Source: Deltaproteobacteria bacterium (GTDB lineage Bacteria > Desulfobacterota > Desulfuromonadia > Desulfuromonadales > BM103). From it: a stretch of 42,705 nucleotides of DNA. The DNA lies in NCBI GenBank assembly GCA_024636215.1, contig JAGXHL010000005.1, positions 1-42,705 on the forward strand. Reading direction: 5' to 3'. The translations under genes were made by a program, and so were the position numbers. Positions 1 through 42,705 of the stretch are shown piece by piece; the stretch's first letter is position 1; every line of letters begins with the position of its first letter. The notes below the pieces were generated by a model. The model ran no database searches, was not told the origin of the DNA, and worked only from the letters and a program-made list of their open reading frames with translations.

Positions 1-139
1 ATGTCCGTGAAGCTGTGAAGAACTTCGTGGACCTTTATAACAACGAATGGCGCGTCGAGAAAAATGGCTTCAGGTCGCCCAATGAAATTCGTCTGGCGGC
101 ATAATCTAAACTTGTGTCCAAGGAACCGGATCCGCTACA
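1..139 (+). mobile_element. Right end of an IS3-like insertion sequence, cut by the window edge
   Basis: The window opens inside the 3' end of a transposase reading frame, and that frame stops at 104. About ten bases later a sequence running from roughly 113 to 139 (GTGTCCAAGGAACC, then GGATCCGCTACA) resembles the right terminal repeat of many IS3-family elements, which commonly read toward a TTGGACA-type core and finish with CA. The left end and most of the element lie outside the window, so the matching inverted repeat and the target duplication cannot be checked. The IS3 assignment is a family resemblance, not a match. Confidence 0.5.
3..104 (+). CDS. C-terminal fragment of an IS3-like transposase (integrase core)
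   Basis: This is a 33-residue open end that enters from outside the window in frame 3 and stops with TAA at 102-104. The visible text includes FVDLYNNEWRVEKNGF followed by RSPNEIR. That fits the tail of the DDE integrase-core domain of IS3-like transposases, where a YN..W..EK.GF..P pattern follows the last catalytic helix. The catalytic residues are off the window, so activity cannot be judged. The flanking terminal-repeat-like sequence at 113-139 supports the reading. Confidence 0.5.
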   Translation, partial: VREAVKNFVDLYNNEWRVEKNGFRSPNEIRLAA

Positions 140-229
140 ACAGGAGTTCAATCCCGATGTCCCGAACCTGCCAAGACCGGCTCAAAAGCGATTCAGTCAT
201 GAACCTCCTGCGAGTTTAGGACCGGGCCA

Positions 230-856
230 TCACAGATGGAGCAAGGCAACAAGTTTTTGGTCCCAGGCCTCAGCATTGTAACGCGTTTTAAGTTCGACCA
301 GGGTTTCCACAGTGTCAAAGGCAAGCAATTGCTTGCCGGCGGCATCGACCCTGTAGCCACGTGCTGAATCCGCATTCACACACCAGAGCCGGTAACCTGA
401 GCCATCATCCTGTAAAAGGAGATAAACCTGAAAATCTGCCGGTGTAATGTCTTCAAGGTAGGAAGAATCGAAAAAATAATCGCTCTCATCAAGCGACTCA
501 ATCGAACGCGGGTATTCCGAGTACATGGCCCGGTAGCCGTCCAGAACCTGCCTGTAGCTATCAACGATTTTGGTGAGCTTCTGTTCGGTGAGCTTCTGCT
601 TTGCGCGCTCTTCGCGCGAGACCATGATCGATTGCAGCTTTTGACGCCCTTTGGTTGCCGCCTGCGAAGAAGGATACTGAGCCAGCAGATCAGTCAGGAC
701 AGCTTCAGCGGCGTCTTCACGTCCTTGTTCAAGCAGAGCTTCTGCCTGAGTAAGCAAAGCTTGCCCTTTCTTCTCGTCAGAGTCAGCACAGCCGCCGAGC
801 AGAATCGTCAGTGAAACAATTAAAAGAGCCAGGGTTTGGCAGGTTATTGGGCGCAA
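230..856 (-). CDS. Lipoprotein with a short TPR-like helical region
   Basis: The 208-residue protein starts with TTG at 856. That start is favoured because AGGAGG lies five bases upstream (862-867). A type II signal peptide ends in the lipobox LGGC at about residues 20-23, so the mature protein is probably a lipid-anchored periplasmic or outer-membrane protein. Residues 25-75 are helical and TPR-like (LLTQAEALLEQGREDAAEAV). The rest includes an acidic segment and a YLLLQDDGSGYRLWCVN stretch recalling the compact beta domain of type II secretion pseudopilin-like proteins. I do not recognise the family and assign no function. The gene follows cbiET by 29 bases, so it may be read through from that operon. 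Confidence 0.7.
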   Translation of the reverse strand: MRPITCQTLALLIVSLTILLGGCADSDEKKGQALLTQAEALLEQGREDAAEAVLTDLLAQYPSSQAATKGRQKLQSIMVSREERAKQKLTEQKLTKIVDSYRQVLDGYRAMYSEYPRSIESLDESDYFFDSSYLEDITPADFQVYLLLQDDGSGYRLWCVNADSARGYRVDAAGKQLLAFDTVETLVELKTRYNAEAWDQKLVALLHL

Positions 857-885
857 GATATCCTCCTGAGATCACAAAAAAAATT

Positions 886-2097
886 TTATACTTTTACAGC
901 CGCCAATACAAAAACCGGGTTATAAGCCTCGAACATCTTGTAATCGGTTAACGGGCGGGTGCGTGAAATATTAACCGTCGTCACTTCCAGCTCGTAACCG
1001 GCATTCTCAAAAAATTCAGTGGCCGCGTTCAGGGTATCAAGGGTGACGGCATTGAGAACCACACGGCCGCCGCTCGGCAGTCGGCCGTCGGCTGCATCAA
1101 GAATCTTCCAGAGATGACCTCCGGAGCCACCGATAAAGACCCGGTCCGGATCAGGGAGATCATCAAGGCAAGCAGGAGCATCACCGGCAACCAGAGTGAT
1201 ATTGCGCGAATTGAATTTTTTCAGATTTTTCTTGAAAAAAGTCAGGCACTGGGGATTACGTTCTATCGCAAACACCTGGCCATTTGGCATAAGATGGTCG
1301 GCCTCAATACTGACGGAGCCGGAGCCGGCGCCAACATCCCAAAGAGTCATATCCTGACGCAGGCGCAACTTGGCCAGGCTCACAGCCCTCACCTCTTCAT
1401 TGGTGATCAATTTTTTGACCGTAGCAAAATCCTCGTCCGGTATCCCCAGACAGGGACCGGCGCCGTCACCGCCGGCTTCATATTCCTTGATCAGGATCAG
1501 CACATTCAGAGCCGCGGCCGGCAGATTAAGCAAGCCTTTAAGTTCGGTGTGAGTAATCGACTCTTCTGCCGTGCCCAGGTTTTCGCAGAGATAAGCGCTA
1601 TAACCATCCCTGCCTCTGTCAATCAACTCCTCAGCAATTGCCTTGGGAGTATTCACCTTGTCGGTCAAAAGAGCAACCTTGTCATGAGCCACAACCAGGT
1701 CGACGGCTCCTTTCAACCCACGACCTTCAGCCGATACGAATACGGCATCATCCCATGGCTCGCGAATCTTGGCAAAAGCATATTGAACTGAGCTGACGTT
1801 GGGTACGAACTCAAGATCGGCATCGGGGAGATTTCGCAGCAGGTAGCGGCCGATCCCGAAGAAAAGAGGGTCTCCGGAGGCCAGAACAACGGCTGCACCT
1901 GACATCTTTTCCAGACATTCAACGACCGGCGCCAGGTTGTCTCCAGTCGTCATGATTTTGCCGGAGAAGTCTGGGAACAGTGCAAGCTGCCGTGGCCCAC
2001 CGATCAACAGCTCCGCCTGAGAGACCAACTCCAAAGCTCTGCGGCTGAAACCTTCCTGGCCTTCAATTCCAGCGCCGATGACATAAATCCTATTCAT
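886..2097 (-). CDS. cbiET: Bifunctional cobalt-precorrin-7 C5-methyltransferase / precorrin-6B C15-methyltransferase (decarboxylating)
   Basis: This 403-residue fusion acts late in corrin ring synthesis for cobalamin. It methylates C5 and C15 with S-adenosylmethionine and removes the C12 acetate carboxyl. The N-terminal half (about 1-205) is a tetrapyrrole methylase fold of the CbiE type, with the early YVIGAGIEG loop and ASGDPLFFGIG at residues 73-83. The C-terminal half (about 220-403) is CbiT, a Rossmann methyltransferase with the SAM-binding motif LWDVGAGSGSVSIE near residue 252. Fusion and length match CobL/CbiET of other bacteria. The gene lies 75 bases downstream of a cobC-like phosphatase on the same strand, which supports a cobamide role. 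No other corrin genes and no cobalamin riboswitch were seen in the window. Confidence 0.92.
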   Translation of the reverse strand: MNRIYVIGAGIEGQEGFSRRALELVSQAELLIGGPRQLALFPDFSGKIMTTGDNLAPVVECLEKMSGAAVVLASGDPLFFGIGRYLLRNLPDADLEFVPNVSSVQYAFAKIREPWDDAVFVSAEGRGLKGAVDLVVAHDKVALLTDKVNTPKAIAEELIDRGRDGYSAYLCENLGTAEESITHTELKGLLNLPAAALNVLILIKEYEAGGDGAGPCLGIPDEDFATVKKLITNEEVRAVSLAKLRLRQDMTLWDVGAGSGSVSIEADHLMPNGQVFAIERNPQCLTFFKKNLKKFNSRNITLVAGDAPACLDDLPDPDRVFIGGSGGHLWKILDAADGRLPSGGRVVLNAVTLDTLNAATEFFENAGYELEVTTVNISRTRPLTDYKMFEAYNPVFVLAAVKV

Positions 2098-2172
2098 CTG
2101 CCAACAACCTCCTTATAAAGTTTATGCTCCGACGGAACTTTATCTCCATGTGTCTAGCCTGTCTTTACGGCG

Positions 2173-2796
2173 TCAGTCTTCCAGGTGAGCAGTTCCGTTG
2201 AGGAGCGTCACAAGAGAATTGCCGCCGGCAAAATAGTCAATGATATTCACGCAGCCAAAATTCTGTTCAATGGAGAAAGCCTGTTGCAGCGGAGCACCAA
2301 TGGCATCGAGCAAGATAATGCGATTGACCCCTCCATGAGCGACCAGAGCGATCGTACCGCCTGCGTGCTTTTTAATGATCCGTCCAAGGCTGGGACGGAT
2401 ACGATTCGCTGCATCCTGAAGACTTTCGCCGCCCGGCACCTGGAAATTCACCAGATCACGAAGCCTTGCCTGCCAATCATCGGGATAGGCTTCGCGAAGT
2501 TCGGCCCAGGTCCGGCCTTCCCAGTCCCCGATATGCAACTCCCGTAACGAGGCATCGGTGACCACATCAAGATTGTGTGCTTCGGCAATCATCAGGGCAC
2601 AGTAGTGGCTCCGATCCAGATCGCTACTGTAAACGGCAGCAAGAGACCTTCCGGCCAGGTAGTCGCGAATGCGACTTGACTGTTCTCTGCCCAAAGAGGT
2701 CAGCTGAACGTTGACCTGGCCGTTATAACGTTTCTCTTCATGGCCTTCTACCTGGCCATGTCGAAACAGAAAGATTCGCGTTCGTTGTATTGTCAT
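2173..2796 (-). CDS. cobC: Histidine phosphatase family protein, probably alpha-ribazole phosphatase (CobC-like)
   Basis: The 207-residue protein belongs to the phosphoglycerate-mutase-like histidine phosphatases. The phosphoacceptor motif FRHGQ is at residues 11-15 (catalytic His13), ELHIGDWEG at 86-94 carries the usual acidic residue, and the second histidine is in VAHGGVNR (His154). In cobamide synthesis CobC removes the 5' phosphate from alpha-ribazole phosphate or adenosylcobalamin phosphate. The family is broad, so the specific role is inferred mainly from cbiET directly downstream. Upstream, engB ends only 14 bases before this gene, which suggests co-transcription. A generic phosphatase remains possible. 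Confidence 0.75.
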   Translation of the reverse strand: MTIQRTRIFLFRHGQVEGHEEKRYNGQVNVQLTSLGREQSSRIRDYLAGRSLAAVYSSDLDRSHYCALMIAEAHNLDVVTDASLRELHIGDWEGRTWAELREAYPDDWQARLRDLVNFQVPGGESLQDAANRIRPSLGRIIKKHAGGTIALVAHGGVNRIILLDAIGAPLQQAFSIEQNFGCVNIIDYFAGGNSLVTLLNGTAHLED

Positions 2797-2810
2797 AGCT
2801 TAAAAATATT

Positions 2811-3437
2811 TCAGTCGTTCCCGGCATCCTCGTGAGATTCATCCGAGACATCGTCAGACTCCAGCGCCATGGTAATCAACGCCCAGAGCTCTTCATGTCC
2901 CTGCCGGCTCAACACCGAAAAGGGCGTGAGCAGCTCAACCGGAAGCTCGGTACTGCTTGAGATCTTTGCCAGGCGACGACCCAGTTCATTGCGACTGACT
3001 TTATCTATCTTTGTCACCACCGGAATCGTGGGGATGTCACTCTCCTCCAGCCAGTCCAGAAATTGTAGGTCTTCCTTGCTCGGGTCACGCCGCACGTCGA
3101 GCAACCAGACAACAGCTTTCAGACTTGCACGTCCCTTCAAGTAGCCATGCACCATCGGCTGCCAGCGTTCGCGTACCGAGCGAGGAGCCCGGGCAAAACC
3201 ATAGCCGGGCAAATCGACAAAATACAGTTGCTCATTGATCGCAAAAAAGTTCAGTAATTGCGTCCGTCCTGGAGTTGAAGACGTCCGAACCAGTCCTTTG
3301 CGATTCAACAAACAGTTAATCAGACTGCTTTTACCGACATTGCTGCGCCCGGCAAAAGCAATTTCCGGCCACTCAGACGGGGGACAACTGGCCAGAGCCG
3401 GCGCACTGGTCACAAAAGCGGCACTATGTACAATCAT
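2811..3437 (-). CDS. engB: Ribosome biogenesis GTPase YsxC/EngB
   Basis: This 208-residue TRAFAC-class GTPase helps assemble the large ribosomal subunit. The GTPase motifs are all present: the P-loop GRSNVGKSS at residues 30-38, a switch I threonine in STPGRTQ (54-60), DLPGYG at 75-80, and the guanine-specificity motif TKID at 142-145. Length and order match the family. The acidic C-terminal tail (DDVSDESHEDAGND) is a small extension. The Shine-Dalgarno sequence before the ATG at 3437 is weak. It is the first gene of the minus-strand group that continues into cobC and cbiET. Confidence 0.95.
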   Translation of the reverse strand: MIVHSAAFVTSAPALASCPPSEWPEIAFAGRSNVGKSSLINCLLNRKGLVRTSSTPGRTQLLNFFAINEQLYFVDLPGYGFARAPRSVRERWQPMVHGYLKGRASLKAVVWLLDVRRDPSKEDLQFLDWLEESDIPTIPVVTKIDKVSRNELGRRLAKISSSTELPVELLTPFSVLSRQGHEELWALITMALESDDVSDESHEDAGND

Positions 3438-3846
3438 AACAGGGTCTCGTTTTCAGTATTCTGACTTGATAACTTCTGCCTTGGCGCCGCATATCCTATC
3501 ACATAGCCACAAAATCACCCAACATTCTATAGCCTCCATAAGCCCCTGTGTTTTCGGCCTGGGATGGCAAAGTTAACCGGGAAAAAGCGTTGATTTTTTT
3601 TCTGAAAGCTGTTATCCAATATGCTGTCAATGGGATTTGATGCTACGCCATTTTCTCAGTGAGGTGCTTGTCGTCGACCTCGTCAAGCCAAAGATTAGTC
3701 AGGATTCCCGCAGCGGCAATGCCTTCGAGGCGCGCGGGCTACATCAAAGATCTTTCGAGGAAACGCGCCTCGGATCATAGACATATTACAAAACACCGCT
3801 TGGTTAAGTTTAACTACAATCTTTTGTCTAAAAGGAGTGCCGTGAA
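3438..3846. other. 409-bp divergent intergenic region
   Basis: The region separates engB (minus) from the secreted-protein gene (plus). It should hold promoters for both, but no confident -35/-10 pair stands out. A short inverted repeat GTTAA-GT-TTAAC lies at 3803-3814, just before a TACAAT hexamer at 3815-3820 that could be a -10 for the plus-strand gene. A 46-codon frame at 3640-3780 may be a gene remnant and is described in the findings. No convincing intact gene is present. Confidence 0.5.
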
Positions 3847-4308
3847 ATGGGAGTTCGCATATGCATGCGCTTGATAGCAATCCCCCTGTTGACTATCTTG
3901 TGCCTGGCAACATTCGCCAGTGCCGACCAGGGCCGCGCCGGCCGGCTGGTTACGCTTGACAACAAGGAAATTGTTTTTGACAGCATCATGGATCGAGATA
4001 TCGTCAAAGGCTGGTGGAATGGCTCTGCGCTCAGCGTACCTGTGGACACCGTTTCTGAAATCACTTTTTTTGAAGCACCTAAGGTTGACTACAGCATCAT
4101 AGGCAATGACATCAATACAGGCATCATCGGCCTGACACGCGGCAGCGATGGCAAGAAATTTGTCATGCACGATGCATTCATGCCTTCAGATTGTAATTGC
4201 AGCTACATTACTTATACCTACCGCAACCCTTTTACGGGGGAGGTGCTGCAAGCCAATGCAGCGATTGACGGACTGCAGAAAATTATTTTTGAAGACGGTG
4301 TGCACTGA
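3847..4308 (+). CDS. Secreted protein of unknown function
   Basis: The 153-residue protein carries an N-terminal signal peptide with a hydrophobic core (LIAIPLLTILCLATF) and a probable cleavage after ASA, so it should be periplasmic or exported. The ATG at 3847 is favoured by GGAG at 3834-3837, nine bases upstream; a second in-frame ATG at 3865 is possible. The mature part is short and beta-rich, with the phrases RLVTLDNKEIVFDSI and VPVDTVSEITFFE. It has two close cysteines in SDCNCSY that could form a disulfide or bind a metal. I do not recognise the family. It stands alone between its own upstream region and a strong terminator at 4334. Confidence 0.75.
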   Translation: MGVRICMRLIAIPLLTILCLATFASADQGRAGRLVTLDNKEIVFDSIMDRDIVKGWWNGSALSVPVDTVSEITFFEAPKVDYSIIGNDINTGIIGLTRGSDGKKFVMHDAFMPSDCNCSYITYTYRNPFTGEVLQANAAIDGLQKIIFEDGVH

Positions 4309-4333
4309 TTCAAAGCACTAACGCAGATCTCAA

Positions 4334-4358
4334 GCGGGGCTGTAAAGCCCCGCTTTTT
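4334..4358 (+). terminator. Rho-independent terminator after the secreted-protein gene
   Basis: A perfect 8-bp GC-rich stem GCGGGGCT / AGCCCCGC with a GTAA loop is followed by TTTTT. It lies 26 bases after the stop at 4308. Confidence 0.92.
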
Positions 4359-4368
4359 ATTTGCTTGA

Positions 4369-4397
4369 TTGCACAACTTCTTGCTCTAAGGTATAAA
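4369..4397 (+). promoter_or_regulatory. Candidate sigma-70 promoter of the ferritin gene
   Basis: A TATAAA hexamer at 4392-4397 is preceded at 17 bp by TTGCAC at 4369-4374. The -35 half is weak (three of six) and the -10 is good. The pair lies between the upstream terminator and the ferritin Shine-Dalgarno sequence, about 58 bases before the start codon. No convincing Fur box was seen. Confidence 0.4.
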
Positions 4398-4455
4398 TTT
4401 TAGCAACAAGACAGCGTTAAACCTATCAACACTTATTTCAAGGAGGCTTCCATCA

Positions 4456-4968
4456 ATGTTCAGTAAAGAATTGCTTGACGCTATGAATGAGCAGATGAAA
4501 AACGAGTTCTTGTCTGCCTACCTCTATTTGGCCATGGCCGGATACTTTGAAGCAGAAGATCTGCCCGGCATCGCATCATGGATGAGAGTCCAGGGCCTCG
4601 AAGAGCTCACTCATGGTGAAAAATTCTTCAATTTCATCTGTGAAGCCGGTGGCCGCACAGACCTGCGTGCCATAGAGGCTCCACAGAATGATTATCAATC
4701 CCCCCTGGACAGCTTCGAATATTCTCTGAAGCACGAAAACTTTGTCACCGACAGCATCAACAAACTGATGGACCTTGCCCGCGGCGACAACAATCACGCG
4801 GCCCAGATCTTCCTGCAGTGGTTTGTCACTGAGCAAGTCGAAGAAGAGGCCAGTTTCGGACTGATCGTCAAAAAGCTGCAGCGCATCGGTAACGACGGCA
4901 ATGGTTTACTCCGTCTCGATGAAGAACTTGGTCAGCGCACTTTTGTGCCGCCTGCTGCAGAAGCCTGA
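4456..4968 (+). CDS. ftnA: Bacterial non-heme ferritin
   Basis: This 170-residue protein forms the 24-subunit iron-storage shell, oxidising Fe(II) and depositing a ferric core in the cytoplasm. Ferroxidase residues match the FtnA pattern: Glu17, Tyr24, Glu50 and His53 (EELTHGEK), Glu94, Gln127 and Glu130. Length matches FtnA, and no heme-binding methionine of bacterioferritin type is apparent. A strong AGGAGG precedes the ATG. The gene is bounded by terminators on both sides, so it is probably monocistronic. The next gene downstream encodes a rubrerythrin-like diiron protein, which suggests a local cluster for iron and oxygen stress. Confidence 0.95.
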   Translation: MFSKELLDAMNEQMKNEFLSAYLYLAMAGYFEAEDLPGIASWMRVQGLEELTHGEKFFNFICEAGGRTDLRAIEAPQNDYQSPLDSFEYSLKHENFVTDSINKLMDLARGDNNHAAQIFLQWFVTEQVEEEASFGLIVKKLQRIGNDGNGLLRLDEELGQRTFVPPAAEA

Positions 4969-5002
4969 TTCCGCAAGGCCTTAAAAAACTGAAGAAATGT
5001 AT

Positions 5003-5035
5003 AAAGGCGGATATGGAAATCCGCCTTTATATTTT
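5003..5035 (+). terminator. Rho-independent terminator after ferritin
   Basis: A perfect 10-bp stem AAAGGCGGAT / ATCCGCCTTT (5003-5012 with 5019-5028) closes a six-base loop and is followed by an AT-rich tract ending in TTTT. Confidence 0.88.
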
Positions 5036-5064
5036 CAAACTGAACGTAAAAAGCAATTTTTCTT

Positions 5065-5092
5065 TTGGCAAGTTTGTGATTTCTGGTAATAT
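5065..5092 (+). promoter_or_regulatory. Candidate sigma-70 promoter of the rubrerythrin-like gene
   Basis: TTGGCA at 5065-5070 (five of six) and TAATAT at 5087-5092 are separated by 16 bp. The pair is about 50 bases upstream of the start codon and follows the ferritin terminator, giving the gene its own transcript. Confidence 0.5.
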
Positions 5093-5139
5093 TCCCCGTC
5101 TTTGCAACGTATACACCATTTAACTCAGGAGGATTTTAC

Positions 5140-5637
5140 ATGTTTGACAACATTGATTTGAAGGATGCTGTACGCCGTGCCATACAGACCGAAAAAAATG
5201 CCAGGGATTTTTATAAGCGTGGTGCCGAACTCATGGACAATACAGAAGCCAAAAAAGTATTTGAACTGCTGGCACGTGAAGAAGGTGAACATGCCGAGTG
5301 GTTTTACAATGTCTACCCCGGTGATGATATCACAGATCTTGATGCCTTCCTGGCGACTGGGGCCGACAAGGACTCTGAATGGATGAACGAGCTGAACGCA
5401 GTCAAAACCGAAGGCTTCGACGAGCGCAAAGCAATGGAACTGGCCATGGCAAAAGAGAAATCCCTGGCAGAGCATCTGCGTGCACTGGCTGCAAAAATCG
5501 ACAACGCAGAGATCCGCGCGGTGTTCGAGCAGAACGCAACTTCGACCGATCATCATTATCAGATCATAGAATCCGAGTATGCTCGCCTGATGGGTATGGT
5601 CCATGAGACGGACATAGATACCTATGTCCGCGAATAA
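5140..5637 (+). CDS. Ferritin-like diiron protein of the rubrerythrin type, without rubredoxin domain
   Basis: The 165-residue four-helix protein has the two half-motifs of a ferritin-like diiron site. Glu18 is in QTEKNA, Glu48 and His51 are in REEGEHAEW, and the second half has Glu100 in KAMELA and the HH pair of TSTDHHYQIIE. Such proteins usually reduce peroxide or act as small diiron oxidases in anaerobes. The C-terminal rubredoxin FeS4 domain of classical rubrerythrin is absent, so an external electron donor would be needed. A strong AGGAGG precedes the ATG at 5140. A clear paralog lies at 41612, sharing QTEK.A..YYK-type, LAREE, DERKA.ELA and NATST segments. Confidence 0.85.
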   Translation: MFDNIDLKDAVRRAIQTEKNARDFYKRGAELMDNTEAKKVFELLAREEGEHAEWFYNVYPGDDITDLDAFLATGADKDSEWMNELNAVKTEGFDERKAMELAMAKEKSLAEHLRALAAKIDNAEIRAVFEQNATSTDHHYQIIESEYARLMGMVHETDIDTYVRE

Positions 5638-5654
5638 ACCGAACCGTCATTATA

Positions 5655-5690
5655 AAAAAACACCGGGGGCCATAAGGCCTCCGGTGTTTC
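5655..5690. terminator. Bidirectional rho-independent terminator
   Basis: A long stem ACACCGG-GGGCC / GGCC-TCCGGTGT with an ATAA loop lies at 5660-5687. A run of A sits on the left and TTT on the right, so it can end both the rubrerythrin-like transcript and the convergent GGDEF-EAL transcript. A run of nine cytosines follows at 5706-5714. Confidence 0.85.
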
Positions 5691-5798
5691 ACATTGTTCT
5701 TTTTGCCCCCCCCCTTTTATTTGTAACCACCGTGGTAACCGCGATTATGCTTTTTCTCGGATGTCGCAAGATCACAACAACAAGATCACAACAAGGAT

Positions 5799-8174
5799 TT
5801 AACCATTCTTCGTTCTGGTCGCCAAACCGTCACGCAAAAGTGCTGCCACATCTTCTACCGGTATCGGCTTGCTGAACAGGTAGCCCTGCATCTCATCACA
5901 ATTTTTTTCTCTGAGCATGTCAAACTGCCCTTCTGTTTCAACCCCTTCGGCAATAACCTTGAGGTCAAGGCTGTTGCCCATCGAGATGATCGCACTGGTT
6001 ATCGCCGCATCGGTTGAATTGTTTTCCATATCCCGCACAAAGGTGCGGTCTATCTTCAGGGTGTTCACAGAGAAACGCTTGAGATGAGCAAGAGAGGAAT
6101 AACCGGTGCCGAAATCATCAATAGAGATATGGATCCCCAGTTCACGTAATTGAATCAATATGCTTACTGCAAAATCAGGATTCTGCATGATCACCGTCTC
6201 GGTGACTTCAAACTCCAGACACTCTCCGGCAAGGCCGGTCTCCTTGAGAACAGCTGCAACAGTTGACACGAAATTCTTTGCCTGCAGTTGGTAGCCGCTC
6301 AGGTTAACGGCGACACGAACTTTCGGCAAACCAGCGTCCTGCCATTGTCGATTATCCTGACAGGCCCTTTTCAAGACCCATTCACCGATCGGAATAATCA
6401 GACTGGTTTCCTCGGCCAGAGCAATAAAATCTGCAGGAGTAAGCATGCCAAGTTCAGGATGCTCCCAGCGAATCAGGGCCTCAAGAGCCGTGATCCTGCC
6501 GCTGCCCGAATCGATTTTGGGCTGATAGAAAATACGGAATTCGTCCTTTTCAATCGCGCGGCGCAGACCATTTTCAAGCGTCATCCGCCGCTCAGCATCC
6601 TGGTCCATCGACTGATCATAAACCTGATAATTGTTGCGTCCCTGAGCTTTCGCCTGATACATGGCCGCATCAGCTTTTTTCAACAGACCTTCAGGATTAT
6701 CATCATGGATCGGGTAAAGACTGATACCGATACTCGTCGTAATAAAGAGTTCGTGCTCATCGGCCTGAACAGGTTTGGCAAGGGCCTTGAGGATCTTGCT
6801 TGCAACCTGCTCGGCATCAACCATGTGGTTGAGATTGACGAGCACGACAGAGAATTCATCACCGCCGATACGGGCAACGGTATCAACCTCACGGACACAA
6901 CTGCGTAAACGCTTGCCAACCTCCTGGAGCAGGATGTCGCCAACGGCGTGGCCCAAGGTGTCGTTAATAATCTTGAACCGATCAAGATCCAGATAAAGGA
7001 TGCCGCACTGATGCTTTTCGCGTTTCGCAAGAGCCTGTGCCTGGCCTAAACGGTCTGCAAAATAGAGGCGATTCGGCAAACACGTCAACTGATCATGATG
7101 AGCCATGAAATAGAGTTGTTCCTGAGCTTTTTTACGAGCCGATATATCCCGGCAGATCACCCAGACCGCCCCAGCTTCATCGTTCTGGAAGCTGCAGGTA
7201 ATCGTCCCCTCAACGTCGACAGTTTCTCCAACCTTTGTTTTTAAGCGTCCCTCCAGCGGCTCAATTTCTTCACCTTTGGTGGCTTTCTCAATTTCCGCCA
7301 TACATTTAATTCGCATATCGGCATCAATGACATCTTCAAGTGACATTTCAGAAAGGCGTGAGCGATCATAACCAAGCACACGCTCCCAGGTCCGGTTCGC
7401 ATAGAGGAATTGGCCATCAGGTCTGACGCTGAAGATCAGGTCATTGGCGCCTTCGAGAAATTCTTTGAGTCGGGCTTCGGTTGCCTGAACCTGTTCATGG
7501 CTGCGGCGCAGAATATTCATGAGATAGTTGCTGACCACGGCAGAAATGGTGTTCAGCAGACTCACCCAGAACCACATCAAAACCAGGAAAAAAGCGTGGT
7601 GATGCAAGGCGGAATCAATAAAGGGCATATTGATGTAAGGAATGATATTGAGATACTCACCGGCCAGGACAAAGAAATAACAACCTCCGGCGAAAACCCC
7701 CAGCAGATAAACTTGTGTACGGCTCTCAATCAGGATCGAGGCTTCAAAAGTGACCAGAAGGTAAACCGGCCAGAGCCAGCTGGCCACGCCGCCACTCAAA
7801 TAAACAAGTAGGGTCACGCAAAAATAATCGAGCAAGACCTGCAAGTGACTTCCATAAGGCAGTCGAGAAAGGCGCCTGTGATACACGAAGAAGATTGCGT
7901 TGTAGACCAGGATAAGCAGGACCACCACGACCAGGCCGACCAGCTGCGTGGTACTCAAAAACCAGCCGAAGTCGCTGAACAGGTAACCAACCCCGGCACA
8001 GCTGCCATAGATGGCGACAAAGCCAAGAAAGAGCCAACGGGCCTTGGCAACCAGAATGAACCGCTCGTGAGCTTCAAGCAGGGCTGTCTTCATTTTGTGG
8101 TTGCGTAAATTTTCGCCGAAGCTGTCGACCCAACTTGTTGACGACTCTGGTTTTTCTTGCTCAACACGACTCAT
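5799..8174 (-). CDS. Membrane-bound PAS-GGDEF-EAL c-di-GMP turnover protein
   Basis: This 791-residue protein has an N-terminal membrane region (about 48-220, five to six hydrophobic helices), a PAS domain (about 232-348), a GGDEF domain and an EAL domain. The diguanylate cyclase signature GGDEF is intact at 437-441, with an RxxD inhibitory site (REVD, 428-431) five residues before it. The phosphodiesterase signature EALIRW at 565-570 is also intact, as is the later DDFGTGYSS loop. Both activities could therefore operate, with the PAS and membrane parts sensing a signal. The ATG at 8174 is chosen because a G-rich Shine-Dalgarno-like stretch precedes it; an upstream in-frame ATG at 8201 would add nine residues but has no ribosome site. 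It is a monocistronic gene between a shared terminator and a long intergenic region. Confidence 0.93.
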   Translation of the reverse strand: MSRVEQEKPESSTSWVDSFGENLRNHKMKTALLEAHERFILVAKARWLFLGFVAIYGSCAGVGYLFSDFGWFLSTTQLVGLVVVVLLILVYNAIFFVYHRRLSRLPYGSHLQVLLDYFCVTLLVYLSGGVASWLWPVYLLVTFEASILIESRTQVYLLGVFAGGCYFFVLAGEYLNIIPYINMPFIDSALHHHAFFLVLMWFWVSLLNTISAVVSNYLMNILRRSHEQVQATEARLKEFLEGANDLIFSVRPDGQFLYANRTWERVLGYDRSRLSEMSLEDVIDADMRIKCMAEIEKATKGEEIEPLEGRLKTKVGETVDVEGTITCSFQNDEAGAVWVICRDISARKKAQEQLYFMAHHDQLTCLPNRLYFADRLGQAQALAKREKHQCGILYLDLDRFKIINDTLGHAVGDILLQEVGKRLRSCVREVDTVARIGGDEFSVVLVNLNHMVDAEQVASKILKALAKPVQADEHELFITTSIGISLYPIHDDNPEGLLKKADAAMYQAKAQGRNNYQVYDQSMDQDAERRMTLENGLRRAIEKDEFRIFYQPKIDSGSGRITALEALIRWEHPELGMLTPADFIALAEETSLIIPIGEWVLKRACQDNRQWQDAGLPKVRVAVNLSGYQLQAKNFVSTVAAVLKETGLAGECLEFEVTETVIMQNPDFAVSILIQLRELGIHISIDDFGTGYSSLAHLKRFSVNTLKIDRTFVRDMENNSTDAAITSAIISMGNSLDLKVIAEGVETEGQFDMLREKNCDEMQGYLFSKPIPVEDVAALLRDGLATRTKNG

Positions 8175-8331
8175 TACTGACAAGCCCCCCGTTTCATGCA
8201 TGAGTGGATAAACTCAGGTAATATAAAGAATTTATAAACAAACAGCCAGAAGAAAGTATCATTCAAGGGACCTGTGCCCCTCCCTGATGATTGAATACCG
8301 CTCAGCAGCAATCAAGCATCATCCAGTCCAA

Positions 8332-8363
8332 TCGCCCTCGTGTCAGATCGCCCTCGTGTCAGA
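8332..8363. repeat. Perfect 16-bp tandem duplication
   Basis: TCGCCCTCGTGTCAGA occurs twice in direct succession (8332-8347 and 8348-8363), about 300 bases upstream of the first cytochrome. It could be a slippage product or a doubled protein-binding site. Confidence 0.85.
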
Positions 8364-8530
8364 TCAAAACAAGGCCGGCGAAAAGGCGGCCCTGCAGTCG
8401 ACATTTTCGGTTATATGGCTAGCATTAGACCGGCCCTACGACTATATATGCCACATTTTCAGAAGCCGAATCCACCCTTATCAGGTAATTTTTCACTATA
8501 TTCAATATCTTAGATATATACGTAGTCAGA

Positions 8531-8560
8531 TTGGCATAGATTGTGAAATCGAAATATACG
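8531..8560 (+). promoter_or_regulatory. Candidate promoter of the cytochrome-porin cluster
   Basis: TTGGCA at 8531-8536 (five of six) and TATACG at 8555-8560 (four of six) are 18 bp apart, about 100 bases before the first cytochrome start. The surrounding AT-rich sequence fits a promoter, but other spacings are possible. Confidence 0.35.
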
Positions 8561-8657
8561 AAATCCAATATAAGCCGGCCTGTCGATACTTCTCACACTT
8601 GATACGTTTCCACATGGAGAGGCCCGGCAAAAACACAACAGCGGAGGTATTTCGATC

Positions 8658-8978
8658 ATGAAAAGTCTAATCAAATCGGTAATCTTTCTAACCCTGGTGA
8701 GCTTCATTGCAACCTCAGCCCTGGCGGCCGAGGGCGGCAACCCGCGTAAGGGCAAGCACCTGTTCAAGAAGACTTGCAAAACCTGTCATTCGAGCGGCGG
8801 CGAGGGTGGTGAAGTCACTCCTATGACCAAGACCCAGTCTCAATGGGACCGCGTCTTCGACAAGAAAAAGCATGATGAAGAGGCATGGAAAAATCTTTCG
8901 GAACAAGACTTGAAAGACATTCAGCAGTTCCTGTATGACCACGCAGCAGACTCTCCTCAGCCTCAGACATGCGGCTAA
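8658..8978 (+). CDS. Periplasmic monoheme c-type cytochrome, first of two sisters
   Basis: The 106-residue protein has a signal peptide (about 1-23, ending ALA) and one heme-attachment motif CKTCH at residues 40-44. It resembles a small class I cytochrome c in layout, with KGKHLFKKTC before the heme. It shares a long C-terminal half with the next gene: QW(D/E)R, a K-H pair, the block YDHAADSPQP, and a final Cys-Gly (Cys105). The only post-heme methionine (TPMTK) is not conserved at the same place in the sister, so a histidine may be the distal heme ligand. GGAGG precedes the ATG. The gene leads a cluster with the second cytochrome (48 bases later) and a porin. It should be an electron carrier; partner and potential are unknown. 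Confidence 0.85.
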   Translation: MKSLIKSVIFLTLVSFIATSALAAEGGNPRKGKHLFKKTCKTCHSSGGEGGEVTPMTKTQSQWDRVFDKKKHDEEAWKNLSEQDLKDIQQFLYDHAADSPQPQTCG

Positions 8979-9032
8979 CCTTGCACAGGAGATCGGGCTT
9001 CGGGTCCAATTCGTTCTGCCGGAGGCTTGACC

Positions 9033-9383
9033 ATGAAAAAAGTGCTTAAATCGCTTAGCTTTTCTTGCCTGGCCCTGCTGTTCGCCGGCCTGCTTTCTGC
9101 CACAGTTGCGCAAGCGGCTATCGAAGGCGGCGACGCCAAGACCGGCAGGACACTGGCGAAGGAGAAATGTAAATATTGTCATCTGTCCGGGTCCTCTGGC
9201 GGCACCATGACGCCGCTCTCCAAGACGCAACGGCAATGGGAACGTTTCTATGCAAAGGACAAGCACAACAAGCTCGCACCAGGGGCCTGGGACAAAATCT
9301 CCTCGAACGAACTCGTCGACATCATGCAGTTTATGTATGACCATGCCGCAGATTCACCTCAACCGGAGACCTGCGGCGAGTAG
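9033..9383 (+). CDS. Periplasmic monoheme c-type cytochrome, second of two sisters
   Basis: The 116-residue protein starts at the ATG at 9033, seven bases after GGAGG (9021-9025); an in-frame TTG at 9027 is too close to that site. A signal peptide ends near AQA, and the heme motif CKYCH is at residues 46-50. It is a tandem paralog of the preceding cytochrome, sharing GG.(M/V)TP, KTQ.QW.R, a K-H pair, YDHAADSPQP and a near-terminal cysteine (Cys114, followed by Gly-Glu). Heme spacing and overall length match the sister. The porin gene starts 28 bases downstream, so the three are probably one transcript. The paired copies may form a heterodimer or serve two partners. Confidence 0.85.
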   Translation: MKKVLKSLSFSCLALLFAGLLSATVAQAAIEGGDAKTGRTLAKEKCKYCHLSGSSGGTMTPLSKTQRQWERFYAKDKHNKLAPGAWDKISSNELVDIMQFMYDHAADSPQPETCGE

Positions 9384-9411
9384 TTTTACTTAATTTTCAG
9401 GAGGAACAACG

Positions 9412-11226
9412 ATGCAGAAATTTCTTTACCTGGCCATGGCGGCGCTGCTGGCTCTGCCTGCAGCCGCCTTCGCGGCACCCCAGGACGACGCCATGATCTC
9501 GGAGCTGCAGAAGCAGATCGAGGAACTCAGCGGCGAACTCGAAGAGCTGTCGGATCGTCTCGACGGCGCTGAACGTCACGCGACACTCGACCGCATTGAA
9601 TTCAGCGGCGATTTACGCGCCAAGGCCCACAGCCTGCATTACCAGGATGTGACATTTAACCCCGGTATCAATGTCAACATGACTGATTTCTTTATGAAAA
9701 TCGGCATGGGACAGCTTGGCGGTTTTAATGCTTTTAACCCCATGTATGGCGACCCAACCGTCACACCGCCAACGTTTATTGATGGCTCGTTGAATCCCAG
9801 CGCACTGGATAATATGTTCTTCGGCCTGGCCGCAACCAACCCACAGCTGTATAACGGCTTACTTCAAGCAATTGGCGGCTTTGACCCAATGAACCCTGCA
9901 ACCCACCCGGGTGTCATGATCTTCCCCATGGGACAGAGAGACACCTACGACATCAACAACGACATTTTCTACACCTCACGCCTGCGCCTGAACATGAAGG
10001 CCGATGTCTGGGACAACGTCAAGTTCTCCGGCCGCCTGCTGATGTTCAAAAACTGGGGCGACTCCACCGGTTCTCAGGTCTTTGATTCCTGGAACAGGTT
10101 CACCATGGACGCCACCAACAGTGGCAACACCACCGGCGACGTCGTTCGCGTAGACCGGGCTTATTTTGACTGGAGCAATATCGCTGACAGCGGCTTCTAC
10201 CTCTCGATCGGTCGTCGTCCCTCCACAGGCGGTCCGCCACTGCATTTCCGTGAAAACGAATTGCGCGGCGGCACCCCGACCGGCAACGTCATGAGCCTGA
10301 ATTTCGATGGTATCACCATTGGTCGCAATATTGAGGACTGGACCGGCATTGAAGGTATGGTTGCCCGTTTCTGTTACGGTCAAGGCTTTGAATCGGAGTG
10401 GGGCAATGGCGAGATGTTCAACGAGATCGTCACCAAAGACACCCATTTTGCCGGCTTCAACATTGACATCCTTAACGACGGCACCAACTTCCTGCAGATG
10501 ACCGCTTTCAGAGCCATGGATCTCAACGACGGCTTCAAAGGGGTGATTGCCTTCCCGACCCAGTACGGTGCCATGTTTGCTCCGACCCTTTATAATGACA
10601 TGCAGAAGTTCCCCAACTTCAACTTTGTCACCCGGGTACAGCCCAGCGTCACGGTCGGTGACATCGACCTCGGTGGGGTTGTTTTCTCTCGCCAGGAGGA
10701 CAACGGCATCAACTGGTTTGTTTCCGGTGGCATGACCATCCTGAGACCAAACAACAACGCCGGCATGTTCGGCGGCATGGGCAGTGACGCAATCTTCGAA
10801 GCTCAACTCAACTCTACCGGGTCGGAAGTTATTATGGCCCCTGTGGTTGCCACTAAAGCTGACGATGAAGAAGGTTTCGGCTTCTTCGCCGGTGTTCAGG
10901 TGCCTGCCCCAATGGGTAAGTTTGGCCTGGAATACAACTACGGCTCCGAGTACTGGACGCCTTTCAGCCAGGCTCAGGATGACGCCCTTGGCAGCAAAAT
11001 TGCCACCCGCGGTCATGTCGGCGAAGCATACTATATTTTCGACATCAATCCACGTATGTTCATCAAGATTGCCGGCCTCTACTACGACTTTGAGTATACC
11101 GGCAGCGGCTCACCGGTTGGCAAGCCGCAAAAAGTTGACGACGTCAAGGACGGCAAGGCTTACTCGCTGATGCCGGTTGTCGACACCGCGTACGATCTGA
11201 ATGCTTCACTGACCGTACAGTTCTAA
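9412..11226 (+). CDS. Large outer-membrane porin, DUF3373-like, with N-terminal coiled coil
   Basis: The 604-residue protein has a signal peptide (about 1-22, ending FAA). A short heptad-rich coiled coil follows (about 27-57, ISELQKQIEELSGELEEL), and then a long beta-rich region ends in a C-terminal phenylalanine (LTVQF), as expected for a BAM-inserted barrel. Repeated segments such as GRLLMFKNWGDS, DRAYFDWSNI and FYLSIGRRPS are typical of the DUF3373 putative porins of Geobacter relatives, which often lie beside cytochrome genes. The family name is from memory. AGGAGG precedes the ATG. The gene follows the two monoheme cytochromes and is closed by a strong terminator before the octaheme cytochrome gene. 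It probably passes a small solute, or anchors the cytochromes; there is no MtrA-like partner here. Confidence 0.82.
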   Translation: MQKFLYLAMAALLALPAAAFAAPQDDAMISELQKQIEELSGELEELSDRLDGAERHATLDRIEFSGDLRAKAHSLHYQDVTFNPGINVNMTDFFMKIGMGQLGGFNAFNPMYGDPTVTPPTFIDGSLNPSALDNMFFGLAATNPQLYNGLLQAIGGFDPMNPATHPGVMIFPMGQRDTYDINNDIFYTSRLRLNMKADVWDNVKFSGRLLMFKNWGDSTGSQVFDSWNRFTMDATNSGNTTGDVVRVDRAYFDWSNIADSGFYLSIGRRPSTGGPPLHFRENELRGGTPTGNVMSLNFDGITIGRNIEDWTGIEGMVARFCYGQGFESEWGNGEMFNEIVTKDTHFAGFNIDILNDGTNFLQMTAFRAMDLNDGFKGVIAFPTQYGAMFAPTLYNDMQKFPNFNFVTRVQPSVTVGDIDLGGVVFSRQEDNGINWFVSGGMTILRPNNNAGMFGGMGSDAIFEAQLNSTGSEVIMAPVVATKADDEEGFGFFAGVQVPAPMGKFGLEYNYGSEYWTPFSQAQDDALGSKIATRGHVGEAYYIFDINPRMFIKIAGLYYDFEYTGSGSPVGKPQKVDDVKDGKAYSLMPVVDTAYDLNASLTVQF

Positions 11227-11242
11227 AGTCAGTCTGTTTAGC

Positions 11243-11276
11243 CGGGGGAGAGGCTCCACCTCTCCCCCGTTTATTT
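11243..11276 (+). terminator. Rho-independent terminator after the porin
   Basis: A perfect 11-bp stem (CGGGGGAGAGG at 11243-11253 with CCTCTCCCCCG at 11259-11269), a five-base loop and TTTATTT. It separates the cytochrome-porin transcript from the octaheme cytochrome gene. Confidence 0.93.
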
Positions 11277-11305
11277 GACTATATTGATCAATATATCGAT
11301 ATATT
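11275..11305 (+). promoter_or_regulatory. Promoter region of the octaheme cytochrome with two stacked palindromes
   Basis: TTGACT at 11275-11280 is a good -35, and TATATT at 11300-11305 is a possible -10 at a long 19-bp spacing. A perfect 16-bp palindrome (TATATTGATCAATATA, 11280-11295) and a perfect 14-bp palindrome (ATATATCGATATAT, 11291-11304) fill the spacer and overlap each other. A long spacer filled by dyad symmetry is seen at MerR-type promoters, but an FNR/CRP-type or other dimeric regulator is equally possible. AT-rich sequence makes small palindromes more likely by chance. Confidence 0.45.
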
Positions 11306-11381
11306 ATGTTGCCCTGTCAACGCTACGTTTTATGTTGAACCGTTTAAAAAATACCAACCAACAACTTCAAGGAGAGACCCC

Positions 11382-12770
11382 ATGAAAAAAGCGTTTATGT
11401 CAGGCGTTCTCTGCAGCGTCCTGCTACTCGCCCTGACCGCAGCCACTGCACTGGCTGCAGAAAACGACCACTCATACTTCCTTCAGGGCCCTCTTGAAAC
11501 GGGACCGGAAGTCACCGCAAAGTGTTTGAACTGCCATGAGAAGCACGCCGAAGACTTCATGAAGACCACTCACTGGACCTGGGCCCAGGAACAAATGGTC
11601 GATGGCAAGCAAGTCACTCGTGGCAAGAAAAACGCCATTAACAATTTCTGCACCTCGATTGCCGGCAACGAACCACGCTGCACCAGCTGCCATGCGGGCT
11701 ACGGCTGGACGGATTCCAGCTTCGACTTCACCGCTTCCGGCAACATCGACTGCCTGGTCTGTCACGACACTACCGGAACCTACGTTAAAGAGGCCACCGG
11801 AGCAGGCAACCCTGCCAAGCGTGTCGATCTGGTTTATGTCGCCCAGAGCGTCGGCAAGCCGAGCCGCTTCAACTGCGGCACCTGCCACTTTTATGGTGGG
11901 GGCGGCGACGCGGTCAAGCATGGCGACCTGGATTCATCCATTGAATACCCCACACGTTCTGTAGACGTCCATATGGATGCTGATGGCAATGACTTCGCCT
12001 GCACGGAGTGCCACGTCACAGAAGCTCACGCGATTCCCGGCAATTCGCTGGGTGTTTCGCCGGGCGGGACGACTCATTTCTCCTGTGCCAAGTGCCACGA
12101 AGAGGCTCCTCATGCCCAGAGCAGGCTGAACAAGCACGCAGAAGACATCTCCTGCCAGACCTGCCATATCCCTTTCTTTGCCAAGGAAGTTCCCACCAAG
12201 CTTTCCTGGGACTGGTCAACAGCAGGTCAGGATATCGAGGCTCCCGTTGATGAGAACGGCAAACACTCTTACAACAAGAAGAAAGGTCACTTCACCTGGG
12301 GCAAGATGGTGACACCCAAATACCTCTGGTACAACGGCAGCGCTGACGCTTACAATCCCGGTGAGAAAATGGATCCAACAAAAATCACTTACCTGACCTA
12401 CCCGAATGGCGACATCAAGGATGAGACGGCGAAAATCCATCCATTCAAACTCCATTCTGGCAAGCAGATCTATGACTCAAAGAACAATTATTTCATCACC
12501 GCCAAGGTGTTCGGTGACGGTGGCTACTGGGTCGATTATGACTGGGATAAGGCAGCACGTCTCGGTATGGAGGCCAGTGGTCTCAGCTACAGCGGTGAAT
12601 TTGGTTTTGCCCCGACAGAGATGTACTGGAGCATCAACCACATGGTCTCTCCCAAGGAAGAGTCTCTGGGATGCCTCGACTGCCACGGCGATAATGGCCG
12701 TATGCAGTGGCAGGATCTTGGTTACCAGGGTGACCCGATGGACAACCCCAAGTTCGCGCGATCCAAATAA
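11382..12770 (+). CDS. Octaheme c-type cytochrome of the tetrathionate reductase (OTR) family
   Basis: The 462-residue protein has a signal peptide (about 1-25) and eight CxxCH motifs, at residues 48, 100, 124, 165, 207, 235, 258 and 431, matching octaheme tetrathionate reductase. Shewanella OTR reduces tetrathionate and also nitrite and hydroxylamine in vitro. Its catalytic heme has a lysine ligand and nearby Asn, Cys and Asp residues. The same arrangement appears here as NNFC (Asn87, Cys90) before the second heme, and DAVK (Asp176, Lys179) after the fourth. This correspondence is from memory of the Shewanella structure. It should be a soluble periplasmic enzyme. It has its own promoter region and terminator but lies directly behind the monoheme cytochrome-porin operon, whose products could feed it electrons or substrate. 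The physiological substrate is not determined by sequence. Confidence 0.92.
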   Translation: MKKAFMSGVLCSVLLLALTAATALAAENDHSYFLQGPLETGPEVTAKCLNCHEKHAEDFMKTTHWTWAQEQMVDGKQVTRGKKNAINNFCTSIAGNEPRCTSCHAGYGWTDSSFDFTASGNIDCLVCHDTTGTYVKEATGAGNPAKRVDLVYVAQSVGKPSRFNCGTCHFYGGGGDAVKHGDLDSSIEYPTRSVDVHMDADGNDFACTECHVTEAHAIPGNSLGVSPGGTTHFSCAKCHEEAPHAQSRLNKHAEDISCQTCHIPFFAKEVPTKLSWDWSTAGQDIEAPVDENGKHSYNKKKGHFTWGKMVTPKYLWYNGSADAYNPGEKMDPTKITYLTYPNGDIKDETAKIHPFKLHSGKQIYDSKNNYFITAKVFGDGGYWVDYDWDKAARLGMEASGLSYSGEFGFAPTEMYWSINHMVSPKEESLGCLDCHGDNGRMQWQDLGYQGDPMDNPKFARSK

Positions 12771-12796
12771 AACTTCCGTACTTAGTTTGGCTTACG

Positions 12797-12823
12797 GGGA
12801 CCGACAACTGTCGGTCCCTTTTT
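12797..12823 (+). terminator. Rho-independent terminator after the octaheme cytochrome
   Basis: A perfect stem GGGACCGAC / GTCGGTCCC with a four-base loop is followed by TTTTT, 26 bases after the stop codon. Confidence 0.93.
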
Positions 12824-12853
12824 CTATTTACGCAGACGAGCTGTAATGCATGG

Positions 12854-12973
12854 GTAGGATGTGGTGAGGCACGAACCGCATCGAGCTTTGGGACAAACCG
12901 ATAAGAGCTTTTATACATCATGCGGTGCGGTTAACCTATGCGGTGCGGTTCACTCTGTTCACCAGCACCCTAC
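12854..12973. repeat. MITE-like palindromic repeat, about 120 bp
   Basis: The left end (GTAGGATGTGGTGAGGC, then ACGAACCGCAT) and the reverse complement of the right end (GTAGGGTGCTGGTGAACAGA, then GTGAACCGCA) are similar over about 30 bases, giving an imperfect inverted repeat. The right side holds two direct copies of ATGCGGTGCGGTT (12920-12932 and 12938-12950). The ends resemble the widespread GTAGG(G/A)TG..GCGC-type interspersed repeats of many proteobacteria. No gene lies in the 330 bp between the octaheme cytochrome and tatA. Confidence 0.6.
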
Positions 12974-13037
12974 AAATGGTTTCGTGATTAAAAGAGAACT
13001 GAGGAGCAACCCTATAAGGCAAGCGTCTGTAAATCAG

Positions 13038-13065
13038 TTGATTTTTCCATGGATATGGCTATGAT
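13038..13065 (+). promoter_or_regulatory. Candidate promoter of tatA
   Basis: TTGATT at 13038-13043 and TATGAT at 13060-13065 (five of six) are 16 bp apart, 36 bases before the tatA start codon. Confidence 0.45.
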
Positions 13066-13100
13066 GAGGACACATACAACACTTTCAAGGAGTCATTCCC

Positions 13101-13298
13101 ATGTTCGGACTTGGTACAACAGAGCTGATAATCATCCTGGTACTTGTCATGATTATATTCGGTGCCGGTAAATTGCCCCAGGTCGGTGGTGCGTTGGGTA
13201 AAGGCCTGCGCAACTTCAAGGACGGAGTCAAGGAAGGCAACGAAGAAAAGTCTGAAGGGGAACCTGATAAACTCGACAACAAAGACCAGGACAAATAG
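13101..13298 (+). CDS. tatA: Sec-independent protein translocase subunit TatA/E
   Basis: The 65-residue protein forms the pore component of the twin-arginine translocase, which exports folded proteins. It has the family layout: a short N-terminal membrane helix (ELIIILVLVMIIFG, about 8-21), the FGAGKLPQ hinge with the conserved Phe-Gly, an amphipathic helix (VGGALGKGLRNFKDGVKEG), and a charged tail. AAGGAG precedes the ATG. tatB and tatC are not in the window, so they must be encoded elsewhere. A shared terminator separates it from the convergent OmpA-like gene. Confidence 0.95.
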   Translation: MFGLGTTELIIILVLVMIIFGAGKLPQVGGALGKGLRNFKDGVKEGNEEKSEGEPDKLDNKDQDK

Positions 13299-13338
13299 TC
13301 CGCGACCAAATAACTACAGAGAGCAAATAGCTACAGAT

Positions 13339-13372
13339 AAAACAGCGGCCCCCATTCGGGAGCCGCTGTTTT
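13339..13372. terminator. Bidirectional terminator between tatA and the OmpA-like gene
   Basis: A near-perfect stem AAAACAGCGGC-CCC / GGG-GCCGCTGTTTT with an ATTC loop. The A and T runs at the two sides serve both converging genes. Confidence 0.9.
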
Positions 13373-13397
13373 GTTCAGGTGAGTAATTGCTTGGGAA

Positions 13398-14066
13398 TCA
13401 ATAGGTCGCACCCTGCTGAGGCGCGATGGTAACGACCACCCGGCGATTCAACTGACGCCCGGCTTCCGTCGCATTGTCAGCAATCGGTTGACCTTCACCA
13501 TAACCGATCACCTGCATGCGCGAAGCATCGACACCCTGACTGGCCAGAGCATTCTTAACGCTTAAACCGCGACGTTCGGAAAGTGACTGGTTGTAGGTTT
13601 CAGATCCGCTGCTGTCGGTATGACCAGCGATCTGCATTGTCGTCTGCGGGTACTCGACCAGGACCCTGGCGACACGATTGATCTCCGAATAGGCTCCGGG
13701 CTTTAAGGTTGCCGAATTAACATCGAAGAGGACATCACTCTTGAAAGTAACCGCCAGGAGCTCTTCATTGCGTTGAATATTAACCGCCTCACTCGTAGCA
13801 AACTGCTGACGAAGGGCCTTTTCCTGATTATCCATATACCGGCCGATAGAGCCACCGGTAACGCCTCCAAGGGCGGCCCCGATACCGGCTCCGATTAGAG
13901 TCGACTCGGTGTTGCCGCCAATCGCCTGGCCCAATCCGGCGCCAACGGCAGCACCGATACCGGTGCCATAGAGTGCACCCTTTTGAGTTTTATTCTGAGG
14001 CGCTGCACAACCCCAGAGCGTTACCATAACCAGAGCCAGGATAGACATTCGTTTAAACATAAGCAT
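13398..14066 (-). CDS. OmpA-family lipoprotein with glycine-zipper domain
   Basis: The 222-residue protein has a type II signal peptide with lipobox LWGC near residues 17-20. A glycine-zipper region (about 30-75, repeated GIGAAVGAGLG and GAGIGAALGG) is followed by a C-terminal OmpA-like peptidoglycan-binding domain (about 105-215). That domain contains LFDVNSATLKP, the HTDSSG loop, LSERRG and GYGEGQP, which bind diaminopimelate in family members. The layout matches YiaD-like lipoproteins that tie the outer membrane to the cell wall. GGGAG lies eight bases before the ATG at 14066. It is a single gene with its own promoter and a shared terminator. Confidence 0.92.
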   Translation of the reverse strand: MLMFKRMSILALVMVTLWGCAAPQNKTQKGALYGTGIGAAVGAGLGQAIGGNTESTLIGAGIGAALGGVTGGSIGRYMDNQEKALRQQFATSEAVNIQRNEELLAVTFKSDVLFDVNSATLKPGAYSEINRVARVLVEYPQTTMQIAGHTDSSGSETYNQSLSERRGLSVKNALASQGVDASRMQVIGYGEGQPIADNATEAGRQLNRRVVVTIAPQQGATY

Positions 14067-14133
14067 GAGACAATCTCCCTTTTTGATAATTCTGTTAAGT
14101 GTATAAGTGTTGCCGATCAGAAAAACATACTAA

Positions 14134-14161
14134 AGTATACACCTGTTAGCCAACTCGACAA
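14134..14161 (-). promoter_or_regulatory. Candidate promoter of the OmpA-like lipoprotein gene
   Basis: On the minus strand TTGTCG (14156-14161) and TATACT (14134-14139, five of six) are 16 bp apart, about 70 bases upstream of the start codon. Confidence 0.5.
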
Positions 14162-14344
14162 CAACCATCTGACCTACTTTGCCTCTCATATGAATTATAT
14201 CTCTGATTTTTCGACAAAGGGCATGAAAAACAGGGGATAACAAAAGAAAGCAAACGTTCTCACCCTTGCCTTGCTATGGGCCACCGTGCTAATTTTCGTC
14301 TTTGCCTGTTTAGACGAGATCACGCCCTGGAGGTTTACTTGAAA

Positions 14345-14632
14345 ATGAAAATTACCCGCAGCGAAGTCGAGCACGTCGGTCGTCTGGCCCGCCTGGCCTT
14401 GAACGAAGAGGAGCTCGATGCCCTAACCGGTGAAATGGATGCAATCCTTGGCTATGTCGAACAGTTGGCGGCGCTTGATACGGAAGGTATCGTCCCGACC
14501 GCACATGCCGTGCCCATGGAAAATGCCTTCCGACCTGACGTCGTCAAAGCAGGCTTCACACCTGAGCAGGCCTTAAGCAACGCGCCCGATGCAGCAGGCA
14601 GCGCCTTCCGGGTTCGCCGGGTCATCGAATAA
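14345..14632 (+). CDS. gatC: Glutamyl/aspartyl-tRNA amidotransferase subunit C
   Basis: The 95-residue small subunit stabilises GatA in the GatCAB complex, which amidates Glu-tRNA(Gln) and Asp-tRNA(Asn). The conserved start MKITRSEVEHVGRLARLAL and the later MDAILGYVEQL and RPDVV segments are typical. I choose the ATG at 14345 because family members begin at MKIT. A TTG six bases earlier (14339) is closer to GGAGG (14329-14333) and could be the real initiator, while longer upstream frames are not conserved. It is first in a plus-strand run gatC-gatA-gatB-mtnA-glnE with short spacers. Confidence 0.93.
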   Translation: MKITRSEVEHVGRLARLALNEEELDALTGEMDAILGYVEQLAALDTEGIVPTAHAVPMENAFRPDVVKAGFTPEQALSNAPDAAGSAFRVRRVIE

Positions 14633-14656
14633 ACATCTTCTCTACGGACAAATATT

Positions 14657-16114
14657 ATGACGGTTTATGATCTAACCCTGGCGGAGTTACGCGCCAAACT
14701 GGACAAGCGGGAGCTTTCCGCCGTTGAGGTAACCAGGACTTACCTCGACCGCATCGCCGCGACCAATGCAACCCTCAACACATTCATCACCATCTGCAAC
14801 GAAACCGCGCTTGCAGAGGCCCAGGCCGCTGACCGGGCGATTGCCGAGGGGACAGCACAAACCTTGACGGGTTTGCCGATCGCGGTAAAGGACGTCTTCA
14901 ATGCCGCCGGGTTGCGCACCACCTGCGCGTCGCTCATCCTGGATAATTACATCTCCCCCTACGATGCCACAGCGATTGCCAAAATCAAGCAGCAAAAGGC
15001 TGTCATTATCGGCAAGCTGAATATGGATGAGTTCGCCATGGGCAGCTCCAACGAAAACAGCGCTTTTGGCCCGGCTCGCAACCCCTGGAATCAAGAGCTT
15101 GTCCCGGGAGGTTCTTCAGGGGGCAGTGCCGCCAGCATTGCCGCGCGTCAGGCAGTTGCTGCTCTCGGCACAGACACCGGCGGATCGATCCGGCAACCGG
15201 CTTCTCACTGCGGCGTCGTTGGTCTGAAACCGACCTACGGCCGGGTCTCCCGCTACGGCGTCGTCGCTTATGCTTCATCTCTGGACCAGGTCGGCCCGGT
15301 CACCCGCGACGTTCGTGATTGCGCCCTGATGCTAGAGGCGATTGCCGGTTACGATCCGGCAGACTCCACCTCTGTCAACACACCGGTTGCGAACTATCAG
15401 GATAGCCTGAAGAAAGACCTGAAAGGGTTAAAGCTTGGGCTTCCAAAAGAATACTTCGTCGATGGACTGGATGAAGATGTTCGCAAAGCGGTTGAACAGG
15501 CGGCAGAGAAATACCGTGAACTGGGTGCAGAGATTATTGAAATCAGTCTCCCGCACACCTCTTACGCCGTTGCCTGCTACTACCTGGTCGCGACAGCAGA
15601 AGCTTCCAGCAACCTCGCTCGTTATGACGGCGTACGCTATGGTCTGCGCGCCGAGAAGGCCGAGAACCTGGTCGATCTGTATATGCAGACCCGTGCGGCC
15701 GGCTTCGGCGCCGAAGTCAAACGCCGCATCATGCTCGGCACCTATGCGCTCTCCTCGGGATATTACGATGCTTACTACCTCAAAGCACAAAAAGTCAGGA
15801 CCCTGATTCGTCAGGACTTCCTGGATGCCTTTGACACGGTCGATGCTCTGCTTACTCCGGTGGCACCGACCCCTGCATTCGCCCTGGGTGAGAAGATCAA
15901 CGACCCGTTGCAGATGTATTTGTCGGACATTTACACGATTCCGGCCAACCTGGCCGGCACCTGTGCCATGAGCCTGCCCTGCGGTTTCTCGGCCGACCAG
16001 CGGCCAATCGGCCTGCAGATAATCGGCAAGCCTTTCGACGAAGAGACTCTTTTACGCATGGCCTATGCTTATGAGCAGGCCACAGACTGGCACAAGACAA
16101 AAGCCAACATCTAG
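14657..16114 (+). CDS. gatA: Glutamyl/aspartyl-tRNA amidotransferase subunit A
   Basis: The 485-residue amidase releases ammonia from glutamine and channels it to GatB. It belongs to the amidase-signature family with an intact Ser-cisSer-Lys triad: Lys78 (PIAVKDV), Ser153 (GGSSGGS) and Ser177 (DTGGSIR), within a residue of the numbering in other GatA proteins. Length is normal. It follows gatC by 24 bases. Its TAG stop (16112-16114) lies inside CTAGCAG, the edge of an interspersed repeat, so the very end of the gene may have been set by the repeat insertion. Confidence 0.96.
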
Positions 16115-16176
16115 CAGCCCGTCGGCCTATAAGGGCCGAAGCGAAAATCTGGATGTTTGAGAGCAGATTTCAGCTC
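16111..16176 (+). repeat. Interspersed repeat between gatA and gatB (family A, partial copy)
   Basis: The element begins CTAGCAGCCCGTCGG (16111-16125). Its core at 16130-16176 matches the reverse complement of 42659-42705 at about 43 of 47 positions. The 42-kb copy also carries CTAGCAGACTGTCGG at its near end. The repeat therefore probably has CTAGCAG-type inverted ends, and this copy looks truncated on the right, where gatB sequence takes over. It fills most of the 89-bp gap between the gatA stop and gatB start. Confidence 0.75.
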
Positions 16177-16203
16177 TTTGGAGTTCTGAATACGAGGTTC
16201 GCA

Positions 16204-17649
16204 ATGAGATACGAAACCGTCATAGGTCTGGAAGTCCATGTCCAGCTGACCACCAAAACCAAGATTTTTTGCGGCTGCTCGAAAGATTTCGGCCAGACGC
16301 CCAATTCGCAGACCTGCCCGGTTTGCCTCGGTTTACCCGGTGCCCTTCCCGTCCTCAACCGGCAGGTCGTTGAGTTGGCCATCAAAACCGGCCTGGCAAC
16401 CAACTGTCAGATCGCACCACGCTCGATCTTCGCACGCAAAAACTATTTTTACCCGGATCTGCCCAAGGGCTATCAGATCTCCCAGTTCGAACTGCCGATC
16501 TGCGAGCACGGTTGGTTGGACATCGACCTTGAAAATGGTGACCGCAAACGGATCGGCATTACCCGTGCCCACATGGAAGAAGATGCGGGAAAGCTGATCC
16601 ATGGCGACACGCCGCAAACAGCCGCAAGCTCTCTGGTCGATCTCAACCGGGCCTGTACTCCCCTTTTGGAGATTGTTTCAGAACCCGATATGCGCTCTGC
16701 CGACGAGGCCATCGATTACCTGAGAAAGCTCCATCAGATTGTCGTTTACCTGGGGGTTTGCGACGGCAACCTTGAGGAAGGCAGCTTCCGCTGTGATGCC
16801 AATGTCTCGGTTCGTCCCTACGGCCAGGAAGAGTTCGGAACGCGTGCCGAGTTGAAGAATATCAACTCCTTCCGATTCATCAAGCAAGCCATCGAGTACG
16901 AAGTCGAACGCCAGATTGACCTGATCGAAAGCGGCGGCAAGGTGATTCAGGAAACCCGGCTGTTTGACAGCGACACCGGCATGACGCGCTCCATGCGCGG
17001 CAAAGAAGAGGCCCATGATTACCGTTACTTCCCCGATCCCGACCTGGTGCCACTGGTCATCAGTCCGCAATGGATTGAAGACGTTCGAGCCACCCTGCCC
17101 GAGTTACCGGAGGTCAAACGCGCCCGCTTTGTCAAGACATTGGGGCTCTCGGACTACGATGCCGGCGTGCTCGCGGCCGACCGCGCCCAGGCTGATTATT
17201 TTGATGCCTGCGTGACCCTTGGCGGCGACGCCAAGAGCTGCGCCAACTGGATCATGGGTGAGATTCTGCGCAAGCTCAAGGAAACCGACCTCGAGATAAC
17301 CGACGTGCCGGTCACACCTGAGCTTCTCACCGGTCTGCTCTACCGCATCGCGGACAACACAATTTCCGGCAAGATCGCCAAAACCGTCTTTGAAAAGATG
17401 TGGCAAAAGAGTCAAAGCGCCGATCAGATTATCGCCGCGGAGGGTCTCAAGCAAGTCACGGATAGCGGGGCAATCGAAGGCTTTGTCGATCAGGTGATCG
17501 CCGCCAACCCGGACCAGGTTGCCGAATACCTTGCGGGTAAAGACAAGTTGATCGGCTTTTTCGTTGGCAAGGTCATGCAGGCCAGCCAGGGCAAAGCCAA
17601 CCCCGGCATGGTCAACCAACTACTGAAGAAAAAACTCACAGGGAACTGA
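16204..17649 (+). CDS. gatB: Glutamyl/aspartyl-tRNA amidotransferase subunit B
   Basis: The 481-residue subunit binds the mischarged tRNA, activates it with ATP and transfers ammonia. The N-terminal catalytic cradle begins [15 protein letters not shown] and has the zinc-type cysteine set CGCS with CPVCLGLPG. Then come [15 protein letters not shown] and SFRCDANVS, followed by the tail YqeY-like domain ending QLLKKKL. The ATG at 16204 is chosen because homologs start there and ACGAGG lies six bases upstream. An upstream in-frame ATG at 16153 would translate repeat DNA and should be discarded. It is 5 bases from mtnA, which suggests coupling. Confidence 0.95.
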
Positions 17650-17654
17650 TTAAA

Positions 17655-18731
17655 ATGAGCAATTGCGCAGCATTCCCCGACGCGGGGGGTATTCGTCCTA
17701 TTAAATACCATGAAGGTGTACTCAGCCTGATCGACCAACGACTCCTGCCGACCCAGGAAGTCTGGCTGGAATACACAGACTACCAGGCCGTGGCCGAGGC
17801 GATTCGCAGCATGGTCGTCCGCGGGGCTCCGGCCATCGGCGTCACGGCGGCCTACGGTGCTCTCTTCGGCGCACGGGCCATTGAGACCGACAACTATGCC
17901 GAGTTTGTGACAGAGTTCGACCAGGTCTGCGAACTGCTGGGTGCAACCCGACCGACTGCGGTCAACTTGTTTTGGGCTTTGGACCGTATGCAGAGCCTGG
18001 TGCGGGCCAACGCCAACCAGCCCGTGGCCAATTTAAAAATCGGACTGGAATACGAAGCCATGGCCATCAACGAAGAAGATATCCGCATCAACATGAATAT
18101 GGGCCGTCATGGTGCAGCGCTATTGCCCGACACGGTGCGCATTTTGACGCACTGCAACGCCGGAGCCCTGGCAACGGGCGGCTACGGCACAGCCCTGGGA
18201 GTTATTCGCGCGGCGGTCGCTGCCGGTAAAGAGGTCGTCGTCTTTGCCGATGAGACCCGTCCTTTCCTGCAGGGCTCGCGGCTGACTGCCTGGGAATTGC
18301 ACAGAGACAACATCCAGACCGTGCTGATCTGTGACAACATGGCTGGCTACCTGATGTCCAAAGGTACGATTGACGCCGTGATTGTCGGAGCCGATCGTAT
18401 CGCTGCCAACGGCGATGTCGCCAACAAGATCGGCACCTACACGGTTGCGGTTCTCGCCAGGGAGCACAACATCCCCTTCTACGTTGCCGCCCCGACCTCG
18501 ACCATCGACCTGAAGCTCACTGACGGCTCACAGATCCCGATCGAGGAACGAGACCCGCGCGAAGTGACACACCTTGGCGAGCAGCAACTGGCTCCCTCTG
18601 GTGTTGCGGTGTTCAACCCGGCCTTCGATGTCACACCGGCCCGGCTGGTCAGCGCGATCATTACCGAACATGGGGTCGCCTCAGGTGACTACACAACGCA
18701 ACTGGCTGCCTTTGTCCAGAAAAGCAGGTAA
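17655..18731 (+). CDS. mtnA: S-methyl-5-thioribose-1-phosphate isomerase
   Basis: This 358-residue enzyme converts methylthioribose-1-phosphate to methylthioribulose-1-phosphate in methionine salvage, and acts on related 5-deoxyribose phosphates in some bacteria. It is related to eIF2B-alpha subunits. Conserved pieces include VRGAPAIGV (55-63), GATRPTAVNL (96-105), the catalytic cysteine in THCNAGALATGGYGT (Cys167), ADETRP (198-203) and the catalytic aspartate in VGADRIAANGD (Asp247). Length is normal. No other methionine-salvage genes are in the window. It sits between gatB (5 bases) and glnE (8 bases), so it belongs to the same transcript. Confidence 0.94.
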   Translation: MSNCAAFPDAGGIRPIKYHEGVLSLIDQRLLPTQEVWLEYTDYQAVAEAIRSMVVRGAPAIGVTAAYGALFGARAIETDNYAEFVTEFDQVCELLGATRPTAVNLFWALDRMQSLVRANANQPVANLKIGLEYEAMAINEEDIRINMNMGRHGAALLPDTVRILTHCNAGALATGGYGTALGVIRAAVAAGKEVVVFADETRPFLQGSRLTAWELHRDNIQTVLICDNMAGYLMSKGTIDAVIVGADRIAANGDVANKIGTYTVAVLAREHNIPFYVAAPTSTIDLKLTDGSQIPIEERDPREVTHLGEQQLAPSGVAVFNPAFDVTPARLVSAIITEHGVASGDYTTQLAAFVQKSR

Positions 18732-18739
18732 GAGAACTC

Positions 18740-21700
18740 ATGTCCTTTGCAGAGACCGGGATCTGGCTTGAACAACTCCGCGCTGGCGACACAACGGCTT
18801 TGACCGCGACGGCAGCTGCCGCGGGCTTTGCCGAGCCGGCCAAGACGGCAACCAACCTGGCCCTGCTGCAGGAGATCCTGGTCAACCCGGAGTTGGTCAT
18901 GGATCTGGCTCACCTGTCTTTGCAGACGGCTGATCCGGACCAGGCCCTCAATAATCTTGAACGTCTGAGTTGCGTTGTCAACAAGTCCGATCTTGCCATC
19001 GCCCTGATCGATACGGAGTCGGCGCGACAATTGCTCGTCATTCTTGGAGCCTCAGCTTTCCTCTCCGGAATCCTCTGCCGCAGGGCAAATTTCTTTGCTG
19101 GGCTGTTCCGCAAGGGGCAGATCAACAAGACAAAATCTGAACAAGAGATGTGCGTCGAACTTCGCCAGTCGATAGCCGACGAGGCAGACACAGCGACCTT
19201 AAAGAAAGGTCTTCGCATCTTTAAGTCCCAGGAGATGCTGCGGATAGGCGCACGCGATCTCTGTGGCATGGCCGAACTCGAAGAGGTTACTGAAGAGCTC
19301 TCTTCTTTGGCCGCAGCCTGCCTGCAAAGGGCCTATGAGGTTTGCAGCGTCCAGCTCCAGGCTGAATATGGAGCCCCCCTGCTTGATACGGAAAGTGGAA
19401 TTCCCGGTGAGGCTGCCGAGTTCACCATCCTCGGCATGGGCAAGTTCGGGGGCTTTGAGCTTAACTTTTCTTCTGATATCGACCTGATCTACTTTTACAG
19501 CTCGGACCGCGGCCAGACGGCGGGTGTGAGCGACCCGCTCGGCGATCAGCGCAATCGTATCTCGCTCCATCAATATTTTACAAAACTATCGGAACTAATC
19601 AGCAAAGCGATCGGCCAGGCGACCGAGGATGGCTTCGTTTTCCGGGTCGATTTGCGCCTGCGCCCGGAGGGCAACAGCGGGGAGATGGCCAACTCCATCG
19701 CCGGAGGGGAGATCTATTACGAGAGCTGGGGGCAGAGCTGGGAGCGCTCCGCAATGCTCAAGGCCCGCCCTGTCGCCGCCTCCAAGCGTCTTGGAGAAGA
19801 ACTGTTGGAGCGTTTGCAGCCCTTCATCTACCGGCGCCATCTCGACTATGCCATGATCGAGGACATCAAGATCATGAAACAGAAGATCGATCGCAGCCTG
19901 ACACGCGAAAAAGAAGGCGAGCTTAACCTCAAGCTGGGCCAGGGCGGCATCCGCGAGATAGAATTTTTTATTCAGGCCCTGCAACTGATCAACGCCGGCA
20001 AAAAACCGGGCCTGCGGGAACGTAATTCTCTCAAAGCTTTGCAGTTGCTCTGTAGCGACGGCCTCATTACCAGCGAAGAGCGTGACAACCTGACAGATGC
20101 TTACCGTTTCCTGCGCACCGCAGAACATCGCATCCAGGTCGTTAATGAACAACAGACGCACAACCTGCCAACCAGACCGGAAGACCTTACGGCGCTGGCG
20201 AGACGCTGCGGTTTTACCCATAGCGAAGCATTCATGGCCGAACTGCAGCAGCACCGGGACAAAGTCACGGCCGTCTTTCGGGATCTCTTTTATACCAGCG
20301 AAGAAGAGCTGCCATCCCAGGTCAGCCCGGAAGTCTCCTTTCTCTTCGATGACAACGCGGACCCCGATCTCTGCCTCGACATCCTTGAAGAAAAAGGTTT
20401 CCACCCGCCGGAACCCGCTTACGAAAGCCTCAAAGTTCTGCGTCATGGCGGCACCAAGGGCTATCTGACAGAGCGTGCGCATCGACGTCTCGACCGCATA
20501 GCGCCGCTGCTGTTCCAGGAAGTCATGCACTCCCCTGACCCGCAGATGGCGCTGTCGAACATGGAGAAATTTCTCGAAGCCTGCCGTCGGGCACGTGGCA
20601 CTTACTATGCCCTTCTGGCAGAGAACCCGGAGATCATCAAGGTTCTGGTTTCTCTCTTTGCAACCAGCCAGTTTCTGTCACGCAACTTTATCCAGCATCC
20701 GGAAGTCCTCGATACTCTCGTCTCCAGGAGCTACGCCCAAAACATAAAGACTCTGGAAGGCCTCGCCGCTGAATTGACCGAACTCCTTGACAACGCCCCG
20801 GACTATGAGGAACAGCTCAACACCCTGCGGCGCTTCCGCAACGAAGAGTTTCTGCGCATCGCCCTCAATGATATTTACGGCCATACGCCACAAGGGCAAA
20901 TCACGACACAACTTTCTCTGGTCGCTGATGTCTGCCTGCAAAAAGCCATGGAGATCTCTCGCAGTGAGCTGATAGAACGCTACGGGCTGCCTTACTGTGA
21001 GGCAGAAGACTCTCCCCATGAAGCGGGTTTTGCGATCATCGGCATGGGCAAGCTCGGCGGCATGGAACTGAACTACCATTCCGATCTCGACATCATCTTT
21101 ATCTACGAAGCTGACGGCAAAACCAGACCGGTCGATGGGACTGACCCGGATCGCTTCAGACCTCAGACCAATCAGCAGTACTTTGTGCGTCTGGCCCAAC
21201 GCATCATTTCAGTCTTGACCGTGCTCACCCAGGAGGGCCTTGTCTATGAGATCGACACTCGCTTGAGGCCTTCAGGCAACCAGGGACCGCTGGTCTCTTC
21301 CCTGCCCGCCTATCGGCAATACCACGAAGATTCAGCGGCCTCGTGGGAACGGCAGGCTTTGATCAAGGCCAGGGTTGTTTCAGGCTCCGCCGGACTGACA
21401 GAAAGTTTCGAGGCATTGACCGCAGCAATCGTTTACGAACAGCCGCTACCGGACAACCTCAAAGATGAGATCTATCGGTTGCGCCAACGCATGGAGAAGG
21501 AACTCGGCAAAGAAAGCGCAGAGAACCGAAACATCAAGACCGGTCGTGGCGGCATGGTTGATGTTGAATTCATCGCCCAATATTTACAACTGCTGCATGG
21601 CAGGCAAACGTTATCATTGCGTTGCCGCAACACCGTGGAGACCTTGAAAATTCTTCACAGCGAAAGCTTGCTTTCGAAAATAGACTGTGAGAATCTCGTT

Positions 21701-21928
21701 AACGGCTACAAATTTTTAAGACGCCTTGAAAACAAATTGCGGCTGGTGCACGACCAGTCCATCAATCAATTGACCTCCGAACCGGTCTACCTTGCCAAAT
21801 TGGCGAGACATCTCGGTTATTCGGAGGACAACGGTCGACCGGAGCAATTATTCAAGGATGAGTACACCAGAACGACCCAGATCATCCGTGATATTTTTGA
21901 GCGTCTGTTGAACGAGGAGAATGCTTGA
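18740..21928 (+). CDS. glnE: Bifunctional glutamine synthetase adenylyltransferase / adenylyl-removing enzyme
   Basis: The 1062-residue protein controls glutamine synthetase by attaching or removing AMP on a tyrosine, under PII signalling. Two nucleotidyltransferase domains are visible. The N-terminal one (GMGKFGGFELNFSSDIDLIY, near residues 232-251) is the deadenylylating half. The C-terminal one (GMGKLGGMELNYHSDLDIIF, near 768-787) is the adenylylating half. Both keep the DxD metal pair, and each is followed by the RLRP(E/S)GN signature and a GGMVDVEF or GGIREIEF block. It is somewhat longer than the E. coli enzyme (about 946 residues). Its end overlaps the next gene by 8 bases. Glutamine synthetase itself is not in the window. 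Confidence 0.96.
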   Translation: MSFAETGIWLEQLRAGDTTALTATAAAAGFAEPAKTATNLALLQEILVNPELVMDLAHLSLQTADPDQALNNLERLSCVVNKSDLAIALIDTESARQLLVILGASAFLSGILCRRANFFAGLFRKGQINKTKSEQEMCVELRQSIADEADTATLKKGLRIFKSQEMLRIGARDLCGMAELEEVTEELSSLAAACLQRAYEVCSVQLQAEYGAPLLDTESGIPGEAAEFTILGMGKFGGFELNFSSDIDLIYFYSSDRGQTAGVSDPLGDQRNRISLHQYFTKLSELISKAIGQATEDGFVFRVDLRLRPEGNSGEMANSIAGGEIYYESWGQSWERSAMLKARPVAASKRLGEELLERLQPFIYRRHLDYAMIEDIKIMKQKIDRSLTREKEGELNLKLGQGGIREIEFFIQALQLINAGKKPGLRERNSLKALQLLCSDGLITSEERDNLTDAYRFLRTAEHRIQVVNEQQTHNLPTRPEDLTALARRCGFTHSEAFMAELQQHRDKVTAVFRDLFYTSEEELPSQVSPEVSFLFDDNADPDLCLDILEEKGFHPPEPAYESLKVLRHGGTKGYLTERAHRRLDRIAPLLFQEVMHSPDPQMALSNMEKFLEACRRARGTYYALLAENPEIIKVLVSLFATSQFLSRNFIQHPEVLDTLVSRSYAQNIKTLEGLAAELTELLDNAPDYEEQLNTLRRFRNEEFLRIALNDIYGHTPQGQITTQLSLVADVCLQKAMEISRSELIERYGLPYCEAEDSPHEAGFAIIGMGKLGGMELNYHSDLDIIFIYEADGKTRPVDGTDPDRFRPQTNQQYFVRLAQRIISVLTVLTQEGLVYEIDTRLRPSGNQGPLVSSLPAYRQYHEDSAASWERQALIKARVVSGSAGLTESFEALTAAIVYEQPLPDNLKDEIYRLRQRMEKELGKESAENRNIKTGRGGMVDVEFIAQYLQLLHGRQTLSLRCRNTVETLKILHSESLLSKIDCENLVNGYKFLRRLENKLRLVHDQSINQLTSEPVYLAKLARHLGYSEDNGRPEQLFKDEYTRTTQIIRDIFERLLNEENA

Positions 21929-23825
21929 GATGATTGCGGAAAGGGGCAACAAGCATATTCTGGTCGTTGATGATGATCCCAACATCCGTCGATTTCTTTC
22001 CGAATCCCTGCGACTGCATGGTTATGAAGTCCACAGTTTTGAAGATGCGGAAAGCGCATTGGCAGAACTTGACAAACATGACTTCTCTCTCGCCCTTCTC
22101 GACATTCTACTGCCCGGCACCAATGGCCTGCAGCTCTGCCGTAAGCTGAGAGGCATGGCAAAAACCAGCGAGCTGCCGATCATCATGATGACGGCCTTTT
22201 ACAAACAGGCTGATCATATCCGCGATGCTCGTGAGCAATATGGCGCAACAGACTACCTGCTCAAACCTTTCCCTCTAAAAACTCTGCATGAGACAATCGC
22301 CGCTCTGATCGGAGCGCCAGCCACCACGGCTTCGACAGATCGTCTGAGCATCGAGGGCAACCTCTCGGAGACTTCCTTCCCGAGGATTCTTCACAATCTC
22401 TACAGCCTGCGCGCAACCGGACTCCTGCACCTGGAAAACCAGGCGCTGAAAAAAGTTGTCTATATTCGCAATGGCTACCCTATTTTTGTCCGCTCAAATC
22501 TGGTTCGCGAATTTCTGGGTCAAAGGCTGGTGCAAACCGGTCTGCTCAACGAGTCATCTCTCGCCGAGTCCCTGGAAACGGCCAAGCAAAGGAATCAACG
22601 GCATGGGATGGCGTTGATCGAGATGGGCTTGCTCACCCCACACCAGTTGAACGATGCCCTGAAAAACCAGATGCTGGACAAGCTTCTCGACATCTTTTCC
22701 TGGCCGGAAGGCAACTACCGCTTTGTCCAGGCGCGTGAATTCAAAAAAGGCATCACCAGTATAGAGCTCTCCCCCGCGAATTTGATTCTCCAGGGCCTGC
22801 GTGATCACGCCAACAGGGGCCAGGTTCGGAAAATTCTCGAGCCACACCTTGACCATTACCTGCATCAAGCAGAAAATCCCCTTTATCGCTTTCAGGAAAT
22901 TCAACTTTCAGCCAACGAACAACGCATTCTTGCAGGCAGCCAGGGGAATCAGACCTTGAGTGAAGTGCTCAAACGTCACCTTCTGTCACGCAAAGAGGCG
23001 GAACCTCTGCTGGCAGCGCTCCTGACGACCGGCATATTGGTCGGTCGTGAAGAACCGGAGGAGGCGATGAGGGAGGAGGCTTGTGCAGAGACAGCATTGA
23101 CACGGGCTCGCAGGGAATCTTTTTTGAAAGATTATGCCTGGATGATGGAGCAGGACTACTTTACCCTACTTGGTGTGAGCGAATCAGACTCACGCGAGCA
23201 AGTGCGTAAATCCTATTACAACCTGGTCAAAAAATATCATCCTGACCGCTTTTTTGAGCAGGACGCGCTCCCCGATTTAAAAGACAAAGTGAATGCCCTC
23301 TTCCAACGTATCAGCGACGCCCACGAAACCTTATGCGATGCACATGCCAAGGCACGTTATCTGAATGACCGCCAGGGGCAGAAAAAGTCTTCAACCACCA
23401 GCCTTGAAAAAATTCTGCAAGCTGAAACAGCCTTTCAAAAAGGCATGGTACTGTTTCGGCTTAAAAAATATGAACAGGCTCAAAAAGCCTTTGCCGAGGC
23501 CCTTGAAATCAGTCCGAATGAAGCCGAGTACCTGATGTACCAGACCTGGTCAGCCTACAAATCCACCCCCAAGGCAACGGATGTCATTATCAGCAGCCGT
23601 AAAAACCTGATGCGGGCGATAGAACTTAACCCCAGGCTGAGCCTTGCCCATCTGTACCTGGGCTATATATGCAAAGATGAAGGCAATGAAAAAGAGGCGC
23701 TACGCCGCTTTGAGCGGGCCATTCAATGCAACCCGAATTGCACTGAAGCGCTGCGGGAGATACGTTTGATGAGCATGCGCAAAGATAAAGAGAAAAAAGG
23801 CTTGTTTGGCAAGATGTTCAGCTGA
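21921..23825 (+). CDS. Receiver-DUF4388-J-domain-TPR multidomain protein
   Basis: The 634-residue protein is a mosaic. Residues 1-130 are a response-regulator receiver, with the acidic pair in VVDDDP, a phosphoacceptor aspartate in LALLDILLPG and a lysine in LLKPFPL. Residues 140-235 resemble DUF4388 (LSETSFPRILHNLYSLRATG). A short MshEN-like helical stretch follows (LGQRLVQTGLLNESSLAESL). A J-domain lies at about 412-475 with intact HPD (440-442, in KKYHPDRF). The C-terminal 490-620 holds TPR-like repeats. J-domains stimulate DnaK, so this protein may link a phosphorylation signal to chaperone recruitment. The ATG follows GAGGAG and overlaps the end of glnE by 8 bases, so the two are probably translationally coupled. 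No cognate kinase is in the window. Confidence 0.88.
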   Translation: MLEMIAERGNKHILVVDDDPNIRRFLSESLRLHGYEVHSFEDAESALAELDKHDFSLALLDILLPGTNGLQLCRKLRGMAKTSELPIIMMTAFYKQADHIRDAREQYGATDYLLKPFPLKTLHETIAALIGAPATTASTDRLSIEGNLSETSFPRILHNLYSLRATGLLHLENQALKKVVYIRNGYPIFVRSNLVREFLGQRLVQTGLLNESSLAESLETAKQRNQRHGMALIEMGLLTPHQLNDALKNQMLDKLLDIFSWPEGNYRFVQAREFKKGITSIELSPANLILQGLRDHANRGQVRKILEPHLDHYLHQAENPLYRFQEIQLSANEQRILAGSQGNQTLSEVLKRHLLSRKEAEPLLAALLTTGILVGREEPEEAMREEACAETALTRARRESFLKDYAWMMEQDYFTLLGVSESDSREQVRKSYYNLVKKYHPDRFFEQDALPDLKDKVNALFQRISDAHETLCDAHAKARYLNDRQGQKKSSTTSLEKILQAETAFQKGMVLFRLKKYEQAQKAFAEALEISPNEAEYLMYQTWSAYKSTPKATDVIISSRKNLMRAIELNPRLSLAHLYLGYICKDEGNEKEALRRFERAIQCNPNCTEALREIRLMSMRKDKEKKGLFGKMFS

Positions 23826-23828
23826 GGG

Positions 23829-24527
23829 TCAAGATCGTCCCTTCAGTACCGGCAGGTCGAGCCAGCTGAGACAAGGGTCATGAAGGGCAATCTCTTCTCT
23901 CGCACAGGCATACTCAATACAGGTTCTTTCTATATATCGTTTCAAAAGCTCAAACATTGCCCCATCGGCAGGTTTGAAAAGAATCCCGATTTGAGGCTGG
24001 AGCCTGCCGGGCAAGTCCCCCGCCGGGACACAATAGAGGACTTCGGAGGGAATTCTCAGGGTTTCTCCATTCAATCTTACCTCAAGGGTCAATTCTGTTC
24101 CGCGAGGGATTTCTCTGCCACAGTTAAGCCGCCCACCACGGTCAGATATGGAAGCCAACTGACCTTCCAGCCACTCGTTGCCGACCTTCAAGTCGACTGA
24201 TGTTTCCATGTTAACCCGGATGTGCCTGCGGGGAGTCGGGAAGAAACGAACCTCAAGAAGAAGGTACAGTTCTGTCAGAGAGATCGGGATAGTCAGAAAA
24301 TCACCTTCGTAAAGAGGCATAGGCGTCAACCAGACGACTTGTGCAGCGGAGTCGGGCAGGTCGAGACCGCGTTCGACAAAGGCAACCGTTGCCGCAGAGG
24401 TGTCCTCAACCGCAACGAACTTCCAGTCGGCAAGAATACGCGTCAACAACCGATTGAACTGTTGGTTGCGCGTTACCACTGCAACCTGTTTGATTGCAGA
24501 TTGTTTACCCCCAAGTAACAATGTCAA
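23829..24527 (-). CDS. PilZ-domain protein with degenerate receiver-like N-terminus
   Basis: This protein of up to 232 residues has a C-terminal PilZ domain (about 97-215) with the c-di-GMP-binding motifs RRHIRVN and SISDRGGRL, matching the RxxxR and (D/N)xSxxG patterns. The N-terminal 95 residues look like a receiver fold (VAVVTRNQQFNRLLTRILAD) lacking a clear phosphoacceptor aspartate, so it is probably a pseudo-receiver. The start is uncertain: TTG at 24527 is very close to a GGGGGG tract, and TTG at 24521 has better spacing. It converges on the receiver/J-domain gene with only 3 bases between the stop codons. It is likely a cytoplasmic c-di-GMP receptor; partner unknown. Confidence 0.82.
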   Translation of the reverse strand: MTLLLGGKQSAIKQVAVVTRNQQFNRLLTRILADWKFVAVEDTSAATVAFVERGLDLPDSAAQVVWLTPMPLYEGDFLTIPISLTELYLLLEVRFFPTPRRHIRVNMETSVDLKVGNEWLEGQLASISDRGGRLNCGREIPRGTELTLEVRLNGETLRIPSEVLYCVPAGDLPGRLQPQIGILFKPADGAMFELLKRYIERTCIEYACAREEIALHDPCLSWLDLPVLKGRS

Positions 24528-24539
24528 TGCCCCCCTTGT

Positions 24540-24612
24540 GACAAAAAATCGCGAAAATCAAGGACAATTGCAGCAGAGATCGCGGCAAAGGGCCGTTTAC
24601 GGGCGAAAACTA
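24540..24612 (-). repeat. Interspersed repeat at the 3' end of ttcA (family B, short copy)
   Basis: Positions 24582-24612 match 42324-42354 at about 27 of 31 positions. A further AAATCAAGG (near 24555) is shared with the longer copy near 42255. The shared edge, read on the minus strand, begins TAGTTTTCG and supplies the TAG stop of ttcA. The middle hairpin part of the 42-kb copy appears missing here. Confidence 0.6.
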
Positions 24613-25431
24613 ACTCGCCCGATTGTCCAACTCCATGAGTCTGAGCAGATCACGGTCCAGCAAGTGCCTCGGTTGTACGTTGCTTAGCGCACGGATCATA
24701 CTGCTCTTAAGGTAAGGATTTTCCTTGGCAAGCTCAGCCAGTAAATGTTTTATACGTTGTCTTTTCTGGTCTTCCTGCCCCATGACAGGGCAGCCGCAAT
24801 CGATGACCGCAAATTCGTTCTGGCGAGCAAGCTTAATGATATCGGATTCTTCCACATACACCAGAGGACGAATGACCGTATGGCGATTATTATCTGCCAG
24901 GAGTTTGGGGCTCATGGCAGCAAGGCGGCCTACATAGAACTGGTTGAGCAGCAGAGTCTCAATGAAATCATCCAGATGATGGCCGAGAGCGATCTTGTTG
25001 CAACCGAGGCGGTCAGCCACAGTATACAGAACGCCACGCCGCAGACGTGCGCAGAATGCACAGTAGGAAGAACCGGGGCGACGCTTTTCTTCGATAATCT
25101 TTGTACAGTTGGTGCTTTCCATATGCACAGAAAAGCCACATTGTCTCAGATAATCTTCCAGAACATCTTTGCGGTAACCGGGAAATCCGGCATCCACGTT
25201 GACTGCAATCAGCTCGTAATTAATCGGTGCGCGGCGCTGCAGTTGCGTCAGGATATGCAGAAGAGCATAGGAATCCTTGCCACCGGACACAGCGACGGCA
25301 ATGCGATCGCCATCTTCAATCAGGTTGAAATCACCAATCGCCTGGCCGGTGAGTCTTTTAACTTTACGAAAGTGTGCGTTGTTGAGTAGCAATGGCTTGA
25401 TCCCGCTTCTCTTTGAGGTTCGCAAACTCAA
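24610..25431 (-). CDS. ttcA: tRNA 2-thiocytidine(32) synthetase
   Basis: This protein of up to 273 residues is an adenylating PP-loop enzyme that thiolates cytidine 32 in some tRNAs using an iron-sulfur cluster. It has SGGKDS at 49-54, the CxxC pair Cys124/Cys127 (YCAFCARLRRG), and downstream cysteines in DCGCP (212-214). All are expected for TtcA. The start is uncertain: the longest frame uses TTG at 25431 without a clear ribosome site, and family members usually begin about 20 residues later. The stop lies in a repeat edge. The gene follows the efflux operon on the same strand after a weak terminator. Confidence 0.9.
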   Translation of the reverse strand: MSLRTSKRSGIKPLLLNNAHFRKVKRLTGQAIGDFNLIEDGDRIAVAVSGGKDSYALLHILTQLQRRAPINYELIAVNVDAGFPGYRKDVLEDYLRQCGFSVHMESTNCTKIIEEKRRPGSSYCAFCARLRRGVLYTVADRLGCNKIALGHHLDDFIETLLLNQFYVGRLAAMSPKLLADNNRHTVIRPLVYVEESDIIKLARQNEFAVIDCGCPVMGQEDQKRQRIKHLLAELAKENPYLKSSMIRALSNVQPRHLLDRDLLRLMELDNRAS

Positions 25432-25516
25432 GTTATTTCACAACCGCTGTATTTAACGCTATCCACCGGAAGATTTCAAGGCAAGAAAGGAACGGCAGCA
25501 GAAAGGCCGTTGTCAC

Positions 25517-25535
25517 AAAAAAAGCCTCTTGAGGC
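25517..25535 (-). terminator. Weak candidate terminator after the RND efflux gene
   Basis: On the minus strand GCCTC-AA-GAGGC is followed by seven T residues (25517-25523). The stem is only four to five pairs, so it may be inefficient. Confidence 0.4.
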
Positions 25536-25578
25536 AGAACTGGTTCCCTGGGTGCTGAAAAGAGCGCATCTTGCGAAA

Positions 25579-28500
25579 TCAGCTGTGGTCAGCGTGAGTG
25601 TGCCGCAGGCCAAAGAGCTTCCGGACATCCTCCAGAGTAAGATAAAGAGCAGGAATCAACACAAGGGTGATGCCGGTCGCAAAGAGAATTCCGAAAGCCA
25701 GGCTGATCGCCATAGGCACCAGAAACTGCGCCTGCACACTGGTTTCCAGTATCATCGGCATGAGACCGAAAAAGGTCGTCAGGGAGGTCAATAAAATTGG
25801 TCGGAAGCGTCTTTGCCCGGCGTTTATGACCGCGTCCATCGGCTCTTTGCCCTGGCGCACATCCCGGTTGACATAATCGATCAGAAGCAACGAATCATTG
25901 ACCACCACGCCGGTCAAAGCAACGATACCAAACATACTCAAGATACTCAGATCATAGCCCATAACAAAATGGCCGAGAATCGCACCGACAATCCCGAAAG
26001 GGATGGCAAACATAATCAACAAGGGCTGGGAGTAGCTGCGGAAAGGAATAGCCAACAGGGCAAAGATTACGATCAGAACCAGCTTGAAGCCGGTCAACAT
26101 GCTCGCCATCGATTCGCGCCGATTTTTATCTTCCCCCTCCATGTCGTAGCTGAGGCCGGGATAATCGGCCATCAATTTCGGCAAATCATTCACTTTGATT
26201 GCTGCGACAACCTCCTCGGCATTGGCAATGTGGCTGTCTACCGTCGCCGTGACATTAATCACCCGTTTGCGGTCGCTCCGGTTGATTTTACTGAAACCGC
26301 GACTCTCAACCAGGGTGGCCGCCCTGTGCAGTGGAATCTCACCGCCGTTGGGCACCCGGATGCGCATTGTTTCGAGATCCCAGAAGCGTCTTCTGCTCTC
26401 CTCAGGATAGCGGACCAGAACCTTGACTTCATTGCGACCGCGCTGCAAACGCAAGGCCTCCGAACCGTAAAAAGCGCCACGCAGTTGGCGGCCAAGATTC
26501 TCTTCGGTAATCCCCAGGGTGCGTGCTTCCGCTTTCAGTCGAACCTTAACTTCACGCTTGCCCAGGGTGTAGTTATCGGCAATATCGCCCGTTCCCGGAT
26601 ATGTCGCGATGAGCTCCTTAAGGCGTTCGGCAGCCTCATCAAGAACATCAAAGTCCTCATGAGCCAGTTGAATATCAATGTTGGCGCCGAGATGAATCAG
26701 GTTCGACGAAAAGGTCAGCTTTTCAACGGCGGCTATTTCCCCCACCCGCTCTCGCCAGCGATTGGAGATTTCCGTCGCCGCGACTCCCCGTCGTTCACTC
26801 GGAGTCAAAAACATGGCAATCGTAGCCAGATTGCCGCCGGCACTCGAGGTTGCGCCGGCCGGGCCTCTGTCCGTTGCGGCCGAGCCAACCACTGCATATA
26901 TGTGTCGCATCACGGAATCCGCCTGCGGACGGTCTTGATCGTACTCGGCAATCACAGCAAGGCCGGCGCTGACGATCTGCTCCTGGATCTGGGTTGTTAA
27001 TTCCACAGAACTTCCCGGAGCCAGCTCCAAGGCTACCTGAATAACATCGCTATCGACATCCGGCATAAAACGAAATTTGACGACTCCACCACCGACCAGA
27101 CCAACGCCGGCCAAGAGTAGAACAGCACAGGCGGCAGCGATCGTCAGATAGCGAAATTCCAGGCAAAATGCCAAGGTCTTGCGATAGGGTCCGTCTATGA
27201 ATTTCTGTAGCAGCACGCCAAAGCGTCTGCGGTTTTTATCAAGACTGCCTAGCAAACCAGCCGTATCCTGACAAGGTTGGCCAAAGGCCAGATGCGCGGG
27301 CAAGATAAACAGGCATTCAACAAGAGAAACCAGCAGAATCGTAATAACGATTGCCGGAATGACCATGATGAATTTACCCATAATACCGGTGGTAAAGAGC
27401 AGGGGCAAAAAAGCGGTCACTGAGGTCAAGATGGCAAACGTCACCGGCTGGGCCACTTCGATGGCGCCATCCACTGCAGCGTTCAGATAAGACTTGCCGG
27501 ATTGACGATGCTCATAAATATTCTCTCCGACGACAATGGCGTCATCAACCACGATACCGAGCGCCATAATAAAGGCGAACAGCGAGATCATGTTGATCGA
27601 GACATCAATCGCCGGCATAAATAGCAGGGCGCCGCAGAATGAAATGGGGATGCCGAGCATGACCCAGAGCGCCAGCCGAATCTCAAGGAAAAGTCCCAGG
27701 GTCACAAACACCAGAACCAGGCCGATCAAGGCATTTCTGACCAGCAGGTCTTTGCGGCTCTTGAAAAGCTCCGAATTGTCGTTCCAGGTCGCAAGGTCGA
27801 CCGATTCGGGAAGCTGGCGACGTTTGGCCTCGACAAATTTTTTAACCGTGTCGGATATTTCCGTAGGCTTCTGATCACCGACCCGGTAGACCTTGGCCAT
27901 GGCCGCGGGTTTGCCGTCGAAGAGCCCGAACTGGTCAGTCTCCTCGAAACCATCCTTGATGCTTGCTATGTCAGCGAGGGTCACCTCGGCACCATCAACC
28001 GTTGTTAGAATGACGATACTGGCATACTCGCGGCCAACATAGCGGCGCTCCTTGGTCCGGATCAGCACTTCGCCCGATTCGGCTTTGATGGTACCGCCGG
28101 GAATATCAAGAGACGCCTGACGAATCCTCTGGGCCACCTGATCGAAGGTCAGACCGTAGCGACGCAGATTGTCTTCACTGATCTCAATAGAAATTTCGTA
28201 AGGCCGCACACCGCTCAGATCAACCTGGGTAATGCCTGGTTCCAGCAGCAGTTCATCGCGGACCTGTTCGACCAACTCTCGCAAACTGCGTTCCGGCAGG
28301 TCGCCAAAGACAACCACCGAGATGACCTCACGCCGATTGAGTATTTTGCTGACGACCGGTTGTTCAGCATCCTTCGGGAAGGTGGTGATGCGGTCAACCT
28401 CGCTCTTGATATCCTGCAGGACCAGATCTATATCGGCGTCAGTTGTGACCTCTGCGATGACGCTGCCGTAACCTTCTGCAGCCACTGATTTAATCTGTTT

Positions 28501-28734
28501 GATGCCGTCAACTCCGGTCAGGTTCTCTTCAATCTTGAGAATCACCCCCTCCTCGACCTCTTCCGGGCCGGCGCCGGGATAAGCCACACTTACCAGAATC
28601 CGATCCAGAGTGACGTCCGGAAAAACTTCCTGCTTGATGCCAAGACCGAGGATCACTCCACCAATCATCAGCACCAGCATCAACAGGTTGGCGGCGACAT
28701 GATTCTGCGCCATCCAGCGAATCGCACCATTCAT
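25579..28734 (-). CDS. RND-family efflux pump inner-membrane transporter
   Basis: The 1051-residue protein has the resistance-nodulation-division layout: an N-terminal membrane helix (about 13-33), a large periplasmic loop, a central membrane bundle, a second periplasmic loop and a C-terminal bundle. The proton-relay helix GIVVDDAIVVGENI carries the paired aspartates expected in RND pumps. It exports hydrophobic or toxic compounds using the proton gradient, together with the adaptor and outer-membrane channel encoded directly upstream. The start ATG overlaps the stop of the adaptor gene by one base (TGATG). The sequence is of the general multidrug type, with no clear heavy-metal signature; the substrate is not predictable. 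Confidence 0.94.
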   Translation of the reverse strand: MNGAIRWMAQNHVAANLLMLVLMIGGVILGLGIKQEVFPDVTLDRILVSVAYPGAGPEEVEEGVILKIEENLTGVDGIKQIKSVAAEGYGSVIAEVTTDADIDLVLQDIKSEVDRITTFPKDAEQPVVSKILNRREVISVVVFGDLPERSLRELVEQVRDELLLEPGITQVDLSGVRPYEISIEISEDNLRRYGLTFDQVAQRIRQASLDIPGGTIKAESGEVLIRTKERRYVGREYASIVILTTVDGAEVTLADIASIKDGFEETDQFGLFDGKPAAMAKVYRVGDQKPTEISDTVKKFVEAKRRQLPESVDLATWNDNSELFKSRKDLLVRNALIGLVLVFVTLGLFLEIRLALWVMLGIPISFCGALLFMPAIDVSINMISLFAFIMALGIVVDDAIVVGENIYEHRQSGKSYLNAAVDGAIEVAQPVTFAILTSVTAFLPLLFTTGIMGKFIMVIPAIVITILLVSLVECLFILPAHLAFGQPCQDTAGLLGSLDKNRRRFGVLLQKFIDGPYRKTLAFCLEFRYLTIAAACAVLLLAGVGLVGGGVVKFRFMPDVDSDVIQVALELAPGSSVELTTQIQEQIVSAGLAVIAEYDQDRPQADSVMRHIYAVVGSAATDRGPAGATSSAGGNLATIAMFLTPSERRGVAATEISNRWRERVGEIAAVEKLTFSSNLIHLGANIDIQLAHEDFDVLDEAAERLKELIATYPGTGDIADNYTLGKREVKVRLKAEARTLGITEENLGRQLRGAFYGSEALRLQRGRNEVKVLVRYPEESRRRFWDLETMRIRVPNGGEIPLHRAATLVESRGFSKINRSDRKRVINVTATVDSHIANAEEVVAAIKVNDLPKLMADYPGLSYDMEGEDKNRRESMASMLTGFKLVLIVIFALLAIPFRSYSQPLLIMFAIPFGIVGAILGHFVMGYDLSILSMFGIVALTGVVVNDSLLLIDYVNRDVRQGKEPMDAVINAGQRRFRPILLTSLTTFFGLMPMILETSVQAQFLVPMAISLAFGILFATGITLVLIPALYLTLEDVRKLFGLRHTHADHS

Positions 28735-29906
28735 CAGTTGAGCTCCCGCATGATCGGTCTGAGCAGCATGCCTTCAGCGGCGCCGGAAAGGTTGGTCAGA
28801 ACGAGCTTTTCACCGGCCTGCAATCCGGACCGGACCAGCACTTCATCACGTTCGCGGCGAAGAATCTTTACCTCACGGATCTGCAACCTGTTGTCGTCGT
28901 CAATCACCCAGATCGTGTCGTTATCATGCATGGCACCGCGTGGGACAGCAATGACATCGGAGAGTTTCTCTCCCTCAATCTCTACATTGACGAACATACC
29001 GGGCAGAAGCTCATTAAGCAGAGTCGTTTTCTCTGCATCCCCGGCAACAGGATCTGTCACGGTGACGACTACGCGCGCCATGCGGTTGCGTGGATCAATC
29101 TCTCCCATGGCCCGGCTGATCTCTCCCTGCCAGTGAAATGTCCTGTCCCCGGACTGTAACTCGATTTTTGCCGCAGAGCCCTGCTGTTTTGTGCCCTTGC
29201 GCGGTACCTGCAGCCAGACAAGCTCTTCAAGGGGAAGCGCCACAACAATTTCTATCTGGTCTGTTCCTGCAAGGGTTGCCACAGGTGCTCCGACATTAAG
29301 GAACTGCCCTATCTCAAGCTGTTCGCTACGCACATAACTGTCAAAAGGGGCAAAGACTCTGGTTCGCTGCAGGTTGAGCTCGGCCTGCTCGACATTTGCC
29401 TGTGCAGCATCGCGCAGAGCCCGGGCACTTTTCAACTGGGGGCCATAAACAACCAGCGGGTTGGGTTGCAAAACACTCTCTTTGTTCAGAGAATGCCATT
29501 CTTTGCGGGCCAGTTCAGCCAGATTCTCATTGCGCACAAGTTCCAGCTCAGCCTGGGCCAGGTTGGCTTTCGCCTGTGCTATGGCCAGCCGATAATCAAC
29601 GTCTTGGATAGCGAAGAGCAATTCACCTTTACGAAAAATGCCGCCAGCGACCATCTGCGGGGAGAGTTCGCTGACCTGGCCTTTCACTTGCGGAGTAATG
29701 CTGACTTCATTGCGCGACTGGGCGCTACCGGTGCCGCTGACCAGGACCTGTCGGTCGGTTTTATCCAGCACCGCAACTTCAACCAGGGGGCCGAGATAGA
29801 GAGCCTCGTGTGGTTTGGGCGTCTTGCGCGACTTGATCAGAACAAAGGTCAACACCAGGGCAATGACGATCACCAGGAACGGCAAAAGCGCACGCTTGAT
29901 TTTCAT
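28734..29906 (-). CDS. RND efflux periplasmic adaptor (HlyD/MFP family)
   Basis: The 390-residue adaptor is anchored by an N-terminal membrane helix (about 9-26, LPFLVIVIALVLTFVLI). It then has a lipoyl/barrel-sandwich half (VSITPQVKGQVSEL), an alpha-helical hairpin (about 110-185) and a second lipoyl half (RVFAPFDSYVRSEQLEIGQF). A C-terminal beta-barrel and membrane-proximal domain complete it (LPGMFVNVEIEG, VIAVPRGAMHDND). It bridges the RND pump and the outer-membrane channel. Its start overlaps the end of the channel gene by 4 bases, which supports a single operon. Confidence 0.93.
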   Translation of the reverse strand: MKIKRALLPFLVIVIALVLTFVLIKSRKTPKPHEALYLGPLVEVAVLDKTDRQVLVSGTGSAQSRNEVSITPQVKGQVSELSPQMVAGGIFRKGELLFAIQDVDYRLAIAQAKANLAQAELELVRNENLAELARKEWHSLNKESVLQPNPLVVYGPQLKSARALRDAAQANVEQAELNLQRTRVFAPFDSYVRSEQLEIGQFLNVGAPVATLAGTDQIEIVVALPLEELVWLQVPRKGTKQQGSAAKIELQSGDRTFHWQGEISRAMGEIDPRNRMARVVVTVTDPVAGDAEKTTLLNELLPGMFVNVEIEGEKLSDVIAVPRGAMHDNDTIWVIDDDNRLQIREVKILRRERDEVLVRSGLQAGEKLVLTNLSGAAEGMLLRPIMRELN

Positions 29907-31318
29907 TGTTTGTTATCCTCTTCAACCTGTAAACGCGAATTCAGCTGGTCTCTCATCCAGTCGCCGCCCAGAGCGCGAGCCAGACCGATACGATCAGTAA
30001 GCAGCTGCCGCCGTGCCGCAAGCAGAAGGCTGCTGACTTCAAAATCAGCACGCTGTGCAGTCAAAACCGGCAGATAGTCAACCAGGCCGGCGAGATAACG
30101 ATCTATGGAAAGCCTCAGGGTGGCTGCCGTCGCCCGTGCGGTCTCAGCAAGCCGCTCAACCCGTTGCTCCGTTGCAAAATTGTTGACCAAAGCGTCTTCG
30201 ACCTCCTGAAACGCCGTCAAAACTTTTTGTTGATAATCGGCAACAGCTTCGCGCAAAGCAGCCTGTTTGCTGTCAACCTCGGCACGGCGTCGGCCGCCAT
30301 CAACGAGTGGCATAGCCAGGTTGCCAAGCAAATTCCAGAATTCTCCCTTGATCAGACCAGCAGCAACCTCCTGGTGAAGGGAGCCGTATCCGGCGGAAAG
30401 ACTGATCGTTGGGAACCGCTCGGCAATGGCCACGGCAACCCGGTAATCAGCGGCTTCAACACGCCGCAAGGCAGCCTGGAGATCAGGTCTTTTGCTGAGC
30501 AGGTCGGCGGGCAGTCCTGCCTCGAAAAGATCAGGGGCTGCCGGTAACTGCTCGAGGCTGCGACCAGGGCTGCGCTCAGGATATCTGCCGATCAGAACCG
30601 TGATGGCATGCTCGACCTCACTCAGGGTCGCCTCGAAAAGATGGCGCGCAGACTGTGCCCCGGCCAGGCTCTGACGGGCCTGGTACATATCCACCGCAGG
30701 AACCAGGCCCAGGTTATAACGGTTTTCGACACGCGACAGGGTTTCTGTAAAAGAGGCTATGGACTTGTCGGTCAGTGCCAACTGGGCCCGCTGTTCAATA
30801 GCAAGAAAGTAAAGGTCGGCTAAGCGTGCTGACAACCCCAGATAAAGGGTTTGAACCTCCTGACGACTTGCGGAGAGTTCCAATTCGGCAGCCTTGCTCT
30901 TTGCAGCCAGCTTGCCCCAGAGATCAAGCTCATAACCGGCAGCCAGCGACAGTTGCCGATTGTCACCGATAAAATCGTCCATCAGGCCGGGCTGGCTTGA
31001 GCGCCCCGCATTGGCACCGCCAGAAATTACCGGGGACTCTGCACTGCGCGTGATCCGGCTCAAAGCTTCGACCTGTTCGAGACGCGCCAAGGCCTGAGTC
31101 AGTTCCAGGTTCTGGTCAAAAAGCTCGGCCATGAACAGGTTGAGTTGCTGATCATTGAAGGCCAGCCACCACCGTCCGGCCGGAAGACCGGCCTCATCTG
31201 TGGCTTGCCTGCCGAGGAATTCGGCAGGAGGGTCCACCGAGATGCCGACCTTTTTAGAGTTATGCATGGTACAGCCGGCCAGAAGCAGAATCAGAATTAG
31301 AGCACTAACAGTCTTCAT
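29903..31318 (-). CDS. Outer-membrane efflux lipoprotein (TolC/NodT family)
   Basis: The 471-residue protein has a type II signal peptide with lipobox LAGC near residues 13-16, marking it as a NodT-type lipid-anchored member. Two OEP repeats follow, with helical tunnel segments and typical phrases: LAAGYELDLWGKLAAKSKAA, RRVEAADYRVAVAIAERFP and LPLVDGGRRRAEVDSKQAAL in close variants. It forms the outer-membrane exit duct for the pump. It overlaps tetR upstream by 4 bases and the adaptor downstream by 4 bases. Confidence 0.94.
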   Translation of the reverse strand: MKTVSALILILLLAGCTMHNSKKVGISVDPPAEFLGRQATDEAGLPAGRWWLAFNDQQLNLFMAELFDQNLELTQALARLEQVEALSRITRSAESPVISGGANAGRSSQPGLMDDFIGDNRQLSLAAGYELDLWGKLAAKSKAAELELSASRQEVQTLYLGLSARLADLYFLAIEQRAQLALTDKSIASFTETLSRVENRYNLGLVPAVDMYQARQSLAGAQSARHLFEATLSEVEHAITVLIGRYPERSPGRSLEQLPAAPDLFEAGLPADLLSKRPDLQAALRRVEAADYRVAVAIAERFPTISLSAGYGSLHQEVAAGLIKGEFWNLLGNLAMPLVDGGRRRAEVDSKQAALREAVADYQQKVLTAFQEVEDALVNNFATEQRVERLAETARATAATLRLSIDRYLAGLVDYLPVLTAQRADFEVSSLLLAARRQLLTDRIGLARALGGDWMRDQLNSRLQVEEDNKQ

Positions 31319-31953
31319 GATTTTAGCGCCTCCATTCCGGCCACCGCGAAATCAAGAAATAGTTCGACTTCCTCTTCGGCACTCAGATCGATACTGACAT
31401 CTTCAGGCACCATGGCGTGGCGTTCATGACAACGCATCACATGGCTCAGAGAGCCGAACACAAAGTGAACCCGCCAGAAAAGAATCTGCCGCGACAGGCC
31501 GGGCAGAGACAACTCCAGGGCCTGGAACAAACGGACCATCAGAGGTTCCATGTGTCGCATGAAGATCGACATGGCAATCCCCTGCGGTTCCGCAAGGATC
31601 CTGCCGATAAGGGCCACAAAATTTTCTGTGCCCGCACCCTGTTTGCGCAGTTGGAAAGTCGGCTCGACAAACGTCCGCAAAACTTCTCGACAGGAAGGGG
31701 GGGCTTCGGCCGTGTCGGCCTTCTGCAGCAGTGTATCAAGTTGACCATGACGGAGCTTGTTGAGGGGGCACAGCCGGCGTTCGATAACGGCTTCGAGCAG
31801 TGACTCTTTACTGCCGAAGTGGTAATTGACCGCAGCCAGGTTGACCTTGGCTTCTGCAGTGATGCTGCGCAGAGAGGTGACATGGTAGCCGTCACGGGCG
31901 AACAAGTGTTCTGCAACATTCAGTATGCTCTGCTTGGTATCGGCTTGACTCAT
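31315..31953 (-). CDS. TetR/AcrR-family repressor of the efflux operon
   Basis: The 212-residue regulator has an N-terminal TetR DNA-binding domain (about 8-55) with SLRSITAEAKVNLAAVNYHF forming the helix-turn-helix, and a C-terminal ligand domain (about 85-205) resembling the CecR/DUF1956 group. It is the first gene of the minus-strand efflux operon and overlaps the channel gene by 4 bases. A good promoter with a palindrome in its spacer lies 55-80 bases upstream, so the protein very likely represses its own operon and is released by an exported compound. Confidence 0.92.
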   Translation of the reverse strand: MSQADTKQSILNVAEHLFARDGYHVTSLRSITAEAKVNLAAVNYHFGSKESLLEAVIERRLCPLNKLRHGQLDTLLQKADTAEAPPSCREVLRTFVEPTFQLRKQGAGTENFVALIGRILAEPQGIAMSIFMRHMEPLMVRLFQALELSLPGLSRQILFWRVHFVFGSLSHVMRCHERHAMVPEDVSIDLSAEEEVELFLDFAVAGMEALKS

Positions 31954-32006
31954 CTGATGGGATGATCTCCTTAAAACCAGAAAACAACCTGCTCCTCCAT
32001 ACCTAC

Positions 32007-32035
32007 GTTTTAAACATACGTTTGAACCACGTCAA
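32007..32035 (-). promoter_or_regulatory. Promoter and probable TetR operator of the efflux operon
   Basis: On the minus strand TTGACG (32030-32035) and TAAAAC (32007-32012) are 17 bp apart. The spacer contains an 18-bp imperfect palindrome at 32009-32026 (TTCAAACGT-ATGTTTAAA, 14 of 18 symmetric). Its placement over the spacer and the -10 is the usual position of a TetR-family operator. The regulator gene starts 54 bases downstream. Confidence 0.6.
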
Positions 32036-32072
32036 GGGGTTTTTAGCAGATCCTCCTGAAGCTCAAGCTAAT

Positions 32073-32113
32073 CAACTGTTGGCAAACCAACTGTTGGCAA
32101 ATCAGTTTGCCAA
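32073..32113. repeat. Tandem CAACTGTTGGCAAA copies ending in a perfect hairpin
   Basis: CAACTGTTGGCAAA occurs at 32073-32086 and 32088-32101. The second copy continues into TTGGCAAA-TCAG-TTTGCCAA (32094-32113), a perfect eight-pair inverted repeat. A further TTTTGCCAA lies near 32155. Three or four half-sites of the same sequence suggest binding by a dimeric regulator, or a short hairpin. Confidence 0.7.
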
Positions 32114-32400
32114 AAAAGGCAGAGGCCCTTAATATATGCATATGCAAAACACTTTTTTGCCAACCCAATCCGACACCGACTCCTCAACCGATTACACCAG
32201 GCTCCATACATTTTTCAACATACAACGACCTCTGCGAAGAAAACGCTGCCACTGTTCAGTGCAACCACGAACAACCTCAAATTGCGCCCCGCCGCTTACG
32301 TGCTAATCTTTAGGCTGAGCCATGCTTCTCGGCCACCCGGCATGTCAGTCATGCAAAGAGCCACCTGCAAACACCACTTTGCCAGCAAGGATGCCTCCTC

Positions 32401-35400
32401 ATGTCGCTCTGGAAAAAAGCTCTTCTGATTGGCGCAGGCCTGTCTCTGATAATCTTGGTTTTCATAACTCTGGTATTGCCGGGGATCATTAACAGCCGCG
32501 CCAGTCTCTGGGTCAAAGAAAACACCGGCAGAGATCTGACAATCGAGTCGATCAGCATTAACCCGTTCAATCTCAGTATAGCGATCAACAACCTCCGGCT
32601 CAGTGAAGCCGATCAGGAAAAAACTTTTGTCTCATGGGAGCTCTTGCGCATTTCCTTGAGCCCGGCCTCGCTCTACCATCGTGCAGCGGTGATCGACGCA
32701 TTGCAGATCGAAAGCCCTTATCTCCACCTGGAAAGGCTCTCGACCGAGCGCTTCAACTTCAGCGATCTGATTGCGGAGAAAACAGAAGACCCCGGTAACG
32801 CCGCCGATAAGGAACCGACCCGTTTCTCACTCAACAACCTGGCCATTCATCATGGTCAGATCGATTTCCTCGACAGCAGCCTGGAGGTTGCCGTACAACA
32901 CAGCGTCCGCAACCTGCAGTTGGTCCTGCCGTCTGTCGGCAACCTGCCATACATGGTTGAAAATCCTGCTCAACCACTCTTCAAAGCCGAGATTAACGAT
33001 GCGGAAATCAACCTTGCTGGGACAGCAAAGCCTTTCAGTGATACCCGGGAGATGCAGTTCAAACTCGAACTCGACGACATTGATTTGCCCTTTTATCTCG
33101 GTTATATACCGGTTGTACTTCCAGTCGACATCCGCAGCGGCAAGCTCAGCCTCGACCTCGATCTGCGCTATCGCCTCTCACCGGCGAGCGGCGCTGAGTT
33201 TGAGATGGAAGGAGAAGTCGATCTAACAACGCTCAATATCTACGACAAGCAGCAGGAGCAACTTTTTTTCCTGCCCCTTTTACGCGTTCAGGTCGCCCCC
33301 TCAAAGCCATTGGAGAAAGACGTCCATCTCTCTTCCTTGCAGATTTACAATCTTGAGGTTCAACTCAAGCGTGATCCTCAAGGGCAATGGAACCACGCCC
33401 GCATGGCATCAACGCAAGACGAAGAGCCAGAAGAATTATCGAAACCCTTGAAGTTAAAAATTGATAACCTTGAAGTTCGGGATGGAGTTCTTTTCTTCAC
33501 TGATGACCTGCCCGGTGAAGCTTTTGGCACAGTCGCCCGAGAGATTAACATCGACATCAGGGACTTCACTCTCGACGGGGGTCAGGACAGCCCTTTTAAT
33601 CTGGCCTTGCAGACAGACCGCGATGAAAAGCTCGGAATCAAGGGAGGTCTCTCGCTCAACCCGTTTGCCATCAGCCTGGAAGCAGAAGCCGACAACCTCG
33701 ACACAGCAGCTTATGTGCCTTATTACCAAGGCGTTTACAAGCTACCGATAGAGGGTCGAATCGATCTCAGCTGCAAGATTGCAAGCAACCCGGAGCAACC
33801 TTTTCTGCTGACCAACGGCCAGTGGCAACACCATAACGCCTACATAGCCTTCAATGAAAAAGAGGGCCTGAGGGTCGACGAAAACGTCATCTCAGATATC
33901 TCTTTCGATCTCGCAAACAACCGGCTGGAGATAGGCACTGCAAACTATCTCGACAGTCAGATTAATTTTTCCAGGACCACAGAGGGACATTGGACTTTTC
34001 TCTCGAATCATTTCCCGATTCTGGCCAAACTCACCGAGACCCCTGAGCAACCACCCGCAAAGGAAGACGCCCCCGAAGGACCTGCCTTCAGTTACCGGAT
34101 CGGCAAGCTCAACATCAACAATCTGATGATCGACGTCAAGGACAACTTGCCGGCTACAGCAACCCGATTGACCGCTCGCAACATCAATCTGTCCGTCAAC
34201 AATCTGGCTGCACCTGAGAGAGTCGAGAGTCCGTATACTTTCACGGCCAACTTTCAACAGCAGGGCCAGATCGACATCAAGGGCACGGCTTCACTGGCCA
34301 ACCAGTCGATCAACATGGTCACGCTTCTCAAGCAGATCCCGTTAGGCACATTCTCCCCATATATAGAAGAGCAGTTTGATCTGGTCCTGACTGACGGCTA
34401 CCTCAATACAAGGTTACAGACGTCTGTTGCTGCAGGCGCTGAGCCTTTGCAGCTGAACTTCAGCGGCGACCTCGGCATCAACCGCTTGCACCTCATCGAC
34501 AGCCTTCACCAGGAGGATCTTTTAAAATGGAGCAGTCTGCAGATTGAGGGTATTAAAGGAGGCGCAAAGCCTCCGATGCTTGCAATCAAATCAATCACTT
34601 TGAGTGATTACTATGCCAAGGTGCTGATTGACGAAGACGAACGTCTGAACCTGGCAGAAGCCTTCAAAAACAAGCAGACTTTGCAGAACAATCCAGAGCC
34701 GGAGCAGCAGTTCCTCTCTGCGGATGAAGCAGCATCTCCGAACATTAAGATCGACGCCATCACCTTACAGGGAGGCCATGTCGATTTCACCGATCGGCAT
34801 CTCTTCCGGCCCTTCACGGCAGATATGCGCGAACTCGGCGGCAGCATCAAAGGCTTAAGCTCGGCAGCAGACACTCTCGCCGAGGTCGACTTGAGAGGCC
34901 AGTTACGCAGCCAGTCGCCGTTGCAGATCAGCGGTGTCATCAATCCCCTGGCAGAAAAACTTTTTCTCGACCTCAAGCTGAATTTCCAGGACATCGAGCT
35001 CAGCCCCATGTCACCCTACTCAGGAAAATACGTCGGCTACCTGGTCGAAAAGGGCAAGCTCAACCTGGCACTCGAATATCACGTCGAAGACAATCATCTC
35101 AAGGCCACAAACAAGGTCTTTCTTGACCGATTCAGCTTTGGTGATGCAATCGAAAGTGAACACGCAATCGATTTGCCGGTGAAGCTCGCGGTTGCCCTGC
35201 TCAAAGACCGCAATGGCGAGATTCATCTCGACATACCTGTCGCCGGGAGTCTTGATGATCCCCAGTTCAGCATTGGCGGAGTCATCTGGCAAGTGCTCAA
35301 AAACCTCCTGGTCAAAGTGGCCACCTCGCCATTCTCCCTGCTCGGGGCCATGTTCGGCGGCAGCGATGAAGATTTCAGCCAGGTGCGCTTTGCCTACGGC

Positions 35401-35946
35401 TCCTCATCCTTGAGCGAGGCAGAGCAGAAGAAATTACAGCACATGGCACAGGCTCTGGTCGATCGACCAAGCCTCGATGTCGAGGTAAGTGGTTTTATCG
35501 ACCCGGAGGAGGATGCGGAGGGCTACCGCAGGGAGACCCTCAACAAACAGGTCAAACGCCTCAAGTACCTGGAACTGGTTAAGACGAAAGACCTTGCGGA
35601 AGGCATGACAGAGAAGGATGTGGTTGTCCCTGCCGAAGAGTATGACGCATATCTCTGGCAGGTCTATCGCAAGGCTGACTTTCCCAAACCGCGCAATTTT
35701 ATCGGCATGACCCAAAAGCTTTCCCCGGCTGAGATGGAAAAGCTCATATACACCAACACAGAGGTCACCCCGAACGATCTCGCTGAGCTTGCCCAGGATC
35801 GGGCCCTCGCAGTCCAGCGTTTCTTGATCGACAAGGGGCAGCTGGCACAAGCCCGCATCTTCATCAAGAAACCTGATATCACGGCGCCTCCGGACGAGGA
35901 AACCAGTCACCGTGCCAGGGTGGAACTTGACGCCACGGTGCGGTAA
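32401..35946 (+). CDS. Giant AsmA-like DUF748 protein
   Basis: The 1181-residue protein has one N-terminal membrane helix (about 8-30) and a long periplasmic beta-rich body with repeated segments such as LHLERLSTERFNFSDLI, LKIDNLEVRDGVLFFTD, IKIDAITLQGGHVDFTD and ELSPMSPYSGKYVGYLVEKG. These are typical of DUF748, a relative of the AsmA/TamB/YhdP bridge proteins that move phospholipids between membranes or act in outer-membrane assembly. The C-terminal part after about residue 993 (VRFAYGSSSLSEAEQKKL) resembles an OmpA-like or similar wall-contacting domain but is not clearly classifiable. AAGGA lies upstream of the ATG. It is the first gene of a loosely spaced plus-strand series. Confidence 0.87.
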   Translation: MSLWKKALLIGAGLSLIILVFITLVLPGIINSRASLWVKENTGRDLTIESISINPFNLSIAINNLRLSEADQEKTFVSWELLRISLSPASLYHRAAVIDALQIESPYLHLERLSTERFNFSDLIAEKTEDPGNAADKEPTRFSLNNLAIHHGQIDFLDSSLEVAVQHSVRNLQLVLPSVGNLPYMVENPAQPLFKAEINDAEINLAGTAKPFSDTREMQFKLELDDIDLPFYLGYIPVVLPVDIRSGKLSLDLDLRYRLSPASGAEFEMEGEVDLTTLNIYDKQQEQLFFLPLLRVQVAPSKPLEKDVHLSSLQIYNLEVQLKRDPQGQWNHARMASTQDEEPEELSKPLKLKIDNLEVRDGVLFFTDDLPGEAFGTVAREINIDIRDFTLDGGQDSPFNLALQTDRDEKLGIKGGLSLNPFAISLEAEADNLDTAAYVPYYQGVYKLPIEGRIDLSCKIASNPEQPFLLTNGQWQHHNAYIAFNEKEGLRVDENVISDISFDLANNRLEIGTANYLDSQINFSRTTEGHWTFLSNHFPILAKLTETPEQPPAKEDAPEGPAFSYRIGKLNINNLMIDVKDNLPATATRLTARNINLSVNNLAAPERVESPYTFTANFQQQGQIDIKGTASLANQSINMVTLLKQIPLGTFSPYIEEQFDLVLTDGYLNTRLQTSVAAGAEPLQLNFSGDLGINRLHLIDSLHQEDLLKWSSLQIEGIKGGAKPPMLAIKSITLSDYYAKVLIDEDERLNLAEAFKNKQTLQNNPEPEQQFLSADEAASPNIKIDAITLQGGHVDFTDRHLFRPFTADMRELGGSIKGLSSAADTLAEVDLRGQLRSQSPLQISGVINPLAEKLFLDLKLNFQDIELSPMSPYSGKYVGYLVEKGKLNLALEYHVEDNHLKATNKVFLDRFSFGDAIESEHAIDLPVKLAVALLKDRNGEIHLDIPVAGSLDDPQFSIGGVIWQVLKNLLVKVATSPFSLLGAMFGGSDEDFSQVRFAYGSSSLSEAEQKKLQHMAQALVDRPSLDVEVSGFIDPEEDAEGYRRETLNKQVKRLKYLELVKTKDLAEGMTEKDVVVPAEEYDAYLWQVYRKADFPKPRNFIGMTQKLSPAEMEKLIYTNTEVTPNDLAELAQDRALAVQRFLIDKGQLAQARIFIKKPDITAPPDEETSHRARVELDATVR

Positions 35947-36095
35947 GGCCCCAGCAATCGCTCAAAGCTAACCAAAACAACTAAAATTCCTGAACATCAG
36001 ACTTTTGAAGCCAGACTTTTGAAAGCCTTGTTCACCTGGACCCTTTTGCGTTATCTTGTAGAGCATTATTAATTTATCAAGGAGTCTAAATCATC

Positions 36096-36407
36096 ATGCT
36101 TTCACGTTTTATTATTGTCGTCCTGATCGCCGCTGTGGGTTACCTCATCTACACAACGCCCAAAATAGAGGATCACAAAGCCTTCCTGCTCGACGAACTG
36201 CAACAGACCTACCCCATCTCTGACGAGATGCAGCAACAACTCTGGACAGAAGTCGATTATACAAACTTCTTCGTCTGCTCGTTCATGAAGACAACAGTAG
36301 GCAGCACCATGGTTACCTCCGGGTTCCTGAAAAAAGTCGAACTGATCGACACCCAGTGGGTCGATAAAGTTAAAACCAAACTGCACAGCCAGAGAGACAG
36401 TTACTGA
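36096..36407 (+). CDS. Small single-pass membrane protein of unknown function
   Basis: The 103-residue protein has one N-terminal hydrophobic helix (FIIVVLIAAVGYLIYTT, about 5-21) and a mainly helical soluble tail. It may be an anchored periplasmic protein or carry an uncleaved signal. AAGGAG lies before the ATG (TCAAGGAGTC). It has one cysteine (VCSFMK) and no recognised motif. It stands between the DUF748 gene (149 bases) and the CLC gene (132 bases), with no obvious terminator. Confidence 0.7.
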   Translation: MLSRFIIVVLIAAVGYLIYTTPKIEDHKAFLLDELQQTYPISDEMQQQLWTEVDYTNFFVCSFMKTTVGSTMVTSGFLKKVELIDTQWVDKVKTKLHSQRDSY

Positions 36408-36539
36408 TACCCTCGACACCCCCTCTACACTCTCGATTGTCGATATTGGCGTCCTTAAAATCGAAAGGGTAGGACAACGCCGCTTGGCATAATGTTTCCA
36501 CACGGCAAACGTCAACTAAGCGAGAAATAACCGGCATCC

Positions 36540-38360
36540 GTGGCGAATCTTGGCCTGTTTTTCAAAAAACTGAAAAAGCTCGAATGGCGACTATTGACCC
36601 GACCGGTCATTCTCAGCGTACTGGTCGGCCTGGTAACCGGCAGCGCTGCGGTGCTTTTCTACTTCGCCACCAACAGCATCGAGCACCTGTTTCTCGATAA
36701 CTTAGCAGGCTATAAACCTCCCCAGGAAGGGGTTGAGACAATCGTGGCCATGGGCGACCAGATGATCGACAATCTGGCCATGGACCACCGCTGGTTTCTC
36801 TTTCTGATCCCGATTATCGGTGGTTTGATCTCAGGCTTTCTGGTCTTCAAATTTGCCCCCGAAGCAGAAGGCCACGGCACAGACGCAGCTATCGACGCTT
36901 TCCACAACAAGGGAGGCATTATCAGAGGACGCGTACCGATTATTAAAGGTCTTGCTTCCATGGCAACCATCGGTACCGGCGGATCAGCAGGACGTGAAGG
37001 TCCGATCGCCCAGATCGGCGCCGGCTTTGGCTCCTTCATTGCCACCAGGCTGAAATTGACCTCAGCGGATCGTCGCATCCTCCTGTTGGCAGGCATGGCC
37101 GGCGGTATCGGGGCCACCTTCCGTGCGCCACTGGGTGGAGCCCTGTTTGCTGTAGAAGTTCTATATAAAAATCCGGAGTTCGAGCATGAAGGTTTGATCC
37201 CGGCAATCATCTCCTCGATCACCGCATTTTCACTCTTTGGCGCCACAACCGGCTGGAAACCTCTTTTGGATACGCCGCATTTCAGCTTCGAACATCCGCG
37301 CGAGCTGGTGCTTTTCCTGATACTGGGCATCCTCTGTGCCGGCCTCGGCAAAGTTTACGTCAAGTGCTTCTACGGCGCTCAAGAGATGTTCCGCAAGTGG
37401 GACTTCCCGGTTATGTTGAAACCCGCGGTCGGCGGCTTCCTGCTCGGTTTGCTTGCCATGGTGGTCCCTCAGGTTCTCGGTTCAGGTTACGGCATGGTCC
37501 AGGCGGCAATCTACGGCAAAGTGGCCCTCTGGGTCATGCTGGTCGTGGCCCTGGCTAAGATTATCGCGACCAGCCTGACCATCTCATCCGGTGGCTCCGG
37601 CGGCGTGTTTGCCCCCAGCCTGGTGATCGGCGCCATGCTCGGTGGCGCCTTCGGCGCATCGGCTGAGCTGCTCTTTCCCGCCATGGTCTACGATCCGCGG
37701 GCCTATGTTCTGATCGGCATGGCCGGGTTCTTCTCGGCAGTCTCCAATACCCCGATCGCAACCTTAATCATGGTCAGTGAGTTGACCGGTAACTACGGAC
37801 TGCTTGCCCCCCTGATGCTGGTCTGCACCGTGGCAATGATCGTTTACCCACGCAATTCGATCTACCATAAGCAGGTCGTCAGCCGGATTGACTCACCGGT
37901 TCATCTTGGCGAGTTTATCGTTGACGTCCTGGAAGGAATCAGGGTTCAAGACTTGAAGGAGCATGGACGCAAACCCACACTGATCGCCGAGGGACTGCCG
38001 CTTCCGGAGATCCTCCAGGTAATCGCCAATGCCGAGGGGGCTTACTATCCCGTGGTCGATGAGGAACTGCGTATGACCTCGATCTTTTCCGTCAACGACA
38101 TTCGTCGGATACTCGCCGAGGATCTCCCCCCCAGTCTGATCCTGGCCGGTGACATTGCCATCACGCGCGTCATCACCACAACGCCCGATGAATCATTGAC
38201 CGAAGTGATGCGTAAACTTTCCAGCCGCGGGCTGGAAGAGATCCCCGTGGTGGCCGAAGACGACCCGCAACAGGTTCTCTACATGTTGACCCGCCGTGCC
38301 GTACTGGCCCGATACGCAACGGAACTGGAAAAGAAAAAAGAACACTATTATTCAGATTGA
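36540..38360 (+). CDS. CLC-family chloride channel or transporter with C-terminal CBS pair
   Basis: The 606-residue membrane protein has the CLC fold. The gating glutamate is in GREGP (Glu153), and SGGSGGVFAPSLVIG is a later anion-site motif. The first anion-site motif, GSGIP in E. coli, is GHGTD here (111-115), so selectivity may differ. The C-terminal 130 residues form two CBS domains that sense nucleotides in related proteins. The GTG start at 36540 has a weak ribosome site. The stop overlaps the start of the NUDIX gene by one base (TGATG), which suggests coupling. The protein probably exchanges chloride or another anion for protons; whether channel or antiporter cannot be told. Confidence 0.92.
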   Translation: MANLGLFFKKLKKLEWRLLTRPVILSVLVGLVTGSAAVLFYFATNSIEHLFLDNLAGYKPPQEGVETIVAMGDQMIDNLAMDHRWFLFLIPIIGGLISGFLVFKFAPEAEGHGTDAAIDAFHNKGGIIRGRVPIIKGLASMATIGTGGSAGREGPIAQIGAGFGSFIATRLKLTSADRRILLLAGMAGGIGATFRAPLGGALFAVEVLYKNPEFEHEGLIPAIISSITAFSLFGATTGWKPLLDTPHFSFEHPRELVLFLILGILCAGLGKVYVKCFYGAQEMFRKWDFPVMLKPAVGGFLLGLLAMVVPQVLGSGYGMVQAAIYGKVALWVMLVVALAKIIATSLTISSGGSGGVFAPSLVIGAMLGGAFGASAELLFPAMVYDPRAYVLIGMAGFFSAVSNTPIATLIMVSELTGNYGLLAPLMLVCTVAMIVYPRNSIYHKQVVSRIDSPVHLGEFIVDVLEGIRVQDLKEHGRKPTLIAEGLPLPEILQVIANAEGAYYPVVDEELRMTSIFSVNDIRRILAEDLPPSLILAGDIAITRVITTTPDESLTEVMRKLSSRGLEEIPVVAEDDPQQVLYMLTRRAVLARYATELEKKKEHYYSD

Positions 38361-39004
38361 TGAATCTCATCCTGCAATGGGTAAAGATGACTGTCCTTCA
38401 GAACTTGAATCTCAGCTCGGTTTCAGAAGCTCTGGCCCGCCACGCGCCGCAGGTTCAGGACCCGGGTCAACCTGGCCATGCCGCTGTCGCCATGTTGCTT
38501 AAGGAAGGGGAAGTCTCTCCGCAAGTGCTCTTCATCCTTCGCGCCAAACATGCTCGTGACCCCTGGTCCGGAAATATCGGCTTTCCCGGCGGTAGACTGA
38601 ATGGCCCGCATGAATCCCCTCAACAGGCAGCCGTTCGGGAAACATTGGAAGAGCTTTCCGTGGACTTACAGAAAGCCAGTTGTCTCGGCCGTCTCGATGA
38701 TCTTTATGGCGCCACCCTGCCGGTACTGGTGTCCTGCTTCGTTTACCAGGTCACAGAACCGCTCACCCTGTGTCCGAACCATGAGGTCGCCGCCACCTTC
38801 TGGGCACCTCTGGCAAAATTGCTGGAGAGCGAACGTCATCAGCAGAGACGTTTCTTTTATAGCAACCAGGAGCGCAGCCATCCGGTGGTCGAACTGCTCG
38901 AACCTCAACAACCATTATTATGGGGAATAACCTACCGGTTGATCCGCAATTTTTTCGGGATTTGCGCAATTGATTTCGGATCACCGGAAACGGAGAAAAG
39001 CTGA
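38360..39004 (+). CDS. NUDIX hydrolase, CoA-pyrophosphatase-like
   Basis: The 214-residue protein has a NUDIX box (GGRLNGPHE, then AAVRETLEEL) with the REx2EE metal motif intact. The phrase WSGNIGFPGGRL ahead of it resembles the coenzyme A pyrophosphatase subgroup. The ATG at 38360 is used because it overlaps the CLC stop codon by one base; a TTG at 38357 and an ATG at 38387 are alternatives. The substrate is not certain, since NUDIX subfamilies vary. A short promoter-like pair follows the gene. Confidence 0.85.
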   Translation: MNLILQWVKMTVLQNLNLSSVSEALARHAPQVQDPGQPGHAAVAMLLKEGEVSPQVLFILRAKHARDPWSGNIGFPGGRLNGPHESPQQAAVRETLEELSVDLQKASCLGRLDDLYGATLPVLVSCFVYQVTEPLTLCPNHEVAATFWAPLAKLLESERHQQRRFFYSNQERSHPVVELLEPQQPLLWGITYRLIRNFFGICAIDFGSPETEKS

Positions 39005-39021
39005 ACAGCAACAATCAAAAC

Positions 39022-39049
39022 TTGCCTCAGCTTTATTCTGCGCTAAAAT
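39022..39049 (+). promoter_or_regulatory. Candidate promoter of the PilZ gene
   Basis: TTGCCT at 39022-39027 (four of six) and TAAAAT at 39044-39049 (five of six) are 16 bp apart, 63 bases before the start codon. Confidence 0.45.
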
Positions 39050-39112
39050 TCCGTTACCATCACGGCATGCATTGCAAGTCTCAATCATGCTCCATGCCGA
39101 AAGAGAGGTCTG

Positions 39113-39472
39113 ATGAACAGTCGCCATTTTCGCAGAATCCCCTTTGAAGCGAAGGTCACCCTGAAAGCCGAACAGGAGACCTACCCAGGACAGCTACTCG
39201 ATGTCGCCCTCAAAGGCGCCATGATTGGTACCGACACACCATTACCCTTTGTACTCGGAGCACAATGCAGCCTCTGTATCCTTCTGCCGGGCACCCCAAT
39301 CTCTCTCGAGTTTCAAGCAGAGTTGGTGCACAGCGAAGAGCTTTGTTACGGGTTCAAGTTTATAAGTGAGGACCTCGAAACCTTAACCCACTTGCGGAAA
39401 TTGATCGAACTCAATACCGGCGATGCAGAAGCAACCCGAAGCGAATTAAGCGCCTGGCTCAGCAACGCATAA
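39113..39472 (+). CDS. Single-domain PilZ protein
   Basis: The 119-residue protein is a stand-alone PilZ domain, a c-di-GMP receptor. The RxxxR-like start FRRIPF is near residues 6-11. The second motif reads LDVALKGAM, where the usual serine of DxSxxG is alanine, which may weaken binding. An AGAGAGG-like ribosome site precedes the ATG. It converges on the HD-GYP gene with 116 bases between the stops, and no strong terminator was seen there. PilZ and HD-GYP side by side suggest a local c-di-GMP unit. Confidence 0.85.
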   Translation: MNSRHFRRIPFEAKVTLKAEQETYPGQLLDVALKGAMIGTDTPLPFVLGAQCSLCILLPGTPISLEFQAELVHSEELCYGFKFISEDLETLTHLRKLIELNTGDAEATRSELSAWLSNA

Positions 39473-39588
39473 AGCGCTGCCAGGAGGGCTGTCCGAAAAG
39501 CTTTTGGAAAGGATCGACACACACAGCAACACGGCGTGCAGATCAAAGCGTATAAAACTCCCCGGAGCATAAATACTGGCCGATGATT

Positions 39589-40566
39589 TCAATTACGAAG
39601 GAAGGATATGGGACTGGCTTCGACCTGAGAATTAAACTCCTGCTCAGTCACAACATTCTCATTCTCATCAACGACCAGACCATAGCAATTGCCGACAGGT
39701 GGCGTACCACGAACATCCCTTGACACGCAAACATCAGCAGCCCCGGGACGGCCATGACGATTGCATGACACCAGAGCTTCAACACACTCCCAACCCAAAA
39801 TTCCGCGCTCTGCCATTCTGGTCATCTCTTCCAAAGCAGTACGATTATCAAAGGAAAGAGGTCGATAAGGACGCGGTGAAAGCAGAGCATCGTAAACGTC
39901 GCAGGCGGCAACAATTTCCACAACCGGGTCAAGGCTTGTAATACCGCGAGGATAGCCACTGCCATCTCGTCGTTCATGATGATCGCGTGCAACGAGCACG
40001 GCCGGATGGCGATGATCCCCGAGATAATAGGCGAGCAGAACATACCCCGATAGAGGGTGATATTTGAGTATCTGTCTCTCATGAATCGTTAAAGGACCGG
40101 CTTTTTTCAGAACATGCAGCGGCACCGAAATTTTGCCGAAGTCATGGCTTGGCCCGGCGACAAAATCCGCATCGCTCTTTTGTCTGTCACCACCGAGGCC
40201 CTTGACGAGTAACGACGACAGATTGAAGACCATCAGAATATGGCGATATGTATGAAAATCATGTTGTCGAAAATAGTCGAGGGCTTTCAACAAGGGTAGA
40301 GGCAAACGAACTCTTTGCATATCGGCAAACAACTCCGCCACAATCTCCTTATTGGAGAAGATCTCCCGATAAGGAGGTATCGCCAGGAAACGCTGCAAGT
40401 CCGCGCGTACGGTGCCATACTCCAGCAGGGCACAATCTTCGCTGGGCTGAAGACGACCCAGGGCAGCAATATCAGCAACCACCTGTTCCGTCAGAAGACT
40501 ACCGGCAGGCAAGAGTTCTTTTTTATCAAGAGTGGAAACAGCTATTGGTAACTCATACTCAAACAT
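39589..40566 (-). CDS. HD-GYP-domain c-di-GMP phosphodiesterase
   Basis: The 325-residue protein has a complete HD-GYP domain (about 95-265). The signature HDxGK is at 141-145, and HHERRDGSGYP is at 196-206 with the GYP triplet. Such enzymes cut c-di-GMP to pGpG or GMP. The N-terminal 90 residues are a short helical lead, and the C-terminal tail (CVSRDVRGTPPVGN..) is unassigned. The gene starts 8 bases inside the end of the membrane PAS gene, so the PAS protein may regulate it. It is cytoplasmic by itself. Confidence 0.9.
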   Translation of the reverse strand: MFEYELPIAVSTLDKKELLPAGSLLTEQVVADIAALGRLQPSEDCALLEYGTVRADLQRFLAIPPYREIFSNKEIVAELFADMQRVRLPLPLLKALDYFRQHDFHTYRHILMVFNLSSLLVKGLGGDRQKSDADFVAGPSHDFGKISVPLHVLKKAGPLTIHERQILKYHPLSGYVLLAYYLGDHRHPAVLVARDHHERRDGSGYPRGITSLDPVVEIVAACDVYDALLSPRPYRPLSFDNRTALEEMTRMAERGILGWECVEALVSCNRHGRPGAADVCVSRDVRGTPPVGNCYGLVVDENENVVTEQEFNSQVEASPISFLRN

Positions 40567-41341
40567 GAGACATCCTTACTCCGTTCAAATGAACAGTCTG
40601 AGAATCTTGCAGAGAAAGATCTTCACGAGATGAGAACATCAAGACAGTCGAAGGCTGTCCCTCCCAATTGAGTACGGCGCCAGAACGCATCTGTATCGAA
40701 CGCTGCGCTTCACCGGTGTCTCCGGGCAAGTTCAGGAAAACCGGCGGAGCATCTCGCTCTCCTAGAAAAAAATCATCCAGGCTGAGCGGGCACTGAGACC
40801 ATGGCAGAAGGAGGTCTTTCAACGACTTGCCCTGTAAATCGTAAGCCCCGGCACCGAACATGGATTCTGCGGCCTGGTTGACGATCTTTATCTGCCATTG
40901 ATTATCAACGACAACTAATGCATCTGACACGGCATTGATCATTGCACGCAACTGCTCCTTGCCTGCACGTGCTTCATTCAGCGCAGTACGCAAAGCCATG
41001 GCAGTTCGGGCGCGCTCCCGAACCTCCACCAGCAGGTCTTCATTGGCTCGCTGCAGGCGATCAGTCCTCTCCTCGACCATAAGCTCAAGACTCTGGTTCC
41101 ATGAATTTTGTTTTTCCTCAGCCCGACGCCGCATTTGTATCTGTTCCACCATTTCTTTAAAAACCAGGAAATACAGCGTCGGCAAAACACAGACCAGCAA
41201 CAGAGTGGCGTCCAGGAAAGTCCGGCCTACAAGCGACATACCACCGCCAAAAGACTCAAGAAACAGCATAATCAGAGCTTCTGCTGTAAAAATAGATATG
41301 GCGGTAAAAAAAACCAGCTTAAGCATAGTGTTAAAATTCAC
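40559..41341 (-). CDS. Membrane PAS-domain protein paired with the HD-GYP gene
   Basis: The 260-residue protein has two N-terminal membrane helices (about 8-30 and 42-62), a charged coiled-coil segment (about 66-130, RRRAEEKQNSWNQSLEL) and a PAS domain (about 130-250, MINAVSDALVVVDNQW). It has no histidine kinase, GGDEF, EAL or receiver output. The following HD-GYP gene overlaps it by 8 bases, so the pair looks like a split sensor and effector. The ligand and cofactor of the PAS domain are not predictable. Confidence 0.85.
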   Translation of the reverse strand: MNFNTMLKLVFFTAISIFTAEALIMLFLESFGGGMSLVGRTFLDATLLLVCVLPTLYFLVFKEMVEQIQMRRRAEEKQNSWNQSLELMVEERTDRLQRANEDLLVEVRERARTAMALRTALNEARAGKEQLRAMINAVSDALVVVDNQWQIKIVNQAAESMFGAGAYDLQGKSLKDLLLPWSQCPLSLDDFFLGERDAPPVFLNLPGDTGEAQRSIQMRSGAVLNWEGQPSTVLMFSSREDLSLQDSQTVHLNGVRMSHV

Positions 41342-41354
41342 TTATAGTAGAATA

Positions 41355-41370
41355 TGCATTTAAAAATGCA
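41355..41370. repeat. Perfect inverted repeat in the region before the second rubrerythrin-like gene
   Basis: TGCATTT-AA-AAATGCA, with seven paired bases in each arm, lies just upstream of the PAS gene on the minus strand. The surrounding 270 bp (41342-41611) has no gene and no strong promoter match. Confidence 0.6.
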
Positions 41371-41611
41371 GAGACAACGCCATTTCACGGCATTATTAGC
41401 TGAAATAACCGTGAATAAAAAAATGCTTATCCGCTTAAATGGCATCGTCCTAATGATGAGAAGCACATAATCAGGGGCTAAGCGACTTGATATCGTCTTA
41501 CGGGCTCCTCCCCTGTTGAGAAGAAAAAGCAAGACCTGTTCCTTAAAATGTGTTATGAATATGGCCGATTAAATTTTATGAAAAATCGAGCAGATAGAGG
41601 AGGTTTGAATC

Positions 41612-42076
41612 ATGGCAATCATTGACGTGCAAAAGGCGATCAAGGAGTCCATCCAGACGGAAAAGGACGCCATGGATTACTACAAGTATGGCGCAGAGCG
41701 TATGGCTGAAGATAGAGCCCGGCAGACATTTGAGATTCTGGCTCGTGAGGAATATCAACATGCCGAATCTTTTTACAGGATCTATCTCGGTGACGAAATC
41801 CCTTCCTTTCAGGACTTCATGAATGCACCACCAAACACCGAGTCCTCATGGTGGAGAAACCTGCAAAGCTTGTTGGTCCAGGATTTTGACGAGCGCAAAG
41901 CCTTGGAATTGGCAATCGACCAGGAAGAAGCGCTGGAAAAATCACTTCGCGAGATGGCCGCCAAGATTGAAGATCCTGACATTTCGCGAGTCTACCTCGC
42001 CAACGCCACATCAACCCATAATCACCTGGAACTGGTTGAAGAAGACTACAAAGCCATGCTCGGTATGAGCGGCTGA
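41612..42076 (+). CDS. Second ferritin-like diiron protein of the rubrerythrin type
   Basis: The 154-residue four-helix protein has the diiron half-motifs with Glu17 (QTEKDAMDYYK), Glu47 and His50 (REEYQHAES), then KALELAIDQEE and NATSTHNHLELVEED. It lacks a rubredoxin domain, like its paralog at 5140. The two share the same length, the YK..AE, LAREE, DERKA.ELA and NATST blocks, and GAGGAGGT-like or AGGAGG-like ribosome sites. The likely role is peroxide reduction or diiron oxidase activity. It has its own terminator. Confidence 0.85.
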   Translation: MAIIDVQKAIKESIQTEKDAMDYYKYGAERMAEDRARQTFEILAREEYQHAESFYRIYLGDEIPSFQDFMNAPPNTESSWWRNLQSLLVQDFDERKALELAIDQEEALEKSLREMAAKIEDPDISRVYLANATSTHNHLELVEEDYKAMLGMSG

Positions 42077-42105
42077 TTCTGCTCTCGAAGTTGAGTTATT
42101 GAACT

Positions 42106-42138
42106 AAAAAGGCCGTTCTCAACGAGAGCGGCCTTTTT
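42106..42138 (+). terminator. Rho-independent terminator after the second rubrerythrin-like gene
   Basis: A stem of about 15 pairs (AAAAAGGCCG-TTCTC with GAGAG-CGGCCTTTTT) closes on AAC, with T-rich sequence on the right. A-runs on the left make it partly bidirectional. Confidence 0.92.
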
Positions 42139-42158
42139 CGATTATTTGCTCATGCCTA

Positions 42159-42354
42159 AGTTAGTGTCTATAGTTAGTGTCTATCCTGAAACTCCGGATG
42201 GACACAGCGAAGTTTTCGATCTGGAAACGAGCAATTTTTCGTCGAGGCAAGGAAATCAAGGGTTGGCGCGGAGGCGTACATCAGTACGCCGCACAAACCA
42301 GCCCGCCGATTGACGCCGCATCGGCGGAAAAGGGCCGCTTCCGGACGAAAACTA
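42159..42354. repeat. Structured interspersed repeat (family B, long copy)
   Basis: It starts with two direct copies of AGTTAGTGTCTAT (42159-42171 and 42172-42184). A near-perfect hairpin GTGTCTATCC / GGATGGACAC follows, then GGCGTAC-ATCA-GTACGCC and the pair CCGCCGAT / ATCGGCGG. The right edge GCGG....GACGAAAACTA (42324-42354) is shared with the copy at 24582-24612. It contains no gene and reads into the stop codon of the small membrane protein on the minus strand. Confidence 0.75.
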
Positions 42355-42498
42355 GTTAAACATCTTGGCGCCGAGGTAAGCAAGTGCCGGCCAGGCAATC
42401 AGGACCGCTGACACAAAGGCAAAGACTCCGAGGACGCCCATAACTGCGACGGTGTAACTGGCTTTGGCATGACTGACAATATTGGCTGCGCTTTTCAT
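42352..42498 (-). CDS. 48-residue single-pass membrane protein
   Basis: The protein starts with ATG at 42498 after GGGAGA at a normal distance. It has a charged N-terminus (MKSAANIVSHAKASYT) and one long hydrophobic helix (about 17-44, VAVMGVLGVFAFVSAVLIAW), ending KMFN. The TAG stop at 42352-42354 is the edge of the family B repeat. The ribosome site and clean membrane helix support a real gene, but no family was recognised. A palindrome of eight paired bases per arm lies 19-36 bases upstream of the start. Confidence 0.65.
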   Translation of the reverse strand: MKSAANIVSHAKASYTVAVMGVLGVFAFVSAVLIAWPALAYLGAKMFN

Positions 42499-42516
42499 GA
42501 TGTCTCTCCCGTGAAA

Positions 42517-42534
42517 ACTCTCTGTGCAGAGAGT
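42517..42534 (-). promoter_or_regulatory. Perfect 18-bp palindrome before the 48-residue protein
   Basis: ACTCTCTG-TG-CAGAGAGT lies 19 bases upstream of the start codon. It could be an operator or a leader hairpin. No -10/-35 pair was confidently placed. Confidence 0.5.
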
Positions 42535-42555
42535 GCTGGTTATTAAAATCAGATC

Positions 42556-42705
42556 CTAGCAGACTGTCGGACTATCCATGAGCCGGCTGCAAATCCGGCT
42601 GTTTGGCCCATATTTCAGCTCCTTTTTGGTCCATAGCTACGGCTATGAACCTGCAAATGAGCTAAAATCTGTTCTCAAACATCCAAATTTTCGCTTCGGC
42701 CCGTA
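42556..42705. repeat. Structured interspersed repeat (family A), cut by the window end
   Basis: It begins CTAGCAGACTGTCGG (42556-42570). Hairpins follow: AGCCGG-CTGCAAAT-CCGGCT and CATAGC-TACG-GCTATG, the latter lying between near-complementary ATTTCAGCTC and GAGCTAAAAT. The last 47 bases match the reverse complement of 16130-16176 at about 43 positions. The other end probably lies just beyond the window and should read ..CCGAC..CTGCTAG. Confidence 0.75.

Follow-up and report, generated by a model that had tools for sequence, protein, structure and literature searches.

A conserved monoheme cytochrome-DUF3373 porin pair with an exchangeable octaheme OTR neighbour in a desulfuromonad genome

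The window analysed here is a stretch of 42,705 nucleotides from a Deltaproteobacteria bacterium (contig JAGXHL010000005.1). It contains, all on the plus strand, the four genes that the earlier note had recognised: two sister monoheme cytochromes, a DUF3373 porin and an octaheme cytochrome from the octaheme tetrathionate reductase (OTR) family. The features of the locus are as follows.

5799..8201, minus strand: PAS-GGDEF-EAL protein, left-hand neighbour retained in several relatives (neighbourhood comparison)
8658..8978, plus strand: Mono1, exported monoheme c-type cytochrome (106 aa; one CxxCH, CKTCH; Cytochrome_CBB3, 35.7 bits; C-terminus ...PQPQTCG)
9033..9383, plus strand: Mono2, sister monoheme cytochrome (116 aa; C-terminus ...PQPETCGE)
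9412..11226, plus strand: DUF3373 predicted outer-membrane barrel, a putative porin of TC 1.B.62 type (604 aa; PF11853, 443 bits against a gathering cut-off of 26.1)
11243..11269, plus strand: terminator-like hairpin in the porin/OTR spacer (11 pairs, then TTTATTT)
11382..12770, plus strand: octaheme cytochrome, OTR family (462 aa; eight CxxCH; TIGR04315, 610 bits, curated cut-off 375)
13101..13298, plus strand: tatA, conserved right-hand neighbour that frames the exchange slot (neighbourhood comparison)
13398..14066, minus strand: OmpA-type lipoprotein (YiaD-like), right-hand neighbour retained in many relatives (neighbourhood comparison)

Mono1 and Mono2 are 53% identical. For Mono2 the ATG at 9033 was preferred over the TTG at 9027 of the ORF list; the protein scores 23.7 bits against Cytochrome_CBB3, below the Pfam cut-off of 27. 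The only non-heme cysteine of Mono1 is its penultimate residue, Cys105 (codon 8970..8972, plus strand), and the porin has a single cysteine, Cys321 in RFCYGQGFES (codon 10372..10374, plus strand). By eye, the porin has a signal peptide-like start, a heptad-like stretch by its N-terminus and a C-terminal Phe. A scan of eight proteins, with rubrerythrin (5140) at one end and the OmpA-type lipoprotein (13398) at the other, found neither a quinol oxidase nor an MtrA-like decaheme, and over this interval the earlier statement that the locus has no membrane quinol oxidase and no MtrA-like partner holds. Molybdopterin, Fe-S and NrfD subunits of Psr/Phs type are absent from the same eight proteins.

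The window OTR aligns with the solved OTR 1sp3 at 665 bits across residues 28-457. In the 1sp3 chain the counterparts of its Lys82, Lys179 and Cys90 are Lys56, Lys153 and Cys64, of which Lys153 is a candidate for the lysine ligand of heme 2. Among the best 80 of 125 OTR loci, compared by sequence only, both lysine columns are Lys in 80/80, as in the window; ligand and active-site candidates are kept in 79-80/80, and the eight CxxCH of the window protein in 79/80. The available text of PMC3769277 names Lys56 as the heme 2 lysine ligand of OTR. The structure and in vitro activities of OTR are known, and there is no agreement on its natural substrate; its physiological role or substrate is called open in passages of PMC4335978 and PMC4837345.

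The earlier note had read the genes as a functional unit, and named a lack of conserved gene order in relatives as evidence against it. The order proved to be conserved. Cytochrome, porin and OTR all occur in the same 54/77 Shewanella genomes and are collinear in 54/54, counting the best row per gene and leaving out the second pieces of a split porin (G083) and a split OTR (G117) as well as five sub-cut-off OTR rows. Among the best 80 of 125 OTR loci, the order cytochrome-porin-OTR is found in 15/15 Shewanella loci and in 15/22 desulfuromonad-like loci (this group label, like Desulfobulbales, was assigned in this analysis on the basis of protein names and record titles). DUF3373 is present in 39/58 genomes related to G002, and 38 of these 39 also have the cytochrome at E ≤1e-8 (Fisher p ~1e-7, kinship not corrected for).

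Adjacency in desulfuromonad relatives was counted over 36 of 45 OTR rows (the other nine lay under the family cut-off) and the complete sets of rows for the porin (40), the cytochrome (66) and the molybdoenzyme (13). The cytochrome lies directly upstream of the porin in 34 of the 40 porin matches. What follows the porin is OTR in 19, a Psr/Phs-like molybdoenzyme in 9 and neither in 12 (at least 3 of these at contig ends), and never both. No porin lies upstream in 17/36 strong OTR matches, two of which (G023 and G058) are at contig starts. Outside the desulfuromonad-like and Shewanella groups the porin is absent at 42/43 OTR loci among the best 80 of 125, 11 of the 43 having less than 2.6 kb of upstream sequence. 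Conversely, the pair occurs with neither enzyme beside it in L087, L089 and L092. The conserved core is the cytochrome and the porin, and OTR is an exchangeable neighbour. The proposed unit is a real conserved gene set, but OTR is not its centre: the pair persists without OTR, and the molybdoenzyme follows the porin in 9/40. Mono2 stems from a local duplication that only some of the close relatives share (two copies in 5/11 close loci). The small cytochromes may, as the earlier note proposed, carry electrons to OTR; in Shewanella the tetraheme STC binds OTR weakly by NMR, the pairs tested including no monoheme (available sections of PMC4484225). The cytochrome-DUF3373 pair, present in the tractable Shewanella, seems to be an outer-membrane module without earlier description.

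Terminator-like sites number 9, against 5.5 in shuffles, and the hairpin at 11243-11269 is the strongest. A comparable hairpin with a T run is found in 13/16 spacers of desulfuromonad-type relatives and in 1/15 of Shewanella (L020); several Shewanella porin-OTR spacers, of ~14-54 bases (15 measured), fold, with a T run after the hairpin in that one. Since the hairpin with its T-rich tail recurs in the relatives, the four genes of the window are perhaps not one simple transcript. Palindromes of 16 bases at 11280-11305 had no counterpart in the spacers of the relatives and were not kept as candidates. The hairpin would suit two independent units, a cytochrome-porin pair with its own role and a downstream OTR under its own promoter, as would the pairs that lack both enzymes and the many OTR loci that lack the porin. 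However, the co-occurrence and collinearity in all 54 Shewanella genomes, with such short spacers, speak against independence, and we regard this arrangement as unlikely, if far from negligible.

The slot between porin and tatA that OTR occupies in the window holds a molybdoenzyme in L084, L090 and L091. Its best matches are PhsA (516-535 bits, below the cut-off of 694) and the Thermus thiosulfate reductase 2vpw (408 bits). Molybdopterin, Fe-S and NrfD subunits lie behind the cytochrome-porin pair in relatives such as L086, L090 and L091, the L090 operon carrying an NrfD subunit assigned to PF03916. A Sulf_transp protein sits between porin and cytochrome in L102. In two Ignavibacteria-titled loci OTR is followed by cytochrome b561, Sulf_transp and Sulf_transp-Rhodanese (L080) or by these two Sulf_transp proteins alone (L078). 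No nitrogen gene was found among the neighbours identified. Because of the molybdoenzyme swap and the sulfur-transporter neighbours we favour a sulfur compound rather than nitrite as the natural substrate. The neighbours suggest this without proving it, since in vitro Shewanella OTR reduces both nitrite and hydroxylamine (available sections of PMC4484225).

These activities of Shewanella OTR and its STC partner count for an alternative raised in the earlier note, detoxification of nitrite or hydroxylamine by OTR with a general porin beside it. In part of PMC5955497 napA, napB and otr are up together, along with sulfite-reduction genes too. Against detoxification, the identified neighbours include no nitrogen gene, the alternative slot enzyme is of sulfur-reductase type and sulfur transporters accompany OTR in the two Ignavibacteria-titled loci tested. 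We consider it quite improbable.

The conserved porin cysteine, together with the cytochrome cysteine, forms a pattern that is new here. The porin cysteine (RFCYGQGF; Cys321 in the window) is present in 40/40 aligned sequences and in 240/240 homologues among those listed, and the C-terminal cytochrome cysteine (TCG) in 53/53 loci. Proteins listed were the best 120 of 1029, of 336 and of 1102; in the sets of 1029 and 1102 those scored were the candidates sharing most words. Of 62 linked cytochrome-porin pairs examined, two have truncated, uninformative porins (L095 and L096); the other 60 have the cysteine in both proteins (50 pairs) or in neither (10 pairs, which form one clade). Counting L095 and L096 as Cys-less gives 3 porin changes against 1 cytochrome change, and excluding them leaves the Cys-less porins as one group.

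We dropped the idea that the cysteine is specific to cytochrome-linked porins because stand-alone DUF3373 proteins carry it too (20/20 loci; 120/120 proteins among those listed). Many genomes with stand-alone DUF3373 contain unlinked cytochromes ending in Cys (19/19 recovered sequences). At the thresholds used, no such cytochrome was found in 15/44 DUF3373-bearing genomes of one sample, G178 among them; two of the 15, G142 and G191, carry porin fragments only. A role for the cytochrome cysteine as distal heme ligand was not retained as the preferred reading, since 42/43 aligned cytochromes and, by reading, the ten Cys-less ones have a loop His. In the unlinked cytochromes Cys99 falls by eye near the loop-His position, and there it could be a distal ligand. 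The structural model of the cytochrome is of low quality (pLDDT 69.7 on average and <50 for the last three residues) and was used solely for the tail, which has no predicted structure.

The boldest reading of the cysteine pattern is docking by a mixed disulfide. The C-terminal cysteine of the cytochrome and the single conserved cysteine of the barrel might join to form a redox-controlled gate or a one-heme conduit serving interchangeable periplasmic sulfur reductases. We hold this as a tentative possibility, well short of an even chance; the Cys-less pairs are a single clade and 15/44 DUF3373 genomes lack such a cytochrome. If true, such a covalent bond between cytochrome and porin would couple an outer-membrane pore to redox state in a new way. 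Alternatively, the cytochrome cysteine could be a sulfur-carrying arm, charged with a sulfane or thiosulfonate group for use by the adjacent reductase, by analogy with DsrC and SoxY, which have sulfur-carrying C-terminal cysteines. The Cys-Gly tail without predicted structure (53/53 loci), the terminal Cys of the unlinked cytochromes (19/19 recovered) and the sulfur-related neighbours would fit such an arm. The likeness to DsrC and SoxY is without shown homology, however, and the matching loss of the porin cysteine is left unexplained; we think the arm decidedly doubtful.

The locus can fairly be read as a periplasmic reductase that has an outer-membrane barrel of its own, and a substrate that is an oxyanion or some other sulfur compound would agree with the sulfur neighbours. 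Our preferred explanation, to which we give about an even chance, is a module at the outer membrane whose substrate is a sulfur compound, be it tetrathionate, thiosulfate or polysulfide. In it the DUF3373 barrel would pass the compound through the outer membrane, and the partner monoheme cytochrome would sit at its periplasmic mouth, either carrying electrons locally or acting as a plug that responds to redox state. Reduction in the periplasm would fall to the enzyme of the adjoining gene, OTR in the window and Shewanella and a Psr/Phs-like molybdoenzyme in other desulfuromonads. The analysis shows the order of the genes, the swapping of the enzyme within one slot, neighbours tied to sulfur and the pattern of the cysteines; transport, the substrate, electron flow and contact between cytochrome and porin are inferred. 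Conserved gene order, the enzyme swap, the sulfur links and the conserved ligand and active-site candidates of OTR argue for such a module; the in vitro nitrite and hydroxylamine activity, a hairpin that may uncouple OTR transcription and the many OTR loci without porin argue against it. A sulfur-reductase-type enzyme in OTR's place and sulfur transporters beside OTR in another phylum yield a direct genetic prediction. The excerpted data of PMC5955497 include a set in which SO4142 and SO4144 rise together, SO4142 being listed by the authors under thiosulfate reduction.

The tight pairing of one monoheme with one barrel, and their co-varying cysteines, would also suit a two-part electron conduit, in which the monoheme plugs the DUF3373 barrel and electrons cross the outer membrane as in Cyc2, with OTR or the molybdoenzyme as periplasmic partner. 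Cyc2 is a known fused cytochrome-porin thought to conduct with one heme. Here, however, the genes are separate, no extracellular cytochrome was seen nearby and the partner enzymes act on soluble compounds. Part of PMC8524038 lists an SO4142 overproduction plasmid, its strain being among neither those improved nor those impaired in methyl orange reduction, and, relative to Fe(III), an electrode gives lower SO4142 (PMC3271074); both observations count against the conduit, which we rate as improbable, and against the sulfur module as well. SO_4142 is linked to taxis toward low-potential minerals in portions of PMC5789149, where the tables disagree on it, one giving octaheme and another monoheme.

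Compared with known systems, the window OTR resembles SO_4144 of Shewanella oneidensis (1sp3, TIGR04315) in its eight hemes, similar length and conserved lysine candidates and Cys64. A cytochrome and porin also precede OTR in the Shewanella genomes that have it, whereas in the window a hairpin parts porin from OTR and the cytochrome is duplicated. In Shewanella oneidensis MR-1 the DUF3373 gene probably lies between SO_4142 and SO_4144. A relative of PsrABC/PhsABC occupies OTR's place behind the pair elsewhere, but no such enzyme lies at the window locus and the relatives' molybdoenzyme is under the PhsA cut-off. DUF3373 (TC 1.B.62) is a putative outer-membrane pore family with 18 strands listed, in a table row of PMC4827864 that gives neither a function nor a pairing with a monoheme cytochrome. 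The window porin belongs here by its 443 bits, and its MR-1 homologue P0094 (Shewanella oneidensis; 60% identical) is also named DUF3373. The only plausible solved relative by sequence, a remote one at 67.5 bits, is the 50 kDa outer membrane protein 10aw, presumably Omp50 of Campylobacter, which has alanine at the position of the cysteine in cytochrome-linked porins. MtrAB and other porin-cytochrome complexes likewise encode a barrel with a c-type cytochrome; the window differs in having two monohemes and an OTR-family octaheme, no ~ten-heme partner, and a DUF3373 barrel. The iron-oxidising Cyc2 also pairs one monoheme domain and one barrel of the outer membrane, but in a single polypeptide, whereas the window cytochrome and porin are separate open reading frames, likened to it by concept and not by homology.

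All four genes that the earlier note had placed at 8658 to 12770 are present there, namely two sister monoheme cytochromes, a DUF3373 barrel and an octaheme cytochrome of the tetrathionate reductase (OTR) family:

8658 to 8978, + strand, first monoheme cytochrome
9033 to 9383, + strand, second monoheme cytochrome (start most likely the ATG at 9033)
9412 to 11226, + strand, DUF3373 barrel (porin), 604 residues
11243 to 11269, hairpin with a T-rich tail, between porin and OTR
11382 to 12770, + strand, OTR, 462 residues

Against the OTR model, whose cut-off is 375 bits, the octaheme protein scores 610 bits; its score against 1sp3, the solved Shewanella OTR, is 665 bits. To the left lie a rubrerythrin and a PAS-GGDEF-EAL gene. 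The right-hand neighbours, kept in relatives, are tatA, an OmpA-type lipoprotein gene and two genes that we take to be gatC and gatA.

The order cytochrome-porin-OTR, which the earlier note read as a functional unit, recurs on the same strand in 15 of 22 desulfuromonad-like loci (an informal grouping) and in 15/15 Shewanella loci among the best 80 of 125 OTR loci. It occurs in none of the 43 other loci, one of which has the porin alone; at least 2.6 kb of upstream sequence was present in 20, 15 and 32 loci of the three groups, respectively. In a sample of 77 Shewanella genomes taken from a larger group, the identical 54 carry porin, OTR and cytochrome, collinear in all 54; some copies are split or contain a stop, including the G083 porin, the G117 OTR and the G118 cytochrome. 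Across 58 relatives of genome G002, the porin was found in 39, OTR above the cut-off in 31 and the cytochrome in 44. A cytochrome lies upstream of 34 of the 40 porin matches in these relatives, and downstream lie OTR (19), a molybdoenzyme (9) or neither (12, of which at least three, in G023, G031 and G051, lie at the end of a contig). OTR is also found by itself: 17 of 36 strong matches lack a porin upstream. The conserved core is the cytochrome-porin pair. In one locus (L123:2645-4385) a family cytochrome with the C-terminus PQLCG directly adjoins OTR, the two having no porin between them. Elsewhere in that genome (G193) a DUF3373 gene is followed by a cytochrome of its own (L124).

The description of the region as an operon holds for the first three genes, and the hairpin and T-rich tail before OTR suggest that OTR may be partly uncoupled from them in the window. 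A strong hairpin followed by a T run was found in 14 of 17 desulfuromonad-type porin-OTR spacers, the window included; values were weak for L007 and L037, and L009 gave none. The 15 Shewanella spacers span about 14-54 bases and several fold, with a strong hairpin and T run in L020 only. Between hairpin and OTR, at 11280 to 11305, lie two overlapping 16-base palindromes that were not seen in relatives' spacers.

Each member of the pair has a conserved cysteine. In each of the 53 cytochromes of the loci, TCG forms the C-terminus or is followed there by a single residue, and in 51 this cysteine is the sole one of the mature part outside the heme pair (those of L082 and L084 have one more each). 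The TCG end is present in 119 of 120 cytochrome homologues among the database matches listed, the exception (P0221) looking broken. In the porin, the cysteine of RFCYGQGF is kept in 40/40 aligned sequences and in 240/240 of the matches listed, 236 without another cysteine after residue 30. A divergent clade (L109-L118) has AAIPK-like cytochrome tails and a porin column that is not cysteine. Among the 60 linked pairs that are informative, both cysteines occur in 50, neither in ten and one alone in none; because all ten porins without the cysteine fall in a single clade, the absence reflects one evolutionary event, not many. The L084 cytochrome (8823-9140) is the only one of 43 aligned without the distal-loop histidine and has cysteine there. 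Genes for chemoreceptors that carry a CZB zinc-binding domain (L103:12-1382, L104:1884-3305) stand next to the divergent cytochrome-porin pairs.

Stand-alone DUF3373 proteins retain the cysteine in 20/20 fetched loci, as does that of the Acidobacteria-titled L038; the remote structure 10aw aligns an alanine there. Many genomes with a stand-alone DUF3373 have an unlinked cytochrome, and 19/19 recovered end in Cys-Gly or Cys. In 57 genomes, 44 with DUF3373 and 31 with a related cytochrome, joint presence exceeds expectation (Fisher P = 0.0017, uncorrected for kinship). No cytochrome was detectable in 15 of the 44 DUF3373 genomes, which leaves a disulfide between the cytochrome C-terminus and porin Cys321 as a proposal that can be tested rather than a finding. 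The unlinked monoheme cytochromes of L149-L165, L167 and L168, which end in Cys-Gly (one in Cys), have two extra conserved cysteines (at positions 37 and 99 in L149); by eye, L149 Cys99 may fall at the loop-histidine position of the linked family.

The neighbours favour a sulfur compound as substrate. In L102, porin and cytochrome are separated by a gene for a Sulf_transp protein (162 bits). In Ignavibacteria-titled L080 (1984-4450), OTR is followed by cytochrome b561, a Sulf_transp protein and a Sulf_transp protein with Rhodanese, and in L078 (10235-11956, likewise titled) by the same two Sulf_transp proteins, confirmed by test; these look like a different, self-contained OTR system. In L058 (6216-8780) the protein directly after OTR is large, has seven hemes and carries a cytochrome b561 domain at its C-terminus; several other phyla have a protein of similar size and heme count there, and 12 of 43 other loci have an ORF with at least six hemes after OTR. 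No nitrogen gene was seen among the identified neighbours, a minority of all neighbours. Against a sulfur substrate, however, OTR is reported to reduce nitrite and hydroxylamine in vitro (PMC4484225).

The best reading, with about an even chance of being correct, is a DUF3373 barrel that would handle a sulfur compound in the outer membrane, a cytochrome positioned at its mouth and an exchangeable reductase in the periplasm, with the monohemes presumably delivering electrons. Shewanella STC is reported to bind OTR with a Kd of ~1.6 mM by NMR (PMC4484225). Expression evidence for the module is thin: a joint rise is described for SO4142, the S. oneidensis upstream cytochrome, and SO4144, its OTR (PMC5955497), and lower SO4142 at an electrode (PMC3271074). 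SO_4142 has also been proposed to act in taxis toward minerals of low potential (PMC5789149). In the literature searched, with most subscription journals outside its scope, we found no mention of SO4143 with Shewanella, nor any account that treats the cytochrome-DUF3373 pair as one unit.

On a quick porin tree with several weak forks, three changes of downstream gene suffice. In L087, L089 and L092 the pair stands directly before tatA without either adjacent enzyme. The molybdoenzyme has, by eye, a twin-arginine-like start; the three tested match thiosulfate reductase PhsA best, at 516-535 bits (below the cut-off of 694), and the match to Thermus 2vpw is 408 bits. Its tested neighbours, an Fe-S protein in L086 and an NrfD protein in L090, were confirmed as to type. 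Lying between porin and tatA-ompA in L090 and L091, and between porin and tatA in L084, with other genes interspersed, the molybdoenzyme takes the position that OTR occupies in the window.
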